A program made the position numbers and the translations under genes. Below, in pieces: positions 1 to 64,000 of a stretch of DNA of 64,000 nt. The notes under the pieces were generated by a model. That model ran no database searches. It saw only the letters and a program-made list of their open reading frames with translations, and had not been told where the DNA came from. The stretch comes from Pseudovibrio sp. Ad37 (GTDB lineage: Bacteria; Pseudomonadota; Alphaproteobacteria; Rhizobiales; Stappiaceae). The first letter of the stretch is position 1, and the number at the start of each line of letters is the position of its first letter. The stretch lies in contig NZ_LMCF01000012.1 in the NCBI RefSeq assembly GCF_001623075.1, forward strand, positions 124,001-188,000, read 5' to 3'.

Positions 1-581
1 TGACCTTTTGTAGTTGGCACGCGTCCACTCTGGCGTGGATCTGGTTCGATAGCTGTGCGTACAGTACGCGCAACTGCTTTAAAGCATGTTTCCGCAATAT
101 GATGGCAATTGGTGCCATATAGGTTTGCAATGTGCAGTGTAAAACCTGCATTCATGGCAAACGCACGGAAGAACTCCTCAAAAAGCTCAACATCAAACGT
201 GCCAACCTTGTCCCTTGGGAAGTCTACCTGCCAGACAAGGAAAGGACGACCGGAGACATCCAGAGCCACACGGGTCAGGGCTTCATCCATCGCAAGGTGC
301 GTGTCTGCATAGCGGGTGATGCCGCTCATGTCGCCAAGCGCTTCTTTAAACGCTTGCCCCAGAGCAATGCCCACATCCTCGGTGGTGTGGTGGTCGTCAA
401 TATGGATGTCACCATCTGCGCGGATCGTCATGTCCACGAGCGAATGTCGGGAAAGTTGTTCCAACATATGATCAAAGAAACCAACACCGGTTTTGATGTC
501 GTACTTGCCTGTGCCATCCAGATTGATGGAAACAGAGATCGTCGTTTCTTTTGTGCCGCGGGCAATAGTGGCCTGACGCAT
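1..581 (-). CDS. hisB: Imidazoleglycerol-phosphate dehydratase, 3' end cut by window edge
   Basis: Histidine biosynthesis enzyme that dehydrates imidazole glycerol phosphate to imidazole acetol phosphate in the cytosol. Translating the minus strand from the ATG at 581 gives [13 protein letters not shown], then [13 protein letters not shown], the metal-binding [29 protein letters not shown] and [12 protein letters not shown], all family signatures with the manganese-binding His and Glu residues. About 193 residues are inside the window and the reading frame is open at base 1 (ending ...GRVPTTKG), so only a few residues are missing compared with the usual length near 200. The his operon presumably continues to the left. 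Confidence 0.95.
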
Positions 582-785
582 GGGATGTCCCTTGATAAGT
601 TTATAGTCCTTATACTCATGCAAAACCCCTGCACAAGCATTTAAAGACGCGCCGTTTTAACAGGCTAAGGGATCGCTGAAAATACCCAAAGATGAAAAAG
701 CTAGGATCTGCTACTCCCTCTGGTATTTCTCGGCACAAACTGTTAGGAACTGAGCCGTTTATCTAGCAGATATTTGGAGCCTCGC

Positions 786-1502
786 ATGTCTTATCGCCCA
801 GCAAGTGCAGTCGATCGCCTGATCCTCCCTCTGGATGTTCCAACAGTTGATGAGGCCCGCCAGCTCGTCAAACAAACACAAGGACTTGTCGGCACTTACA
901 AAATCGGCATGCAACTCCAGTTCGCAGGTGGTCTTCATTTCGCTGAAGAGATGGCGAAGGAAGGGCATTCCATCTTTCTGGATGTGAAGCTTCTGGATAT
1001 CGACAACACCATCACCAGCGCAGTGAAAAACGTTGCAAAAATGGGCATGAAGTTCATGACTGTGCACGCCTACCCGAAAAATATGCGCGCAGCCGTGAAG
1101 GCACTGGAAGAAGTCGGGAACAAAGACCTCTGCCTGCTGGGCGTCACCGTGCTCACCTCAATGGATGAGCAAGACCTCAAAGACGCAGGCTATGTCGGCC
1201 CTACAGCAACCTTGGTGGAACAGCGTGCGCTTGATGCGGTAACTGCTGGCGTCGGTGGCATTGTCTGCTCGCCAATGGAATCCGCCACCATGCGTGCCAA
1301 AGTTGGCGACAAGCTCTGCATTGTGACACCAGGCGTACGCCCTAAAGGCGCAGATGCAGGCGATCAGCGCCGCGTGATGACACCTTACGACGCAATCAAA
1401 GCTGGTTCCGACTACCTCGTCATCGGCCGCCCAATCTACCGCGCCGAAGACCCCCGCGCCGCAGCTGAAGCTGTCGTGGCAGAAATTGAAAGCGCTCTAT
1501 AA
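786..1502 (+). CDS. pyrF: Orotidine 5'-phosphate decarboxylase
   Basis: Final step of de novo UMP synthesis, decarboxylating OMP. The 238-residue product has the active-site block FLDVKLLDIDNTI (Asp-Lys-x-x-Asp), the phosphate-binding end motif SDYLVIGRPIYRA, and PGVRPKGADAGDQRRV. The ATG at 786 is preferred over an in-frame TTG at 774 because a GGAG ribosome site (776-779) sits 6 nt before it. It stands alone: hisB is divergent and a strong hairpin terminator follows. Confidence 0.96.
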   Translation: MSYRPASAVDRLILPLDVPTVDEARQLVKQTQGLVGTYKIGMQLQFAGGLHFAEEMAKEGHSIFLDVKLLDIDNTITSAVKNVAKMGMKFMTVHAYPKNMRAAVKALEEVGNKDLCLLGVTVLTSMDEQDLKDAGYVGPTATLVEQRALDAVTAGVGGIVCSPMESATMRAKVGDKLCIVTPGVRPKGADAGDQRRVMTPYDAIKAGSDYLVIGRPIYRAEDPRAAAEAVVAEIESAL

Positions 1503-1516
1503 AGTCACAAACGTGG

Positions 1517-1545
1517 GAGCCTCTGTCATGCAGAGGCTCTTTTTG
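1517..1545 (+). terminator. Intrinsic terminator after pyrF
   Basis: Nine-base stem gagcctctg (1517-1525) / cagaggctc (1531-1539) with a 5-nt loop, followed by a T tract. It separates pyrF from the downstream peptidase gene. Confidence 0.85.
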
Positions 1546-1629
1546 CTTCATCTGTCTTTGTCTCTTGAACAAAGGCTTAAGCTGCTCTGGGTACCATTTG
1601 CGCGATCTAAACGAGAGGGAGCGCATTTT

Positions 1630-2298
1630 ATGGAAACCATTCTCATCACAGGCTTTGGCGCCTATGCCAATACGCCCACTAATCCGGCAGAAAAGCTTGC
1701 GCTGGCACTGGATGGTGAAGAGATCGCTGGTGCTAAAATCGTCTCCCGCATCGTCTCTGGCAGCTATTTTCACTGCATAGAAGAAACCGTCGCTGCCATG
1801 GAAGAGCTGAAACCCAGCTCTGTCCTCATGCTGGGTGAATATGGTGGTCGCTCCATGATCACGCTGGAGCGCCTCGCACAAAACCTCAACGACTGCGCCC
1901 GCTATGGCGTAACCGATACTTCAGGCGTCACACTTCAGGGCGAGCTGACCGTGCCAGATGGGCCAGTTGGCTACTACGCAACTGTTCCTCTGCGCGCCAT
2001 GACACAAGCCATGCGGGATGCAGGGGTGCCAACGGATATTTCGGACTCAGCTGCCACGTTCTGCTGCAATCATCTCATGTACGGCGTCCTGCACCACATC
2101 GCGAAACACAATCTCCCAGTTCGGGCTGGTTGGGTGCATCTGCCTCATTTGCCGGAGGTTGCCGCTATGATCCAGAATCTTGGTGCACCAAGCATGTCCG
2201 TCGACACTCTGGTCAAAGGTATGCGTGCCGGCATTGAGGCGTTGCAGGCAAATCATCAGGACCAGAACATCAACATCATCTCCAAGATGCTGATCTGA
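1630..2298 (+). CDS. pcp: Pyrrolidone-carboxylate (pyroglutamyl) peptidase, family C15
   Basis: Cytosolic cysteine peptidase that removes N-terminal pyroglutamate from peptides. The start METILITGFGAYANTPTNPA is the family's opening; the open frame extends upstream to 1486 but runs through the pyrF terminator, and a gaggga ribosome site lies just before 1630. The catalytic triad is visible: Glu in ITLERLAQN, Cys in AATFCCNHLMY and His in GWVHLPHLPE. Length 222 residues is normal. The sequence around Glu (GEYGGRSMI) differs slightly from the common GLAGGR. Confidence 0.9.
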   Translation: METILITGFGAYANTPTNPAEKLALALDGEEIAGAKIVSRIVSGSYFHCIEETVAAMEELKPSSVLMLGEYGGRSMITLERLAQNLNDCARYGVTDTSGVTLQGELTVPDGPVGYYATVPLRAMTQAMRDAGVPTDISDSAATFCCNHLMYGVLHHIAKHNLPVRAGWVHLPHLPEVAAMIQNLGAPSMSVDTLVKGMRAGIEALQANHQDQNINIISKMLI

Positions 2299-2675
2299 AA
2301 AGGACACACCCGAGCACCAAAAAACAACACATCGGGCACAGAAGCGTCTTTCAACACTTATCCAAGCCCTCTGACGCCGAGTTCAGTAGATGTGATCGAT
2401 ATGAGTTGTGCCTCACGGATCACACAACTTACCTTCCTGCCCTCGCAGTTTTGCGGTTCAGGCCAGATCACAGCAGCGTTATTTAGGTGGTAAGATTGAC
2501 GATTTCCGCAGGTACATCACGGCTTTGTGTCTCATAGAAGACAGTTTCTGCCCTTATTCCAATTCATAGTGGTCACTGGAACTTCCTGCCTCAAAACCAG
2601 GGAGCTCTTAGGAGAATATTCGATATTTTCCGCCACTATAGAAACAAATGGATTGGATGGTCTGTCTTGCAGAAT
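2299..2675. other. Gene-free stretch between pcp and the CesT-like gene
   Basis: About 375 bases with no convincing reading frame. It contains an inverted gtgatc/gatcac pair around 2394-2425, but no T-tract terminator and no recognisable RNA. It presumably holds the promoter of the gene at 2676. Confidence 0.4.
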
Positions 2676-3131
2676 ATGACACCGCAAACACTTATGAATA
2701 AGGTTGCATCGGATGGCGGCATGGAAGCGCCTGTCTTTAATACAGACGGTGAGTGTACGCTGAATGCCGATGATATTGAGATCCACATGCGGGCCTGCGA
2801 CAAGCGCCTGAAGATGATGGCCTACCTCTCAGAGGATGCCGACGTACCGCAGCATGTCATGGTTCAGATGCTGCACGAGAACCATACCGCAAAGAACCGC
2901 TTTACCTTCATTCGTGTTGCCCTTGGCCAGCCTGCCGTTGTTTCCTGCATCGCTCTTGAAGAGCTTGATGCCACAGAACTAAAACTGTTCCTTGCAGAAT
3001 TCAAAGAAGTTGTCCGTGCGTGGAAGCCAAAGTTCACCCCTGCCTCCCAACGTCAGTGCGAGCGCAAGATGAAGCGCGATGGTGTCTGTCACTCGCAGGA
3101 TAGCGCCAAGGCAAAGTTGGAACTGCATTAA
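2676..3131 (+). CDS. Small protein resembling CesT-type secretion chaperones
   Basis: A 151-residue soluble protein with no signal peptide. I do not recognise a close family, but its middle resembles CesT/Tir-type type III secretion chaperones: a DGECTLNADD strand pair, LKMMAYLSED, MLHENHTAKN and a final helix ELKLFLAEFKEVVRAW, followed by a basic tail RQCERKMKRD. This is pattern recognition only. No effector or secretion gene is adjacent (the next gene is a convergent secreted hydrolase), so if it is a chaperone its partner is elsewhere. An in-frame TTG lies at 2667; the ATG at 2676 is chosen, though neither has a strong ribosome site. Confidence 0.5.
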   Translation: MTPQTLMNKVASDGGMEAPVFNTDGECTLNADDIEIHMRACDKRLKMMAYLSEDADVPQHVMVQMLHENHTAKNRFTFIRVALGQPAVVSCIALEELDATELKLFLAEFKEVVRAWKPKFTPASQRQCERKMKRDGVCHSQDSAKAKLELH

Positions 3132-3167
3132 TCAGCAGCCCAAGCTGACAATCCATCCCCCACCATA

Positions 3168-3193
3168 AAAGAAAAGGGCAGAAAACTGCCCTT
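3168..3193 (-). terminator. Terminator of the secreted hydrolase gene
   Basis: Perfect stem aagggcag (3174-3181) / ctgccctt (3186-3193) with an AAAA loop. Read on the minus strand it is followed by a TTTTCTTTT tract, so it terminates the gene ending at 3201. Confidence 0.75.
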
Positions 3194-3200
3194 CGATGGA

Positions 3201-4133
3201 TCAATCCAGCTGCGCCAACCATCCCTTAATGTCGGTGATGACCTGCTCGACCATGCTTTCCCCTCCAGCCCCCTTAAAGGAGTGGGTCATGTCTGGGTAG
3301 GATTTGTAAGTAATATAGGTCTTACTCAGCTCCGTGAGTTTCGCAATCTGTTGATCAACAGCTTCAGGTGAAACGCTTTGGTCTTGCCCACCTTGCACAA
3401 TCAATAAAGGGTTCTCAACTTGAGCCAGAATCTCTAACTGATCTAGTTTCAGCATAGCGTTCCACCAGCTATAGCCGTGCCCACTCATGTTGACGTCAAA
3501 CGGTTTGCTTGTGGTGATCTGCTGCGCAAAGCCTTTGAACCCAGCAGAGGCTTCTTTAAACGCCTCATTAGGCATGCCGCTGGACTTCATGTTGTGCAGG
3601 ATATCATCAATAAAGTGACGCCCTCCACCATTCAGAGCAACACTGGCCGTCACAAAATCAGTTTTTGCAGCAATCATATTGGCAACCACAGCACCTTCAC
3701 TGCCGCCAACTAAGAACACGCGCTCGTAAGTCCCGCCTTCTTTCAGCTGATTGATAGTCTTGATGTAATCTGCTGTTCGACGTTCCGGAGAGGCATTCTC
3801 GATGTAATCCGCTGGGCAATCAGGGTGAACATCGCTGCTGCGATCCCACGAGAGGTCCGATGTGATCCCGTATTTCTCAACGGTCAGAACATCCGCTTCG
3901 GGCAAAACTCGAGAAAACTGCTCATTGATCAGAGTATTGTGAGCAAGGCTGTTGCAGTCTGAGCCTTGAATGAGAACAAGGAGGTCGGTCGCGTCCTTCG
4001 GGCTTTGGGATTTCAGATAGATTGTGATCTCACTGCCGTCTTCACGCACAAGATAAAGGCCTGATGCAAAAGCGGCCTGAGCAGTGAAGAGAACGGAACA
4101 CCCAATAGCAACACGAAGCAAACTAGATTGCAT
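3201..4133 (-). CDS. Secreted alpha/beta hydrolase-fold protein
   Basis: A 310-residue exported hydrolase of unknown substrate. The signal peptide is MQSSLLRVAIG...AQAAFASG. The nucleophile elbow is VGGSEGA (Ser), the acid loop IVQGGQDQSVSP (Asp) and the histidine loop YPDMTHSFK, giving a complete Ser-Asp-His triad in the order of dipeptidyl-peptidase/acetylxylan-esterase-like hydrolases. The frame is open to 4178, but a GGGGGA ribosome site directly before the ATG at 4133 fixes the start. A Cys pair (CNSL...HPDCPAD) could form a disulfide in the periplasm. Confidence 0.75.
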   Translation of the reverse strand: MQSSLLRVAIGCSVLFTAQAAFASGLYLVREDGSEITIYLKSQSPKDATDLLVLIQGSDCNSLAHNTLINEQFSRVLPEADVLTVEKYGITSDLSWDRSSDVHPDCPADYIENASPERRTADYIKTINQLKEGGTYERVFLVGGSEGAVVANMIAAKTDFVTASVALNGGGRHFIDDILHNMKSSGMPNEAFKEASAGFKGFAQQITTSKPFDVNMSGHGYSWWNAMLKLDQLEILAQVENPLLIVQGGQDQSVSPEAVDQQIAKLTELSKTYITYKSYPDMTHSFKGAGGESMVEQVITDIKGWLAQLD

Positions 4134-4361
4134 AAATTCCCCCATGAGCATACCCAGCAAGCGCACAGAGCCATACAAAAAAGCCTGTCTTGCTGTACCT
4201 CATACTCAACGTGATCTGCCCGTAATATAAAAATAGAAACACCGAACTGGTGCAAGGAAAAGTGTGCTGCAATCATAAGGCGAGAGTGTGGCACCTAAGA
4301 TATATAATTATAGTTTCAGGCAAGCTGCGTAACAGGATCTAATCCGTTGTCTATAAAAGTA

Positions 4362-4379
4362 CTTTAGATTATTCTAAAG
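4362..4379. promoter_or_regulatory. Short inverted repeat upstream of the DUF2867 gene
   Basis: ctttaga-ttat-tctaaag, a perfect 7-bp inverted repeat with a 4-nt spacer, 43 bases before the DUF2867 start. The position and symmetry suit a dimeric repressor site; the regulator is unknown. Confidence 0.4.
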
Positions 4380-4422
4380 AGATGGTCACATTAGTCATGG
4401 CTGCATTGAAGGAGCATCAGAA

Positions 4423-4932
4423 ATGCCGGAAATCTCATCCCTCCCGGTCCCTCAATTGGTTGCTCCACGCGAAGAGCTTAACTTCTATCACGTCAATTCT
4501 TTGAAGATAAACGCACAGCCAACCGCATTTGAAATCTACCGTGCGTTGTTCAGCAAACGCTCCGCTTGGCTCAGCGCTGCGTTTTGGGTGAGAGACCAAA
4601 TCTCCGCATTAGCGGGCGTCACAAAGATAAAAGGATTTGGAGACAAACGTACAGCCACTCCGCCTGCTGCGGGAGAATATCTCGACTTCTTTTTGGTGGA
4701 ACATATCGAGGATCGCGAGTTAGTGCTCACCTCAAGAGACAAGCACCTCTCAGTCATGACCACCATCAGTGTCGACGCTGCAAATGAAGGGGCGCTGGTC
4801 CGCATCACGTCCTCAGTCATCACCCACAACTGGTTCGGCAACCTCTACATGCTGCCGGTTGGCCCAGCCCACAAGTTCATTTCCTGGCGCATGCTACGTA
4901 ACGTAAGTCGTGCATTTTGCTCAACTAAGTAA
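4423..4932 (+). CDS. DUF2867 family protein
   Basis: A 169-residue cytosolic protein of the DUF2867 family, whose biochemical function is not established. Supporting segments are EYLDFFLVEHIEDRELVLT, a KHLSVMTTISV strand and the C-terminal HNWFGNLYMLPVGPAHKFIS. Its members often appear as a domain fused to NAD-binding sugar-epimerase-like proteins; here it is stand-alone. GGAG (4411-4414) precedes the ATG at 4423. Confidence 0.7.
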   Translation: MPEISSLPVPQLVAPREELNFYHVNSLKINAQPTAFEIYRALFSKRSAWLSAAFWVRDQISALAGVTKIKGFGDKRTATPPAAGEYLDFFLVEHIEDRELVLTSRDKHLSVMTTISVDAANEGALVRITSSVITHNWFGNLYMLPVGPAHKFISWRMLRNVSRAFCSTK

Positions 4933-4980
4933 AACGCTTAATCAGAATGTATTAGTCTACTGAATGAGGCGTTTTATTTC
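4931..4980 (+). terminator. Terminator-like hairpin after the DUF2867 gene; rest of gap is AT-rich
   Basis: aaaacgc (4931-4937) pairs with gcgtttt (4969-4975), ending in ttttattt. The remaining 4981-5276 is AT-rich, has several TGATTAATCA-like motifs near 5020-5040 and no reading frame; it must contain the promoter of the chemoreceptor gene. Confidence 0.5.
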
Positions 4981-5276
4981 GAATCTCTGCTCTGATTTAA
5001 GTTTGTCTGCGAATAATTGTTGATCTGATTAATCAGTTTACTGATATCTCTAATGTTTGTTTTTAAAGAATATGCGAAATAACTAATGTTTTTTATCTGA
5101 TTAACAAAAGGACTTGATTTCCAGAAAAAGAATTTCTGAACAAGGCTCTATCAAAAGTGCAGCTTTCACACGATTCCAAATGCTACTCGCATGCATGAAA
5201 TCGGCCCTGTATCGTTAACTAGCCGTAAATAAACAAGGGAAAATGCTTAGCTAGATTTCAGCGGACCCATATTATC

Positions 5277-7334
5277 ATGTTTGCATATTTAGCTAAGCTC
5301 AGAATTGTTCATACCATTACACTGCTCTCAATTATTCCAAGTATTGCAGCTCTCGTTTTTCTCTATCAGCTCATCAAGGTGGATACCGAGGACGAGCAGA
5401 AGCTGGCAGCACTGTCTCAGCTCACGCGCCTGTCGGTCAAAATCGGCAGTCTGGTGCATGAGCAACAAAAAGAGCGTGGAGCCACTGCCTTGTTCCTCGC
5501 CAGCAAAGGCCAGCAGTTTGCGGTTGACCTGAAAGAGCAACGCCGGGCAACTGATACAGCGCGCATCGACTACCTGCAGTTTCTAAATGGCTTTGACCTG
5601 ACCATCTATCAGCCGGAATTTGCAGCAGACCTGGAAGGCATCAACGCACAACTGCAAAAGACTCCAGCCCTGCGTTCTGAAGTGGATGACCTTAACGTGC
5701 AGATTGGAGAGGCTGTCAGTTTCTACACCCAACTAAACTCCGAGAAGCTGGATATCATCGGCTCCATGAGCGAGCTCAGTCCCAACGCGGAAATTGTAGA
5801 TCGAATTGTGAGTTATCATGCCTTCCTTCTGGCAAAGGAGCGGGCAGGCTTGGAGCGGGCGGTTGGTGCCGCTGGCTTTGCAAGCAATGCGTTCCCACCT
5901 GCAGCTATGAAGAAGTTTCAAAAGCTGATCGTGGAACAAGAGGCCTTTACCCATATCTTCCAGACCTATGCCACACGTGAAATTTTTGCAGACTTCACAA
6001 AGGTGCAGGAAGGGGCTGCCAACACGAAGCTGAACACCTACCGCGATATCGCGCTGGGTGGTGCAAACTCCACAACTGACCTGGAAGCAATAAGCGGTCC
6101 GGAGTGGTTTGAAACAGCTTCCCAGAAGATCAATCAGCTCAAGACACTGGAAAACACCATCGCCGCAAGCCTGATCACAGATACGGAGCACCTTCAGGCC
6201 AATGCCAACGGACGCCTGACACTGCACATGAGCATCGCAGCAGCTGCCTTCCTACTGGTGTTCCTGATGTCTTTCATCCTTATCAAATCCATCCAGCGCT
6301 CCTTCGCAGGTATCATTGAGGCCATGGAGCAACTTGCGAGTGGCAATCTGAACATCAAACTGCCGGAGTCTGCCAAAAATGAAGTGGGTCAGATGATCAG
6401 GGCGGTATCCGTATTCCAGGAAAATATGATCCTGATGCGTGATCTGAAGCACGAGCAAGACACTCAGCACGCAGTCCAGCTTGAGCGTGGTGAGTTTCTG
6501 GAAGGGCGTATCGCCGATTTTGAGCAGGCCGTCTCATACGTGCTGGAGACCATGGGCCGCAACTCGCAGACCATGCAGCTCTCCTCTCAGGAAATGTCGA
6601 ATATCTCCGAACTCACAAGTTCCCAATCCAAAGCCGTGGCTTCCGCAGCTGAAGAAGCATCCCGCAGCGTCCAGTCCGTCGCCTCAGCAACGGAGGAACT
6701 CGACAGTTCTGTCGCTGAAATCGGTAACCAGATGCACCATTGCAGAAAAGCAGCCTCAGAGGCCGTAGAGCAAGTGCACAGCGCCAATTCCGATGCAGCA
6801 GAACTGCGCAAGGCTGCGCAAAGTGTGGGGGATGTGGTCAGCATCATCACAGATATTGCCGAACAAACCAATCTGCTTGCGCTCAACGCCACAATAGAGG
6901 CCGCGCGGGCAGGGGTAGCTGGCAAGGGCTTTGCTGTGGTGGCAAGCGAGGTGAAGTCGCTGGCAGAGCAGACATCTCAGGCCACCGAGCAGATCCGCAA
7001 CGAGATTGCAGATATCCAGCGCGCAACAGAGGGCTCTCTCACGGCAATGGAAGACATCGACAAGATCATTCGTGAGATCGACGAACGTGCCAGTGCTGTC
7101 TCCAGTGCAATCAGTGAGCAAAAGTTCGCCACGCAGGAAATCGCAACCAACGTCAGCGAAGTTGCAGGTGGAACGGCGGAGGTCACGGAAAACATCTCCA
7201 AGGTCAACGAGGTCGCCATCCAAACCGGCGTAACCTCCAAGCAAGTCCTCATCGCTTCCGAAGAACTCCGCACGGAAGCTGATCACCTCCGCACGGAAAT
7301 CGACCAGTTCCTTGGTGACATAAAAGCGGCTTAG
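5277..7334 (+). CDS. Methyl-accepting chemotaxis protein with NIT sensor domain
   Basis: Transmembrane chemoreceptor, 685 residues. TM1 is about residues 11-31. The periplasmic part (50-300) is a nitrate/nitrite-sensing NIT-type domain, recognised from the [18 protein letters not shown] opening and the paired [23 protein letters not shown] segment. TM2 is 317-337, a HAMP linker 338-390, and the cytoplasmic signalling coiled coil carries the invariant hairpin tip [18 protein letters not shown] (529-546) followed by [17 protein letters not shown]. There is no C-terminal CheR-tethering pentapeptide. No che genes are nearby, so it is an orphan receptor. The start lacks a strong ribosome site. Confidence 0.9.
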
Positions 7335-7354
7335 GGAGACTGAAACAACAAACC

Positions 7355-7390
7355 AAAGGCAGTTTGCACATCAGTGTAGGCTGCCTTTTC
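7355..7390 (+). terminator. Intrinsic terminator after the chemoreceptor gene
   Basis: aaaggcag (7355-7362) / ctgccttt (7381-7388), extendable inward through wobble pairs, followed by a short T tract. Confidence 0.7.
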
Positions 7391-7535
7391 CGCTGCCCAA
7401 CACATCATGAAAGCCGCTTGCACAGAAACTGCACAAATCTGCACGCGATCTCATGTGTTTTGCCCAACTCCCTGCAATCGAGGTCTCTAGATCTCCCCCA
7501 ACTTCATTCTTTCAAATGATTTTGGGGCAAAATCA

Positions 7536-9134
7536 ATGTTATCGACCTCTCGCAAACAGCTGCCATGGATGCCTGTCCTTGGCATTCAGGCGCGTCTTAT
7601 CCTCGGCCTGGGGCTCTGCCTGCTCGCAGATTACTTATTCTTTGGCCACCGCGCAGAAATCGGCTTCAGCATCTTCATCGTGGCCGTTGCCTTTGCAATC
7701 ATGCTGGCAGGTGCGGGCAGGGTAAGTGCTCACCGTGCATGGATCGCAGGACTGACAGTGATTGTTGGCGTTGCGCCAAGTGTGCTCCAGTGGGATTTCC
7801 TCAGCGGCCTTATTGCGATCCTGTCACTAGCCACAAGCGCACTGATCATGAACTTGCGCATAAACGCCTTCGACCTGAAGTTAATAAGAGTGCTGCTCAT
7901 TTTCCTGCGCCGTTGGCCGCTGGGCTTTGTGAAGGACATGATCACCCTAAGTCGCGTGAAGCGTCGCAAGCGGCCATTTTCCAACTACGCAAAACTGGCG
8001 TTCGCCTGGTTCTTGCCGCTAACGCTGTTCCCAGTCTTCCTCTACCTGTTCAGCTCTTCCAACCCAGTCATCGAGCAATGGTTGCTCAACATCAATCCTG
8101 GAAAGTTCTTCGAAAAACTGAACATGGCACGCATCGTGTTTTGGTCCATTGCCTTTGCTCTGGTCTGGCCGTTTCTGCGGGTCAAGTTCAGGAAAAAGCT
8201 GAAGAAAGAGAAAACTACTGTACCGAGTGTCAAAACACCGGAGCAGGAAGTCGTCCAGGCCTATCAATCAGTGATGGATGATCTCTTTGGCTACAAGGCA
8301 GTGGTTCGCTCACTGGTCCTCTTCAACGGCCTCTTCGCCCTGCAAACGGTGTTGGATGCTGTCTACCTGTGGGGTTCTCAAGAACTTCCTGCAGGAACCA
8401 CATACGCCAATTACGCACACTCAGGCGTTTATACGCTCATCATCGCCGCTCTGCTTGCTGCAATCTTCGTGTTGTTTGCCAGCCGTTCAGGGGCTGCGAC
8501 TGCAAAATCCAAGCTCGTGCAGGTACTACTGCTGGCATGGACAGTTCAAACCACTCTGCTTGTGGTCTCCTGTCTTGCGCGCCTCGGCAATTACGTCAGC
8601 GAGTATTCAATGACTTACCTGCGCTTTTACGCGTTGATCTGGGTGATGCTGGTGCTTATCGGGGTGCTTAGCATTGTTGTGAAGCTCGCGCTGAAGCGTA
8701 ACAACAGCTGGCTTGTTCGGGTAAACATGCTTGTGGTCGCGGTGATCCTGTATTCCCTCAGCCTCACAAACACTGCCGCTTTGATCGCAAACTACAATGT
8801 GACCTACGCCGAGGGCACCAAGTTTGACCATTGGTATCTGATCAAGCTTGGTCCGCAGGCAATCCCCGCAATTGATGCGAAGATCAGAAGCGAGTTGGAC
8901 CGCGAAAGTGAAGGCAAAAGTAAGTATCTGATAAAGTTGCAGTCCTCCCGGCGTTACATGGCTCTCCACGTGCGGCTCGATGCAAGGGATTGGCGCCTTT
9001 GGAGCCTTAGAAATCAGTTGCTGCTCGATTATCTGCAAGAGAATGAGGTCCCGGTTGAATTGCAAACCCCGACTGAGTTGCAAACGGCACCAAGCGACAG
9101 TAAAACTCGATATCGTGACGATCCGGGCCTCTGA
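7536..9134 (+). CDS. DUF4173 (DUF4153-like) polytopic membrane protein
   Basis: A 532-residue inner-membrane protein with many hydrophobic segments spread over the first ~430 residues, then a soluble C-terminal tail with FDHWYLIKLGPQAIPAIDAK and RRYMALHVRLDARDWRLWSLR. These are features of the DUF4173 family; its function is not established. The gene ends 2 bases before an OmpR-type regulator whose gene overlaps its kinase, so the three form one operon. That placement suggests the membrane protein is either the output or a sensory partner of the two-component system. GGGG (7524-7527) precedes the ATG. Confidence 0.75.
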   Translation: MLSTSRKQLPWMPVLGIQARLILGLGLCLLADYLFFGHRAEIGFSIFIVAVAFAIMLAGAGRVSAHRAWIAGLTVIVGVAPSVLQWDFLSGLIAILSLATSALIMNLRINAFDLKLIRVLLIFLRRWPLGFVKDMITLSRVKRRKRPFSNYAKLAFAWFLPLTLFPVFLYLFSSSNPVIEQWLLNINPGKFFEKLNMARIVFWSIAFALVWPFLRVKFRKKLKKEKTTVPSVKTPEQEVVQAYQSVMDDLFGYKAVVRSLVLFNGLFALQTVLDAVYLWGSQELPAGTTYANYAHSGVYTLIIAALLAAIFVLFASRSGAATAKSKLVQVLLLAWTVQTTLLVVSCLARLGNYVSEYSMTYLRFYALIWVMLVLIGVLSIVVKLALKRNNSWLVRVNMLVVAVILYSLSLTNTAALIANYNVTYAEGTKFDHWYLIKLGPQAIPAIDAKIRSELDRESEGKSKYLIKLQSSRRYMALHVRLDARDWRLWSLRNQLLLDYLQENEVPVELQTPTELQTAPSDSKTRYRDDPGL

Positions 9135-9136
9135 AA

Positions 9137-9838
9137 ATGCAAAATATTCTCGTAGTTGATGATGACGCTCATATTCGCGACGTCATAACCTTCGCAATCG
9201 AAAAAGCCAATTACAAAGCAAGTGTTGCTCAAGATGGGTTCGAAGCTGTCGCCCGTTTCAGGAACGAGCCGGTAGATCTGATCGTCCTCGATATCGGCAT
9301 GCCTGAAATGGATGGTTTTGAGGTTTGCCGGGAAATCCGCAAGCACTCAGAAGTGCCGATCCTGTTCCTGTCCGCACGTGATGAAGAAATTGACCGAATC
9401 CTCGGTTTGGAGATGGGCGGTGATGACTACGTCACCAAGCCATTCAGCCCTCGGGAGCTTGTCGCGCGTATTGGCGCAATTCTGAAGAGAACGAAAGGCC
9501 CCAAGCTCGCAGAACCGGCAAGCTCTGCTCAACGAGAAGCCGGAGGCGTGCAACTGGATGCCGCGTACCGATCCGTGACGTATCGCGGGCAACCTGTGGA
9601 GCTGACGTCAATCGAGTTTGAGATCCTGAAACTGTTTCTTGACCGTCCAAGAATGACGTTTTCGCGCGACAAAGTTATAGATCTTGCATACCCGCCAAAT
9701 ATCCATGTCTCCGATCGCACCATCGACAGCCACATCCGCAATTTGCGCTCGAAGCTGACAAATGCAGGGGCTCCCAATCTTATCGAAACTGTTCATGCCG
9801 TCGGGTTTCGGTTAGCAGCCATGTCTGCAGCATCATGA
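9137..9838 (+). CDS. OmpR/PhoB-family response regulator
   Basis: DNA-binding response regulator of 233 residues. The receiver domain (1-118) has acidic pocket D9/D10, phosphoacceptor D52 in LDIGMPEMDG, and K101 in VTKPFSP. A winged-helix domain follows (about 135-230) with VELTSIEFEILKLFL and SDRTIDSHIRNLRSKL. Its gene starts 2 bases after the DUF4173 gene and overlaps the kinase by ATGA. Target promoters are unknown; autoregulation of the operon is the obvious guess. Confidence 0.93.
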   Translation: MQNILVVDDDAHIRDVITFAIEKANYKASVAQDGFEAVARFRNEPVDLIVLDIGMPEMDGFEVCREIRKHSEVPILFLSARDEEIDRILGLEMGGDDYVTKPFSPRELVARIGAILKRTKGPKLAEPASSAQREAGGVQLDAAYRSVTYRGQPVELTSIEFEILKLFLDRPRMTFSRDKVIDLAYPPNIHVSDRTIDSHIRNLRSKLTNAGAPNLIETVHAVGFRLAAMSAAS

Positions 9839-11427
9839 AGGCTGCAATAACACGTAAAAAGTGGCGCCCGACCCTAAGCATGGTTGTCGTTGCCGTGTTG
9901 CTAAGCGTGCTTCTGCTGCCATTCGCCATCATCTTGTTCTTCCGCATCTTCGAGCATCAGATTTTCCAGCAAACAGAAAATGCGCTGATTGCTCAAAGTG
10001 CTGTCCTGTCTGCAGTCATGTCACGCATGGTGGCCGAGCAAGAGGAGATAGAGCTCGGTGAGTTTGCAGCCATTAAGCAAACCATCTCCATTGAGAATGG
10101 TCCATACAAGCCCATCGCCCCCCGTAACTATCTGTTTTCTGCAAAAACATTTCCACGCCGAGCAAGAGCGCGTCCTTCAAACGATCCTTCGAGCGACATT
10201 ATGCAAGAGATCGGGAGCCGCTTGTCTCCCTTGCTCATAGAAACCCAAAAGGTCACTTTGGCTGGTTTCCGGGTGCTGGACCACAAAGGAAACGTCATCG
10301 CTGGGCGCAGCGAACTAGGGCTCTCTCTAAGCCACATTGAAGAGGTTCAGGCCGCGCTTTCGGGGGAATACAAGAGCGTTTTACGAGAACGCATTTCAGA
10401 TGAACCAGCTCCGGCGTTCTCATCCTTAAGCCGCGGAACGGCAACGCGTATTTTCTCCGCAATGCCAGTCATCTTGCACAACAAGGTTGTCGGCGTGATT
10501 TATGCGTCCAGAACCCCAAGCAACACCATGCGCCAGCTCTTCAAGCAATGGGAAATTGTTGCCATAGCAAGCGCATTCACATTGCTGGTGACAGCGCTGA
10601 TTGGCTTTGTCTTTCTGCGGGTAATCACGAAGCCAATCCACGAGCTCATAGAGCGCACGCAGCGAATCAGTACGGGTGATGCAAACGCAATCGCCCCGCT
10701 CAAGCACAACGGTACACGTGAGTTTGCATCGCTGGCAGATAGCTTCCTGTCAATGGCGCGCAAGATATCTGAGAGAGCAGATTACATCTCAACATTTGCC
10801 TCACACGCCGCGCATGAACTGAAGTCTCCGATCACAGCAACCAAGGGCGCGGTAGAGCTGCTCATGGAGTCTGGTGAGGACATGTCGAAGGAACAGCGAA
10901 ACCGCTTTCTGAATAACATACTCAAAGACTCCGACAGGGTAACAGCCCTGCTGGATCGCTTGCGTCATCTGGCGCGTGCAGACAACCCGAAATCAACGGG
11001 TCAGTTGGATCTGGAAAACCTGCTCAACCACCTGCAGAATCAATACGCTAGTCTTGAAGTGAACTGTAAGAGCCAATCTTCGGTCCAAGTGCCGATCACG
11101 CTTGAAAATGCAGAAATCATTTTCTTCAACCTGGTGGACAATGCGATCAACCACGCGGCCACAAAAGTTACTATCCAAATCGAAGAAACGCCGACAACAC
11201 TGCGATTCTACATTTGCGACAATGGAAGCGGTATTTCTGAGGGGAATGCAGGTAAAATTTTTGACCTGTTCTTTACAACCCGTCGCTCAGAAGGTGGGAC
11301 CGGAATGGGTCTCGGCATCGTGCAGTCGATGGTGAAGTCTCACTACGGCTCTCTCACCTTTTTGGCGGATCATGCAGAAACAACCTTCTGTGTTGAGCTG
11401 CCCAAAGTCCTGCCACAGGACGCATAA
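9835..11427 (+). CDS. Membrane sensor histidine kinase
   Basis: Partner kinase of the preceding regulator, 530 residues. TM1 is about 17-37, the periplasmic sensor 38-240, TM2 241-263, HAMP 264-312, and the HisKA H-box SHAAHELKSPI has the phosphorylated His327. The HATPase domain has the N box NLVDNAINHA, G1 CDNGSGIS and G2 GGTGMGLGIVQ. The two-TM plus large-sensor architecture recalls CreC-type kinases, and in E. coli CreBC is also linked to a membrane protein gene (creD); here DUF4173 takes that position. The signal is unknown. Confidence 0.92.
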   Translation: MKAAITRKKWRPTLSMVVVAVLLSVLLLPFAIILFFRIFEHQIFQQTENALIAQSAVLSAVMSRMVAEQEEIELGEFAAIKQTISIENGPYKPIAPRNYLFSAKTFPRRARARPSNDPSSDIMQEIGSRLSPLLIETQKVTLAGFRVLDHKGNVIAGRSELGLSLSHIEEVQAALSGEYKSVLRERISDEPAPAFSSLSRGTATRIFSAMPVILHNKVVGVIYASRTPSNTMRQLFKQWEIVAIASAFTLLVTALIGFVFLRVITKPIHELIERTQRISTGDANAIAPLKHNGTREFASLADSFLSMARKISERADYISTFASHAAHELKSPITATKGAVELLMESGEDMSKEQRNRFLNNILKDSDRVTALLDRLRHLARADNPKSTGQLDLENLLNHLQNQYASLEVNCKSQSSVQVPITLENAEIIFFNLVDNAINHAATKVTIQIEETPTTLRFYICDNGSGISEGNAGKIFDLFFTTRRSEGGTGMGLGIVQSMVKSHYGSLTFLADHAETTFCVELPKVLPQDA

Positions 11428-11835
11428 TCCCGAATCTGTGTGTGGCTTCCCCCTGCTTCGCGGGGAGCGTCTAGCCTAAAAAAAAATCTTGCGCTGTTCT
11501 TTATAGGACAGCTTGTTTCATGGATCCGCGCGACACTCATCTAAAGCAGCTGCAAAAACAAGGCTGCCACACCGAGTACGGTATTGCAGCACTGCATTCG
11601 GTTAAAAAATAGGTGAGCGTCACCACTTCGGTCAGACAGCAAATTTACCGAGTGGATAAGCCTCCCGAGGTCTTTGAAGTTGCCTCAACACAACAACACT
11701 TCAAAGACATCTGGCCGACCTGCGGAAACTGCCAAATTCGTGGGTCGGCTCCCCCTTGGAAACATAAAAAAACGCAAGAACCCGCCCTTATGCACTCCCG
11801 CAAACTTACATCCACGGGAGCACATATCATGAGTG
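11428..11835. other. Gene-free, hairpin-rich region between convergent kinase and rsgA genes
   Basis: Contains gtctttgaagt (11670-11680) / acttcaaagac (11698-11708), an 11-bp perfect inverted repeat, then gccgacc (11713-11719) / ggtcggc (11742-11748). An 89-codon + frame (11613-11882) has no ribosome site and runs into rsgA antisense; a 30-codon frame at 11520-11612 is equally weak. Further right, ctcccg/cgggag around 11790-11825 could terminate rsgA, as a T7 run follows it on the minus strand near 11766-11772. No clear terminator for the kinase gene is seen. Confidence 0.45.
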
Positions 11836-12876
11836 TCAGGCGTCGCCGTTCATGTGTCGGTTACCGCTTTGCACGCGTTTGATCATTTTTGAGAAGTTTT
11901 TTGAACGGGACCGGGACTGCGCAACAGTCTCACTGTTGTATTGCTCTTCCCGTACCAGCTTCTGCCAGCGTTTCAACCGGGCAGCATCCAGCTCACCCGA
12001 CTCAATCGCAGCCTGGATGGCACACCCAGGCTCTGCATCATGGCTGCAATCACCAAACCGGCAGTCCTCAGCAAGATCAACCAGATCCTGAAACACCGCC
12101 GAAACGCCTTCGGAAACCTCATAGAGCCTCAAGGCACGCATACCCGGCGTGTCCATAAGCCAGCGTCCTTCACCAATCGGGTAAAGGCAGCGTGCCGTCG
12201 TTGTATGCCGACCTTTGGCATCATCTTCACGAATTCCAGAGGTTTTGGCGGAAGACCCGCTCAAGCTGTTGAGAATGGTAGACTTACCAACACCAGATGA
12301 CCCAACCAAAGCCGCTGTTTGTCCGGCTTTCCACCAATCAAAGAGCGGCGTGATTTGAGAGGCATCGCGGGTATCCAGCGCGATGACCGGCAACAAAGGA
12401 TCAATCTTTTGCACCTGGACTTCAAAGTCCCGCGTGTCCTCCACCAAATCGGCTTTTGTCAGCAGCACAACAGGTTGAATGCCAGCTTGCTGGGCAACAG
12501 CCAGATATCGCTCAAGGCGCGCAATGTTGAAGTCTTTGTTGCAGGAGGTGGTTATGAACAGCACATCCAGATTAGCCGCAATCAGCTGCGTGCGTGCATC
12601 TTCCCCCGCGGCCCGTCGTTCCACGACAGTAAGGCGGTCAAGAACACGCGTAACCTGAAACTGAGAATCATAGATCACCCAGTCACCAACGGCATAAGAG
12701 CCGGTAGAACCATGGCCTGGGACGCTCAAAGAAAACTCTCCCTCACTGCTGATGGCGACCATCTGGTTCCTATGAACCTGAGTAATGCGCGCAACAGAAA
12801 GGGTTTGCAGCTCGTCATCACGAAGCTGCATCATAAAATGAGCCGACCAACCCAGCTCAATCAATTTATGGGACAT
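11836..12876 (-). CDS. rsgA: Ribosome small-subunit-dependent GTPase A
   Basis: Circularly permuted GTPase that checks late 30S maturation. Order of elements in the 346 residues: OB-fold N-terminus (GDWVIYDSQFQVTRVL), G4 TKAD, G1 P-loop GSSGVGKST, the switch region, G3 DTPGMR, and a C-terminal zinc module with CRFGDCSHDAEPGCAI. The tail is basic (RSRSKNFSKMIKRV), as usual for rRNA contact. It is monocistronic and preceded by a 130-nt structured leader with its own tiny reading frame, described separately. A TCAGGCAG element stands 4 nt before the ATG in place of a classical ribosome site. Confidence 0.94.
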   Translation of the reverse strand: MSHKLIELGWSAHFMMQLRDDELQTLSVARITQVHRNQMVAISSEGEFSLSVPGHGSTGSYAVGDWVIYDSQFQVTRVLDRLTVVERRAAGEDARTQLIAANLDVLFITTSCNKDFNIARLERYLAVAQQAGIQPVVLLTKADLVEDTRDFEVQVQKIDPLLPVIALDTRDASQITPLFDWWKAGQTAALVGSSGVGKSTILNSLSGSSAKTSGIREDDAKGRHTTTARCLYPIGEGRWLMDTPGMRALRLYEVSEGVSAVFQDLVDLAEDCRFGDCSHDAEPGCAIQAAIESGELDAARLKRWQKLVREEQYNSETVAQSRSRSKNFSKMIKRVQSGNRHMNGDA

Positions 12877-12880
12877 TTAT

Positions 12881-13020
12881 CTGCCTGAAATAGAACAGCA
12901 CCATAGGGTCGCCGTAGCTATCGCATACGGACCCCAAAGTGGGTCAGGCAGGTAAGGCGTGTTGCCTATTTAAACGAACCTGCCTGAGGCACCTTTATTA
13001 CAATCATCAAACACCTCCTT
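12881..13020 (-). promoter_or_regulatory. Structured rsgA leader with mutually exclusive helices
   Basis: Reading the minus strand 5' to 3': a perfect ribosome site AAGGAGGTG (13020-13012), a 13-codon uORF, the anti-strand ACCTGCCTGA (12953-12944), a hairpin GGGTCC...GGCGACCC (12935-12906), then TCAGGCAG (12888-12881) 4 nt before the rsgA ATG. The anti-strand is complementary to TCAGGCAGGT inside the uORF (12987-12978, 10 bp) and to the TCAGGCAG before rsgA (8 bp). The two pairings cannot coexist. This is seen directly; the regulatory meaning is inferred. Confidence 0.55.
12966..13007 (-). CDS. 13-residue leader peptide ORF upstream of rsgA
   Basis: Encodes MIVIKVPQAGSFK and stop, in the rsgA leader. 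Its ribosome site AAGGAGGTG with a 4-nt spacer is the best in the neighbourhood, which argues it is really translated. A ribosome on codons 7-10 would cover one strand of the 10-bp helix described for the leader. The peptide itself has no recognisable function. Confidence 0.5.
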   Translation of the reverse strand: MIVIKVPQAGSFK

Positions 13021-13194
13021 TGGTTACGTTTCGGGCATCACACTCTTGTGCAACATCTATGAGCTTATAGAGCTACCGGGTGTTTGGCAAGCAGGATTCC
13101 CGTGCGGCATAATGGCCAAAGCGCGTTGTGTCTGATTGGCTTCAGTCAAACTACAAGAAGTCGCTGCACTAAAGATTTTGGAGCGCGATGTGCT

Positions 13195-13995
13195 CTAAGA
13201 ATTCGACCTGGCTTCGAGCGCCAGATGGATCATTTTTGCCACGTCCAGCACGTCATCATTCAGCGCTTGCTCAACCAAGCTGATGTCCACCGTCATGTCA
13301 TAGAGCTCGCCAAAATCGTCTGTAAACGGACTGTTCTTGTATGTGTGGCTGACAACAAATGCACACGGGGAGCTGACCTTCAGCTCGCACGTCTTCTTTT
13401 TCTTCTTCAAGCTGACAAAGAAGCCATGCCCCCAGTCATTGGTAAAGGGAAACACGATTTGCCCCCGCAGCTTGGTATTGAGATAAAGCTGGGCCGGGAT
13501 CGTTGTTGTGCCATAGCAAAGGTAGACCCGATCTAACGGTGCGCCTTTGTAATCTGCATGAACGTTCGCAATGGACGCCAGATTCTCACGACACGGATCA
13601 TGCAGTTTGTCATGCGGTTCATCGAAGTAGACAACGCCTTCAGCGCCAACCACATGAGCAATGATGGCAGTGAAATAACCAAGGCCAGAACCTGACTCAA
13701 AAACTGCCATACCCGGCTTGAGGTCTGACCAGTTGAAGATCTGCGCCCATAAAGACGGCTGACCAGTATTGATATTGGCCTCGTGCACAAGCTCTACCAG
13801 CATGTCCTGATAAAGGTCCTCAGGATCCTCCAGAACCGCCCTGCGGCCATATCCTTGCGTTGTGATAGCGACACGCCATGGAGGAGGAAAGAGGAAACCT
13901 TCTTTGCGAACAGTGGCAAACGCATCCATCAGCAATGCCCGGTTCCCACCGCGCAAATTGTAACAAACTTCTTGTGCGTATGCGTTTTCAGACAT
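13195..13995 (-). CDS. Protein-L-isoaspartate O-methyltransferase-like protein
   Basis: A 266-residue cytosolic protein with a PCMT/class I methyltransferase fold. The SAM-binding motif I is LKPGMAVFESGSGLGYFTAI, where PIMT enzymes usually have VLEIGTGSGYQTA; AEGVVYFDEP follows as motif II. The C-terminal 100 residues lack the usual PCMT ending and contain a run of five lysines (LKKKKKTCE). Substrate specificity is therefore uncertain; it could methylate something other than isoaspartate. Monocistronic, oriented like rsgA. Confidence 0.6.
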   Translation of the reverse strand: MSENAYAQEVCYNLRGGNRALLMDAFATVRKEGFLFPPPWRVAITTQGYGRRAVLEDPEDLYQDMLVELVHEANINTGQPSLWAQIFNWSDLKPGMAVFESGSGLGYFTAIIAHVVGAEGVVYFDEPHDKLHDPCRENLASIANVHADYKGAPLDRVYLCYGTTTIPAQLYLNTKLRGQIVFPFTNDWGHGFFVSLKKKKKTCELKVSSPCAFVVSHTYKNSPFTDDFGELYDMTVDISLVEQALNDDVLDVAKMIHLALEARSNS

Positions 13996-14188
13996 CGCAG
14001 AAAAACCGCCGCCTCAAGAGAAGAGAGAAAGTATGACCCATGCGGCCGGATTCAATCAAACCGCATCGGTTTACTCAAATCAAATATTAGAGCGCAGCAC
14101 GTGAGTGCCACAAACTCCAGGACAGACTAACTTTTCCCAAGAGTAATTGAAGACCAGTTGAAATAAGGGTCCAAACTTTAACGGAGCC

Positions 14189-14710
14189 CTATTGCGCGGA
14201 GCTGGTCCCAAGGCTTGCAAGCTTCTTCGCAGAGGGAGCCCGCCAAACTTGGTAAAGGCCATATCCAATCAATGGGATATAAATAAAGTTTGAAATGAAA
14301 GAAGAATTGATGAGCCAGTTTATCATCTGATCTGGTTCAAGAAGTAAGAATAACGTTATGTGGGAGTAAAGTCTAAATACAACGGAATAAAAACTAATGG
14401 CAAATGAGATCCCGATGTAAAGCCCAATAAAACTCAGAAGATTAATTCGTTTAGGAGCTACAAAGAAGCCTGCGAGTATAAAGAACAGGACAATTGCGGA
14501 CCGTAAATAGTAGATTGTGACAAGTCCAGGGATAGGAGGGAGGTTTGAAACAGCGTTAAGAAAGATGCTGCTGAGTAGTCCCAATAATGCCTCTGAGGAA
14601 AGGACAATAAAAGCATAGCATAGGTATGTGCGGATCAGTTCAGCACGGCTGACACTGAACATTGCGATGTCAGGACGAGGCTGTCCTGCTGGTTCTTCTG
14701 GTGTTTTCAT
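14189..14710 (-). CDS. Uncharacterised four-helix membrane protein
   Basis: 173 residues with about four hydrophobic segments (around residues 28-52, 63-84, 90-125 and 137-153) and short charged ends. No family is recognised. The start MKTPEEPAG is supported only by reading-frame length. It lies alone between the methyltransferase-like gene and the secreted paralogue pair, with gaps of about 200 bases on both sides in which I see nothing distinct. Confidence 0.55.
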   Translation of the reverse strand: MKTPEEPAGQPRPDIAMFSVSRAELIRTYLCYAFIVLSSEALLGLLSSIFLNAVSNLPPIPGLVTIYYLRSAIVLFFILAGFFVAPKRINLLSFIGLYIGISFAISFYSVVFRLYSHITLFLLLEPDQMINWLINSSFISNFIYIPLIGYGLYQVWRAPSAKKLASLGTSSAQ

Positions 14711-14914
14711 AAATCAATATTTTGGTCAGATAAATGCAAATTGACCGATGAGACGGTCCGTGAAATTGCGGATCATCTTATGTTCTATACATGCATATGC
14801 AACCTAAAGTGCAAAATCTAAGACTTATGGTAGTAATAGGAAGCGCAGAACCCGGCTCGCCTGATCAGAGGCTCCGTATTTTGCACAGCGCTTATTTGGG
14901 TGCAATGTGAAGTT

Positions 14915-15340
14915 TTATCCAGGCATTTCATAGCTGTAAGAAGCGCAGAAATTGGATTGGCTTTCCATGCCTTCTACCGTCATAGGCGGCATATCACCGT
15001 CAAAAACATCGATTGCCAGCATGTTCTTGCTTGGGTAGCTGAGAACGAGGTAGCCATCTGTCGTGTCTGGCAAACAGAGATTGTTGTCACGGATCAGCAT
15101 GAGCATATCAGCGCCCGTAAAGCGGTAGAGATTGGGAACTTCGCTGGTTACAGGCTTAATATGCAACACACTTCCTGTCGCCATCGTGATTGAGGTCATC
15201 CCCACGACGATGTCACCGGTAATACTCGTCGCGGTGGTGCTGGAGGCACCCCATTTTTTATCAGGAGCCTCGCCAGCATAAGCAAGCGGAATAGAAGCAA
15301 GAGACAAGCCCAGAAAGACAGAAGTAATCTTGATTTTCAT
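14915..15340 (-). CDS. Secreted protein, downstream member of a tandem paralogue pair
   Basis: 141-residue exported protein of unknown function. A signal peptide (MKIKITSVFLGLSLASIPLAYA) is followed by a 118-residue mature domain. It shares a spaced pattern with its upstream neighbour: ITGDI, a G-x-L-x-I strand, PNLYRFTGA, a Cys near the middle, LAIDVFDGDMPP and a terminal NFCASYSYE. The two cysteines probably form a disulfide. AAGGTAG is well placed before the ATG. Same strand and 41 bases from its paralogue's stop, so probably one transcript. Confidence 0.65.
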   Translation of the reverse strand: MKIKITSVFLGLSLASIPLAYAGEAPDKKWGASSTTATSITGDIVVGMTSITMATGSVLHIKPVTSEVPNLYRFTGADMLMLIRDNNLCLPDTTDGYLVLSYPSKNMLAIDVFDGDMPPMTVEGMESQSNFCASYSYEMPG

Positions 15341-15381
15341 TTGGAACTACCTTGATTGAAACAGTCAGGGCGTAGGTTGCC

Positions 15382-15831
15382 CTACGACTTGTTGTAGGTA
15401 AACGAGCCGCAGAACCCGGCTTGCTGATCAACGCTCTTGCCAGCTTCAGGCGGCACATCACCTCCGAAGACATCAATCACGAGAAAATCTGGCTGCGACC
15501 GGTCGATGATCATGAAACCTTTATCGACGTCTTTCTCGCAGAAAACTTTGCCCTCTGGCAGGTCGAGAGAAGTTGCACCAGTGAAGGAGAAGAGGTTGGG
15601 GGTATACCCTTCAACGCCCGTGATTGTCAGAATTCCAGATTTGCCCATCTCGATCGTCCCGGGAGCCAGAATAATGTCTCCGGTGATCTGCTCAGCTGAA
15701 AAGCTGTAGGCGTGCCAGTCTTCAGGGCCGGCAATTTCCGGCTCGTCCTGAGCAAGGGAACCAACAGGTGTCATCATGAGGGCAACAATGCCCAGAGCAC
15801 CAGCGATACTTCGTAAGTTTGGATGCCGCAT
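15382..15831 (-). CDS. Secreted protein, upstream member of a tandem paralogue pair
   Basis: 149-residue exported protein with a signal peptide ending near VGSLAQ. The mature part carries the same framework as the gene below: ITGDIILAPG, GILTITGVEG, TPNLFSFTGATSL, one central Cys (KVFCEKD), FLVIDVFGGDVPP and GFCGSFTYN at the end. Sequence between these anchors has diverged strongly, so the duplication is not recent. Family unknown to me; a small periplasmic beta-rich domain is likely. Confidence 0.65.
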   Translation of the reverse strand: MRHPNLRSIAGALGIVALMMTPVGSLAQDEPEIAGPEDWHAYSFSAEQITGDIILAPGTIEMGKSGILTITGVEGYTPNLFSFTGATSLDLPEGKVFCEKDVDKGFMIIDRSQPDFLVIDVFGGDVPPEAGKSVDQQAGFCGSFTYNKS

Positions 15832-15925
15832 CTTAAGTCTCTTGAGGCCTCTCTCCGTTTATCGCGGAGATCCTATGCGGCGAACATAAATATCTTCCTA
15901 GATCGAAATATCGAATTGCAGGCAA

Positions 15926-15958
15926 AACAAAAGCCACGCTGGAATCCAACGTGGCTTT
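15926..15958 (-). terminator. Terminator of secB
   Basis: aaagccacg...tgg (15930-15942) pairs with cca...cgtggcttt (15946-15958), 13 bp with one mismatch. The minus strand continues CTTTTGTTTT, so it terminates secB. Confidence 0.8.
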
Positions 15959-15995
15959 GTCAAAGTACCGACGGAATGCCGGAAACTTAAAATTC

Positions 15996-16505
15996 TTAGT
16001 TTGGCTTCGCTTCGCCGTTTTCGCCTGCAGCAGGTGCCTGCTGAGCAGCAGCAGCCTGAGCGAGGTTCTGACGGTACAGAGCTGCAAAGTCGATTGGATC
16101 GAGCAGCAGTGGTGGGAAGCCGCCATTGCGCGTGGTGTCTGCAAGGATGTTGCGAGCAAACGGGAACAGCATGCGTGGGCACTCGATCAGGATGAACGGG
16201 TGCATATGCTCCTGAGGAACACCGGTGATCTGGAATACGCCACCGTAAACGAGTTCAACAGCAAACAGAACCTGCTCAGGAGTGTTCGCTTTTGCGTTCA
16301 GAGTAATAATAACTTCGAACTGGTCTTCGCCAATTGGGTTTGCACCAACGTTTACGTTGATGTCCAGCTTTGGCTGCTCACCTGGCTGAAGAGACTTTGG
16401 AGAATTAGGGTTTTCAAAAGAAAGGTCTTTAATGTACTGAGCCAGGATGTTCATGCCTGGTGCAGCTGCTTCACCCTGTTCACCAGCAGTATTAGCTTCA
16501 CTCAT
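15996..16505 (-). CDS. secB: Protein-export chaperone SecB
   Basis: Tetrameric cytosolic chaperone that keeps precursors unfolded and hands them to SecA. 169 residues with the conserved [17 protein letters not shown] opening, [11 protein letters not shown]-like strand, [21 protein letters not shown] and [17 protein letters not shown]. The ATG at 16505 (MSEANTAGE) is chosen over an in-frame codon at 16526 because GGGAAAAA is at ribosome-site distance. The N- and C-terminal Ala/Pro/Glu-rich tails are typical for alphaproteobacteria. Confidence 0.96.
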
Positions 16506-16736
16506 ATCGTTTTTCCCGTGTCGCAATAATAATCACTGGTACAACACACTGTCACTCTTAAGCGTTTGTTTGCCGTACCTGCGCAACTAAATGGTGGCTA
16601 GCATGCCCCAGAGGCGGATACAAGGCTATGCTAACATTTCAGCGGCAAAACAAGATAGTTCTGCCACATAACCCATTGGCAAGTGGATCACCTGTGATTT
16701 ATGAAGGGCCTCTGTGACATATTGGAGCAAGATTAA

Positions 16737-18092
16737 ATGATAGGCACACCGGAAGGGCAGTCGCGACTGTTAGACCCGCAGATCAAGCTGGATACGCTTG
16801 TGCGCCTGCGTTGGTTGGCAGTGGCAGGACAAACTGTCTCTTTGCTTGTGGTGCACTATCTGCTCAACTTCCCGCTGCCCATCGGTTACAGCTACGTTCT
16901 GGTGGCCGCATCCGCCTGGCTCAATGTCATCCTCAAAATTCGCTGGCCATCAAGCACGCGCATTTCCAAAAATGCAGCAGCAGCTCAGCTGGCCTACGAT
17001 ATCATTCAGCTCGGTGGCCTGTTCTACCTCACAGGTGGTCTGGGCAACCCGTTCTGTTTCCTCATTCTTGCACCTGTTGTAGTCTCTGCAACCGCTCTCT
17101 CTTCCCGCAACACCATCATTCTCGGCGCGCTGGCCGGGGCAGTCGTCACGCTGCTCACCGCGTTCCATATGCCGCTGCCATGGTACGATGGCACGCAGAT
17201 TGATCTGCCGCCGCTCTACCTTGTCGGCGTCTGGTTCTCGCTCATGTGCTCCATGTTCTTTATGGCAACATACTCTTTGCGGGTTGCAGAAGAAGCTCGC
17301 CAGCTCTCCAATGCATTGGCAGCCAGTGACATGGTTTTGGCTCACCAGAAGCACCTGTCCGCGCTGGACGGCCTTGCAACAGCTGCCGCGCACGAACTCG
17401 GCACACCGCTGGGCACCATCTATCTGACGGCCAAAGAACTCTCCACCGAGTTTGAGAAGGGCGATCCACTGCGTGAAGATGCTGAGCTGGTTTATTCTCA
17501 GGCCGCGCGTTGTCGTGAAATTCTGAAGAAGCTCACAAGCCTGTCCAGTGATGCCGATCAGGTGTTCCAGCGCATGCCGATTTCGCTGTTGCTGGCAGAT
17601 GTATCTGAGCCGCACAGAGGCCTCGGCATTGAAATCAATATCAAGGCCGAAGGTGTTGGACCAGAACCTGTCGGCGTCCGTGATGCTGCCATCAGCTATG
17701 GCCTCGGAAACCTGCTCGAAAACGCTGTAGACTTCGCAGAAACCACCGTTCTTTTCGAAGCAAAGTGGGATGATAAGCACGCCGAAATCTTCATTCTGGA
17801 TGACGGACCAGGCTTTGCGCCGGACGTGCTTGCCAGAATGGGCGAACCCTATGTTTCCAAACGCTCTGCGCCTGCAATTTCAGAGGTTGGCGAAGAAGAA
17901 TTTGAGGACGAAGCTGAACGCCAATCAGGCGGAGGCTTGGGCCTTGGCTTCTTCATTGCCAAAACATTGCTGGAGCGCTCTGGTGGAAGAGTGAATTTTC
18001 ATAATCGAAAAGATCCTGACCACGGAGCGCTGGTTCATATACGTTGGCTACGTGAAACTATGGATCAGGGAGCGCAAACCCCAGAATCTTGA
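16737..18092 (+). CDS. regB: Redox sensor histidine kinase RegB/ActS/PrrB
   Basis: Membrane kinase of the global redox-response system, 451 residues. Six hydrophobic segments in the first ~180 residues include the quinone-associated GGLGNPF loop (100-106). The H-box AAAHELGTPLGTI has the phosphorylated His219. Cys259 in QAARCREILKKL sits where RegB proteins carry their redox-active cysteine. HATPase motifs are NLLENAVDFA, LDDGPGFAP and GGGLGLGFFIAKTLL. Known targets in relatives are photosynthesis, respiration and CO2/N2 fixation genes; here targets are unknown. regA follows after 131 bases. Confidence 0.94.
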   Translation: MIGTPEGQSRLLDPQIKLDTLVRLRWLAVAGQTVSLLVVHYLLNFPLPIGYSYVLVAASAWLNVILKIRWPSSTRISKNAAAAQLAYDIIQLGGLFYLTGGLGNPFCFLILAPVVVSATALSSRNTIILGALAGAVVTLLTAFHMPLPWYDGTQIDLPPLYLVGVWFSLMCSMFFMATYSLRVAEEARQLSNALAASDMVLAHQKHLSALDGLATAAAHELGTPLGTIYLTAKELSTEFEKGDPLREDAELVYSQAARCREILKKLTSLSSDADQVFQRMPISLLLADVSEPHRGLGIEINIKAEGVGPEPVGVRDAAISYGLGNLLENAVDFAETTVLFEAKWDDKHAEIFILDDGPGFAPDVLARMGEPYVSKRSAPAISEVGEEEFEDEAERQSGGGLGLGFFIAKTLLERSGGRVNFHNRKDPDHGALVHIRWLRETMDQGAQTPES

Positions 18093-18223
18093 GAGTAAAT
18101 CTCTAGGTATCCTAGTAAAAATACTTTAGCGAAATCTGGCTATAAAAGCCCATGGGAACTTCCCTTAACTGAAAAATATACTAAAGTGTCCTGTGAATAC
18201 CGTAGATTAATCGGACCTGCAAA

Positions 18224-18769
18224 ATGACAGAACCAGAAGTTGCACCTCTTGGACGCCTTCTAATCGTTGATGACGATCGTGCTTTCCAGCAGCGCTTGGA
18301 ACGTGCGATGCAGAAACGAGGGTTTCACACGGAAACCGCTGACGGCGTAAGAGAAGCGCTGAGTAAAGTTGCAGCACAGGCACCTGATTATGCTGTCGTA
18401 GACATGCGCCTCGAAGATGGCAGCGGTCTGGACGTGGTTGAAGCCATCCGCATGAAAAAGCCGGACGCGCGCGCAATCATCCTGACCGGCTATGGCAACA
18501 TCGCAACCGCTGTAACTGCCGTAAAGCTTGGTGCCATTGATTATCTCGCAAAACCAGCTGATGCCGATGACATTCTGGCAGCCCTGACCCGTCGTCCAAA
18601 CGATAAAGCCCCACCACCAGACAATCCAATGTCTGCTGACCGGGTTCGTTGGGAGCATATCCAGCGCGTTTACGAACTGTGTGACCGCAACGTTTCAGAG
18701 ACAGCCCGTCGCCTGAACATGCACCGCAGAACACTCCAGCGGATCCTGGCAAAGCGCGCACCGCGCTAA
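18224..18769 (+). CDS. regA: Redox response regulator RegA/ActR/PrrA
   Basis: Cognate regulator of RegB, 181 residues. The receiver domain has D16-D18 pocket residues, phosphoacceptor D60 in VVDMRLEDGSGLD and K108 in YLAKPAD. A proline-rich linker (DKAPPPDNPMSADRVRWEHI) leads to a Fis-type helix-turn-helix, VSETARRLNMHRRTLQRIL, which is almost invariant in the family. Rhodobacter places senC/prrC between kinase and regulator; here only a 131-bp spacer with no SenC gene is present. A clear terminator follows. Confidence 0.95.
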   Translation: MTEPEVAPLGRLLIVDDDRAFQQRLERAMQKRGFHTETADGVREALSKVAAQAPDYAVVDMRLEDGSGLDVVEAIRMKKPDARAIILTGYGNIATAVTAVKLGAIDYLAKPADADDILAALTRRPNDKAPPPDNPMSADRVRWEHIQRVYELCDRNVSETARRLNMHRRTLQRILAKRAPR

Positions 18770-18799
18770 TCCAGCGGCATTCATTGCTACAAAAACACA

Positions 18800-18828
18800 A
18801 AAGCGCGGCTCAAACCGCGCTTTAATTT
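18800..18828 (+). terminator. Intrinsic terminator after regA
   Basis: aaagcgcgg (18800-18808) / ccgcgcttt (18815-18823), 9 bp with a 6-nt loop, then aatttt. Confidence 0.8.
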
Positions 18829-18857
18829 TGTCTGTACTTGGGAAGAAGACAGATGTG

Positions 18858-19407
18858 TTAGTTCAAAACGGAAGCCTGATCCTTTTCCCACTCTTCTTTG
18901 CAACGATCCCAGCCTTCGAACATTACTTTCAAAGTTACGGCGTACTGTCGCTCGTTTATGAGTTGTGCGACAACTTCAACTAACGCCACTTTGTCTTCGC
19001 ATCCTTTGAATAGCCAAGCATTCAGGTATTCTTCTTTACCTTGTGTAAACTTGTGTTTCCAAGTTTGGCTGTCAACTCGAGATTTGTAGTGAGGGTCTCC
19101 ATAAGCATGAGTCGCAATGTTAAGTAGCTCCTCACTCTGTTTAATCACTGCTTGATGGTCACCAAATTTGGCAGGTAGATCAATAAATGCGGAAACGAGA
19201 CAGGTTCCGGTGCGCTCATGGTATCTAAGTTGGTAAACATAGTTTCTTTGGGACATCTATGCATAGCCATATGTATTTGGTCTCGGCACATCTTCCGAGG
19301 GTTGATGGATCGGTTTCTGGTGTGATGCCAAATGGTCCTTTAGCAAGGGACGTAAATGGCGAGCAAAAGAAAAACAGAAATGATACGAAAAGAGTGAAGC
19401 GCTTCAT
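18858..19407 (-). pseudogene. Secreted protein gene split by a one-base frameshift
   Basis: Two overlapping minus frames together look like one ~180-residue exported protein. The first starts at 19407 behind a strong AGGAGG and encodes signal peptide MKRFTLFVSFLFFFC... then KGPFGITPETDPSTLGRC...YIWLCIDVPK before running into a stop at 19225. The second (19256-18858) has no ribosome site and continues YVYQLRYHERTGTCLVSAF, AYGDPHYKSRVD, YLNAWLFKG and FEGWDRCKEEWEKDQASVL. Removing one A from the AAAGAAA run (19243-19249) joins them as VPKNYVYQL. The joined pattern fits a family of small secreted proteins beginning GPFGL. It is either a real null allele or a homopolymer sequencing error. Confidence 0.65.
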
Positions 19408-19525
19408 TCGCACCTCCTAAGAACAGCTGCCCCTATCTTTCAGAGATTCTAGCCAAAGTGCAATCAGTATATGTATGTGTGTGAATTTGAAGATTAATGT
19501 CTGTACTCGGGAACGTGAGAGAGCT

Positions 19526-20164
19526 TTAGCTCTTCTCTTCGCTCTCTAAGCTGTGCTTTTGGATCAGCGGAAGCTGCATCATGGTGAAGACCATGGTGAT
19601 TGGCATGAAACCAAAGACCTTGAAGTCCACCCAGAAGTCCGTTGAGAAGTTGCGCCAGACAAACTCATTGATCAGCGCCAACACAAAGAAGAACAGACCC
19701 CAGCGCATAGTCAGCTTGCGCCAGCCTTCAGCATCCAGCTTGAAGGCGCTGTCAAACACATAGCCCAGCAGAGACTTACCGAAGAACAGCCCACCCAGCA
19801 AAATGGAACCGAACAAGGTATTCACAATGGTTGGCTTGAGTTTGATGAACAGATCATCCTGCAAATACAGCGTCAGTGCGCCAAACACGAGCACCACAAC
19901 ACCAGACACCACCGGCATCACGGGCAGATGACGGGTGAGGATGTAAGACACGGTGAGGGAGATGGTGATTGCCACCATAAAGGCAGCTGTTGCAATAAAG
20001 ATTGGCTGACCAAGGGCACCCAATGCAGGAAACATCTCAGCAAGCTGTGCGCCTCTGGAGTTGGCGATGAAGAAAACGCCCAATGGACCGAGCTCAAGGG
20101 CCAGTTTCAAAAGTGGCGAAACGTCTTGGCGCTCAGTTGTCTGCGTAGAGCGTTCTGAATTCAT
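19526..20164 (-). CDS. ispZ: Intracellular septation protein A (IspZ/YciB)
   Basis: Inner-membrane protein of 212 residues implicated in septation and envelope integrity. Recognisable segments: [30 protein letters not shown], the central [24 protein letters not shown] and the C-terminal [20 protein letters not shown]. Five to six hydrophobic helices. The ATG at 20164 is chosen over an in-frame TTG at 20170. Monocistronic. Confidence 0.9.
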
Positions 20165-20509
20165 CTGCAAAGGCTTCCTTTTGTTGCTTTTCTCCCGACC
20201 TGAGAGATTTAAGCAGCAATTTTGCTATTAAAAGGGCAATTAAGAGCGAAATTGCAAAATCGTCAAGTTTTATGGCACCAATATAGCCGTTTTGAGGGGC
20301 TATAGCCTTAATTATGCGTTCATCTTGCAGTGAAGAAGCGTGAACTACTTGGTTTGGAGTGGAAGTTAAATTTCAGACCTCACTCCTACCCCTCACGCAA
20401 ACCTGTAAGAGATGCCAACAGATTGTGTCGCACTCTAAACACTAGAATTTCATTTCGCCCGCAACCTCTGAATGAGTTATGCTTTGTGCAAGTGGGAAAT
20501 CCGGGAACG
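20165..20509. other. Divergent promoter region between ispZ and DUF1499 gene
   Basis: 345 bases. An open + frame runs from 20330 into the DUF1499 gene but its first 60 codons are rich in Arg/Pro and lack a start with a ribosome site. There is an inverted attttgc/gcaaaat pair near 20219-20258. Nothing else is recognised. Confidence 0.4.
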
Positions 20510-21001
20510 ATGATATTCAAAGGTCTTTCTAAAATGGCTGTTATTGCAATTCTTCTGGTCGCGCTTGTGGTTGGCGTCACTGTAAAACTTATCTGGCAAA
20601 ACTCTAGAGTGCCGGATTCTGTTGGCGTGCATGATGGTCAGTTTGCAGCCCTGCCCAACTCCCCCAATGCCGTCTCTTCTCAAACAGAAGACACAGCCCG
20701 CCGTGTGGAGCCTCTGCCCATGCTCTCCTCCTTTGAGATCACACAGGCAGCTCTCACCAACACCTTGCAGGAGATGAGCAAGAACAAGATCAGCAAGGTG
20801 GAAGGATCATACCTCCACGCCGTCTTCACAAGCTCAAGCATGGGTTACAACGATGATGTAGAGCTCTGGATCGATGAAGAGGCAGGCGTCGTGCACTACC
20901 GCTCTCAATCCCGCGTCGGCTACAGCGATATGGGCGCCAACAAGGCTCGCTACGAGCGTTTCAGAAGCATTTATTCCACATTCACTGACACTGAGAATTG
21001 A
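20510..21001 (+). CDS. DUF1499 domain protein, membrane anchored
   Basis: 163 residues of unknown function. An N-terminal anchor (AVIAILLVALVVGVTVKLIW) precedes a DUF1499 domain recognised from VGVHDGQFAALPNSPNAVSSQ, the paired YLHAVFTSSSMGYNDDVELWID and the end SQSRVGYSDMGANKARYERF. The cysteine usually found in the family's CPxSPNCVSS segment is replaced (LPNSPNAVSS). ATG 20510 with GGGAAC upstream is preferred; ATG 20534 is possible. Confidence 0.75.
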   Translation: MIFKGLSKMAVIAILLVALVVGVTVKLIWQNSRVPDSVGVHDGQFAALPNSPNAVSSQTEDTARRVEPLPMLSSFEITQAALTNTLQEMSKNKISKVEGSYLHAVFTSSSMGYNDDVELWIDEEAGVVHYRSQSRVGYSDMGANKARYERFRSIYSTFTDTEN

Positions 21002-21095
21002 CTCAGAGGCAACTAACACACCTGTGAGTTTCGCAGAGTCAATATCCCCTTGAAATGACTCATGAATCTACCCGATTGCATACAGTGCAACTGAC

Positions 21096-21157
21096 TCTGC
21101 GGGAGATAAACCGCAGAAACCTTGAGACTCACAAAACTGTAAGTAGCCAGTGAGTCT
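21096..21157. other. Two hairpins between convergent DUF1499 and methyltransferase genes
   Basis: tctgcgg (21096-21102) / ccgcaga (21111-21117) and agactcac (21125-21132) / gtgagtct (21150-21157), both perfect, lying between convergent genes. They lack long T tracts but are placed to end both transcripts. Confidence 0.45.
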
Positions 21158-21178
21158 GAAGCGGGTCAGGAGAGCAAC

Positions 21179-21886
21179 CTACTTGCTGCAGTGGCTCTGG
21201 CATTTGAAGAAGATGAAGCTTGGGTTCTTCTGCAGCTTCTCATAATGGATCGGAGATTTTTCCTTCATCTCGGCAGCTGGCATCCCTTCGCGCAGGTCCA
21301 CAACACACATTCCGGCAGCTGAGAGCCACCCAAACAGCATAGAGAGTGGGCGGCGATAAAAACTCACCTTCACCGGCATACCAATGGTGTTCCATTCCTC
21401 CGTCACATGTTCCTGACGCAGATAACTGCCGCTTGGAGAACACTGCGCATCCACCAGCGGATGATGCGTTGAGAACACGAAGTAACCACCCGGCTTCAAC
21501 ACGTTCCCGATGTCTCTGAAAAGCTTGTTCAGCTCTTCGACGTAATGGATCATCAACGGACAGATCACGATATCAAACGTGCCTTCCAGTTTCTCCGGCA
21601 ACCCATTAGACAGGTCAGAGGTGTAGCACTTTACGTTGTCGTCCAGCTTCTCTTTCACCAGCTTCAGCATCTGCTCAGATTCATCAATGCAGGTCACATC
21701 TGCACCGTGATCATAGAGAAACTGCGCATACACGCCGGGGCCGCACCCAAGGTCCAGCACCTTCAGCCCTTGCAGTGGCGGCAGCATGCCAAGCAGGGTG
21801 GGGCGCTCTAAAAGAGCGTTGTAGATGTTCTCCTGAATGGCCTCATCATACTGCTCGGCAAAATCGCTATACAACCGAGATGTCAT
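21179..21886 (-). CDS. Class I SAM-dependent methyltransferase
   Basis: 235-residue cytosolic methyltransferase of the Methyltransf_11/25 type. Motif I is KVLDLGCGPGVYAQFL, acidic motif II TCIDESEQML, motif III FDIVICPLMIHYVEEL and post-motif LKPGGYFVFSTHHPL. The last third (EEWNTIGMPVKVSFYRRPLS, HYEKLQKNPSFIFFKC) matches putative small-molecule methyltransferases annotated in many alphaproteobacteria. Substrate unknown. The 257 bases upstream to the ABC permease gene hold no recognised gene. Confidence 0.8.
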   Translation of the reverse strand: MTSRLYSDFAEQYDEAIQENIYNALLERPTLLGMLPPLQGLKVLDLGCGPGVYAQFLYDHGADVTCIDESEQMLKLVKEKLDDNVKCYTSDLSNGLPEKLEGTFDIVICPLMIHYVEELNKLFRDIGNVLKPGGYFVFSTHHPLVDAQCSPSGSYLRQEHVTEEWNTIGMPVKVSFYRRPLSMLFGWLSAAGMCVVDLREGMPAAEMKEKSPIHYEKLQKNPSFIFFKCQSHCSK

Positions 21887-22143
21887 TCACGTACTCCGCA
21901 TCAAACACATGTTCCCGAACAAGACCTCTGATCAACGCCTAGGAATATGCGACAAAACCATAATTAAAAGCAGCCGAAACCAACCGGAATAAAGGTAAAT
22001 ACCTTTCAAAATCCGTGTTTCTGCCATGCTGCCAGATGGGCCTTGTATGAGTCTAACGCGAAAAAACTGTGTCGTGATGACGGCAAGCTCAAGCTCATAT
22101 CACAGCAACTACGAGATGCCGGAGTGCTTGAAAAACGGCAGGC

Positions 22144-23199
22144 CTACCGCTTTTCTCTCAATAACCAGATAAAGAAGACCCCGCCAACAAGCCCAGTGAT
22201 AATGCCAATCGGCATGTCCTCCGGCTTCATCAGTGTCCGTGCAGCCACATCCGCGAGCAACAAAAAGATTGCCCCGAACAATGCTGAGACCGGGATCAGA
22301 CGGCGATAATCACCGCCCACGAACAACCGCACAATATGAGGCACCATAAGCCCCACAAACCCGATCATACCCGAGAACGCGACCATAACACCGGTAATCA
22401 GTGCCCCAATGACAAAGGTCTCCAGCCTGAATGCACCAACGGAGATGCCAAGCGTGGTCGCTGTCTCATCGCCAATGGTCATGGCGTTGAAGTGCCCGGC
22501 CCGCAGCCACAGCCAGACCCCGCAAAGCACTAGCACCACCAGCGGGTAGATAAGGTGTCCCCACTGCGCCAGACCTAACCCGCCCAGCATCCAGTAAACC
22601 ACACTGTGCGTTGCCCGCGGGTCTGCCAGAAAGATGAGGATGTTCGCGCCTGCCATCAGCACAAAGCTCACCGCCACACCGGTCAGCACCAAGCGATCTG
22701 CACTGGTCGCGCTTGTAAACTTCGCTACCCCAATCACAATAAGTGTCGCCCCAAGAGCACCCAGAAATGCCAGCAAAGGCACGGTGAGCATCCCCAAAAA
22801 CAGCCCCGTATGCAGCAGCGCCAGCACAGCACCAAACGCACCACCAGCTGAAATCCCGATCAGATGCGGATCAGCCAAAGGGTTGCGGGTAACGGACTGA
22901 AGGCAAGCTCCCACGATGGAAAGCCCGGCCCCCACCATGATCGCCAGCAGCGCACGGGGCAGGCGGATTGCCCAGAGAATACTCTCCCGCCCCAGCGACC
23001 AGCTCGGCTCAACGGCCCCCGGCACCAGTTTGTTGGCAAGAACACCCCATACAGTCTCCATGGAAATGGAAACCGCCCCAACGGAGACCGCAAGGCAAAC
23101 AGAAAGAACCAGCGCAGCCAATCCCACGCAGATGATCTGCAGCATATGATGAGAGGAGCCCTCTTTGGGGGCAACAACAACACCGGTTCCTTCGCTCAT
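22144..23199 (-). CDS. FecCD/BtuC-family ABC permease
   Basis: Inner-membrane permease of 351 residues with about ten hydrophobic helices. Family signatures: IRLPRALLAIMVGAGLSIVGACLQ, NPLADPHLIGISAGGAFGAV, and the coupling helix FVGLMVPHIVRLFVGGDYRRLIP. It imports a metal chelate, heme or corrinoid together with the ATPase and binding protein encoded just upstream; the stop of the binding-protein gene is 2 bases before this start. The product starts MSEGTGVVVAPKEG, a longer cytoplasmic N-terminus than usual. Confidence 0.9.
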   Translation of the reverse strand: MSEGTGVVVAPKEGSSHHMLQIICVGLAALVLSVCLAVSVGAVSISMETVWGVLANKLVPGAVEPSWSLGRESILWAIRLPRALLAIMVGAGLSIVGACLQSVTRNPLADPHLIGISAGGAFGAVLALLHTGLFLGMLTVPLLAFLGALGATLIVIGVAKFTSATSADRLVLTGVAVSFVLMAGANILIFLADPRATHSVVYWMLGGLGLAQWGHLIYPLVVLVLCGVWLWLRAGHFNAMTIGDETATTLGISVGAFRLETFVIGALITGVMVAFSGMIGFVGLMVPHIVRLFVGGDYRRLIPVSALFGAIFLLLADVAARTLMKPEDMPIGIITGLVGGVFFIWLLREKR

Positions 23200-23201
23200 T
23201 C

Positions 23202-24140
23202 TTAGTTCCCCCAGAATGCCGCTGCGAGTTTCTTGATCGCTTTGATGTTGCGCGGCCCTGGTGTTGCCTCTGCATATTCCAGCGTAACGAACCGGTCGTT
23301 CTTCACCGCATCCATATCCGCAAAGGCGGGGTTGTTGAGCATGAACTCACGCTTCTGCTCAGCAGTCACCTCGCCGTAATTCACAATCACGATCATCTCT
23401 GGATTAGCCTCAACAACAGCCTCCCAGTTCACCCGCGCCCAGCTCTTTTCCAGGGTATCCATAACGTTGGTGCCGCCGGCAGCCTCAATCATAGCCGTCG
23501 GCATGGCATAACGCCCCGCCGTAAACGGAGAATCCTCACCACTGTCAAACACAAACACGCGCAGCGGCGTGTCGCCAGCGCTCAGGCCAGCCTTGAACTG
23601 CGCAAGATCATCGCGGTAGGACTGAACCAGCCCTTCAGCACGCTCCTCAACATCAAAGATGCGGCCAAGGTTCAACAGGTCATTGTACATATCATCCATG
23701 GAAACCTTAGGCTTCTCGCCAATATGGATGCAGCTCTCAGTCAGCTCGTACACCTTGACCCCAAATGGTTCCAGCGTCTCCGGTGTGAGCTCGCCACCAA
23801 CCCTCATGCCATAATTCCAACCTGCAAAAAAGAAATCCGCGTCAGCACCAATTAGGATTTCTTTGTTCGGATACTTTGGGGCAAGCTCCGGCAGCACAGC
23901 CACTTGATCCGTGAGCTCTTCATCCAGCGTCTTCCACCCAGAAATACCGGTGTAGCCCACCATGTTGTCCTGCAACTCCAGTGCCAGCATCATTTCTGTG
24001 AGGTTGGAGTCATGCGATACCGCCCGCTGCGGTACGCTATCAAATTCGACGGTGCGGTTACAGCTCTTGACGGAAACGTCTGCCAGCGCAGCGGAAGAGG
24101 AAAGTAGCGCCACAGCCAGCGCCAAACCAAGTTTTTTCAT
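23202..24140 (-). CDS. BtuF/FepB-family periplasmic binding protein
   Basis: 312-residue substrate-binding component. The signal peptide ends near SSAALAD. Then come a VEFDSVPQRAVSHDSNLTEMMLALEL strand-helix (shown here split: VEFDSVPQRAVSH, LTEMMLALEL), DNMVGYTGISGW, ADADFFFAGWNYG and the C-terminal lobe WEAVVEANPEMIVIVNYGE. A Cys-containing TESCIHIGEKPK loop is distinctive. Substrate class (corrinoid, siderophore, or zinc complex) cannot be read from sequence; the operon's upstream elements point to cobalamin or zinc control. Twelve bases separate it from the ATPase gene. Confidence 0.85.
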   Translation of the reverse strand: MKKLGLALAVALLSSSAALADVSVKSCNRTVEFDSVPQRAVSHDSNLTEMMLALELQDNMVGYTGISGWKTLDEELTDQVAVLPELAPKYPNKEILIGADADFFFAGWNYGMRVGGELTPETLEPFGVKVYELTESCIHIGEKPKVSMDDMYNDLLNLGRIFDVEERAEGLVQSYRDDLAQFKAGLSAGDTPLRVFVFDSGEDSPFTAGRYAMPTAMIEAAGGTNVMDTLEKSWARVNWEAVVEANPEMIVIVNYGEVTAEQKREFMLNNPAFADMDAVKNDRFVTLEYAEATPGPRNIKAIKKLAAAFWGN

Positions 24141-24152
24141 GAAAAAGTATCC

Positions 24153-24935
24153 TTAAGAATGCAGGTTGAATGTCAGAAGAGAGTGCTGTCGGTCCACCAG
24201 CTGATCGCGCGTTGTACGCACCTGAAAAGCCTTGGAAACCAAAGCGGGGGAGAGGATTTGCTCCGGCGCCCCAAAGCCAAGCATTTGCCCGTGGTCCAGC
24301 AACAGGATCTGGTCACACACCTCAGCCGCCATGTTCAGGTCATGTAGACTGGTGATGATCGTCAGATCCAGCTCTTCAATGAGCTTCAGAATTTCCAGCT
24401 GATGGCGAATGTCGAGATGGTTGGTCGGCTCATCCAAAATGAGCAGCTCTGGCTCTTGCGCCAGTGCTCGCGCCACCATCACCCGCTGCCGCTCCCCGCC
24501 AGAAAGCGTGCCAAACAACCGCCCGGCCAACCCGTCCAGCTGCAAAGCGCGGATAGCACGGTCTACCACCTGCCGGTCGCGCTCGCCAGATGCCGCCAGA
24601 CCGCTGCGATAAGGTGTGCGCCCGAGCTCCACGATCTCACGCACCTTCAACGCAAAGTCCGTCGGTTGCTCTTGCAACACCGCCGCCACCCGCTGCGCCG
24701 TCACTTTGGCGGAGAGCGACCAGATGTCATCGCCGCCAACGCAAATCTGCCCGCTCATCGGCTTGTTGAACCGATAGAGCAGCCGCAACAGCGTAGACTT
24801 GCCAGCCCCGTTCGCGCCAACCACGCCAAGCACTTGCCCCGCAGCCAGTTCAAAACTCAACGGCTGCAACACCAACGAACTCTTACGATCAGGCGCCCAC
24901 GAAACATCGCGCACAGAAACAAAAGCCGCGCTCAT
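24153..24935 (-). CDS. ABC transporter ATP-binding protein, BtuD/FecE type
   Basis: 260-residue ATPase of the importer. Walker A GVVGANGAGKSTLLRLL, Q-loop AVLQEQPTDFALKV, signature LSGGERQRVMVARALA, Walker B LLILDEPTNHLDI and switch His in TSLHDLN are all intact. First large gene of the operon. Its ATG overlaps the stop of a 26-codon ORF (ATGA), implying translational coupling. Confidence 0.93.
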   Translation of the reverse strand: MSAAFVSVRDVSWAPDRKSSLVLQPLSFELAAGQVLGVVGANGAGKSTLLRLLYRFNKPMSGQICVGGDDIWSLSAKVTAQRVAAVLQEQPTDFALKVREIVELGRTPYRSGLAASGERDRQVVDRAIRALQLDGLAGRLFGTLSGGERQRVMVARALAQEPELLILDEPTNHLDIRHQLEILKLIEELDLTIITSLHDLNMAAEVCDQILLLDHGQMLGFGAPEQILSPALVSKAFQVRTTRDQLVDRQHSLLTFNLHS

Positions 24936-25012
24936 GCCAAAGCACCCTTGCGCAGCTCAGCCCCAATCAACCAGCCGAAGGTGCCCAATTGATGAGAAAC
25001 AGGATCAAGCAT
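24932..25012 (-). CDS. 26-residue ORF translationally coupled to the ABC ATPase
   Basis: ATG at 25012, ribosome-site-like AGGTGGG 8 nt upstream, product MLDPVSHQLGTFGWLIGAEL followed by RKGALA. Its TGA overlaps the ATPase start codon as ATGA. It is too short to be recognised as a family. It sits between the palindrome at 25047-25076 and the ATPase, so it is the first translated unit if transcription starts near the palindrome. It may be a coupling leader or a microprotein. Confidence 0.5.
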   Translation of the reverse strand: MLDPVSHQLGTFGWLIGAELRKGALA

Positions 25013-25046
25013 CGTACCAACCCACCTGAGTGAAACGCTACACATC

Positions 25047-25076
25047 ATCAATGTAACGTTATAACGTTACATTGAT
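25047..25076. promoter_or_regulatory. 30-bp perfect palindrome, candidate Zur operator
   Basis: The 30 bases are a perfect palindrome centred between 25061 and 25062, with core tgtaacgttataacgttaca. It closely resembles Zur boxes (consensus around a central GTTATAAC). It lies about 35 bases upstream of the coupled micro-ORF and 112 upstream of the ATPase gene. Seen: the palindrome. Inferred: control by Zur or another Fur-family or TetR-type dimer. Confidence 0.6.
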
Positions 25077-25153
25077 TGTCGAATCCTGAAGCAAAAGTCA
25101 AGCGCACACGCGCGTCGACCATCAGCGGTTCGCAAAACGATCCGGGATAAAGT

Positions 25154-25249
25154 TTAAGTCTTGAGGAAACAGGTAACATAACGCCCTCCGCGCAACGGCA
25201 GGGGCAAACAGAAACCGGATATGTGAGAGGCTTGCGCCAATGCAACCAT
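25154..25249 (-). CDS. 31-residue ORF directly after the cobalamin riboswitch
   Basis: Starts at ATG 25249 with an exceptionally strong GGAGGAGG 5 nt upstream; product MVALAQASHISGFCLPLPLR then GGRYVTCFLKT. Immediately 5' of the ribosome site is a CCGGG...CCCGG hairpin that could communicate with the riboswitch. One His and two Cys could bind metal or cobalt, but this is speculation. No homologue is recognised. Confidence 0.45.
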   Translation of the reverse strand: MVALAQASHISGFCLPLPLRGGRYVTCFLKT

Positions 25250-25289
25250 TATGGCCTCCTCCGGGACGCCCCGCCCGGGTTGAAGTGAA

Positions 25290-25474
25290 ACATAATGGCA
25301 GGTCTCCTGACTCGCGGGTCTGTGCTCAGCCAGCCTTCCCGGATCTCTCCAGTGGCATGCTTGGCGTCGCTCGCCGCTTACAGTTGCGGGGGCAGTCACG
25401 GAATTAGCGCCTGTTGGCTACACTTCACCGTGTTCCCTTTTAATCCCGAGGCCTTTCGCACCTCAGAAACCATA
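25290..25474 (-). ncRNA. Cobalamin riboswitch
   Basis: Minus-strand sequence contains the hallmark elements in order: AAAAGGGAACACGGTGAA, CCGTGACTGCCCCCGCAACTG, TAAGCGGCGAGCGACGCC, GCCACTGGAGAGATCCGGGAAGG and GAGTCAGGAGACCTGCC. It responds to adenosyl-/methylcobalamin. Reading leftward it leads into the 31-codon ORF and then the ABC importer operon 355 bases away. Boundaries are approximate. Confidence 0.92.
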
Positions 25475-25570
25475 GGCCCACATACTGAATTTTGCAGACC
25501 CCAATTGCAAGCGCTTTCGAGAATAGACCTGAGGTGCTGTTGATAGCAGCTATCACCACACCAAAGTCAC

Positions 25571-25587
25571 CCCGCACTAGATGCGGG
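25571..25587. other. Hairpin after the RNA ligase gene
   Basis: cccgca (25571-25576) / tgcggg (25582-25587), loop ctaga, 27 bases beyond the stop of the RNA ligase gene and upstream of the riboswitch. No T tract, so weak as an intrinsic terminator. Confidence 0.35.
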
Positions 25588-25613
25588 ACTTAGAGCCACG
25601 TGCTCATGTGCTC

Positions 25614-26240
25614 CTAGCTCTTTCGCAATCCGTTCTTGATAATCTCACTATGCATCCAGTGGGTGTCACTCTGTACGTGATCTGCCCGCACATACTTGGC
25701 CATATGTGTCGTCATGTCAGGCTCTTGGAATGCCTCACTGGTTCGCACGACAAAGCCCTCCTGCTTGCTCAGGTTGAGCCCGTTCAGCACTCTGTCAACG
25801 CTTGCTTGAGTGAAAACGCCCCTGTGCAACACCGGAACAGGAGCGATGCCCAGCTCTGAGAAACGGTCCAGCGTCGCATCCCAACTCTGTGTGACGCCGC
25901 CAACAATCCATGCAAAACCTAGAAAGTAAGTGGGCAACCTGTCATAAGCGACGGAATGACGGGCAAACAGATACTCACCGACGATCCGCTCATCCTCAGC
26001 AAGACACGGCGAAACACCTGCCGCAAAAGCTTTCATCCAATCACGGGATGGATGATACCCACTGTCAGGGCTACGCGCATGGCATCCACTCTGCAGGATA
26101 GTCGTGTTCTCGCCGTCCATCTTCTCGGTAAAGACGACCTCTGCCGCGCTTTCCAGAACCGCCAAATCCCGCAGGATCTTGTCATCGCTCATAACACCGG
26201 GAGAGCTGGGTAAATGATAGGTGCGGCCATACTTCTTCAT
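25614..26240 (-). CDS. RNA ligase family protein
   Basis: ATP-dependent nucleotidyltransferase, 208 residues, that would join RNA ends via a lysyl-AMP intermediate. Motif I FTEKMDGENTT has the nucleophile Lys40; motif Ia/III region IVGEYLFARHS and YFLGFAWI; motif IV EGFVVRT (161-167); motif V AKYVRADHV with Lys182. The short length matches minimal Rnl2-like ligases with no large extra domain. It lies at the left edge of the accessory island, divergent from the repeats, with AGGAG about 12 nt before the ATG. Likely RNA repair; substrate unknown. Confidence 0.85.
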   Translation of the reverse strand: MKKYGRTYHLPSSPGVMSDDKILRDLAVLESAAEVVFTEKMDGENTTILQSGCHARSPDSGYHPSRDWMKAFAAGVSPCLAEDERIVGEYLFARHSVAYDRLPTYFLGFAWIVGGVTQSWDATLDRFSELGIAPVPVLHRGVFTQASVDRVLNGLNLSKQEGFVVRTSEAFQEPDMTTHMAKYVRADHVQSDTHWMHSEIIKNGLRKS

Positions 26241-26370
26241 GGATCCCGCAGCTCCTTATCTCCAAAGCGAATAAGGGAACTCCGATTTTAATTCCTATGC
26301 TCATTGAGCCAGGACACCGCCCCTTCTTCTTATCGGGTGGTGATTACAAGCTTTAACGAGCAACCACAAC

Positions 26371-26503
26371 CACCCACCGTCTTCCCGGACAAACGCAGTG
26401 CAGATCCGGGATCCAGAGCAACACGCTCAGGCATAAGCCACGGCACAAACACCTTGCTCCCCCCCACCATCCACATCCCTGTCAAAACTACCAGTTTGAC
26501 AGG
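26371..26503. repeat. Palindromic intergenic repeat, copy A1
   Basis: First of two diverged copies (with 26653-26785) sharing most positions over ~130 bases, beginning caccNtccgtcttcccgga. Each has a cccgga...tccggg hairpin (here 26384-26389/26405-26410), the core of the common alphaproteobacterial RIME/REP-like repeat. A second hairpin, ccctgtcaaa (26477-26486) with agtttgacaggg (26493-26504), closes this copy. Sequence 26241-26370 holds no gene. Confidence 0.65.
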
Positions 26504-26554
26504 GTAATAACCTCATCCCATTCTCATGCATGAAGCGCACAAGTCCTTTGTTAT

Positions 26555-26635
26555 GGGCGGGAGGGTGGTGAATAGAATACCCTTTCGAGGGGAATAAACT
26601 CGCCTGTCTGTTTGCAGGTTTCTAGCCTCCCGCCC
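26555..26635 (+). ncRNA. C4-type antisense RNA module, copy 1
   Basis: 81-nt element with the three-helix layout of phage P1/P7-type C4 antisense RNA: outer stem gggcgggagg (26555-26564) / cctcccgccc (26626-26635), inner hairpin ccct-ttcg-aggg (26580-26591) with a UUCG loop, and cctgt/gcagg (26603-26618). Base changes against copy 2 preserve pairing in every helix. Its gggtggtgaa segment can pair with the leader of the gene at 27059. It may be a duplicate without its own target, since no gene follows directly. Confidence 0.6.
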
Positions 26636-26652
26636 GCCAAAGGGTTCTCACG

Positions 26653-26785
26653 CCACCCTCCGTCTTCCCGGACAAGCGCAGCGTAGATCCGGGATCCAGA
26701 GCGACATGCTCAGGCATAAGCCACGACACAAACGCCTCGCTAACCCCGTCATCCACATCCTTGTAAAAACTGTCAGTTTGACAAC
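26653..26785. repeat. Palindromic intergenic repeat, copy A2
   Basis: Second copy of the repeat at 26371-26503. Hairpin cccgga (26667-26672) / tccggg (26688-26693). Together with the C4 modules this makes a duplicated A-B-A-B order, about 280-350 bases per unit, which argues for one segmental duplication. Confidence 0.65.
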
Positions 26786-26845
26786 CGTCGGTTTTCATTC
26801 CACATTCATCTGTGAGGCTTCGAAACCTCCTTTAGACAGCGGTAA

Positions 26846-26876
26846 CCGCTCCCGTTAACTAGCGGATTTTTTGTGC
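26846..26876 (+). terminator. Intrinsic terminator between the two C4-like modules
   Basis: ccgct (26846-26850) / agcgg (26861-26865) followed by atttttt. It would end + strand transcripts that start at or before copy 1, isolating copy 2. Just upstream, tttagacagcgg (26831-26842) resembles the target site at 27041-27048. Confidence 0.55.
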
Positions 26877-26907
26877 CTTTTTTCTAAGGGCGCAGACCCT
26901 TTGCTAT

Positions 26908-26990
26908 GAGCGGGAGGGCGGTGAATACAATACCTCTTTCGGGAGGGAATAAACTCGCCTGTCTGTCTACAGGTTTCGAACCTCCCGCTC
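26908..26990 (+). ncRNA. C4-type antisense RNA module, copy 2
   Basis: 83-nt element. Outer stem gagcgggagg (26908-26917) / cctcccgctc (26981-26990); compared with copy 1 one G-C pair has become A-T on both sides. Inner hairpin cctct-ttcg-ggagg (26933-26946), and cctgt/acagg (26958-26973) where copy 1 has a T-G wobble. The segment tctgtctacagg (26962-26973) is complementary at 11 of 12 positions to cctatagacaga (27037-27048) before the downstream gene's start. C4 RNAs are processed from the leader of the operon they repress. Confidence 0.7.
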
Positions 26991-27028
26991 GCCAGCGGGC
27001 CGTCGAAAGCCTTGTTGTCGCGCGGTTG

Positions 27029-27052
27029 TTCAACACCCTATAGACAGAGGGA
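27029..27052 (+). promoter_or_regulatory. Predicted C4 target site in the leader of the downstream small gene
   Basis: ttcaacaccct (27029-27039) is complementary to agggYggtgaa in the 5' arm of the C4-like modules, and cctatagacaga (27037-27048) to the loop of the third hairpin. The two target segments are adjacent and run into the ribosome site agaggga (27046-27052), the arrangement called a' and b' in phage P1/P7. Pairing would hide the ribosome site of the gene at 27059. Confidence 0.6.
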
Positions 27053-27058
27053 TTGAGA

Positions 27059-27331
27059 ATGACCGACTCCGCATGTGCGTGTGGCACCACAAATACTTTC
27101 CAAAATGAAATTGACGAAGTCATCGTTGCTGTCTCGGATTTGCAGAACCTCTCGTATATTCAGCATCTCGTGCTGACAGAGAGAATGCAGCACTCCAGCG
27201 AGCACGATGCCCTGTTCACTCTGCATCACGCCTTCCGCGATCGCCTCGAAGCGCTCAAGAAAAGCTGCGGAATGTTAGAGCGAGTCGCTCATCCGCAGCC
27301 AATAAACACAAAAACTCCGCTTCCTGATTAA
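27059..27331 (+). CDS. Small protein downstream of C4-like RNA, in the position of Icd
   Basis: 90 residues starting MTDSACACGTT; AGAGGGA 6 nt before the ATG. Mostly helical (QNEIDEVIVAVSDLQNL, ALFTLHHAFRDRLEALKK) with Cys residues at both ends. No family recognised. In P1/P7 and many cryptic prophages the gene after C4 encodes an inhibitor of cell division; position, not sequence, suggests a similar toxic role here. An in-frame TTG at 27053 is unlikely. Confidence 0.6.
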   Translation: MTDSACACGTTNTFQNEIDEVIVAVSDLQNLSYIQHLVLTERMQHSSEHDALFTLHHAFRDRLEALKKSCGMLERVAHPQPINTKTPLPD

Positions 27332-27411
27332 GCCGTGCAGCTCTTTGCTCGCTGGCACCCTCCCGAAAGCCCCATCGGTTTTCAATCAGGGAGATGCACA
27401 GGAGCAAAGAA

Positions 27412-27438
27412 AAAAGCCAGCCTCATAAAAAGGACTGG
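27412..27438 (-). terminator. Terminator-like hairpin reading leftward
   Basis: agccag (27412-27417) / ctggct (27433-27438); on the minus strand TTTTTTCTTTG follows. It could end a minus-strand transcript from the poorly defined region at 27440-27713, or act on opposing transcription into the small gene. Confidence 0.55.
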
Positions 27439-27713
27439 CTCACAAAATGGCTTGATCGTGCAGCGCGCTCCACGTGATCGGTACCCCTGACCACGCAGAG
27501 CTCGTTCAACAGCACTGTGATGGGTAAATGGCACGAACCCGTGCCACTTGCCTCCGGTACCAATGGCGAAACGCAAATACACCCCGCATCCTCGCCAAAT
27601 GGTGCCCTGCTGGTCTGCGGCAATACCACCCCGCCGCAGGCCAGCGCCTCCTTAAAAATACCAGTGCCACCCACACAACGTCCACTCCCTGAAAAATAAG
27701 GGGTAGTATGCAT
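27423..27713 (-). CDS. Doubtful ORF upstream of the HEPN-motif gene
   Basis: 96 codons from ATG 27713 (MHTTPYFSGSGRC...) to a stop that overlaps a minus-strand terminator. No family is recognised, composition is Gly/Cys/Val-rich, and frames on the opposite strand (27517-27699) are equally open. I list it because the terminator faces the right way; the whole 27332-27817 stretch otherwise has no supported gene. Confidence 0.2.
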   Translation of the reverse strand: MHTTPYFSGSGRCVGGTGIFKEALACGGVVLPQTSRAPFGEDAGCICVSPLVPEASGTGSCHLPITVLLNELCVVRGTDHVERAARSSHFVSQSFL

Positions 27714-27817
27714 CTCATCAAATCGATTTGCCGAAACTCGGTTGAGAAAATAAAGCTGAAGGCTGATTGAATGCAATCTATTCGATTGCTTATTTTCGAG
27801 CTTGTCGTGGGGAATTA

Positions 27818-29164
27818 ATGAAAAAACAGAAAATTAGATTGAATGAGGTCATCAATAAAATTCTAAGTGAGTTTGCTCTGATCAATCAGCAGCAAACCCA
27901 ACGCATTTGGAAGCGGCAAATTATGACTGATACTGGTCATATCGTCTTCGTCTCGCAAGCCATTTTGGACTACATTTATGATCTGGCCGTTCTTGAGACA
28001 GAAAATAAGAACGAAGCGCCCCCGTTTGTTGCAAATTTCAAAGACTTACAGAAGGCATGTTCAAATGCCGTTGCAACAGCGTTGTTGCAAACACAAGATG
28101 TTCAAAATTCAACTCGCAACAAGCTGTTCAGAAGAACCTATAAGAGCTTTTTAAAAGCGCATTTTGAGGGGCAAGGGAAGCGTGTTTTTGTTTTTGGTGT
28201 ACATTTCTTCTCCACACAAAGAGATTTTACGATTGAGCTTGGTGGGGTCAAGTTACAGCATAGAGAGCAGTGGCTGTGGGAGGCCAAAGAGCAAGGATAC
28301 CTATCATCAAAGCAAACGTCAGATATTGACCAGTTTTGGAACAACAAAAGTTCTATAAGTTCACTTAGCTTGGGAAAGGAAATCGCAAATGCAACGTGCG
28401 ATGCCGAATACATACTAAGTGTACCGATAGATGGTTTTGACAAGGTTGCAGGCTATGAGCGCGCATTATTTGCTGCCCGTATTTGCATTGCTCTATGGTG
28501 TCTTCTTTTGTCGGATCGCCCTGAGAAGTTTTTATCAGTGTGTAGTCTAACTAATGATCGCCCATCTCAATTTCGAACAAGAGCATTTCTTTCTCAAGAA
28601 AGTGAGTTTGCACGCGAAAAAGATGCAGGTTCAATAGGAATCGACAGTGATAACTGGATGCTTTTTTGTCAGCACAATCCTGAACTCATAAGTTTCGCCG
28701 CTTCACTTCTTAGGTTTATTGTTTCGTCAAAGCCAACGATTGCAAGAAATCGTTTGTTTCTAGCTTTTGCTCATTCCCTGATGTGGTTCTACAAGGGATG
28801 TAATGAAGAAATTTCTCCAATAGCAGTTAGTAATCTTGGAGCCTGTTTAGATGCGATTGGGGAGCAAAATGGACGGAAAGGTATTGGGGCGAGAGCTGAA
28901 GGTGTTTTTGGTCAAAATCTTGATGCACCTTTCTTGAACTACGGGTTCTCTTTCCAAGAGTTAATTGATGCAATCTACCATTCTGGTAGAAATGCGACTT
29001 TTCATGGAAGCAATCGAATGTTGTTTAAAGATTGGTCCTTAGAAAAAAATCGAGCTATTGCATTTTGCTTTGAGCTATTGAGGAAGGCCATATCATTAGC
29101 CGCACATGATATCGAGATAGATTGCACCTCTAAGCTGATAATGAAGAAAAACAGGCTTCTGTGA
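27818..29164 (+). CDS. Large hypothetical protein with C-terminal HEPN (Apea-like) motif
   Basis: 448 residues, no signal peptide or membrane helix. The last ~75 residues read ELIDAIYHSGRNATFHGSN (R391-x4-H396) followed by a helix NRAIAFCFELLRKAISLA, which fits the Rx4-6H catalytic motif of HEPN RNases and Apea-like abortive-infection/RloC/LsoA-type domains. The N-terminal 370 residues are not recognised. Codon use is noticeably AT-richer than neighbours, a sign of transfer. The GGGGA site fixes the ATG at 27818 rather than 27767. A defence or toxin role is inferred. Confidence 0.65.
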   Translation: MKKQKIRLNEVINKILSEFALINQQQTQRIWKRQIMTDTGHIVFVSQAILDYIYDLAVLETENKNEAPPFVANFKDLQKACSNAVATALLQTQDVQNSTRNKLFRRTYKSFLKAHFEGQGKRVFVFGVHFFSTQRDFTIELGGVKLQHREQWLWEAKEQGYLSSKQTSDIDQFWNNKSSISSLSLGKEIANATCDAEYILSVPIDGFDKVAGYERALFAARICIALWCLLLSDRPEKFLSVCSLTNDRPSQFRTRAFLSQESEFAREKDAGSIGIDSDNWMLFCQHNPELISFAASLLRFIVSSKPTIARNRLFLAFAHSLMWFYKGCNEEISPIAVSNLGACLDAIGEQNGRKGIGARAEGVFGQNLDAPFLNYGFSFQELIDAIYHSGRNATFHGSNRMLFKDWSLEKNRAIAFCFELLRKAISLAAHDIEIDCTSKLIMKKNRLL

Positions 29165-29175
29165 AATGTGTATAC

Positions 29176-29694
29176 TCACCCCAAATCAAACCGCTTACAA
29201 ATCCGGTCTACAGGTGTCCCGTCAGCCAGCGGAACTGCCTCCAGCAGTTTGTAGTCTTTGAAGCCGCGGGAGGTGTAGTAGGCGAGGCCGCCGGTGTTGT
29301 CGGCGCGGATGGTGGCGTTGATGGTGGTGAGGCCTTTGCCTTCCAGATTGGCAAGTGTTGCTTTGAACAGCGCACTGCCGATGCCGCTCTTGTGCAGACC
29401 CGGTTTCACAAAGGTGCCGATATCAACCCAGTCAGCGGGGATATCTCCGTAATGGCTGGCGATCTGAAAGCCAAGCGGCTCGCCGCTCTCACGGTCAATC
29501 GCGCAAACAGTGCTCTCCAGAATATCCGCTTCAAGAAACCACTCGATGAACTCACCTTTGTTCAACGGCTTCTCAAGCGCAGTTGTCCCCCCGGCCTCAA
29601 TAATCCGGTTGAGCAGGGCGAGCAGTTCATCCACATCGTTGCGCTGGGTTTTGCGGATGAAAAACTGGGTTGGTTTGGCGGAAGACGTGTCCAT
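29176..29694 (-). CDS. GNAT-family N-acetyltransferase
   Basis: 172 residues. The acetyl-CoA loop region is DIGTFVKPGLHKSGIGSALF (Q/R-x-x-G-x-G/A variant HKSGIGSAL), followed by NATIRADNTGGLAYYTSRGF and YKLLEAVPLADG. This is the layout of phosphinothricin/amine acetyltransferases; the substrate is unknown. Convergent with the HEPN gene, 11 bases apart, marking the right edge of the island. Confidence 0.8.
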   Translation of the reverse strand: MDTSSAKPTQFFIRKTQRNDVDELLALLNRIIEAGGTTALEKPLNKGEFIEWFLEADILESTVCAIDRESGEPLGFQIASHYGDIPADWVDIGTFVKPGLHKSGIGSALFKATLANLEGKGLTTINATIRADNTGGLAYYTSRGFKDYKLLEAVPLADGTPVDRICKRFDLG

Positions 29695-29763
29695 TTTTAA
29701 AAATCCTGTTCAACGCAATAAATACGCAAATCTTTCAAATCAACGCACATAGCAACGCAAACG

Positions 29764-29790
29764 ACTTATGCGGCGGAAATACACGCATAA
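29764..29790. other. Hairpin after recR
   Basis: cttatgcg (29764-29771) / cgcataag (29783-29790), 8-bp perfect stem, 20 bases past the recR stop. No T tract. The adjacent 29711-29760 has four ACGCA-type hexamers (see findings). Confidence 0.4.
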
Positions 29791-29809
29791 GCACAGAGCA
29801 AGAAACCTG

Positions 29810-30421
29810 CTAAAACTTTGTTCTTGCTCGCAAAGCCTGCGCCAGCGTGCCCTCGTCAAGGTAGTCCAATTCCCCACCAACCGGCACGCCATGGGCAAGA
29901 CGGGTCACTTTCACATTCTCAAATCGCGCAAGCTGGTCCGTAATGAAATGCGCAGTGGTCTGCCCTTCAACGGTCGCATTAACAGCGAGGATAACTTCGC
30001 TCACCACACCGCCTTCAATCCGCTCAACCAGCTTGGAAATGTTGAGGTCATCCGGCCCAATCCCGTCCAGCGGAGACAGGGTGCCGCCGAGGACATGATA
30101 ATGCGCGCTCACAGCGGATGCCCGCTCCAGCGCCCAAAGGTCAGAGACGTCCTCAACCACCACAATGGTTGCTCCATCCCGGCGCGGATCAGAACAAATT
30201 GTGCAAGGATCACTGGTGTCGACGGTGCCACACTCAGAGCAGATGCCGACCTGATCAACTGCCACGCCCATGGCTTCAGCCAGCGGGATAAGCAGTTGAT
30301 CTTTCTTCTGAACCAGATGCAAAGCAGCACGTCTGGCCGAGCGCGGGCCGAGGCCGGGCAGCTTGGACAGCAGCTGTATCAGGCGTTCAATTTCGGGACC
30401 AGCAACCCTGCGTGTACTCAT
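29810..30421 (-). CDS. recR: Recombination mediator protein RecR
   Basis: RecFOR-pathway DNA clamp, 203 residues. N-terminal HhH region [20 protein letters not shown], Cys4 zinc finger [18 protein letters not shown], Toprim domain [15 protein letters not shown] and [16 protein letters not shown], and the terminal [20 protein letters not shown]-like block (here [20 protein letters not shown]). Third gene of the conserved dnaX-ybaB-recR cluster. Confidence 0.96.
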
Positions 30422-30495
30422 CTAAAATCTATGCTCTCTGCGAGAAAGAAAAGGCACCCGCAAAGCAGTTTTGCGAGACAATGCCAGATAAACTA

Positions 30496-30517
30496 TGCCC
30501 GCCTGAAGAGGCGGGCA
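30496..30517. other. Perfect hairpin between ybaB and recR
   Basis: tgcccgcct (30496-30504), loop gaag, aggcgggca (30509-30517). It stands in the 177-base ybaB-recR gap. Without a T tract on the minus strand it more likely stabilises or attenuates the polycistronic mRNA than terminates it. Confidence 0.5.
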
Positions 30518-30598
30518 AGAGGGAATAAATCCGTTTCAGGCCTACCGCCAAATCTGCGCAGGGCCGCGGTGATTTGGCAACAGATAGCCTTGAAGATA

Positions 30599-30925
30599 TT
30601 AAGAGCCGAACGGGAGTTTCATGCCAGCTGGCAGACCCATGCCGGACATCATGTCCTGCGTACGCTCCTGCACCAAAGCCTCACCTTTTCCCTTAGCATC
30701 GTTATGCGCAGCGAGGATAAGATCTTCCAGGATCTCAACTTCATCCGCATTGATGAGAGAAGGATCAATCTTCAAACCAGTCATCTCACCTTTACCATTC
30801 AACGTAACGGTGACCATGCCTGCGCCTGAGGTTCCCTCAACGGAAAGGTCGTTTACAGTCTCCTGAAGCTCGCCCATTTTTTCCTGCATCTGCTTGGCTT
30901 GCTTCATCATTTTAAGAAAGTCCAT
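30599..30925 (-). CDS. YbaB/EbfC family nucleoid-associated protein
   Basis: Small DNA-binding protein of 108 residues. MDFLKMMKQAKQMQEKMGELQ opens the coiled helix; the central GAGMVTVTLNGKGEMTGLKIDPSL and ILEDLILAAHNDAKGKGE are conserved; a Met-Pro-rich tail ends the protein. AAGGAG precedes the ATG. Lies 80 bases downstream of dnaX in the universal dnaX-ybaB-recR order. Confidence 0.94.
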   Translation of the reverse strand: MDFLKMMKQAKQMQEKMGELQETVNDLSVEGTSGAGMVTVTLNGKGEMTGLKIDPSLINADEVEILEDLILAAHNDAKGKGEALVQERTQDMMSGMGLPAGMKLPFGS

Positions 30926-31005
30926 CGACTCGCTCCTTAAACGTCTCTTGAGCGCACATCAGCGCTCTATCAATTCGGTTCATAAGGTTTCATAGCACAG
31001 AAACC

Positions 31006-32874
31006 TTAGAAATCTTGGGTGAAATCCATAGAGTCCATGTCTTCTATGTCGACAGACTCGGACGCCGCTTCAAGGGGGAGATCTTCCTCCTGCTTCAAAA
31101 TGCGCACGTCAACAACCTTAGCTCCGGGAAAGGCAGAAATAAGTTTCACCACTTCCGGATCAGAATGTGCATCCGAAACCAACTGTCTTTGGTTAGCTTC
31201 TTTTTCCTCATGCAAAGTCGGTCGGCCTTGGTCACGGCTAACCGCAACAATCCAGCGGCGACCCGTCCATTCCGTCAGTTTTCGGCCCAGCTCTCCAGCC
31301 GCATCAGCTGTCGCAATCTCAGTCGGCTGCACTTCAATGCGTCCCGGCTGGAAGTTGACAAGACGCAGCGCGCGCTCAACTGAAACCTTGACTGGAATGT
31401 CCTTCATGCGGGCTGCAAGTTGAGCAACCTCGGCCCATGAGCGGATCGCGATCTTCTCTTTCGCTTCCTCAGCCTGCCTCATCTGAGGGGCTGATTGCGG
31501 TGCAGCGCCAATAGCTTGCGTCATCGGCTGGCCACCAGCTACAGCACGTAACTGAGGTGCTGAGCCGCCACCGGATGGAACAGCGCTAGCACTTGATCCA
31601 CCGCCGCCCTGTCGCGCGTTGCCCGCAGGCGCATTACCACCAGCCGGGGAGAACTTGCCAGACTTCAGCAGCTTCAGCGCCTCTTCCGGGTCAGGAAGAT
31701 CAGAGGCGTAGCACAAGCGCACCAGAACCATGTCAGCCGCAGCCAATGGTTTAGGGGCGTTCTGCACTTCATTAATTCCCTTCAGCAATATCTGCCATGT
31801 CCGGGAAAGAACACGCATGGAAAGCTTGTCAGCAAAGTCCCGCCCACGCTGCCGTTCACTCTCAGTCACAGAGTTCTCTTCACCCGCCTTCGGCACTGCT
31901 TTCAGCCGAGTCACCAAATGGGTAAAGTCTGCAAGGTCAGAGAGGACAACTGCCGGATCGGCACCCACATCGTATTGGGCTTTGAGCTCATCAAGAGCGC
32001 TGGCAATGTCGCCGCGCATCACGTGCTCAAACAAATCTATCACCCGGCTGCGGTCAGCAAGGCCTAGCATCTGGCGCACTTCATTGGCTTCAATGCGGCC
32101 CGCACCATGCGCAATGGCTTGATCCAGAAGGGATAAACTGTCTCGGGCAGAACCTTCACCAGCGCGCGCAATGAGGGCCAACGCCTCATCAGAAATTTCT
32201 ATGCCCTCTTTGCCGGAGATCTCGCGCAGCAGGGACACAAGCGTAGAGCTCTCAATCCGGCGCAGGTCAAACCGTTGACAACGAGAGAGGACAGTCACAG
32301 GAACCTTGCGGATTTCTGTGGTCGCAAAAATGAATTTCACATGCTCCGGCGGCTCTTCCAGCGTCTTCAATAACCCGTTGAACGCCGACTTGGAGAGCAT
32401 ATGCACCTCATCGATGATGTACACTTTGTAGCGCGCACTCGCTGGACGGTACCGTGCTGCTTCGGTAATTTCGCGAATATCATCAATACCAGTATGAGAC
32501 GCAGCATCCATCTCGATCACATCGACATGACGCCCTTCCATGATCGCCTGGCAATGAGTGCCGATTTTGTCTAAGTGTATGGTTGGTTTATCGATTTCAC
32601 CCGGAATGTCGTAGTTCAAGCCGCGAGCAAGGATACGTGCCGTTGTTGTTTTACCAACACCGCGAACCCCGGTTAGCATCCACGCTTGAGCGATACGGCC
32701 AGTCTCAAATGCATTCTGCAGAGTCTGAACCATCGGCTCCTGACCATAAAGGTCATCGAACGTACTAGGTCGGTATTTCCGGGCGAGAACGCGATATGCA
32801 CCATCGCTGCTGGAAGAATTATCTTCTGCGCCTGTTGTTGTCTGGTGCTCGTCTTGAAGGTCTATTCCGTCCAT
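31006..32874 (-). CDS. dnaX: DNA polymerase III subunit tau/gamma
   Basis: Clamp-loader ATPase, 622 residues. YRVLARKYRPSTFDDLYGQ opens domain I; Walker A GVRGVGKTTTARIL; sensor/Walker B IIDEVHMLSKSAFNGLLK; arginine finger region SRCQRFDLRR. The usual four-cysteine zinc module is degenerate (GEIDKPTIHLDKIGTHCQAI has one Cys), as in other alphaproteobacteria. A Gly/Ala/Ser-rich linker (residues ~380-430) precedes the tau domain that contacts Pol III alpha. The frame extends to an ATG at 32928 with no ribosome site; 32874 (MDGIDLQDE) has a GAGGATTTGGG upstream and is preferred. Confidence 0.93.
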   Translation of the reverse strand: MDGIDLQDEHQTTTGAEDNSSSSDGAYRVLARKYRPSTFDDLYGQEPMVQTLQNAFETGRIAQAWMLTGVRGVGKTTTARILARGLNYDIPGEIDKPTIHLDKIGTHCQAIMEGRHVDVIEMDAASHTGIDDIREITEAARYRPASARYKVYIIDEVHMLSKSAFNGLLKTLEEPPEHVKFIFATTEIRKVPVTVLSRCQRFDLRRIESSTLVSLLREISGKEGIEISDEALALIARAGEGSARDSLSLLDQAIAHGAGRIEANEVRQMLGLADRSRVIDLFEHVMRGDIASALDELKAQYDVGADPAVVLSDLADFTHLVTRLKAVPKAGEENSVTESERQRGRDFADKLSMRVLSRTWQILLKGINEVQNAPKPLAAADMVLVRLCYASDLPDPEEALKLLKSGKFSPAGGNAPAGNARQGGGGSSASAVPSGGGSAPQLRAVAGGQPMTQAIGAAPQSAPQMRQAEEAKEKIAIRSWAEVAQLAARMKDIPVKVSVERALRLVNFQPGRIEVQPTEIATADAAGELGRKLTEWTGRRWIVAVSRDQGRPTLHEEKEANQRQLVSDAHSDPEVVKLISAFPGAKVVDVRILKQEEDLPLEAASESVDIEDMDSMDFTQDF

Positions 32875-32976
32875 ATCGCCCAAATCCTCAGCCACTTCAA
32901 AGGCAAGGTAAAACTTACTCCCGGCCATTCAAGACGAAGACCGGCCGCTTGTCGAGTATGGGCGCGGGGAAAATTA

Positions 32977-33080
32977 GGTGGGAGGCTGGCACGATGACCC
33001 GTGCCATGGACTCGTTAGGGCTGCTTCCTTCCGGATCTGACCCGGTTGGCGAGTGGCTCGTCCACCACCAACCTCCCGAT
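32977..33080 (+). ncRNA. ffs: Signal recognition particle 4.5S RNA
   Basis: The apical SRP core is unmistakable: gggctgcttccttccggatc (33018-33037) and tgacccggttggcgagtgg (33038-33056), giving the GGAx-type tetraloop and the asymmetric internal loops bound by Ffh. The ends ggtgggaggctgg (32977-32989) and ccaccaccaacctcccg (33062-33078) close the rod. Ends are approximate. Divergent from dnaX, a common pairing. Confidence 0.93.
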
Positions 33081-33268
33081 CGTGTATATGGTCGCTTTAC
33101 CTGTATTTTGCAAGCCTTCATTGATGTTTACCGCTTGCTACTGTGGACGAGACTGTGAATCTTCAGAGAGTTCTGCCAAATCCGAATTCAGAAAATGTCG
33201 TCACAACATTGCATTTCAGTGCTATCTCGGGTTCACTTTACATAAGTTTATAATTTAAGGAATTCGAA

Positions 33269-34234
33269 ATGCTGGCCGAAACAGCCGAGGTGTATGATGC
33301 CTCTGCAGCTCTTTGTTATTCTGCCAACTCGCTTAATCGCTGTGGTGAAAAACGTAAAGATACTGAATGGGTTAACTCGCTAAAGACGAGCCCGGATGCC
33401 CGCTTTTTAATTCAGGCAAACGACGCTTTCATCTTCAATAAAGAGGTCATGACTGAGCCTTTCGTTCATTCCGTTGAGATGCTCAAAACTCTGAACATCA
33501 CTGATCGGACGACCATCTTTCTTGGCATTGACGAGACTGACGGAGACCGCCCATACTTTGGCGCGCGTTACACAGTGGATGCTGAAACGCTTGATGAGGA
33601 ACTGGAAAAACTCGGAGCATTCGCGGCATACGGACTGCGCGGAATAGCGATAAAACGAGCAGCCAGCCAGAGAGTGCTTGGAATGATGGCACAGGCCGCA
33701 TCGTTAGGCCGGTGGCATTCCACCCATAAGATGTGTTCTCAATGCGGTCAGCCAACGAAACTCGCCGAATCTGGTTATCGCCAGGATTGTCCGTCCTGCT
33801 CAGCGCAGCATTTCCCAAGAACGGATCCCGCGGTGATAATGTTGATCACCCATGGGGACAAATGCCTGATGGGACGTCCTTACCATCTGATGGAAAATGT
33901 CTACACCACACTCGCTGGGTTTGTGGAGCCGGGCGAAACCTTTGAAGACGCCGTCCGCCGAGAAGTTTTTGAAGAGGCAGGCGTAAAAGTCGGCAAAGTG
34001 GAATACGTCGCCAGCCAACCATGGCCGTTCCCGTCAAACATTATGATCGGGTTCCACGGCGAGGCGCTGACGACTGACCTGAATATCGACTATGAAGAAA
34101 TGGAGGATTGTCAGTGGTTTTCCAAAGAGGAGACACTGAAGATGCTCCAAGGCGAAGCAGAGTCAGGATTAATTTGTCCCCCTGACATCTCTATCGCGCA
34201 TCATTTGATCAAGAAATATATCGAGGAAAAATGA
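33269..34234 (+). CDS. nudC: NAD(H) pyrophosphatase / RNA deNADding enzyme
   Basis: Hydrolyses NADH and NAD-capped RNA to NMN and AMP/5'-phosphate RNA. The 321-residue protein has a Cys4 zinc ribbon (CSQCGQ...CPSC), the Nudix box GFVEPGETFEDAVRREVFEEAG, cited here as G-x5-E-x7-R-E-x2-E-E-x-G from residue ~216, and the NADH-specific SQPWPFPSN. GAATTCGAAATG start region lacks a strong ribosome site. Frame and length match the family. Confidence 0.93.
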   Translation: MLAETAEVYDASAALCYSANSLNRCGEKRKDTEWVNSLKTSPDARFLIQANDAFIFNKEVMTEPFVHSVEMLKTLNITDRTTIFLGIDETDGDRPYFGARYTVDAETLDEELEKLGAFAAYGLRGIAIKRAASQRVLGMMAQAASLGRWHSTHKMCSQCGQPTKLAESGYRQDCPSCSAQHFPRTDPAVIMLITHGDKCLMGRPYHLMENVYTTLAGFVEPGETFEDAVRREVFEEAGVKVGKVEYVASQPWPFPSNIMIGFHGEALTTDLNIDYEEMEDCQWFSKEETLKMLQGEAESGLICPPDISIAHHLIKKYIEEK

Positions 34235-34295
34235 CCCATGGATGAGTAGAGCCAGTGGTTATTTAACAGGTGCCTGATGGCACCGGGGAGGTGCC

Positions 34296-34910
34296 ATGAC
34301 TTACTGTATATATTTGACCCACCCAAATGTTGACATCGATCCGGCAACCCCAGTTCCGCATTGGGATTTGTCGGATAAAGGTCGCGAACGTTTAGAACAA
34401 GGCCTGCGTCAGCCATGGCTTTTGGAAATTGATCATGTCATTTCCAGCCGCGAAAAAAAGGCTATCGAAACGGGCCAGATTATCGCAAGCCACTTGGGTA
34501 TGGAGCTGATTACAGCCCCAGGCCTCCACGAAAATGATCGCAGCTCCACCGGTTTTCTTGAGCCAGATGAGTTTGAGCGAGTCGCTGATGAGTTCTTCAG
34601 CCGCCCCGCAGTGAGCGTTCGCGGCTGGGAACGAGCGCTGGATGCGCAAAGTCGTGTCATCACTGCAATTAAACAGACGCTCACCACAATTCCAAGCGGC
34701 GAACCTGTTCTATTCTCTGGCCACGGAGGCGTAGGAACATTGCTCAAATGCCACCTCGCCAACAACGCCATCGACCGCGCCTTCGATCAGCCTCCAAATG
34801 TTGGAGGTGGTTGCTGGTTCCGTTTTGATCCAGTAGATCTTGAGAAGTGTTCTGCTAGTCTCGAGAGCCTGAAGTGGCAGCTGATCGATGAGATGGAACT
34901 CGCGCAGTAA
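34296..34910 (+). CDS. Histidine phosphatase-fold protein with altered RHG motif
   Basis: 204-residue protein of the phosphoglycerate-mutase-like superfamily. Where active members have a catalytic RHG, this has LTHPNVD; then LSDKGRERL, the second Arg region ISSREKKAIETGQII, and the second His in FSGHGGVGTLL. Loss of the first Arg suggests reduced or changed activity. GGGGAGGTGCC precedes the ATG. It follows nudC by 61 bases and may be co-transcribed. Confidence 0.75.
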   Translation: MTYCIYLTHPNVDIDPATPVPHWDLSDKGRERLEQGLRQPWLLEIDHVISSREKKAIETGQIIASHLGMELITAPGLHENDRSSTGFLEPDEFERVADEFFSRPAVSVRGWERALDAQSRVITAIKQTLTTIPSGEPVLFSGHGGVGTLLKCHLANNAIDRAFDQPPNVGGGCWFRFDPVDLEKCSASLESLKWQLIDEMELAQ

Positions 34911-34939
34911 ACTTGGGAACGTTCTGGCGCACAGAACTG

Positions 34940-34976
34940 AAGCAGCTTGTTGATCCTGATGGATGGCAAGCTGCTT
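34940..34976 (+). terminator. Hairpin after the histidine phosphatase gene
   Basis: aagcagcttg (34940-34949) / caagctgctt (34967-34976), 10-bp perfect stem with a 17-nt loop and only a short pyrimidine tail. Confidence 0.45.
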
Positions 34977-35054
34977 TACAAGCGTCAGCTCTTGTTGCAG
35001 CCCGGGGAAATGCTTATCTAAGTGCCATCTGTTTTCATAAATTTGGCACAAGAG

Positions 35055-35729
35055 ATGTTATCGGCAGCAATAAAATCATTCTCGCAGGTTTTTGAACCGC
35101 ATTTCAGAAGCATCTTTTTCAAAGCCTTAGGGCTAACATTGCTTCTTCTTCTTGTCGTCTGGATCGCCATTCAAGGCGTAGTCGGGTATTTCATAGACTT
35201 GCCACAGGACTGGCAGGATACGACCGTTAGTATCGTAACAGGCATCGGCGCATTAATCGGTCTTGGCTATATCTTAGCTCCGGTTTCAGCGATGGTCGTC
35301 GCCTTCTACCAAGATCAGATTTCCGAACTTGTTGAAGAGCACTCTTATCCCAATGAAAGGCGAGGCAATGCACTGCCGCTTGGCGAGGCTATTGTTACGG
35401 CTCTTCGTTTTGTCGGTGTGATCATTGTCGCCAACATTTTTGCCCTGATGTTGTTCTTCATTCCCGGCATCGGCCAAATCGCATTTTTGCTCGTGAATGG
35501 CTATTTGCTGGGCCGTGAATATTTTGAGTTTGTGGCAATGCGCTTTATGCCGCCACAAGAAGCGAAAGCTTTTCGTAAATCGCAAGGCGGAACCGTATTT
35601 GCAGCCGGAGTGATTGTTGCGTTCGTTCTTGCAATTCCAATCGTAAACCTGATCACTCCACTCTTTGCGACGATCTTTATGGTGCACGTTTTCAAGACAT
35701 TGCGGACAAAACGCAATCTATCCGTTTAG
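35055..35729 (+). CDS. EI24/CysZ-like membrane protein
   Basis: 224-residue inner-membrane protein. About four to six hydrophobic helices, with PQDWQDTTVSIVTGIGALIG, MVVAFYQDQISELVEE, the central FFIPGIGQIAFLLVNGYLLGREYFE and a final NLITPLFATIFMVHVFKTL. GREYFE and the P-rich turn are hallmarks of the EI24/CysZ family (sulfate transport in E. coli CysZ). Actual substrate untested. ATG 35055 with AAGAG is chosen over GTG 35022. Confidence 0.8.
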   Translation: MLSAAIKSFSQVFEPHFRSIFFKALGLTLLLLLVVWIAIQGVVGYFIDLPQDWQDTTVSIVTGIGALIGLGYILAPVSAMVVAFYQDQISELVEEHSYPNERRGNALPLGEAIVTALRFVGVIIVANIFALMLFFIPGIGQIAFLLVNGYLLGREYFEFVAMRFMPPQEAKAFRKSQGGTVFAAGVIVAFVLAIPIVNLITPLFATIFMVHVFKTLRTKRNLSV

Positions 35730-35775
35730 ACTCAAAGATAACTACAATTTTAAGAAATAGCAGGAAGTAGCTACG

Positions 35776-36252
35776 TTGCCTATTCGAAGCTTTATTGTTG
35801 ATGATCTGACCTGGACGCATGCTCTGAACGAAGAGCATACCGTCGAGTTGTCCTCTCTGACACGTGATGGTTTTGCAGAGCTTATTGAGAAAGCAAGCTA
35901 TGTAAGGATTGCTGAAAAAGAGACCGGCCTTCTCATCTCATACGACCAGGACGGTGATTATTCTTCGATTAATTTCAAATGGTTCTGCGCAGTCTACGAC
36001 AACTTTCTCTATGTTGATCGGATTGTGATTTCTAAAGCTGCACGAGGGCAAGGCATTGCAGGCAAACTCTACGATGACCTGTTCAACTTCGCGAAGGCAA
36101 AGGGATACGAGCGCATTGTATGTGAAGTAAACTCAGATCCTCCCAACCCGGCATCAGACGCATTCCATGCTTCACTAGGCTTTCAAATCGTCGGTGAAGC
36201 TAAGCTGGAAGGAAAAGGAAAGACCGTCAGATACATGGGAAAAGCGCTCTGA
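35776..36252 (+). CDS. GNAT-family acetyltransferase
   Basis: 158 residues beginning with a TTG behind GGAAG. Acetyl-CoA motif IVISKAARGQGIAGKLYDDL (R-G-Q-G-I-A) and the C-terminal NSDPPNPASDAFHASLGF are clear. Resembles the group annotated as predicted GNAT superfamily acetyltransferases acting on small amines. Spaced 46 bases after the EI24 gene. Confidence 0.82.
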   Translation: MPIRSFIVDDLTWTHALNEEHTVELSSLTRDGFAELIEKASYVRIAEKETGLLISYDQDGDYSSINFKWFCAVYDNFLYVDRIVISKAARGQGIAGKLYDDLFNFAKAKGYERIVCEVNSDPPNPASDAFHASLGFQIVGEAKLEGKGKTVRYMGKAL

Positions 36253-36513
36253 AGAGTGTTGATCTATGAGATTTAAGGGAGTGAAGTTTGGCTGTCTCTT
36301 GTTACTCAAACATCACATCAACTCTCTTTTCCCTCCATTTGACTGCTCTTCGTTTCGTGTAGATTGATCCGGAGAGAAATCTGTTTCAGCATGTAATCCA
36401 GCAATGAGGAGGACTCTGTCAGTGAACAACTAAGGCAACTCAATTCTGTTGAACAGCACTCCCACAATCTACGTGGGTGGTGTTTGATGCCTGTTTGTTT
36501 TGATGGAGTCTTT

Positions 36514-37044
36514 ATGAGACGCATTATCTATGACGTCGCCGTTAGTCGCGACGGTTTTATTGCTGGCCCGAATGGCGATGTTTCAATCTTCCCCCATACC
36601 GGTGATCATGTAGACGCTTACAACGAGCGTTTAACGACCTACGACACTGTCATCATGGGGCGACATACCTATGAGTTTGCCTACCAGTATGGTCTTCCCG
36701 CAGGCGCTAAAGCTTACCCGCATATGCGGCATCTGATTTTCTCAGAAGGAATTCAGCTGCCTGAAGACGCTCAGGTTGAGGCAGTGCGAGCAGACTTCCC
36801 CACGCACATCTCTGCGCTGAAGAATGAACATGGTGGCGATATCTACCTGTGCGGAGGAGGGATGTTTGCAGGTTTGCTGGCTGCGTCTAAACTGATCAAT
36901 GTCCTACGCCTGAAAGTTGCACCTGTCATATGCGGGGTAGGGACACCGTTATTTGCGAATGTCTCTGAGCCGATTGATCTCAAATGCACCTCCTCAACGC
37001 TGTATGATAGCGGCGTTGAGTATTGTGAGTTTGATCTGCAGTAG
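36514..37044 (+). CDS. Dihydrofolate reductase-fold protein (RibD C-terminal type)
   Basis: 176 residues. RRIIYDVAVSRDGFIAGPNG, YDTVIMGRHTYEF and GGDIYLCGGGMFAGLLAASKLI match the YyaP/YwjB-type reductases with the DHFR fold and an NADPH-binding GGG. Substrate unknown. GGAG (36505-36508) favours ATG 36514 over 36484. Confidence 0.82.
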   Translation: MRRIIYDVAVSRDGFIAGPNGDVSIFPHTGDHVDAYNERLTTYDTVIMGRHTYEFAYQYGLPAGAKAYPHMRHLIFSEGIQLPEDAQVEAVRADFPTHISALKNEHGGDIYLCGGGMFAGLLAASKLINVLRLKVAPVICGVGTPLFANVSEPIDLKCTSSTLYDSGVEYCEFDLQ

Positions 37045-37056
37045 CTTATTACCAAC

Positions 37057-37089
37057 ACGGGGCAGGCCACACCTGCTCCGTCTCTTTTT
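37057..37089 (+). terminator. Intrinsic terminator after the DHFR-fold gene
   Basis: acggggcagg (37057-37066) / cctgctccgt (37072-37081), with one G-T wobble, then ctcttttt. Confidence 0.8.
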
Positions 37090-37192
37090 ACCAGTGAATA
37101 GAGCACGGGATAGTTGCCTAAACTGGAAATCAAGATCGGCTGCTCTAAATTTGAAGTAGAGGGTCGCGTCAGCTTGCTCACATTAAATAAAG

Positions 37193-37207
37193 TTTACGTA
37201 AACGTAA
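37193..37207 (+). promoter_or_regulatory. Distal copy of a 15-bp motif upstream of sdhC
   Basis: TTTACGTAAACGTAA, containing the perfect palindrome gtttacgtaaac (37192-37203). It lies in the 464-base gap before sdhC, which otherwise is AT-rich and gene-free. Confidence 0.5.
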
Positions 37208-37466
37208 TTTGACTTTAAGTGATTTTCTGAAAAATTTCGCGCAATTTCAGTAAATTAAAACATGACTACAAAACTCAAGATAATAATTGCCGGATTCTTG
37301 TTACTTGATCGGGTAGAAACCAACAAAATTTACACCGCAAAATCTAATCATTTCGGCCAATTTTAAGGGCAAACCTAGTAGAAAAAGCATTTAGTCGCAT
37401 AGGATGCTTTGACGCACCCCGAAACTGAAGGTATTAGAACCTCATACAACGCCTTGCTTTGTTACG

Positions 37467-37481
37467 TTTACGTAAGCGTAA
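37467..37481 (+). promoter_or_regulatory. Proximal copy of the 15-bp motif upstream of sdhC
   Basis: TTTACGTAAGCGTAA, identical to the distal copy at 14 of 15 positions and embedded in the near-palindrome gttacgtttacgtaagcgtaac (37461-37482, given in halves gttacgtttac and gtaagcgtaac). It is 28 bases before sdhC. The motif resembles sites of MerR-type LiuR regulators; this is a tentative comparison. Confidence 0.5.
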
Positions 37482-37508
37482 CTGTAACCAGGGACGGGAG
37501 AGAGATTT

Positions 37509-37907
37509 ATGGCGAACGCTGACCTCAAGGCCAACCGGCCATTATCGCCCCATCTTCAGATCTATAAGCCGATCGTGACGATGGTGATGTCCATTCTACA
37601 TCGCATCACCGGGGCGGCGCTTTATTTTGGAACGATTTTGATGGCGTTCTGGCTCATCTGCGCAGCAGCAGGTCCTGAGTCCTATCAATTCGCAATGGAC
37701 GTGTTCGGTTCCTTCCTGGGCCGTCTGGTCCTCTTCGGCTTCACTTGGGCACTTGTGCACCACATGATTGGCGGTCTGCGTCACTTCATCTGGGACATGG
37801 GGCATGGCTTTGAATTGTCTGCAGCGAACTGGATGGCTCGCGCGACGATTATTGCCTCTGTTGCTCTTACCGTGATCCTCTGGATCATCGGTTTTATCGT
37901 CGCTTAA
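37509..37907 (+). CDS. sdhC: Succinate dehydrogenase cytochrome b556 subunit
   Basis: Membrane anchor of complex II, 132 residues, three TM helices. RPLSPHLQIYKP and MSILHRITGAALYFG contain the quinone-site Ser and Arg; HHMIGGLRHFIWDMG contains the heme-ligand His. GGGAGAG precedes the ATG. First gene of sdhCDAB. Confidence 0.95.
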   Translation: MANADLKANRPLSPHLQIYKPIVTMVMSILHRITGAALYFGTILMAFWLICAAAGPESYQFAMDVFGSFLGRLVLFGFTWALVHHMIGGLRHFIWDMGHGFELSAANWMARATIIASVALTVILWIIGFIVA

Positions 37908-37917
37908 GGAGAGATCA

Positions 37918-38301
37918 ATGATCGATATGCGCACTCCGCTCGGGAAAGTTCGCGGCCTTGGCTCTGCTAAGGACGGCACGTCGCATTTCTGGCGCCAGCG
38001 TTTGACCGCTGTAGCAAATGTGTTCCTTATTTCCTTCTTTGTTATCCTCGTCATCGCGCTGCAAGGCGCTGATTATGCGAGTTTCATTAAAGCACTTCAA
38101 AATCCGATCATCTCCACCTTGCTGCTTTTGGTGATCTTGGTCGGCTGCCTGCACATGAAGCTGGGCATGCAAGTCATCATCGAAGATTACTTCCATTCAG
38201 AAGGGCTCAAGCTTCTTCTTCTTATGGGAAACATTTTCTTCGCTTCTTTTATCGCACTCGCTTCCGTGGTTGCAGTGCTTAAAATCAGCTTCGGAGGCTG
38301 A
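37918..38301 (+). CDS. sdhD: Succinate dehydrogenase hydrophobic anchor subunit
   Basis: Second membrane anchor, 127 residues with three TM helices. VRGLGSAKDGTSHFWRQRLT opens the protein; LVGCLHMKLGMQVIIEDYF has the second heme-ligand His and the Asp-Tyr pair at the quinone site. Starts 10 bases after sdhC with GGAGAG. Confidence 0.95.
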   Translation: MIDMRTPLGKVRGLGSAKDGTSHFWRQRLTAVANVFLISFFVILVIALQGADYASFIKALQNPIISTLLLLVILVGCLHMKLGMQVIIEDYFHSEGLKLLLLMGNIFFASFIALASVVAVLKISFGG

Positions 38302-38306
38302 TCTAG

Positions 38307-40172
38307 ATGGTTGAACAGACCGGTGTATCGACAGCGCCAAGCCAGAGCGGCAAGGCCTATGAGTTTGTAGACCACAAGTTTGACGTTGTGGTTGTAGGTG
38401 CTGGTGGTGCTGGCCTTCGGGCAACGCTCGGTATGGCTGAGCAGGGATTGAAAACAGCTTGTATCTCCAAGGTGTTTCCAACTCGCTCCCACACCGTGGC
38501 AGCGCAGGGCGGTATTGCAGCAAGCTTGAAGAACATGACGCCAGACTGCTGGCAGTGGCATATGTATGACACTGTAAAGGGTTCTGACTGGTTGGGTGAT
38601 ACCGACGCTATGGAATACCTCGTTCGTGAAGCGCCAAAGGCGGTTTATGAGCTTGAGCATTACGGTGTGCCATTCTCACGTACGGAAGAAGGTAAAATCT
38701 ACCAGCGTCCGTTCGGTGGGCATATGCAAAATTATGGTGAAGGGCCTCCAGTACAGCGCACCTGTGCAGCAGCTGACCGTACCGGTCACGCCATTTTGCA
38801 CACGCTCTACGGTCAAGCTCTGCGTCACAACGCTGATTTCTTCATCGAGTATTTCGCGCTTGATCTCATTATGTCTGAAGATGGCAAATGTGAAGGCGTT
38901 ATCGCATGGAACCTTGATGACGGTACAATCCACCGCTTCTCTGCGAAGATGGTTGTGCTGGCAACCGGCGGTTATGGTCGTGCCTTCTTCTCTGCAACAT
39001 CTGCCCACACCTGTACAGGTGACGGCGGCGGTATGGTCGCCCGTGCAGGTTTGCCATTGCAGGATATGGAATTCGTACAGTTCCACCCAACTGGCATCTA
39101 CGGTTCCGGCTGTCTGATTACAGAAGGTGCTCGTGGTGAAGGTGGTTACCTGGTAAACTCCGAAGGCGAGCGCTTTATGGAGCGTTACGCTCCTTCTGCC
39201 AAAGACCTTGCTTCTCGTGATGTTGTTTCCCGTTGTATGACGATGGAAATCCGCGAAGGCCGTGGTGTTGGCAAAAATAAAGACCACATCTTCCTGCATC
39301 TGGATCACCTTGATCCTGATCTGTTGGCTGAGCGCCTTCCAGGCATCTCTGAAAGCGCACGCATTTTTGCTGGTGTTGATTTGACTAAGGATCCAATTCC
39401 GGTCCTTCCGACTGTGCACTACAACATGGGCGGCATTCCAACCAACTATTGGGGCGAAGTGCTGAACCCAACCAAAGAAGATCCAAACGCACTCGCGCCG
39501 GGTCTGATGGCCGTTGGTGAAGCGGGATGTGCATCCGTTCACGGTGCAAACCGTCTCGGATCCAACTCTCTGATCGATCTTGTTGTGTTTGGTCGTGCCG
39601 CTGCTATTCGCGCTGGTGAAGTTGTTGACCGTGAAGCTCCAATTCCAGAGCCTAACGAAGCTTCCAGTCAGAAAATCATGGCTCGTTTCGACAAACTGCG
39701 CTTTGCTAAGGGCTCTACCCCAACTGCTGAGTTGCGCTCCAAGATGCAAAAGACCATGCAGGAAGACGCTGCTGTGTTCCGTACACAGGAGAGCTTAGAG
39801 CAGGGTTGTAAGCGCATCTCCGCAATCTGGGGTGAAATGCAAGACATTCACGTGTCAGACAGCTCTATGGTTTGGAACTCTGATCTCGTTGAGACTCTTG
39901 AGCTTGAAAACCTCATGGCAAATGCAATCACAACTGTTTACGGCGCTGAAGCGCGTAAAGAGAGCCGTGGTGCGCATGCTCGTGAAGATTACAAAGATGG
40001 TCCTTTCGATGGTCGTAATGATGAAGAGTGGCGTAAGCACACCATCTCTCACCTCTCTGAGGATGGCAAGGTGACCTTGAGCTACCGTCCGGTTGTTCTT
40101 GAGCCGTTGACCACCTTTGAACAAGGCGGCATCGACATGAAGAAGATCGCACCGAAAGCCCGCGTCTACTAA
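38307..40172 (+). CDS. sdhA: Succinate dehydrogenase flavoprotein subunit
   Basis: Catalytic subunit, 621 residues, oxidising succinate to fumarate. N-terminal FAD site [19 protein letters not shown], the covalent-flavin motif [30 protein letters not shown] and the substrate-site [14 protein letters not shown]. Ends with the usual R-rich tail. Six bases after sdhD. Confidence 0.98.
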
Positions 40173-40197
40173 GGCGCCGAGACCTGGAGTAACTGTT

Positions 40198-40980
40198 ATG
40201 GCTGAATTCAAACTGCCACAAAACTCCCGGATGGGAGAGGGCAAGGTCTGGCCAAAGCCGGAAGGCGCCACTAACACCCGTGAGTACCGCATCTACCGCT
40301 GGTCTCCGGATGATGGACGCAATCCACGCATCGACACCTACTACGTTGATGCTGATGATTGTGGCCCAATGGTTCTGGACGCGCTCATCTACATCAAGGA
40401 CAAGGTCGACCCAACACTGACCTTCCGCCGGTCTTGTCGTGAAGGGATCTGTGGGTCCTGTGCGATGAACATCGACGGAACCAACACACTGGCATGCACA
40501 AAGGGTGCTGACGAATGCTCTCACGAGATCGTCAAAATCTACCCTCTGCCGCACATGCCTGTTGTGAAGGATCTTGTGCCAGATCTGACGCGTTTTTACG
40601 CGCAGCATCGCTCAATCGAGCCATGGCTGAAAACCACAACACCTGAGCCTGAGAAAGAATGGCTGCAGTCCCATGAAGATCGCCAGAAACTGGATGGTCT
40701 TTATGAGTGCATTCTGTGTGCTTGCTGCTCCACCTCTTGCCCAAGCTACTGGTGGAATGGTGATCGCTACCTCGGCCCTGCAGTCCTTCTGCAGGCTTAC
40801 CGTTGGTTGATCGACAGCCGTGATGAAGCTACTGGTGAGCGTCTGGACAATCTGGAAGATCCATTCCGTCTGTACCGCTGCCACACCATCATGAACTGCT
40901 CTCAGGCATGTCCAAAGGGGCTGAACCCTGCAAAGGCAATCGCTGAGATCAAGAAGATGATGGTCGAGCGCCGCGTTTAA
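40198..40980 (+). CDS. sdhB: Succinate dehydrogenase iron-sulfur subunit
   Basis: Electron-transfer subunit, 260 residues. The [2Fe-2S] ligands are in [16 protein letters not shown] plus ACTKG; [4Fe-4S] in [17 protein letters not shown]; [3Fe-4S] in [17 protein letters not shown]. Last gene of the operon; 25-base gap from sdhA. Confidence 0.98.
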
Positions 40981-41010
40981 TCAGCGTGTGAGTACTTTAT
41001 AAAATCAAGA

Positions 41011-41046
41011 AAAGCCGCCTCACTGAAATGAGGCGGCTTTTTTCAT
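41011..41046. terminator. Bidirectional terminator between sdhB and the porin-like gene
   Basis: aaagccgcctca (41011-41022) / tgaggcggcttt (41029-41040), 12-bp perfect stem with T tracts on both strands, serving the two convergent genes. Confidence 0.92.
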
Positions 41047-41060
41047 TTGAGGCTAATAGC

Positions 41061-41747
41061 CTAAAACTTATAGGAAACACCGATCCGGATAGCGTCGCTG
41101 TCAATGTCTTCCTTGAAGCGCGTTCCACCAACTGTGAAGCTACGACCAGGAAAGACAATGCGCTCATAGTCCAGGCGTACAATCACTCGCTCGGTGACGA
41201 ACATCTCAAGGCCAGCGCCGCCAACCCAGCCAAGCATCGTGTTGCTGTCGGAGCCAGGACCGAAATTCGGGTTAGAGGCACGGAAGGTGGAAACAGCTGC
41301 ACCACCAGTCACATACGCCATGAACCAATCGTAGGTAAGGCCAGCTCGGATCTTCGCGGCGGCGAAGTAATCAGAGCGCAATGACATTTCACCGCGAGAA
41401 CGTTCACCAAAAGACCAGTAAGCGCCTTCGCCTTCCACGCCGATCAGAATATTCTGATAGGTGTAGTTGTAACCGCCATATAACCCAACAGTCCCGCCGT
41501 TATACTGCGTACCACTGTTGTTGAAGCGGTTCGTGCCATGAAGGCGAGCCCAGCCACCCTGCACACCGAGATAGAAGCCATCCCAGTCATATTTAGGCGG
41601 GGTGATCAGTCCATCGACAACTTCTTCCTCGTAAACTTCATAGGGCTCTTCCACCTCTACACCAGATGGGTATTCAACAGCATAGGAATGGCAGCTGAAG
41701 CCGAGCAATCCCAATACCGCAAACGCAAATACTCTTAAGCGACTCAT
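41061..41747 (-). CDS. Outer-membrane beta-barrel protein, Omp25/Omp31-like
   Basis: 228 residues with a signal peptide (MSRLRVFAFAVLGLLGF...SYA) and an acidic spacer (EVEEPYEVYEEEVVD). The barrel alternates as DWDGFYLGVQGGWA, NGGTVGLYGGYNYTYQN, LIGVEGEGAYW, AKIRAGLTYDWFMAYVTGGAA, GWVGGAGLEMFVTERVIVRLDYE and ends ...IRIGVSYKF with the required terminal Phe. GGGGGA before ATG 41747 fixes the start. Confidence 0.88.
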   Translation of the reverse strand: MSRLRVFAFAVLGLLGFSCHSYAVEYPSGVEVEEPYEVYEEEVVDGLITPPKYDWDGFYLGVQGGWARLHGTNRFNNSGTQYNGGTVGLYGGYNYTYQNILIGVEGEGAYWSFGERSRGEMSLRSDYFAAAKIRAGLTYDWFMAYVTGGAAVSTFRASNPNFGPGSDSNTMLGWVGGAGLEMFVTERVIVRLDYERIVFPGRSFTVGGTRFKEDIDSDAIRIGVSYKF

Positions 41748-41997
41748 TGGTTCCCCCAAAATACGCAAGAGGATGACACGGCTAAAAAATCAGACGTGAT
41801 AGGTAACTTGATACAAATAAGTCTAGAACTGCGATCTTTATAAATGCTTGATTTTAAAAAGGAAAATTTGCGTTAAAGCTAGTTGGAATTGACAGGCACT
41901 GATGTGCTGATTTCTCAATTTTAAGGGGGAGATACCTGCAATCCCTACGAAGCCGTCAATGAGCTCATGGCAGGTTTACGAAAAAGTCAGCGACTCT

Positions 41998-42597
41998 CTA
42001 GCGTCGCTCAACGCCCCTCAGAACCAGCTTGATAACACCAATGCATTCTTTGCGCTGTATCTCATAGGGTTCGTGACTATGTAATTGAGGAAAGCGAAAT
42101 TTCATGGTTGCAGCGTGAATGTGTCTTGCCACTTGGCTGACTTCTCTCAGGTCAAATTCCTCAGCAAGGTTGCCGGAATGTAAGACAGTATGCATTGGTT
42201 GGCGTACGAGCCGGAACAGTTCTTCAAAATCTTCCGGGCGTTTTTGCTCCAACACCTGTAAGCAGTCCGCTAGGCCTCGATTGAGTTCCAACAGACGATA
42301 AGTCTCCTCAAACTCCATCATAAGAAACTTGCTTAGACGGGCTGATGCACTGGCGTTGGGGTCAGTCGCTGTTTCAAGGCGCGCAACCAGCTTCACGACT
42401 TCTGCAGCGACAACAGCACATGCAAGGTCTATCTTGCTTGGGTAAAAATTATAGATATGCGCCATTGAGATACCTGAGGCATCTGCAATCTCGCTCACCG
42501 AGGTCTTTTTGTACCCTTGGGTGAGGAATGCATCACGGGCGGCAGCGAGCAGGTCAGCAGCACGGCCCTTTGCAGTCAGGATTTCTGCGATGGACAT
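41998..42597 (-). CDS. TetR/AcrR-family regulator
   Basis: 199-residue dimeric repressor. HTH in residues ~15-60: FLTQGYKKTSVSEIADASGI then MAHIYNFYPSKIDL. C-terminal ligand domain not assignable. Divergent from the carboxymuconolactone-family gene with an imperfect palindrome between them, so it probably controls that gene and itself. ATG 42597 preferred over the longer frame to 42642. Confidence 0.88.
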   Translation of the reverse strand: MSIAEILTAKGRAADLLAAARDAFLTQGYKKTSVSEIADASGISMAHIYNFYPSKIDLACAVVAAEVVKLVARLETATDPNASASARLSKFLMMEFEETYRLLELNRGLADCLQVLEQKRPEDFEELFRLVRQPMHTVLHSGNLAEEFDLREVSQVARHIHAATMKFRFPQLHSHEPYEIQRKECIGVIKLVLRGVERR

Positions 42598-42765
42598 TTT
42601 AATTTCCGAAAATGAAAAAACGAGAGTTCCTTCAGTAATCATAGCTGAGTAGAGATTGCAATGACGTGTGCGTCACATTAATAGACAAATTATGTAAAAA
42701 CACGAATGATATTAATGTGCTAAGCGCGATTTCTTTGATTTTAGTCATTGTTGGATTTTTCCGAA

Positions 42766-42784
42766 ATATTAGTATTAGTAATAT
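42766..42784. promoter_or_regulatory. Candidate TetR operator
   Basis: ATATTAGTATTAGTAATAT is a 19-bp palindrome with two mismatches and an ATATTA/TAATAT core, 23 bases before the carboxymuconolactone-family start and downstream of the divergent TetR promoter. Confidence 0.5.
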
Positions 42785-42806
42785 CTAATATAAAAGGAGA
42801 CGAAGC

Positions 42807-43160
42807 ATGGCTGTAGAAAATTGGCAAGAATTCCTTACCCAAACCGATGGTCGTATCGCTGAACTGCGCCCAGGTATCCCTGGCGTTATGAAGGGATTTG
42901 GCGAAATCTCAAAAAACGCGATTGGAACTGGCGTTCTTGAACCGAAGCAAAAAGAGCTCATCGCGATCTCCATCGGCGTTGCTGCACGCTGTGATGCCTG
43001 CCTTGGATACCACGCAAAAGCCTGCATCAAGTATGGTGTAACCCGTGAAGAGTTGATGGAAGCTCTCGGTGTTGCTGTTTACATGGGCGGCGGACCTTCC
43101 CTCATGTACGCAGCAGAAGCGCTCAGCGCATTTGATGCGCTGTCTTCAGAAGCAAAATAA
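42807..43160 (+). CDS. Carboxymuconolactone decarboxylase / AhpD-like protein
   Basis: 117 residues. The AhpD-type redox motif RCDACLGYHAKACIKYG (C-x-x-C with nearby His) and EELMEALGVAVYMGGGPSLMYA mark the family. Members act as peroxidases or alkylhydroperoxide-linked disulfide reductases. AGGAGA precedes the ATG. Likely regulated by the divergent TetR. Confidence 0.88.
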   Translation: MAVENWQEFLTQTDGRIAELRPGIPGVMKGFGEISKNAIGTGVLEPKQKELIAISIGVAARCDACLGYHAKACIKYGVTREELMEALGVAVYMGGGPSLMYAAEALSAFDALSSEAK

Positions 43161-43223
43161 GAAGTGACGTATCTTCACCCAATCTCTCTGTTTTCCTAAA
43201 ACTTAGAGAGCAAACTGCTTGCG

Positions 43224-43259
43224 TGCACTTGCCCTGAATTGCGTTCAAGGGTAAGTGCA
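43224..43259. other. Strong hairpin between the AhpD-like and RlaP-like genes
   Basis: tgcacttgccct (43224-43235) / agggtaagtgca (43248-43259), 12 bp with one G-T wobble. No T tract; 37 bases before the next start. Confidence 0.5.
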
Positions 43260-43295
43260 ACGAGGGGAAGCCTCTTAGATTTCAGGTAGGCAATA

Positions 43296-44123
43296 TTGGT
43301 GGGTGCACCTTCACAGGTTGGTTCGGAAAGCTCTTCTGTTTTTATGGAGCTGGAAAAGGGCTTTCGTAACTTGGAAAACGAAAGAAATCTGCGTGTTCTG
43401 CACGCGGGCGATCTTTCGCACCTGTATCTTCATAAAAAATCTGAAGCTCACTACGCCAATTGTCGGTTCATCTACATTCGATCAATTGAGCACTACCTCT
43501 CCCTTTTTCCGGTAGACGAGACGATAGACGTTGATGTGAATGTGCCAGCAAATGTGTCCGGCTGGGACTTGAAGAAAACGCTCATCGCTCTGCTTAAAGG
43601 CAATCCAGAGTCGCTTGACTGGGTTCAGTTGAGGGATCCATATGCGGGTCATGACGAGTTTCCGAAGTCGTTGATCTCCTTTGCCCTTGAACATTGTGAC
43701 CCGGTTCGCTTCGCGCTTTATCATTACAATCGGATTGAGCGGCAGAAGCATAGGTTTGATGGTGTGTCTCTCGGCGAGATCGTGCCTGAACGCTTGTATG
43801 ACCTCATCCGCTCATCACTGGTGCTGCGCTGGTACAATCAGAATCGCTATCAGGGCGTTCCGCCTTCTCGCCTCTCAGATATTGCCGAGGCGACCTTTAT
43901 TCGCCCTGTGCTTCGTGGTGAGATTGAAGAATTGGTAGAACGTAGCGAGGCTGGGATGATCAAGGATGTCGTTCGCACTGCTGGCGCTGTCAGCGATCTG
44001 ATACTGGCTGAATTGGAAGCGGGCCCTGCGCTACTTGCGCGCCGTCGTCGCCAATTTACTCAGGAAACTGCTGCCCAAGCAGATCGTTTCTTCCTGAAAT
44101 GGGCGGTCATCCCTAAAAACTAA
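43296..44123 (+). CDS. Nucleotidyltransferase-fold (RlaP/YcgL-like) protein, catalytic motif lost
   Basis: 275 residues. The body matches the DNA-polymerase-beta-superfamily group PF10127: RFIYIRSIEHYLSLFPVDE, VSGWDLKKTLIALLKGNPESL and FALYHYNRIERQKH. Active members carry GSRAxG...SDxDVRF just before RFIY; here that stretch is GDLSHLYLHKKSEAHYANCR, without the Gly-Ser and Asp-x-Asp metal ligands. Thus probably a pseudoenzyme. GTG/TTG start at 43296 uncertain; an ATG lies at 43344 (MELEKGF). Confidence 0.7.
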   Translation: MVGAPSQVGSESSSVFMELEKGFRNLENERNLRVLHAGDLSHLYLHKKSEAHYANCRFIYIRSIEHYLSLFPVDETIDVDVNVPANVSGWDLKKTLIALLKGNPESLDWVQLRDPYAGHDEFPKSLISFALEHCDPVRFALYHYNRIERQKHRFDGVSLGEIVPERLYDLIRSSLVLRWYNQNRYQGVPPSRLSDIAEATFIRPVLRGEIEELVERSEAGMIKDVVRTAGAVSDLILAELEAGPALLARRRRQFTQETAAQADRFFLKWAVIPKN

Positions 44124-44196
44124 GGGTCTCACAAGGCCTTCTGTTTACTTCTCTCACCTGAAGCTCTGCAGAAACAGCAGAACCGTGCCAGTTTGC

Positions 44197-44222
44197 GTGA
44201 GAAAGATCTTTACCTTTCTCAC
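44197..44222. terminator. Hairpin between convergent RlaP-like and MAPEG genes
   Basis: gtgagaaag (44197-44205) / ctttctcac (44214-44222), 9-bp perfect stem, 8-nt loop. Confidence 0.5.
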
Positions 44223-44265
44223 AATACCTTGAAATCGCGGGGATTATGACCCTCAGCGCTTGCTG

Positions 44266-44643
44266 TTATGACCACGCCGGAGACGTGAACAGCGCAACAG
44301 CGCAAATCAAACCAACGAACCAGACAAGAGAACGCAGGGTGGCGCGGTTAAGCCAATAGCATGCGACGAACAGCACGCGCATTGCGATGAACAGACCGCA
44401 CAATCTTTCAATCCAGTCTGGGTCACCGCCATAGGCGAGGGCAACGAGCACAGATACTGCATAAAGAGGGAAAGCTTCGAGGCCGTTGATCTCTGCGGAG
44501 CGTGCGCGCAAGCGAAATCCTTCTTTCCAGTACTCTGGGTCTCTTGGGTTTGAGTTGTCGAACTTGCGGGAAAATTTGGCAGGAAGAACAGAAAGCCATG
44601 GCATCAGACCGGCAATCAGTATGGTCCATAAAGGGAAAGACAT
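44266..44643 (-). CDS. MAPEG family membrane protein
   Basis: 125 residues with four hydrophobic helices. PRDPEYWKEGFRLRARSAEINGLEAFPLYAVSV, quoted as the R-A-x-x-x-x-N-x-x-E-x-F-P signature (GLEAFPLYA), is characteristic of MAPEG proteins related to glutathione-dependent membrane enzymes. ATG 44643 has GGAG 8 nt upstream; the longer frame to 44718 is not supported. Confidence 0.85.
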   Translation of the reverse strand: MSFPLWTILIAGLMPWLSVLPAKFSRKFDNSNPRDPEYWKEGFRLRARSAEINGLEAFPLYAVSVLVALAYGGDPDWIERLCGLFIAMRVLFVACYWLNRATLRSLVWFVGLICAVALFTSPAWS

Positions 44644-44905
44644 TGTGCAGCTCCAAATAAACTCAGAAAAATCGGAGCCTTTATACAGGCATAAAGAAGC
44701 AAAGTGAACTGAGTTCACTTAGGTTTGAAGCCTCCACTGCGAATATTTCCGCACTTTGGCTTCGCTCATTCCAATTCTAATCGCAATTATTTTAAGCGCA
44801 TCGTCTGGTTGTCATCGATCCGAAGAAAAAGGGCACTATGAAGTGCTGGAATCGAGTGACACCGAATGATTGGACATTGTCCGGCGCGCCAGTGGAGACG
44901 TGCCT

Positions 44906-45364
44906 ATGACTAAGGCAAATGTACTGTTTGTTTGCGTAGATAATTCATTTCTGAGTCTGGCCGCAGAAGCCTACTTAAACCATACCTCCATGGGAGAGTT
45001 GCGTGCCTTCTCTGGTGGCCCCTTGCCACGAGAGGAAATGGTGTCGCTTACCAAGAAGGTTCTTTTCGCCAACGGTATGGATGAGGGGGGATTGCATCCG
45101 AAGCCCTGGACGATTTTTTCGCTGCCCCATGCGCCTCAACCTGACTATATAATAAGACTTCAGACAAGTGTGCTTCTTGACAAGCAACCAATGTGGCCCG
45201 GTCATCCAGTAAAGTTGAACTGGGATATTTGCCTAGATGAAGATATTCCCCGGAACATAAAAGAGGCAACAGATGCATTCCGCAAAATTAAAGAATCTAT
45301 AGATCTTGCAACCTCCTCTAAGGTTTTTTCTAGTGATTCTCTAAATTGGCGTGCAGCTTGTTAA
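44906..45364 (+). CDS. Low-molecular-weight phosphatase/arsenate reductase-like protein, degenerate
   Basis: 152 residues. The P-loop of LMW-PTP/ArsC proteins (C-T-G-N-S-A-R-S) appears as CVDNSFLS: the Cys and Ser remain but the phosphate-binding Arg is Leu. PWTIFSLPHAPQPDYIIRL and HPVKLNWDICLDEDI occupy the acid-loop region. Catalysis is doubtful. GGAG 8 nt before ATG 44906 supports this start. Confidence 0.65.
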   Translation: MTKANVLFVCVDNSFLSLAAEAYLNHTSMGELRAFSGGPLPREEMVSLTKKVLFANGMDEGGLHPKPWTIFSLPHAPQPDYIIRLQTSVLLDKQPMWPGHPVKLNWDICLDEDIPRNIKEATDAFRKIKESIDLATSSKVFSSDSLNWRAAC

Positions 45365-45552
45365 GGTTGGCTGGCCCAATGCTTTATGAGAGTTGTCAGA
45401 TTTTCCCATGTTTCCCTTAGGAAATAGGGGTTTCAGTGGGAAACTCACATTTTTTTGAGTGGTAAACCTTTCACCTGCCTTGTTTTAGGGGCAGTTTCTT
45501 AAGGTCTTTATGGTTAATACGCCTTAATTCACAAGGCTGGGATGACACCACT

Positions 45553-46092
45553 ATGAATCGTAGTTTGACGATTGCATTTGTTTCTGTAATTGCACTTTCC
45601 ACAATAGCGTGCCAACGGACGACGTATACCCGTAGCTATGTCTCTCCGTTGCCTGCTTCTCCGATCTCACCAATCGAGGGTCAGACCCTGTCGCCGATCA
45701 CTCCTGGTCAGCCAGGCGCTGAAGGCCAGATCTTGGTTGACGGTCAGGACGCGAACGCTAATTCGCAGGTTGTTTCTGCACCTCCTGCTCCAAACGTCAA
45801 TGCAACAGGTGGTTCTGTGGGCCGCACCGATCTGCTTGGCGGCTGGAGCGTCTCTTCAGGTGGCGACAACTGTAAGCTCTTCATGACGCTGACCAAGTGG
45901 AGCGGCGGTTACCGTGCAAATACACGCGGCTGTAGCGATGCAACGCTCTCTCAGATTTCTGCATGGAATCTGAATGGCAGTCAGGTTGTCTTGAAAGACG
46001 CTGGCGGCGGAAACGTTGCGACCCTCTCTGGGGCTGGAACCAACTTCTCTGGTCAAACAGCGAACGGCGCTCCAATCAACTTCGCCCGCTAA
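45553..46092 (+). CDS. omp19: Omp19-like outer-membrane lipoprotein with AprI/Inh domain
   Basis: 179 residues. Lipobox ALSTIAC gives a lipidated Cys20. A Pro/Gln-rich linker (SPISPIEGQTLSPITPG) leads to a C-terminal protease-inhibitor Inh/AprI-type barrel: LLGGWSVSSGGDNCKLFMTL, GGYRANTRGCSDATLSQI, NFSGQTANGAPINFAR. Same architecture as Brucella Omp19, which inhibits host proteases; here an envelope role is inferred. Confidence 0.88.
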   Translation: MNRSLTIAFVSVIALSTIACQRTTYTRSYVSPLPASPISPIEGQTLSPITPGQPGAEGQILVDGQDANANSQVVSAPPAPNVNATGGSVGRTDLLGGWSVSSGGDNCKLFMTLTKWSGGYRANTRGCSDATLSQISAWNLNGSQVVLKDAGGGNVATLSGAGTNFSGQTANGAPINFAR

Positions 46093-46120
46093 TCATCATC
46101 TGATGATCCTATAAGTTTCG

Positions 46121-46155
46121 AAGCGTTGCGCCAATATCAGGCGCAGCGCTTTTTG
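46121..46155 (+). terminator. Intrinsic terminator after the Omp19-like gene
   Basis: aagcgttgcgcc (46121-46132) / ggcgcagcgctt (46140-46151), one wobble, then ttttt. Confidence 0.88.
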
Positions 46156-46326
46156 CGTTTGTTTAAGTGCGCCGCAGAATTTGATCAGATGTGAGACGTT
46201 GGTTTTACGAATAAACCCTATTGTACTTGCGTCTGGGTAGCGCTCTCCTTTATGCCATGGGCAAATATAGCCCATCGGATCGGCGTGATTTGCCCTCTGA
46301 AATACAGCTTAAGGAATGTGAGCTCC

Positions 46327-47484
46327 GTGCTTGAGAATACGTCTAACCTAACAACCGTCCTTGCCCACTACGAAGCGATGGTGGCGCGGGGCGACCTGGA
46401 AGCCGATCCGGCGCAAATTCAGGTGGCAAAGTCTCTGGATGCTTTGACTGCAGAAATGGTGCAGCGAAAGCCGGAAGAAAAGAAGGGGCTGTTAGGTCGC
46501 CTGCTTGGAAAAGGCAAGGAAGAGCCAGACTATATCAAAGGCCTGTATATTTGGGGATCTGTAGGACGCGGCAAAACCATGCTCATGGATCTGTTCTACG
46601 ATCTAAGTCCTGAACCTAAAAAGCATCGTTCCCACTTCCATGAGTTTATGGAGGAGATCCACGATCGCATATTTATGGTCCGCAAGAAGATCAGTGCTGG
46701 GACGATCAAAGACCGCGATCCGATCATCCCGGTTGCTGAGGAGATCATCAGTACAACGCGGCTCCTGTGCTTTGATGAATTCACTGTAACCGACATCGCA
46801 GATGCCATGTTGCTCGGGCGGCTTTTCGGCAAATTGTTCGAGGCTGGCGTTGTCGTCGTGTGTACCTCAAACGTGGTGCCGGATGAACTCTATAAAGACG
46901 GACTGAATAGAAATCACATTCTTCCATTCATCCGTTCTTTGAGTGAGCGAATGAGTGTCATCCATTTGGATGCGCCGACGGATTACCGCCTCGAGAAGCT
47001 CTCTGGCTCCGACACGTATCTTGAGCCGCTTGGTCCTGAAAGTCTTCAGAAAATGGAGAAACTTTGGGCTAGTATGACTTATGGCCTTCAGTGCCATCTT
47101 ATTGAGTTGGAAAATAAAGGCCGGAAAATACCCGTGAGCCGCACCTGTAGCGCGATTGCCTGGTTCACATTTCAGGAATTGTGTTGCACCCCGCTAGGGC
47201 CCTCTGATTACCTGCGTATTGCACATGCTTTCAACACAGTTTTCCTCGAAGGTGTACCTGTCTTGGACAAGGCGCGTAGGAACGAAGCAAAGCGATTCAT
47301 CAATCTGATTGATACGCTCTACGACAATCACGTTCATCTCGTGATTCAGGCAAGCGCAGAGCCGCAGGAGCTCTATGTTGCCTCATCTGGAACCGAAGCA
47401 TTTGAGTTTGATCGGACAGCTTCGCGCTTGATCGAAATGCGTTCGGAAGAGTACTTGATGCGTGAGCATAATATCGAAATCTGA
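46327..47484 (+). CDS. zapE: Cell division protein ZapE (AFG1-like ATPase)
   Basis: Cytosolic P-loop ATPase that acts on the Z ring; 385 residues. Walker A GSVGRGKTMLMDLFYD, HRSHFHEFMEEIHDR, Walker B LLCFDEFTVTDIADAM and CTSNVVPDELYKDGLNR are diagnostic. The start is unusual: GTG 46327 (MLENTSN) with AAGGA 11 nt upstream, or GTG 46318. The longer frame to 46252 has no ribosome site. Precedes the TCA block, as in other Rhizobiales. Confidence 0.92.
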   Translation: MLENTSNLTTVLAHYEAMVARGDLEADPAQIQVAKSLDALTAEMVQRKPEEKKGLLGRLLGKGKEEPDYIKGLYIWGSVGRGKTMLMDLFYDLSPEPKKHRSHFHEFMEEIHDRIFMVRKKISAGTIKDRDPIIPVAEEIISTTRLLCFDEFTVTDIADAMLLGRLFGKLFEAGVVVVCTSNVVPDELYKDGLNRNHILPFIRSLSERMSVIHLDAPTDYRLEKLSGSDTYLEPLGPESLQKMEKLWASMTYGLQCHLIELENKGRKIPVSRTCSAIAWFTFQELCCTPLGPSDYLRIAHAFNTVFLEGVPVLDKARRNEAKRFINLIDTLYDNHVHLVIQASAEPQELYVASSGTEAFEFDRTASRLIEMRSEEYLMREHNIEI

Positions 47485-47510
47485 AAAAATTTAATTTTAT
47501 TCAGAAATGA

Positions 47511-48635
<1,125 letters not shown>

Positions 48636-48657
48636 GCCACGCAAGCTATGATCTGAA

Positions 48658-48706
48658 AGACTGGCAGCACTAGGCGTTGCCAGTCTAGCTCCCTGCTTCG
48701 GCAGGG
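48658..48706 (+). other. Double hairpin between mdh and sucC
   Basis: agactggca (48658-48666) / tgccagtct (48678-48686), then ccctgc-ttcg-gcaggg (48691-48706) with a UUCG loop. Neither has a T tract, so they look like mRNA processing or stability elements within the operon. Confidence 0.6.
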
Positions 48707-48728
48707 CCCCTTAGAATGGGAAGGGCAG

Positions 48729-49928
48729 ATGAACATACATGAATACCAGGCCAAACAGGTCCTGAAGGAATACGGCGCACCTGTTGCTGAAGGTGTTGCA
48801 ATTTTCTCCGCTGATGAAGCTGAAGCTGCTGCAAAAAGCCTTCCAGGCCCGTTGTGGGTTGTGAAGTCCCAAATCCACGCAGGTGGTCGCGGTAAGGGTA
48901 AGTTCAAAGAACTTGGCCCAGAAGCAAAAGGCGGCGTTCGTCTTGCATTCAACTTGGATGAAGTAAAGTCCCACGCTGCTGACATGCTCGGCAACACTCT
49001 GGTGACTGCACAGACCGGTGATGCTGGTAAAGTCGTAAACCGTCTCTACATTGAAGACGGCGCAGACATTGACCGCGAACTGTACCTCTCTCTGCTCGTC
49101 GACCGCACGTGTGGTCAGGTTGCTTTCGTAGCATCCACCGAAGGCGGCATGGATATCGAGGAAGTTGCGCACAACACGCCAGAACTTATCCTCACTCTGC
49201 CAATCGATCCGCTTCAGGGCGTGACCGAAGACAAAGCATCCGCTCTTTGTGACACCCTCAAGCTTGAAGGTGAAGCACGCGCGGATGGCATGAAGCTGTT
49301 CCCAATCCTCTACAAAGCATTTGTAGAAAAGGATATGGCGCTTCTCGAAATCAACCCACTGATCGTTATGGAAAATGGTCGTCTGCGCGTTCTGGATGCG
49401 AAAGTGTCCTTTGACGGCAACGCACTGTTCCGCCACGAAGACATTGTTGCCCTGCGCGATAAGACCGAAGAAGACGAAAAAGAGATCGAAGCTTCCAAGC
49501 ACGACCTCGCTTACGTTGCTCTCGACGGTAACATCGGCTGCATGGTGAACGGTGCTGGTCTGGCAATGGCGACCATGGACATCATCAAGCTGTATGGTGC
49601 TGAGCCTGCAAACTTCCTCGACGTTGGTGGCGGTGCGACCAAAGAGAAAGTAACCTCTGCGTTCAAGATCATCACGTCCGATCCAAACGTACAGGGCATT
49701 CTGGTTAACATCTTCGGTGGCATCATGCGCTGTGATGTGATCGCAGAAGGCGTTCTGGCTGCTGTTAAAGAAGTTGGTCTTCAGGTTCCACTCGTTGTGC
49801 GTCTCGAAGGCACCAACGTTGAGCTTGGTAAAAAGATCATTAGCGAAAGCGGCATGAATGTTATTCCTGCTGACGATCTCGACGATGCAGCTCAGAAAAT
49901 CGTGGCTGCTGTGAAGGAGGTCGCATAA
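48729..49928 (+). CDS. sucC: Succinyl-CoA synthetase beta subunit
   Basis: ATP-grasp subunit, 399 residues, forming ATP/GTP and succinate from succinyl-CoA. [41 protein letters not shown] and [15 protein letters not shown] are the family signatures. GGGAAGGG precedes the ATG. Its stop overlaps the sucD start by one base (TAATG). Confidence 0.97.
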
Positions 49929-50851
49929 TGTCTATCCTCGTCGACAAAGACACCAAAGTCATCGTTCAGGGTCTGACTGGTAAAACCGGTACATTCCACA
50001 CTGAGCAGGCACTGGCTTACTTCGGCACCCAAATGGTTGCTGGCGTACACCCTAAAAAAGGCGGAGAAACCTGGTCTTCCGGACTTGAATCCGCTGCTGA
50101 ACTGCCAATCTTTGCTTCCGTTAAAGAAGCTAAAGAAGCAACCGGTGCAAACGCTTCTGTTGTTTACGTCCCACCAGCAGGTGCAGGCGCAGCAATCATC
50201 GAAGCTATCGACGCTGGCATTCCTTTGATCGTTTGTATCACTGAGGGTATCCCGGTTGCAGACATGGTGAAGGTTAAAGCTCGCCTCGACGCATCCGACA
50301 GCCGTCTTCTCGGTCCAAACTGTCCAGGTGTTCTGACACCTGAACAGTGCAAGATTGGCATTATGCCAGGCTCCATCTTCCAGAAGGGCTCTGTAGGTAT
50401 TGTTTCCCGTTCAGGTACACTTACTTATGAAGCAGTCTTCCAGACTTCGCAGGAAGGCCTCGGCCAGTCCACGGCAGTCGGTATTGGTGGTGACCCTGTA
50501 AAAGGCACTGAGTTCATCGATATGCTGGACCTGTTCCTGGACGATCCAGAAACAGAATCCATCATCATGATCGGTGAGATCGGTGGTTCTGCAGAAGAAG
50601 AAGCAGCTGAATGGCTCAAAGAACAGGCTGCAAAAGGCCGTTCTAAGCCAATGGTTGGCTTCATTGCTGGTCGTACAGCGCCTCCAGGCCGTACCATGGG
50701 TCACGCAGGTGCTGTGATCTCTGGCGGTAAAGGCGGAGCGGACGACAAGATTGCTGCAATGGAAGACGCGGGCATCCGTGTATCTCCATCCCCAGCTAAA
50801 CTTGGCAAGACCCTTGTTGCTCTTCTCGAAGAGTTGAAGCAGGGTGCTTAA
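49928..50851 (+). CDS. sucD: Succinyl-CoA synthetase alpha subunit
   Basis: 307 residues with the CoA-binding fold: [47 protein letters not shown] and the phosphorylated active-site His in [16 protein letters not shown]. Translationally coupled to sucC. Confidence 0.97.
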
Positions 50852-50859
50852 AAATTACA

Positions 50860-51012
50860 CCTCCTATACTTTTTAGGAGGCATACTAAATCGACTGTCGG
50901 TGAATCACTTTCATCGACAGTCTTGAGAAGGCAGTAAGTCCCCAGGCTTGCTGTCAGTCGCGGGACCCAAGGGTATGTGGTGTGTGACACCCGCCCAAAG
51001 AAAGTAGGGCGG
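50860..51012 (+). other. Three hairpins in the sucD-sucA gap
   Basis: cctccta/taggagg (50860-50880), gactgtcg/cgacagtc (50892-50922), and ccgccc/gggcgg (50991-51012, ending 22 bases before sucA). The 183-base gap is long for this otherwise tight operon. No known RNA family is recognised. Confidence 0.55.
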
Positions 51013-51034
51013 ATCAACAGTCCGCTTAAAAACG

Positions 51035-54004
51035 ATGGCTCGGCAGGACGCGAACAACGTATTCGCGCTGACGTCGTTTCTTTACGGCGCCAACGCTCCT
51101 TATATTGAAGAGCTTTATGCTCAATATCAGGAAAACCCGAATTCACTCGACCCCGAGTGGAAAGAATTCTTTTTTTCGCTTCAGGACAATCCAGAGGACG
51201 TAATCAAGGAAGCTCGCGGAGCAACCTGGCAGCGTTCTGATTGGCCAGTTCCAGCAAATGGTGAACTGGTTTCAGCTCTTGATGGCGACTGGCCTGCTGA
51301 AAAAGAAGTCAGCAAAAAGATCAAGTCCACGGCCAAGAAGAATGGTGTTGAGCTAACCGAAGATCAGGTGCTGCAAGCAACTCGCGATAGTGTTCGTGCG
51401 ATCATGATGATCCGTGCTTACCGTATGCGTGGCCACTTGCATGCTGATCTTGACCCGCTCCGCCTTGCTGTTCCTGGTGACCATGAAGAGTTGCATCCCG
51501 CGACCTATGGCTTCTCTGAAGCGGACTGGGATCGGAAGATCTTCCTGGACAACGTTCTGGGTATGGAATTCGCCACCATCCGTGAGATGCTGGAAATTCT
51601 GAAACGGACCTATTGCTCCACCCTCGGTGTTGAGTTCATGCACATTTCTGATCCAGCTGCCAAAGCATGGATCCAGGAGCGCATTGAAGGTCCGGACAAG
51701 CATGTTGCCTTCACACCAGAAGGTAAGAAAGCGATCCTCAATAAACTTGTTGAGGCCGAAGGCTTCGAGAAGTTCCTTGATGTAAAATACACCGGTACAA
51801 AGCGTTTCGGTCTGGACGGTGGTGAAGCACTTATTCCAGCGCTCGAGCAGATCATCAAACGTGGTGGTGCTCTTGGCGTTAAAGACATCGTCTTGGGAAT
51901 GGCTCACCGTGGTCGCCTGAACGTTCTATCCCAGGTTATGGGTAAGCCACATCGCGCGATCTTCCACGAATTCAAGGGCGGTTCTTACGCTCCCGACGAC
52001 GTAGAAGGCTCCGGTGATGTTAAGTACCACCTCGGTGCCTCTTCTGACCGCTCTTTCGACAACAACAACGTTCACCTGTCTTTGACAGCGAACCCGTCTC
52101 ACCTTGAGATCGTAAACCCGGTTGTTCTGGGTAAGGTCCGCGCGAAGCAGGACCAGCTTTCTGACTGGAAAGAGACATCGGAAATTGATCGCAGCAACGT
52201 CCTTCCATTGCTTCTGCATGGCGATGCCGCGTTTGCTGGTCAGGGTGTTGTTGCTGAGTGTTTCGGTCTGTCCGCACTTCGTGGTCACCGCACTGGTGGT
52301 TCGATCCATGTGATCATCAACAACCAGATCGGCTTTACAACCAACCCACGTTTCTCACGATCTTCACCTTATCCGTCTGACGCCGCGAAAGTGATTGAAG
52401 CGCCGATCTTCCATGCAAATGGTGATGATCCGGAAGCTGTGACTTTTGCCGCAAAGATTGCAACTGAATATCGTCAGAAGTTCGGACGCCCAGTCGTGAT
52501 TGATATCATCTGTTATCGCCGCTTTGGCCATAACGAAGGTGACGAGCCTGCGTTTACGCAGCCAATCATGTACCGCAAGATCCGCAAGCATGAAACAACC
52601 CTTCAGATCTATGCTGACAAGCTGGTCAAAGAAGGTCTGATGTCTGCTGAGGACGTTAATAAAGCAAAAGCTGATTGGCGTTCGCATCTGGATCGTGAGT
52701 TCGAAACAGGCCAAACCTACAAGCCAAACAAAGCCGACTGGCTTGATGGCCGTTGGTCTAAGATGAAGATTGCTAAGGAAGTCGATGAGCCGCGTCGTGG
52801 TTCTACTGGTCTTTCAATGGATGAACTCAAGGAACTTGGCGGCAAGCTGACTAATGTTCCTGATGACTTCAATGCACACCGCACGATCCGCCGCTTCATG
52901 AACAACCGTGCCAAAATGATTGAGACCGGTGAAGGTATCGATTGGGCAATGGGCGAAGCAATGGCATTCGGTGCATTGCTGAAAGAAGGCCATTCCGTTC
53001 GCTTGTCCGGTCAGGATTGTGAGCGCGGTACCTTCTCTCAGCGTCACTCTGTTCTGTATGATCAGGAAGACGAAGACCGTTACATCCCGCTGAACCACGT
53101 TGGTGAAAAGCAGGGTCGTTACGAAGTCATCAACTCAATGCTTTCTGAAGAAGCAGTGTTGGGCTTTGAATACGGTTACTCGTTGACAGAACCAAATGCG
53201 CTGACCATGTGGGAAGCACAGTTCGGTGACTTCGCAAACGGTGCGCAGGTGCTGTTTGACCAGTTCATCTCCTCTGGTGAGCGTAAATGGCTTCGAATGT
53301 CCGGTCTGGTATGTTTGCTGCCGCATGGCTATGAAGGTCAAGGGCCTGAGCACTCCTCAGCACGCCTTGAACGTTTCTTGCAGATGTGCGCGGAAGACAA
53401 CATGCAGGTAGCCAACTGTTCGACACCGGCAAACTACTTCCACATCCTTCGCCGTCAGTTGAAGCGTGACATTCGTAAGCCACTCGTTCTGATGACGCCA
53501 AAGTCTCTGCTCCGCCACAAGCGTGCAGTTTCCAAACTGGAAGACTTCGGCGCAGACGAAAGCTTCCACCGTCTCCTTCACGATGATGCTCAAACGAACC
53601 CGGGTTCAACTGTTGAGCTGAAGAAGGATGAAGACATCCGTCGCGTGATCCTGTGTACAGGCAAGGTCTACTATGACCTGCTCGAAGAGCGTGAGAAACG
53701 TAACATCAATGACGTTTACATTCTCCGCGTTGAGCAGCTCTACCCGTTCCCGACCAAGTCTTTGTGCGTAGAGATGGGACGCTTCAAGAATGCAGATGTA
53801 GTCTGGTGTCAGGAAGAGCCAAAGAACATGGGCTCCTGGTTCTTCATTCAACAATATATTGAATGGGTTCTGGAGCATGTGAATGCAAAAGTGCATCGTC
53901 CGCGTTACGTTGGCCGTCCACCAGCTGCTGCAACAGCAACCGGCTTGATGTCAAAGCACTTGGCTCAGCTACAAGCTTTCCTCGACGATGCATTCGCCGA
54001 GTAA
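51035..54004 (+). CDS. sucA: 2-oxoglutarate dehydrogenase E1 component
   Basis: Thiamine-diphosphate-dependent subunit, 989 residues, decarboxylating 2-oxoglutarate. FLYGANAPYIEELYAQYQEN begins the E2-binding N-terminus; GMAHRGRLNVLSQVMGKPH, the ThDP motif GDAAFAGQGVVAE and CYRRFGHNEGDEP (active site His) and SGQDCERGTFSQRH are visible. Preceded by the structured gap. Confidence 0.98.
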   Translation: MARQDANNVFALTSFLYGANAPYIEELYAQYQENPNSLDPEWKEFFFSLQDNPEDVIKEARGATWQRSDWPVPANGELVSALDGDWPAEKEVSKKIKSTAKKNGVELTEDQVLQATRDSVRAIMMIRAYRMRGHLHADLDPLRLAVPGDHEELHPATYGFSEADWDRKIFLDNVLGMEFATIREMLEILKRTYCSTLGVEFMHISDPAAKAWIQERIEGPDKHVAFTPEGKKAILNKLVEAEGFEKFLDVKYTGTKRFGLDGGEALIPALEQIIKRGGALGVKDIVLGMAHRGRLNVLSQVMGKPHRAIFHEFKGGSYAPDDVEGSGDVKYHLGASSDRSFDNNNVHLSLTANPSHLEIVNPVVLGKVRAKQDQLSDWKETSEIDRSNVLPLLLHGDAAFAGQGVVAECFGLSALRGHRTGGSIHVIINNQIGFTTNPRFSRSSPYPSDAAKVIEAPIFHANGDDPEAVTFAAKIATEYRQKFGRPVVIDIICYRRFGHNEGDEPAFTQPIMYRKIRKHETTLQIYADKLVKEGLMSAEDVNKAKADWRSHLDREFETGQTYKPNKADWLDGRWSKMKIAKEVDEPRRGSTGLSMDELKELGGKLTNVPDDFNAHRTIRRFMNNRAKMIETGEGIDWAMGEAMAFGALLKEGHSVRLSGQDCERGTFSQRHSVLYDQEDEDRYIPLNHVGEKQGRYEVINSMLSEEAVLGFEYGYSLTEPNALTMWEAQFGDFANGAQVLFDQFISSGERKWLRMSGLVCLLPHGYEGQGPEHSSARLERFLQMCAEDNMQVANCSTPANYFHILRRQLKRDIRKPLVLMTPKSLLRHKRAVSKLEDFGADESFHRLLHDDAQTNPGSTVELKKDEDIRRVILCTGKVYYDLLEEREKRNINDVYILRVEQLYPFPTKSLCVEMGRFKNADVVWCQEEPKNMGSWFFIQQYIEWVLEHVNAKVHRPRYVGRPPAAATATGLMSKHLAQLQAFLDDAFAE

Positions 54005-54070
54005 GTACCTCGTAATCAGGTAAGTCCGACAGGCCTTTTAGGGGCCCTGAAACGAAAAGAGATAGAGACA

Positions 54071-55579
54071 ATGGCGACGGAAATTCGAGTACCCACTCTG
54101 GGTGAATCCGTAACCGAGGCAACAATCGCTCAATGGTTCAAAAAACCGGGCGATGCGGTGAATGCAGATGAGCCACTGGTTGAGCTGGAAACAGACAAGG
54201 TAACTGTTGAAGTGCCTGCACCTGTAGCCGGTAAACTGGACAGCATTGATGTGAAAGAAGGCGAGACTGTTGAAGTTGGCACCCTTCTTGGTTCCATCGC
54301 AGAGGGCGCAGCTGGTGCTGTGTCCGCTCCTGCTGCCGAAGCTGCACCGGCTGCTAAAGCAGCGCCTACTGCAGCTGCTGAAACAGTTGAAGTTCTGGTA
54401 CCACACGCTGGTGAAAGTGTTACCGAAGCTGAAGTTGGCGAATGGTCAGTTAAAGTTGGTGACGTTGTAAAGGCTGACGATATCCTCGTTGAGCTGGAAA
54501 CAGACAAAGCTGCTCAGGAAGTACCTAGCCCAGTTGCTGGTACCGTGGTTGAAATCGCTCAGGCAACTGGCGCAACTGTTGAGCCTGGTAACCTGCTCTG
54601 CAAAATCGCTAAAGGCGACGGCGCAGCTGTTGCCGCTGCTGCTCCGGCAGCTGCCGCAACAGCTCCAGTGGTTTCTGGCACAAGCATGCCAGCAGCACCT
54701 TCTGCAGCAAAGATGATGGCTGAAAAAGGTCTCTCCGCTGATCAGGTTGCAGGCTCTGGCAAGCGCGGTCAGGTTCTTAAAGGTGATGTTCTCGCAGCTG
54801 TTGCTGCTGGCGTTTCTGCTGCTCCGGCAGCTGCTCCAGCTCCTGTTGCAGTGCGCGTCGTTTCAGCTCCGACTGACGAAGTGCGTGAAGAACGTGTTCG
54901 CATGACCAAGCTACGCCAGACGATTGCGCGCCGCTTGAAAGATGCTCAGAACACTGCGGCTATGCTGACCACTTACAACGAAGTGGACATGAAGCCGATC
55001 ATGGACCTGCGCAAGCAGTACAAGGACATCTTTGAGAAGAAGCACGGCGTAAAGCTTGGCTTCATGGGTTTCTTCACCAAAGCAATTACCCATGCTCTTA
55101 AAGAAATCCCGGCTGTAAACGCTGAGATCGATGGCACTGACATCATCTACAAAAACTACGCTCATATCGGTGTTGCTGTTGGCACGCCTAAGGGTCTAGT
55201 GGTCCCTGTTGTTCGTGATGCAGACCAGATGTCTATTGCTGAAATCGAAAAAGAAATCGGCAACCTCGGTCGTAAAGGCCGTGATGGCAAGCTCTCCATG
55301 GCAGACATGCAGGGTGGTACCTTCACCGTTTCCAATGGTGGCGTCTACGGTTCCCTGATGTCCTCTCCAATCCTGAACGCACCGCAGTCCGGTATCCTCG
55401 GCATGCACAAAATTCAGGAGCGTCCGGTTGCGATCAACGGTCAGGTAGAAATCCGTCCGATGATGTATCTGGCTCTGTCTTACGATCACCGTATCGTTGA
55501 CGGCAAAGAGGCAGTGACCTTCCTGGTTCGCGTTAAAGAGAGCCTTGAAGATCCACAGCGTCTGATTCTGGACCTCTGA
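54071..55579 (+). CDS. sucB: 2-oxoglutarate dehydrogenase E2 component with two lipoyl domains
   Basis: Dihydrolipoyl succinyltransferase core, 502 residues. Two tandem lipoyl domains are present: lipoyl-Lys43 in [12 protein letters not shown] and Lys145 in [12 protein letters not shown], separated by an Ala/Pro linker; most SucB proteins have one (about 400 residues). A peripheral-subunit-binding domain ([20 protein letters not shown]) and the acyltransferase domain follow, with catalytic [13 protein letters not shown]. Confidence 0.95.
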
Positions 55580-55586
55580 TATAAAC

Positions 55587-55617
55587 GTGCCCGGCACTGG
55601 CCGGGCACATTTGTTTT
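55587..55617 (+). terminator. Terminator between sucB and lpdA
   Basis: gtgcccggc (55587-55595) / gccgggcac (55600-55608), then atttgtttt. It would reduce lpdA readthrough, so lpdA may also have its own promoter in 55618-55680. Confidence 0.82.
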
Positions 55618-55680
55618 AAGGGAAATTGGCGCACTTCTCTTCGTTGCAGCCTTCTCCCGTCTACTTACAGGGATTTGCAA

Positions 55681-57084
55681 ATGTCCTACGATCTCGTCGT
55701 CATCGGTACCGGCCCAGGCGGTTATGTTTGTGCAATCAAGGCAGCTCAGCTCGGCATGAAAGTTGCTGTGGTTGAGAAACGTAAGACCCATGGTGGTACC
55801 TGCCTGAACATCGGTTGTATTCCATCCAAAGCTCTGCTGCATGCCTCTGAAATGTTCGAGGAAGCAAACCACAGCTTTGAAGCCCTTGGCATCAAAACTT
55901 CCAAGCCAAAAGTGGACTGGAAGGCAATGCTGGCGCACAAAGATAAAGTGATCGACGGCAATGTGACCGGTATCGATTACCTCTTCAAAAAGAACAAGAT
56001 CGACGTTCACTTTGGTACTGGCCGCGTGCTGGGTGCTGGTCGCGTAGAAGTAAAAGCTGAAGACGGCTCAACTTCCATCGTGGAAACCAAGAACATCGTG
56101 ATCGCAACAGGTTCTGACGTAATGCCTCTGCCAGGTATCGAGATCGACGAAAAAACTGTCGTCTCTTCAACTGGTGCCCTGTCTCTGGATAAAGTGCCGA
56201 ACCGTATGACCGTTGTCGGCGCTGGCGTTATTGGTCTTGAGCTTGGTTCTGTCTACGCCCGTCTCGGTGCTGAAGTGACAGTTGTTGAGTTCATGGACAA
56301 GATCCTTGGCCCAATGGATGCAGACGTTTCCAAACAGTTCCTGCGCATGCTGAAAAAGCAAGGCCTCAAGTTCAAGCTGTCCTCCAAAGTAACTGCAGTT
56401 CAGAAAAAAGGCCGTGCTCTGGAAGTGACTGTTGAGCCAGCAGCAGGTGAAGCCGCTGCCGCAACTCTGGATGCAGACGTGGTTCTCGTCGCAATCGGTC
56501 GCCGTCCATACACGGAAGGTCTTGGTCTGGCAGAAGCAGGTGTTGAGCTGGACGAGCGTGGCCGCGTGAAGACAGACAACCACTACAAAACCAACGTTGA
56601 CGGTATCTTTGCTATCGGTGATGTGATTGCTGGCCCGATGCTTGCGCACAAAGCGGAAGACGAAGGTGTTGCAGTTGCAGAAATGCTCTCAGGTCAGGCT
56701 GGTCACGTAAACTATGACGTCATTCCTGGCGTTGTTTACACCTCTCCTGAAGTGGCCAGCGTTGGCAAAACTGAAGAAGAGCTGAAAGCTGCTGGCATCA
56801 AATTCAAGTCCGGCAAGTTCCCGTTTTCCGCAAACGGTCGTGCAAAAGCAATGCTGCACACCGACGGTTTCGTGAAAGTGCTGGCTGACACTGAAACAGA
56901 TCGCGTGCTCGGCGTTCATATCGTTGGCTTTGGTGCTGGCGAAATGATCCACGAAGCATGTGTTCTGATGGAATTCGGCGGTTCCTCTGAGGATCTGGGT
57001 CGCACCTGTCATGCGCACCCAACCATGTCCGAAGCAGTGAAAGAAGCTGCTATGGCAACATTCGCCAAGCCAATTCATATGTAA
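55681..57084 (+). CDS. lpdA: Dihydrolipoyl dehydrogenase (E3)
   Basis: FAD disulfide oxidoreductase, 467 residues, reoxidising the lipoamide of the oxoacid dehydrogenase complexes. FAD site [20 protein letters not shown], redox disulfide [18 protein letters not shown] site [19 protein letters not shown], and catalytic His in [14 protein letters not shown] precedes ATG 55681. Confidence 0.97.
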
Positions 57085-57109
57085 TCTGGAATTTCTGGAT
57101 TAAAAAAAG

Positions 57110-57137
57110 AGCCGCTTCAGGAAACTGAGGCGGCTTT
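57110..57137. terminator. Bidirectional terminator after lpdA
   Basis: gccgcttcag/ctgaggcggc stem (57111-57134) with one wobble, flanked by A and T tracts, between lpdA and a convergent gene. Confidence 0.9.
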
Positions 57138-57141
57138 TTTG

Positions 57142-57573
57142 CTATTGGCGGACCAGAATATAACTGCGGGTCTTGTTCGGAATTGCTGGATCATGGTTTT
57201 CGGTGCGGACATATGCCTGAATACGCTCTCCCATTGGCCGCAGCTCAATATGCTGTGCTTTGAAGAAACCACCGAACCGGAATGTTAGAACACCAGAAAA
57301 ACTAAGCTGTCCTGCAGCCCAACCCCACTTGCAGTCGCGAGGGGAGCAGCTGGTGAAGGCACGAGCACGCACAACCAGCTGCCCGTCAAGGCATTGGCCT
57401 TCAACTTCAATCTGAGAGAGCTCTTTCAAACGCGCTTTGGGATTTTCCCAATCCCCCAGCTCTGCCATCTCTAATTTGCGGACTTCACAGGCGGTTGGCG
57501 CTTGAGCTGCTGAAACAAGAAAAGCAAACGTGCAGAAGAATATGCACAAAAATGGTGTTTGTCTAAGTTTCAT
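57142..57573 (-). CDS. Small secreted protein of unknown function
   Basis: 143 residues with a signal peptide (FLCIFFCTFAFLVSAAQA) and five Cys in the mature part (ACEVRKLEM, GQCLDGQL, SCSPRDCKWGWAAGQL), suggesting disulfides. GVLTFRFGGFFKAQHIELRP is a likely beta region. Not recognised as a family. ATG 57573 has GGGGAG upstream. Confidence 0.6.
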   Translation of the reverse strand: MKLRQTPFLCIFFCTFAFLVSAAQAPTACEVRKLEMAELGDWENPKARLKELSQIEVEGQCLDGQLVVRARAFTSCSPRDCKWGWAAGQLSFSGVLTFRFGGFFKAQHIELRPMGERIQAYVRTENHDPAIPNKTRSYILVRQ

Positions 57574-57652
57574 GACTAAAAGCTCCCCGCCTAGTCCTCT
57601 CATATATCAATTTAGATGGGCTCTGCGAGGAGTAAATGCGTGTTTTATCCTA

Positions 57653-58294
57653 TCACCCTAGGTCTTTTACGCTTTTGACGATGTCCTGAAGCTTGCGCGT
57701 AGCTGCGGATGGACTGGATGCCCCACAGATTGCTGAAATAACTGCAATCCCATCAGCTCCAGCTTTGATCACCTGATCCGCATTCGCAAGCGAAATTCCG
57801 CCAATTCCGACCACAGGCAACTGAGATTGAACCGTTAAACCGGCAAAGCTCTGCATACCCATATCAGCCGCATCATCCTTACTGTTCGTCGGGAAGCATG
57901 CGCCTATACCAAGGTAATCACAGGCGGAAATGTCCGCAGCATCCAACTCATCCTGAGTGCTGACCGAAAGACCTAGCAGCTTATCAGAGCCGATCAACTC
58001 CCGGGCTTTCGTGGCAACCATATCATCCTGCCCAACATGAACCCCGTCCGCATCAACTGCTAACGCAACATCCACACGGTCATTGATGATCAACGGCACA
58101 TTCAGCGGTTTCAACGCTCGCATCAACCGCCCTGCCAGCTCAATTTGCTCGCGCGTGCTGCCGGTCTTGTCTCTAAGCTGGACCACAGTTGCGCCGTTTT
58201 GTGCAGCTGCAACTGCAATGTCGACGGGATCCTGACCGGGGCAGTCTTGCGGCCCCAGTACCAGATAAACGGAAAGATCAAGCAACGGCTTCAT
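57653..58294 (-). CDS. thiE: Thiamine-phosphate synthase
   Basis: 213 residues. Couples HMP-PP with HET-P. VVQLRDKTGSTREQIELA, LIINDRVDVALAVDADGVHVGQDD given in part as NDRVDVALAVDADGVHVGQD, YLGIGACFPTNSKDDA and GIGGISLANADQVIKAGADG are the TIM-barrel phosphate and substrate motifs. The start (MKPLLDL) lies inside the end of thiM, a 17-base overlap. Confidence 0.95.
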   Translation of the reverse strand: MKPLLDLSVYLVLGPQDCPGQDPVDIAVAAAQNGATVVQLRDKTGSTREQIELAGRLMRALKPLNVPLIINDRVDVALAVDADGVHVGQDDMVATKARELIGSDKLLGLSVSTQDELDAADISACDYLGIGACFPTNSKDDAADMGMQSFAGLTVQSQLPVVGIGGISLANADQVIKAGADGIAVISAICGASSPSAATRKLQDIVKSVKDLG

Positions 58295-59090
58295 GCATTT
58301 CAACCCGTGTTGTTGCGTTGAGGATATCGCTGTTCAGCTGATAGAGACCGTTAATGATATCCAGCTGCAAGCTTGCTGGTCCTGCTGAATTTTTTGCAGC
58401 AATCTCACCAACAACCCCGAGAAAGACCATTGCATCAACAGCGGCATCAAACGGGTCGTCGCAAACAGCCAGTGTCGCGCCAGTCAAAGCCGTTGCCGTG
58501 CAGCCAAGACCAGTCACATAAGGCATCATCTTATCCCCGTTGGCGACTTCAGCAGTGCGTTTACCGTCTGTGATGAAATCCACCGGCCCAGAGACAACAA
58601 CAACAGCGCCTGTCTGCTGCGCCAGTTCTTTCGCTCCTGCGAGAGCAGCCTCAGAGCTATCCGTGCTATCAACGCCTTTTCCACCAGCACCCAGACCAGC
58701 AAGTGCCATGATTTCAGAGGCATTGCCACGGATGACGCTCGGCTTATTCTCCAGTAATTCACCAGCTAACTTGGTGCGGAAGGTCAGCGCTCCAACCGCC
58801 ACCGGGTCCAGCACCCAAGGGCGACTTGCCTTATGAGCGGCAGCGGTCGCCAACTTCATTGCCTCTGCCTGAGCAGGGGTAACCGTGCCCACGTTGACCA
58901 CTAATGCACCTGCAACACCAGCAAGTTCAGGGGCTTCCTCCGGGCCATCCACCATGGCAGGGGAGGCGCCAATGGCCAGCAGGGCGTTGGCTGTGGTGTT
59001 CGCCACCACGATGTTCGTCATGTTATGGACGAGTGGACTGTTGTCACGAATTGCGGAAAGAGTTGCGCAAGCGCTTTCGACACGACCCAT
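58278..59090 (-). CDS. thiM: Hydroxyethylthiazole kinase
   Basis: 270 residues, phosphorylating salvaged 4-methyl-5-hydroxyethylthiazole. PLVHNMTNIVVANTTANALL, GASPAMVDGPEEAPELAG, KASRPWVLDPVAVGAL and VTGLGCTATALTGA (general base Cys) are all in place. First gene of a TPP-riboswitch-controlled thiM-thiE salvage operon; thiD is not adjacent. Confidence 0.96.
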   Translation of the reverse strand: MGRVESACATLSAIRDNSPLVHNMTNIVVANTTANALLAIGASPAMVDGPEEAPELAGVAGALVVNVGTVTPAQAEAMKLATAAAHKASRPWVLDPVAVGALTFRTKLAGELLENKPSVIRGNASEIMALAGLGAGGKGVDSTDSSEAALAGAKELAQQTGAVVVVSGPVDFITDGKRTAEVANGDKMMPYVTGLGCTATALTGATLAVCDDPFDAAVDAMVFLGVVGEIAAKNSAGPASLQLDIINGLYQLNSDILNATTRVEMHEAVA

Positions 59091-59177
59091 TTTTATCCTC
59101 GGTCTTGTTGTGCGAAAGAGAGCTGGTATCAGGGACTTGGCAAACTGCCAGACAATCTATCCCCCAACACGGCGTGA

Positions 59178-59262
59178 GTGCTCCCTTCGCTGGAATTATC
59201 CAGAGCAGGTTCTTCGAGTATGATCTCAGCCACAACACAAGTGTCGGGCACCCCGTTTCACA
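59178..59262 (-). ncRNA. TPP riboswitch (THI element)
   Basis: Minus strand reads ACGGGGTGCCC, then GTGGCTGAGATCATACTC, GAACCTGCTCTGGATAATTC and CAGCGAAGGGAGC, the complete thiamine pyrophosphate aptamer. It ends about 90 bases before thiM, leaving room for an expression platform. Confidence 0.95.
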
Positions 59263-59324
59263 GTGCTGAACCTAGGGGATCTGCTAAGGGAGATCAAGGT
59301 GATGTGCGGGAGGGGGACAACCTA

Positions 59325-60284
59325 TCAACGACGCGGGTGTGCCTTGTCATAAGCGTCCAACAGCTGTGCACTGTTCACTTCCGTATAAATCTGTGTGGTA
59401 GAAAGGCTTGCGTGCCCCAGTAGCTCCTGAATGCTCCTCAAATCCCCGCCTTCAGACAGCAAATGAGTTGCAAACGAATGGCGTAAAGCGTGAGGAGTTG
59501 CGGTGTCTGGTAGACCAAGAGCACTGCGGATCTTTTGCATGGCCAGCTGGATCATGCGCGCATTCAGCGGGCCACCACGAACCCCGCGAAACAGCGGTGA
59601 GCTGCCTGACAGAACATAAGGGCACTGCTTTTTGTAGGCTTCAATAGCTTCTATTACCACTGGCAGAACCGGAACAAGCCGTTCTTTGTTGCCTTTACCG
59701 CGAATCTTCAGCGACTTATCCCCCTCCTTCGGCGCTGAGGCCGATGTCAGAGACAGCGCTTCAGAGATACGGAGACCGCAACCGTAGAGCAGTGTGAACA
59801 CCGCTGCGTTGCGGGATTCAACCCAGGGAGTGTCCTCAAAAGCGAGATCGCTGCTGACAATCGCTTTGGCTTCCTCAATGGGGATAGGCTTGGGCAGGCT
59901 GCGGGGAAGTCTTGGCGTGCGAACAGCAGCAGCACCAGCCGCATTCACCTCACCGCGCTCCTCCAGAAACGAGAGGAAGGAACGGATGCCAGCAAGGCCA
60001 CGGGCAAGTGTTCGCGTCTGTGCGCCATCCCTCCGGCGGGTTGCCAGAAATGCGCGAAAGTCCTTTGGTTTCAAAGACTCCAGATGCCGCAGAGCAACCG
60101 GTTCACCTTCATAACTGGTCATGAAGCGCAGGAACTGACGGGTATCGCGTTCATACGCTTCCAGTGTTCGTTCAGCCAGTCGCCGTTCAGAGCCCAGATG
60201 ATCAATCCAGTCTTCAATCGCTGCGGTAACATCTGGTTTGCAGATGATGAGTAAGTCTTCGCCGCTATCAAGGGAATTTGCCAT
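59325..60284 (-). CDS. xerC: Tyrosine recombinase XerC
   Basis: Chromosome-dimer-resolution recombinase, 319 residues. N-terminal SAM-like domain (WIDHLGSERRLAERTLEAY); catalytic residues Arg in LYGCGLRISEALSL, Lys in RGKGNKERLVP, His-x-x-Arg in HALRHSFATHLL, His in LGHASLSTTQIY and nucleophile Tyr in the same segment. ATG 60284 chosen over TTG 60290. Faces left toward the TPP riboswitch; chromosomal, not an island integrase by its position and sequence. Confidence 0.92.
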   Translation of the reverse strand: MANSLDSGEDLLIICKPDVTAAIEDWIDHLGSERRLAERTLEAYERDTRQFLRFMTSYEGEPVALRHLESLKPKDFRAFLATRRRDGAQTRTLARGLAGIRSFLSFLEERGEVNAAGAAAVRTPRLPRSLPKPIPIEEAKAIVSSDLAFEDTPWVESRNAAVFTLLYGCGLRISEALSLTSASAPKEGDKSLKIRGKGNKERLVPVLPVVIEAIEAYKKQCPYVLSGSSPLFRGVRGGPLNARMIQLAMQKIRSALGLPDTATPHALRHSFATHLLSEGGDLRSIQELLGHASLSTTQIYTEVNSAQLLDAYDKAHPRR

Positions 60285-60365
60285 TCGCAAAGTGTAAGCG
60301 CCAAATCTGGCTGAATGGTTACCAAAAGATAAACATACACGCCTTTACGAAAGGCCTGCGCAAAT

Positions 60366-61451
60366 TTAGTTGATGACGATTGGCTGTCCGTGATCACTGA
60401 TGATCCGGTCAATTTCCTGCCGAGCGGCCATCGCAAACCGTTTCTGGTTCTCGGTTGGCATCACAGAATCCCCCAGAACGACGATGTTCTCGTCATTAAA
60501 CCGGTTCGCCGGGCCTGTGTAATTGAAGCTGCCAACAATCATAATGCTATCATCGATTACCATAAGCTTATGGTGAAGCTTGCCAATTCGGCTTGAACCG
60601 CGAACGAAATGCAAATCAGCGCCAGCTTCCGCTAAAGGCTGAGTGGCTGCCCAGTCCTGTCCGCCTTGCCGGGCATCAAGCGCACCACGCACCTTTCGCC
60701 CAGCCTCCATCAGCAGCAACATGGCATCATCAATGCCGGAGCTTTTGGAGAAGGTGAAGATAGCAAAGTCCACTCGTTCCTTAGCTTTTGTCATCTGTTT
60801 GGTGACTTCCATCTCTGGTGCGTGGTCCGGTGCAAAGCAAACTTTCACGCGGATGTCGTCAACAATCACTTCTTTCGGTGTGTTCTCGGCTTCGTTGTCA
60901 TCAACGCTGTATCGGCCAAATCGCCCCCGTTTAATCTCCCTGAATTCCCGTTCAAAGATATCGGCAACCTTCTCATTCTTGATGATGAGAAGATGGTTCA
61001 GGTTGCGATGTGTGCCGGTCTCAGTGAAGTTTGTGGAGCCGGTCAGAACAGCATTGCCATCGCGAATGATGAATTTCTGATGGAATATCCGTGGGTTAAA
61101 GTCAGTCCGAACCCACACCTTAGAGCGCAGCAACGCCGCATGAAGTTGCCGGTTCACCTCGTTCTCAACACGAGGGTCGCTTGAGTGCGGGTCGTCTGCT
61201 GGCTCATCAACGCTCAGGTAATCCGCCTCGGATACCACTCGCACCCGCACACCGCGCCGCTTTGCGTTGATAAGTGCGTTGGTTATGCGTTTATTGTCTA
61301 TTTCTTGAATTGCTATGTCGAGCGAGCGCTCTGCAGCATCAATAAACCCGATAATCTCGCCCTCAAGATCATCCAGCGGATTATCCGGTAAATGATCGAG
61401 GACTGTCTTCGGACCAACAAGGAATTTCAGATTCTCAGTTTCAACTGCCAT
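60366..61451 (-). CDS. Phospholipase D-family protein with two HKD motifs
   Basis: 361-residue cytosolic protein. The duplicated catalytic motifs are FHQKFIIRDGNAVLTGSTNF and LHHKLMVIDDSIMIVGSFNY. No signal peptide or membrane anchor. Single-chain PLD-fold proteins of this size with GSxN after each HKD are often nucleases or phosphatidyl-processing enzymes; its neighbour is an endonuclease I gene, so a nuclease role is possible. GGGAGGG precedes the ATG. Confidence 0.82.
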   Translation of the reverse strand: MAVETENLKFLVGPKTVLDHLPDNPLDDLEGEIIGFIDAAERSLDIAIQEIDNKRITNALINAKRRGVRVRVVSEADYLSVDEPADDPHSSDPRVENEVNRQLHAALLRSKVWVRTDFNPRIFHQKFIIRDGNAVLTGSTNFTETGTHRNLNHLLIIKNEKVADIFEREFREIKRGRFGRYSVDDNEAENTPKEVIVDDIRVKVCFAPDHAPEMEVTKQMTKAKERVDFAIFTFSKSSGIDDAMLLLMEAGRKVRGALDARQGGQDWAATQPLAEAGADLHFVRGSSRIGKLHHKLMVIDDSIMIVGSFNYTGPANRFNDENIVVLGDSVMPTENQKRFAMAARQEIDRIISDHGQPIVIN

Positions 61452-61541
61452 TGTACCCTCCCACCGTCATAACACCTTACCCTAGGGTAGATGATGTGTC
61501 GGTACACAATTATGACGGTAGGAAGCGAAAAGAGGACCTGG

Positions 61542-62276
61542 CTAGAAACCAACCGAAATAAGCGGATTGGTGTTACCCTGAATTTCCAGGATGCGAGCAT
61601 CTCGCAGTTGCTCTTCTTCAGAGACCGGATCCTCTGCCATCCAATTGTTGAACATCTCGACCTCAGTCTCTGTCAAAGGCATGCCGTAGGTGGTCTGCAT
61701 GTACAGATAGATCCGCGCAATATCACCACGGGTCTCCGCCATCGGCTCGGCAACTTTCCGGCTGCTGTCAATCTCAAAATCACAGGCGCCATAAGTTCTG
61801 TTTTCGCCAGTAATAACGGCCATGCGATAATTGGAGCGGTCCCCGTTTAACTCACCAACGGCTGGAACGAGGTTATGGAGGTCAGCTTCCATGCGCTTGA
61901 AATCTGCATCAACTTTAGAGCAGCACCGGCGGCCCTTGTAGGATTTGCCCTTCTTCGTGGTACAGGCGGGGTCACCTTCACTCCAGCAAGCCCGGGTTTT
62001 GCCAAAACGTGAAGCTGGAACAATGTGCTCCCACTCAATCCGCTTGCCGCGCTTGGCGTTTTTGCGCGGGGTATACCCGCAACTGTCCGCATCAACCTGC
62101 TTCTTTCCATTGTAGGTGCAACCACAATAGAAGGTCTCACGATACTCCTCTGATGGATAAATATGCTTTTCCAGCAAGCGCTTAGCCTGAGAGAAGCTGG
62201 TTGGCGGTGCAGAAAAGGCTGCAGTTGTCCAGATGCAAGCCAAAAGGGCAGCAGAGAATACGATGAGGTTACGCAT
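61542..62276 (-). CDS. endA: Endonuclease I (secreted DNase, EndA/Dns family)
   Basis: 244 residues with signal peptide (LIVFSAALLACIWTTAAFSA). The beta-beta-alpha-metal catalytic motif IEWEHIVPASRFG and DLHNLVPAVGELNGDRSNY are characteristic; eight or more Cys (FYCGCTYNGKKQ, DSCGYTP, GRRCCSKVD) would form periplasmic disulfides. Degrades extracellular or periplasmic DNA. Monocistronic. Confidence 0.92.
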   Translation of the reverse strand: MRNLIVFSAALLACIWTTAAFSAPPTSFSQAKRLLEKHIYPSEEYRETFYCGCTYNGKKQVDADSCGYTPRKNAKRGKRIEWEHIVPASRFGKTRACWSEGDPACTTKKGKSYKGRRCCSKVDADFKRMEADLHNLVPAVGELNGDRSNYRMAVITGENRTYGACDFEIDSSRKVAEPMAETRGDIARIYLYMQTTYGMPLTETEVEMFNNWMAEDPVSEEEQLRDARILEIQGNTNPLISVGF

Positions 62277-62632
62277 GAAGAAGTCTTTCGCAAGCGTATC
62301 CCTGAAAAGTGGTCTCCGGTTTCCAGGTGAGGATACGCATTAATAAAGATCTTGAATGAGGCGCGTGAATGAAATGCACGCGACATATTCAAGATCACCA
62401 TCAGAAACTGGCGAGGGAGAGTTAAGAAACCCCTGCCAACACTGTTTGACGCGGTGGATACTGGTTTGTGCCGTTCCATTTTGACCGAATGAATGGGTGT
62501 GAACCTTGCCAAGAGTGATGAAGAGGAGAGAAATAGTACTTAGCGAAAATGCACAGCCTAAGGCTTTGCTTGTGAGGTTTTTCGGGAAATACTAGCTGTT
62601 TCTTATTTTGAACAGGGAGCATTGGCAGCTAA
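62277..62632. other. Gene-free stretch with one long hairpin, endA to transglutaminase-like gene
   Basis: gatcttgaat (62348-62357) pairs with attcaagatc (62387-62396), and inside it cgcgtg (62362-62367) with cacgcg (62377-62382): a 49-nt nearly complete hairpin. The rest appears to be divergent promoter sequence. Confidence 0.5.
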
Positions 62633-63220
62633 GTGAGGAAATACAAAGAATTTCTGCAGAAAATTATGCGGGAGAATAGCTTACGGTCTCTTCCGCAGAT
62701 CTATCACCACGTGCGCAACATCCCATACGGGTCAACTGGTAACCGAGATCCAAAGGCCGTTTATACAAGCAACGTTGGTTCTTGCTCGGGGAAACACATT
62801 CTGCTGAGAGATTTTCTTCGTGAAGCTGGATATCAAGCTGAGATCATCACGATGTTCACGTACTTCAACGAGAGCACACCTGTTCATGGAAGTTTTCCGG
62901 AAGAGCTAAAAACAATCGCTACTCGTGAACGCGTGCCGGACTTTCACCACTATGTGCGGGTGTTAGAGCAGGGGGCATGGCTCAATCTGGATGCAACCTG
63001 GCATGATGGACTTGCGAGATTCGATTTTAAAGTGAACCACGATTGGGGTGGCTCAAATCACACTGCGCTTGCATCAGTTGCAGAGCGTGAATACCCCGCT
63101 ATGGAGAACATAATTGATCTGAAAGCAGATCTCGTCTCTAGCCTGCCTCAAGACCAGCGTGATTTGCGAGCAAAGTACTTCCGGCTTGTGACGGAATGGA
63201 TTGCAACATATGCATCGTAG
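62633..63220 (+). CDS. Transglutaminase-like cysteine-protease-fold protein
   Basis: 195 residues, no signal peptide. Cys in NVGSCSGKHILLRDFLREAG, His in FHHYVRVLEQGAW and Asp in LNLDATWHDG form the transglutaminase-core Cys-His-Asp triad. The remainder is not assigned. Begins with GTG at 62633, GGGAG 13 nt upstream; ATG 62669 is an alternative start. Confidence 0.7.
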   Translation: MRKYKEFLQKIMRENSLRSLPQIYHHVRNIPYGSTGNRDPKAVYTSNVGSCSGKHILLRDFLREAGYQAEIITMFTYFNESTPVHGSFPEELKTIATRERVPDFHHYVRVLEQGAWLNLDATWHDGLARFDFKVNHDWGGSNHTALASVAEREYPAMENIIDLKADLVSSLPQDQRDLRAKYFRLVTEWIATYAS

Positions 63221-63231
63221 GGCGTGAAAAT

Positions 63232-63258
63232 AGAGTGAGTTAACTGCACTCTTAGTTT
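63232..63258. terminator. Weak bidirectional terminator
   Basis: agagtg (63232-63237) / cactct (63247-63252) between convergent genes, with short T-rich tails on both sides. Confidence 0.4.
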
Positions 63259-63271
63259 CTTTGCTGAATGG

Positions 63272-63760
63272 TTAGCTGCACAACTGCTTGGCCAAATCTT
63301 TTATCTGATGCTGAGCAAATACCTCAACGCCGTTCCTGCGCAGATCAGCAGCGACGACACCCATCCCCGAACGTGTCTGCCCATCGTGATGGCCACTATA
63401 GATGAAAGTGCTCCCGCAGGATGGGCTGCCATCAGTGAGCAATGCGAAGCGGCACCCTGTTTCAAGCGCAGTCTGCACGGCGATGCTAGCACCAAGGCGA
63501 AACTGGCTGGTGACGTCGCGCCCATTGTCTTCAAAAATTCCGCCATGGCCCTCGAGAACATCTGTGCCCAATCGGTTCTCTTCAATCTCAGTTGGTGGGC
63601 GCGGTGTTGGAAATCCTGCTGCGACTTCCGGGCAAAGGGGCACCAGAATACCGGCTTCCTTCCAACCAGTTAGAATACTGCTTTCAAGCGGTAGGCCACT
63701 GCCGTTGTAGCGGACTGGCTCACCAAGCAAGCACGCACTTATCAGGATTTTCGTGGTCAT
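63272..63760 (-). CDS. DUF523 family protein
   Basis: 162 residues. ILISACLLGEPVRYNGSG, LVPLCPEVAAGFPTPRPPTEI and LLTDGSPSCGSTFIYSG carry the conserved Cys residues of DUF523, a family possibly binding an Fe-S cluster or metal. Function not established. Confidence 0.88.
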   Translation of the reverse strand: MTTKILISACLLGEPVRYNGSGLPLESSILTGWKEAGILVPLCPEVAAGFPTPRPPTEIEENRLGTDVLEGHGGIFEDNGRDVTSQFRLGASIAVQTALETGCRFALLTDGSPSCGSTFIYSGHHDGQTRSGMGVVAADLRRNGVEVFAQHQIKDLAKQLCS

Positions 63761-63817
63761 ACTGCGGATACCTGAGTTTTAGATAGGCTTGGGCTGGCTG
63801 AGACTGCACGATAAAAC

Positions 63818-63846
63818 AAAAAACGCGGACCCAAAGGCCCGCGCTT
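63818..63846 (-). terminator. Terminator of the transaldolase gene
   Basis: Minus strand GCGCGGGCC-TTTG-GGTCCGCG (about 63843-63821) followed by TTTTTTGTTTT. Confidence 0.85.
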
Positions 63847-63879
63847 AATATCATCGCGATATGCGAAAAAACAAAGAGC

Positions 63880-64000
63880 TTAAACGATGCTCTGACCGGT
63901 TGCTGCCCAGTCCTTCATGAATGCTTCCAGGCCTTTGTCGGTCAGTGGGTGCTTCACGAGGCCCTTCAGTGTTGAAGGTGGGATAGTTGCAACATCAGCG
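63880..64000 (-). CDS. tal: Transaldolase C-terminus, cut by window edge
   Basis: The last 40 codons read [20 protein letters not shown] then [19 protein letters not shown] and stop. This is the conserved end of the small (FSA-like, ~217-residue) transaldolases of the pentose phosphate pathway. The gene continues right of the window. Confidence 0.9.

Follow-up and report, generated by a model that had tools for sequence, protein, structure and literature searches.

The window, a 64,000-nucleotide stretch of Pseudovibrio DNA, carries two small RNA elements, element 1 at 26556-26642 and element 2 at 26909-26997, the second of which is followed by a gene for a 90-amino-acid protein (27059-27331); these and all other features described below lie on the forward strand. 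Both elements belong to the Rfam family sRNA-Xcc1 (RF02221), scoring 59.4 and 55.9 bits against a gathering threshold of 53, and the same genome (G000) holds 17 RF02221 copies, 15 of them besides these two. The first-pass annotation had taken the elements for C4 antisense RNAs, an identity that must be given up, as the C4 model (RF01695) finds no match within 26200-27200 even at E ≤ 10. Its description of the fold was borne out: each element forms the same three helices, an outer stem (P1) enclosing a UUCG-type hairpin and a second hairpin, P3. In element 1, P1 is 26556-26564/26626-26634 and P3 is 26603-26618, with the loop b' (TCTGTTTG), followed by the stretch a' (26619-26625); in element 2 the corresponding positions are 26909-26917/26981-26989, 26958-26973 (with its own b') and 26974-26980. 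The minimum free energy is -35.0 kcal/mol for 26556-26637 (z -3.1; equaled by 0 of 200 shuffles) and -31.2 kcal/mol for 26909-26992 (z -2.1; equaled by 7 of 200). The change from G26556-C26634 to A26909-T26989 that the annotation had pointed out is present in the sequence, and in a comparison of 13 RF02221 elements, drawn from several bacteria and phages, 16 of the 22 pairs differ at both partners (in shuffles, 0 of 500), with 86% of cells paired versus 35-52% when the partners are slid.

Element 2 is the center of a longer module. A TTGACA that may be a -35 box (26778-26783) is followed by a hairpin, GAGG(CTTCGAAA)CCTC (26814-26829), containing a1 (TTCGAAA, 26819-26825), which is complementary to a'; then come b1 (TAGACAG, 26833-26839), whose complement is the P3 loop b', and a probable attenuator (26838-26872), in which an antiterminator-like AGCGGTAACCGCT (26838-26850) precedes a terminator-like hairpin ending in ...AGCGG-ATTTTTT. 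Before the 90-amino-acid gene, a' and b' have a second pair of complements: a2 (TCGAAA, 27003-27008), in a possible small hairpin GGCCGTCGAAAGCC (26998-27011) and only 22 nt from a', and b2 (TAGACAGA, 27041-27048), in a possible hairpin CCCT(ATAGACAG)AGGG (27036-27051) whose 3′ arm, AGGG, is likely the Shine-Dalgarno sequence. An earlier proposal that tctgtctacagg of element 2 pairs with 27037-27048 agrees with this: the match holds at 11 of 12 positions, is exact over the 8-mer 27041-27048, and over the relatives stands far above chance. A companion proposal, that agggYggtgaa pairs with 27029-27039, had to be dropped, the match being 6.83 of 11 positions with the own leader, 6.84 with swapped leaders and 7.36 with shuffled ones.

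The same parts recur in the 84 Pseudovibrio modules described below. TTGAC stands 35-37 nt 5′ of the a1 hairpin in 80 of them, the a1 stem is GAGG/CCTC or CCTT in 81, and a terminator-like hairpin with a T-run lies 5′ of the RNA in 78 versus 5.3 expected, b1 being placed 5′ of that hairpin and T-run in 70 of 71 modules. A stem of at least four pairs surrounds b2 in 75 of 84, versus 48.9 expected with shuffled flanks. We had also considered a b2 hairpin of any size, found in 84 of 84 modules, as strong evidence and rejected it, since shuffled flanks give 74.7 of 84 too. A sigma-70 scan found no promoter at module 2, and its terminator count was not clearly above shuffles; the leader of module 2 as a whole folds no better than shuffles (z -0.5), and the b2 hairpin is at most weakly better (z -1.8; equaled by 12 of 200).

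The 90-amino-acid protein is predicted by AlphaFold to consist of two helices, residues 4-41 and 49-77 (mean pLDDT 83). It belongs to no family that we could recognize: Pfam matches are all below cut-off, PHROGs gave none at E ≤ 1 and PADLOC none at E ≤ 0.001, a comparison of the predicted two-helix fold with viral proteins gave nothing at E ≤ 0.001, and there is no sign that the protein is SymE, icd or an antirepressor. The median dN/dS of the gene is 0.22 (39 module pairs with common flank). A distant homologue at C32:74669 has no RF02221 element within the 1.6 kb examined, and when the flanks were compared with eight other Pseudovibrio genomes in a search for an empty site, both sides were kept only in G011 and G013.

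Sixteen Pseudovibrio genomes contain 96 RF02221 matches; two other sequence scans each give at least the matches listed. A core pattern parsed 87 of the 96, and an additional one, the orphan G001:C31, which lacks an exact P3 stem, was read by eye, so that 88 of the 96 are covered. The pairing test, from which three of the parsed orphans were left out, rests on 84 modules with 22 b' types and 8 a' types. At b2, at least 6 bp pair with the own b' in 82 of 84 modules, versus 440 of 6540 swapped combinations (6.7%); the corresponding figures are 80 of 84 versus 182 of 5666 for a2 with a' (at least 6), 76 of 84 versus 721 of 6540 for b1 with b' (at least 5), and 81 of 84 versus 429 of 5666 for a1 with a' (at least 6). 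Both downstream sites match the own RNA in 78 of 84 modules, the remaining 6 failing one of them at 6 bp, versus 10 of 980 crosses within the same genome (Fisher p 3e-99). By duplex energy the own leader is the best in its genome for 71 of 82 RNAs, another copy's leader being better for 11 of 82 overall and for 4 of 16 in G000, where b2 and its own P3 pair over 6 nt or more in 16 of 17 copies, element 1 being the exception. A first, crude test on the whole P3-P1 stretch gave z 22 but put the own leader alone in first place in just 12 of 133 cases (first or tied in 35); it was weaker in rank terms, and we therefore used the anchored tests. A private matching code belongs to most copies and, of the roughly sixteen pairs in this genome, to nearly all.

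With no more than 6-8 bp per match, chance or common ancestry without function might be suspected. At the sequence level that explanation is refuted, and we give it practically no weight: among same-place modules of different genomes with 250 nt or more of common flank, b' differs in 16 of 23 pairs (63 of 107 under a looser flank rule), yet the b'-b2 match is kept in 82 of the 84 modules, and the permutation z values run from 10 to 22. At the level of sequence, then, the parts of the module, their pairing and their covariation are established.

Own pairing extends beyond this genus. Among 72 distinct codes, nearly all from outside Pseudovibrio (they come from 119 elements, of which 92 could be parsed; at least two Pseudovibrio modules whose core differs, L028 and L030, are still included), it reaches z 19.9 downstream and 17 upstream, with b2 matching over at least 6 in 47 of 72 (9.4% when swapped) and a2 over at least 6 in 49 of 72 (15.4%). 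In 29 loci chosen by Rfam score rather than by pattern, from those of 50 other genomes with a match for which the best match came with a locus, z is 10.6 and 14.3, values reached in 0 of 10,000 permutations. Both upstream sites are found in 25 of the 29 (5.4% swapped) and both downstream sites in 15 (2.1% swapped), 10 loci having just the upstream sites and 4 lacking both pairs; outside Pseudovibrio the upstream pair is retained in more loci than the downstream one. A terminator-like hairpin was seen in only 35 of 69 elements of the second set. Because the Pseudovibrio, bacterial and phage sets agree on own pairing, RF02221 is best read as a family of C4-type antisense RNAs that would shut down their own operon, often a phage antirepressor operon. 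The commonest domains among 89 partner proteins of relatives are those of phage antirepressors, namely Bro-N (23), P22_AR_N (15), KilA-N (11), AntA (7) and Rha (6), where one protein may match several families and phage partners are over-represented because the proteins come mostly from pattern-selected contigs, many of them viral. Of 10 partner proteins from the 29-locus set, 4 matched a Pfam family (Bro-N twice, P22_AR_N and SymE) and 6 matched none.

The literature on sRNA-Xcc1 of Xanthomonas campestris, as far as the excerpts available go, describes an integron-encoded, trans-acting small RNA without proven target, about 100 nt long on a Northern blot and 88 nt by RACE (PMC2996969). Its working assumption, an RNA with many chromosomal targets and a link to virulence, seems to us very unlikely for the family. 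Excerpts of the published reports do list many predicted target genes and control by HrpG/HrpX (PMC2996969, PMC12189769, PMC12444791), and the two Xanthomonas-type elements that we examined, L079 and L353, show no a2/b2. In each set tested, however, both variable stretches track sites in the own operon, and in these same two elements a1 and b1 are present upstream, with exact matches of 7 and 8 nt. Both elements of the window score above the cut-off of this family, and L079, from Xanthomonas melonis, also has a strong hairpin with a T-run upstream; module 2 differs from it in having the downstream sites.

The closest parallel in layout is C4 of phages P1 and P7 (RF01695, in the immI region), also an RNA of about 80 nt with an outer stem and two hairpins, in which b' lies in the second hairpin and a' between that hairpin and the outer stem, a1/b1 lie upstream and a2/b2 before the ribosome site, in the order a1-b1-RNA-a2-b2-gene (icd in P1). 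Even the spacing is similar: from the start of a1 to that of b1, 14 nt in P1 and 14 in module 2; from the start of b1 to that of the RNA, 74 and 76; and from the end of b2 to the ATG, 11 and 11. P1 likewise has a hairpin and T-run after b1, with GCGG..ACCGC..GCGGTATTTTTGTG between b1 and c4. The elements described here differ in the core of the first hairpin (AATACAATACC..GGGAATAA), in the orphan protein that stands in place of icd/ant, in their many chromosomal copies and, at module 2, in having no recognized phage genes alongside. By eye, two true RF01695 copies elsewhere in the same genome have this layout as well. The mechanism of P1 and P7 that the first-pass annotation had invoked keeps its central part, the pairing with the leader, strongly supported by the own-versus-swapped comparisons and by the P1 layout, but not the membership in Rfam's C4 family.

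We think it most probable, from sequence comparison, that element 2, the leader and the 90-amino-acid gene form one self-regulating operon of the C4 type, for which we infer termination, processing, action in trans and repression. Transcription would start just 5′ of the a1 hairpin, and read-through past the attenuator would yield a transcript with the small RNA and then the gene. From the founding member and from C4, we would expect the RNA to be released as a separate molecule of about 80 nt, which could act in trans: b', in the P3 loop, and a', at the joint of P3 and P1, would bind the b2 and a2 sites of the gene leader, respectively, and so deny ribosomes access to the start site. Pairing of b' and a' with b1 and a1 of new transcripts would favor the terminator before the small RNA, so that the operon would shut itself down. 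A copy newly arrived in a cell without the matching RNA should be expressed until its own RNA accumulates.

The sign of this regulation is not certain, since IsrK of prophage Gifsy-1, a related arrangement, activates an antirepressor in trans, raising anrP translation about 140-fold (PMC4825925, in excerpt). An analogous activation here, in which the RNA binds the b2 hairpin at its loop and 5′ arm and frees the Shine-Dalgarno arm, is suggested by the place of AGGG in the 3′ arm and by the CAGG of a P3 arm, which could pair with the 5′ arm; we nevertheless regard it as quite unlikely. In P1, whose record mentions repression, b2 (GTTAGTGA) is immediately followed by the GGCC that precedes icd. 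In several other leaders, such as L191, L074 and L089, b2 lies either 3′ of the Shine-Dalgarno sequence and short of the start codon or on the start codon itself, and pairing there should block ribosomes.

Element 1, which had been described as the first of two tandem modules with a target leader, does not fit that description; only element 2 has a gene and targets, and element 1 is an orphan. Sites of the a2/b2 type are absent from the 120 nt scanned downstream, where the best match is 4-5 nt, and a search for a gene behind the RNA found none. Its possible -35 box, a TTGACA at 26496-26501 (repeat D4), is 60 nt from the RNA; in module 2 the corresponding distance is 131 nt, which would fit a loss of the stretch with a1, b1 and the terminator. 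The annotation had missed this absence of targets and gene, as well as the upstream sites a1/b1 and the further RF02221 copies of the genome.

Four such orphans were found, every one 5′ of an intact module, and the code of each is that of the same-place module in another species, exactly in two cases and nearly in two. As read by eye, three show no a1, b1, a2 or b2 alongside, and the fourth keeps a1/b1-like sequence upstream. The persistence of these three speaks against a switch acting only in cis, in which a', b' and their complements would form alternative structures within one long leader and no separate RNA would act in trans. The shared transcript of RNA and targets, the short distance between a' and a2 and the attenuator-like structure in the leader would all suit such a switch, which we still consider unlikely: excerpts of the original report describe sRNA-Xcc1 as a discrete RNA (PMC2996969), and C4 of P1 is annotated as an antisense RNA with these sites. 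Returning to a trans-acting RNA, we tentatively entertain the possibility, which we would not put at even chances, that the codes distinguish self from non-self: copies with private two-part keys would turn over at a given place, and a displaced key might be kept, in an immunity or anti-addiction role, as a promoter-driven solo RNA, such as element 1, protecting the cell against the displaced allele still present in other species. Identical codes are not significantly depleted within genomes, at 2 of 490 pairs versus 42 of 2889 pairs from different genomes without common flank (Fisher p 0.08).

RF02221, an Rfam family reported in 2010, has been listed as a virulence-linked regulator without known target; here it precedes a small gene, and two short stretches of the RNA match the control regions of its own operon. 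This gives the family a concrete prediction of what it acts on and how: its own operon, in many cases one for a phage antirepressor. Published hunts for virulence targets of sRNA-Xcc1 at distant genes may therefore have been aimed at the wrong sites; the X. melonis element matches its upstream sites even though no downstream site was found. Most copies carry a testable prediction, since the sequence itself reveals the variable stretches. A genome with 10-20 copies amounts to a naturally occurring collection of nearly orthogonal RNA pairs, and orphan copies make the retention of solo antisense RNAs as immunity testable.

The CI RNA of satellite phage P4 pairs through one stretch, whereas module 2 has two separate ones. 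By its description, CI RNA (seqA/seqC) resembles module 2 in lying inside its own operon and in its complementarity to sites both up- and downstream of itself; in P4 this pairing causes early termination (PMC4825925, in excerpt). IsrK, in the IsrK-orf45-anrP operon, is likewise a small RNA that heads an antirepressor operon and pairs with it, differing in that it activates; the excerpted text likens it to SeqA of P4-like phages, that is, to the upstream target and not to the antisense RNA (PMC4825925). A last resemblance is to the type I toxin-antitoxin system SymE-SymR: one RF02221 relative (L368) lies 5′ of a SymE gene, with matching a2/b2, the only time that SymE was seen. Excerpts of one report pair sRNA-Xcc1 with symE in Xanthomonas cassettes and describe SymR as encoded in cis with symE, in contrast to the upstream position of sRNA-Xcc1 (PMC12444791).

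We read element 2 and its gene as an instance of C4-type antisense operon control that would work through an RNA from a different Rfam family and that occurs in many nearly orthogonal copies. In an Rfam scan of the window, element 1 (26556-26642, +, 59.4 bits) and element 2 (26909-26997, +, 55.9 bits) both match RF02221 (sRNA-Xcc1; gathering 53), and C4 matches at neither. The first-pass annotation had called both elements C4; that name has to be given up, whereas the C4-type layout and the pairing of RNA and own leader hold by sequence comparison, and predicted folds agree with the three common helices that it described. Across 13 elements, taken from Pseudovibrio, Pasteurellaceae, Xanthomonas, phages and others, both partners vary at 16 of 22 pairs; the RF02221 structure does better than every slid version. 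The window's genome holds 17 RF02221 matches, 8 of them above cut-off, and two true C4 matches (L026, L027), each preceding a small gene. In a phylum survey of 299 genomes, which counts the window's own, RF02221 occurs in 51 (36 above cut-off) and C4 in 42 (40 above cut-off), with up to 14 C4 matches in some genomes.

Two variable stretches of the RNA make up what we call its code. One is the P3 loop (b'), which has complements at an upstream site, b1, and a downstream site, b2; the other is the joint that links P3 to the outer stem (a'), with complements at a1 and a2. The usual order, from 17 copies compared, is TTGACA, a1 in a GAGG(..)CCTC loop, b1, GCGGTnACCGC and a hairpin ending GCGG-ATTTTTT, followed by the sRNA, a2, b2 and the start codon, with b2 just 5' of the Shine-Dalgarno sequence or partly overlapping it. 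In the module of element 2 (module 2, all on the + strand), a1 lies at 26819-26825, b1 at 26833-26839, a2 at 27003-27008, b2 at 27041-27048 and the 90-aa gene at 27059-27331. Of 84 Pseudovibrio modules, 80 have TTGAC at 35-37 nt 5' of the a1 hairpin, 81 have the a1 stem and 83 have a GCGGTnACCGC-like element. BLAST among the copies of the window's genome delimits a common unit that mostly reaches from about -120 to +270 or +360 relative to the sRNA start, covering the promoter through the gene; some close copies, few in number, are alike beyond it.

The pairing of a' and b' with a1, b1, a2 and b2 is evident at the sequence level. The 84 modules comprise 22 b' types and 8 a' types in 43 combinations. 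In the own leader, b2 matches b' over 6 bp or more in 82/84, against 440/6540 (6.7%) of leaders with a different b', and b1 matches b' over at least 5 bp in 76/84 against 721/6540 swapped (11.0%); the figures are 80/84 against 182/5666 (3.2%) for a2 and 81/84 against 429/5666 (7.6%) for a1. Both a2 and b2 match in 78/84 own combinations and in 10/980 same-genome crosses, and by duplex energy the own leader ranks top within its genome in 71 of 82 cases (12 of 16 in the window's genome). The proposal that element 2 pairs with the region before the 90-aa gene is borne out at b2; a second proposed duplex, of agggYggtgaa with 27029-27039, dropped out, the own leader being no better than swapped or shuffled ones. 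A second set comprises 72 distinct codes, almost all of them from outside Pseudovibrio; in it, own exceeds swapped with z of 19.9 downstream and 17 upstream (6-bp b2 in 47/72, swapped 9.4%; a2 in 49/72, swapped 15.4%). A third set, 29 RF02221 loci picked by Rfam score from genomes drawn evenly from the phylum, guards against selection; z is 10.6 downstream and 14.3 upstream, and 0 of 10,000 permutations were as high. Both upstream sites match there in 25/29 (swapped 5.4%) and both downstream sites in 15/29 (swapped 2.1%), the upstream pair alone in 10, the downstream pair alone in none, and neither in 4. Where modules of different genomes have at least 250 nt of common flank, b' differs in 16/23 pairs (63/107 under a looser flank rule); the code thus changes and the match is kept.

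These relations suggest that the RNA would repress its own operon, could act in trans, and may work through attenuation upstream of itself. A terminator-like hairpin 5' of the RNA is present in 78/84 Pseudovibrio modules, where shuffles predict 5.3, and in 35/69 of the second set, where they predict 1.8, although a general scan by itself did not single it out; b1 lies on its 5' side in 70 of the 71 Pseudovibrio modules with both located, and we infer that it terminates transcription. A hairpin around b2 is suggestive only. The window's b2 can occupy the loop of CCCT(..)AGGG, with AGCC/GGCT, TGCC/GGCA or AACT/GGTT as equivalents in other modules; stems of at least 4 pairs occur in 75/84 modules (48.9 when the flanks are shuffled) and stems of 3 pairs in 84/84 (74.7), and leaders folded by themselves do no more than weakly better than shuffles.

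The likeness to phage P1 extends to spacing. The P1 record places a1 at 48255-48261 and b1 at 48269-48276 (both annotated as putative), C4 at 48343-48419, a2 at 48423-48429, b2 at 48452-48459 and icd from 48470. From a1 to b1 there are 14 nt in P1 and 14 in module 2, from b1 to the RNA 74 and 76, and from the end of b2 to the start codon 11 and 11; P1 GCGGACAACCGC...GCGGTATTTTTGTG, between b1 and c4, has the counterpart GCGGTAACCGC...GCGGATTTTTTGTG in module 2. By eye, the two true C4 copies of the window's genome follow the same plan of a1-b1, hairpin with T-run, RNA, a2-b2 and small gene. A motif c4-a1b1 is named in a table of PMC2864571, so the upstream part of C4 has already been recognised as a structure; the P4 CI precedent is described in PMC4825925. 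As icd precedes ant in P1, a short reading frame of about 28-63 aa separates RF02221 from an antirepressor-like gene at four loci (L354, L356 and L362, called by Bro-N or P22_AR_N in Pfam, and L363, called by eye).

RF02221 stands directly 5' of an annotated antirepressor gene in Escherichia phage Rac-SA53 and Aggregatibacter phage S1249 and of an annotated KilA-N gene in Acinetobacter phage 4316. Among 89 downstream proteins, mostly from pattern-selected contigs and many viral, Pfam finds Bro-N (23), P22_AR_N (15), KilA-N (11), AntA (7) and Rha (6), several matches per protein being possible; among 10 chosen partners of the 29-locus set it finds Bro-N in two, P22_AR_N in one, SymE in one (L368; PF08845, 2.4e-13) and no family in six. 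Pseudovibrio partners are mostly about 87-112 aa, and their genes have a median dN/dS of 0.22 (39 sampled pairs with common flank). Family searches gave the 90-aa protein no recognised family; it is predicted to form two helices, a fold with no significant viral match, and it has 20 matches in the window's genome, several of them fragments. An antirepressor-like, an Icd-like or a toxic role would each fit the regulation pattern.

RF02221 was founded on Xanthomonas. At a X. melonis locus and a very similar one (L079, L353), a1/b1 match a'/b' over 7 and 8 nt, with the hairpin and T-run next, and a2/b2 were not seen downstream, which supports the upstream branch alone in that lineage. The accessible parts of the literature describe sRNA-Xcc1 as a separate RNA of 88 nt for which no target has been proven (PMC2996969), as a virulence-linked sRNA with 212 predicted targets for Xylella homologues (PMC12189769) and as lying upstream of symE in Xanthomonas cassettes (PMC12444791); those parts, and that of PMC11701678, do not state a C4-like action of RF02221, and no paper in the literature searched mentions both sRNA-Xcc1 and antirepressor. 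Xanthomonas plasmid NZ_CP021010.1 carries a stretch that resembles the X. melonis sRNA-Xcc1 region and is flanked by two IS5-like transposase genes; annotated SymE genes lie outside this pair.

Element 1, also proposed as a module, is an orphan: it has no a1/b1 between TTGACA and RNA, no a2/b2 and no gene, and only element 2 has sites and gene. Its TTGACA lies 60 nt 5' of the RNA (131 in module 2), as if the attenuator stretch had been lost. Four of the elements examined are orphans, all of them some 350-400 nt 5' of an intact module; none has its neighbour's code, two (element 1, G001:C31) have lost the nearly invariant C of the core AATACAATACC, and one (G001:C19) retains a1/b1-like sequence upstream. 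By synteny, the window's place corresponds to G001:C31:583k, G005:C3:96k and G003:C1:196k in other genomes. There, the code of element 1 (TCTGTTTG, TTTCTAG) is identical to that of the G001 module and the G005 orphan's to that of the G003 module, and the G001 orphan (ACTGTCTG, TTTCGAA) resembles module 2 (TCTGTCTA, TTTCGAA) with two loop bases different; at a second place, the code of the G001:C19 orphan differs in one loop base from that of the G011 and G003 modules. These few cases, four from one genus, fit relics of displaced modules and also fit solo RNAs kept as protection, a reading that we think rather unlikely. Same-place modules of another species rank first by duplex energy for the G001:C19 orphan (L323) and third for the G005 orphan (L288). 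Against simple protection, b2 of the G001 module pairs over only 5 bp, and element 1 pairs best with G011 leaders (L042, -18.9; L319, -18.1), then with L025 of its own genome (-14.7), the G001 module giving -13.8; the G001:C31 orphan likewise has a good duplex partner in its own genome, L283 (-15.3).

A 95-nt repeat (88% identical; 26370-26464 and 26653-26747) flanks element 1 and belongs to a partial tandem duplication, within which TTTGACA also lies. Farther out, 27706-29173, with a 465-aa reading frame, does not align with the corresponding place of G001, G003 and G005 and is perhaps an insertion-prone spot. The Rfam scan also places a bacterial small SRP RNA at 32978-33076 (-, 55.3 bits) and a Cobalamin riboswitch at 25280-25489 (-, 125.7 bits), which is adjoined on the same strand by apparent binding-protein, permease and ATPase transporter genes, judged by eye from reading frames. 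A 208-aa reading frame at 25614-26240 (-) carries a KMDGEN motif, which we take to be like that of nucleotidyltransferases/RNA ligases.
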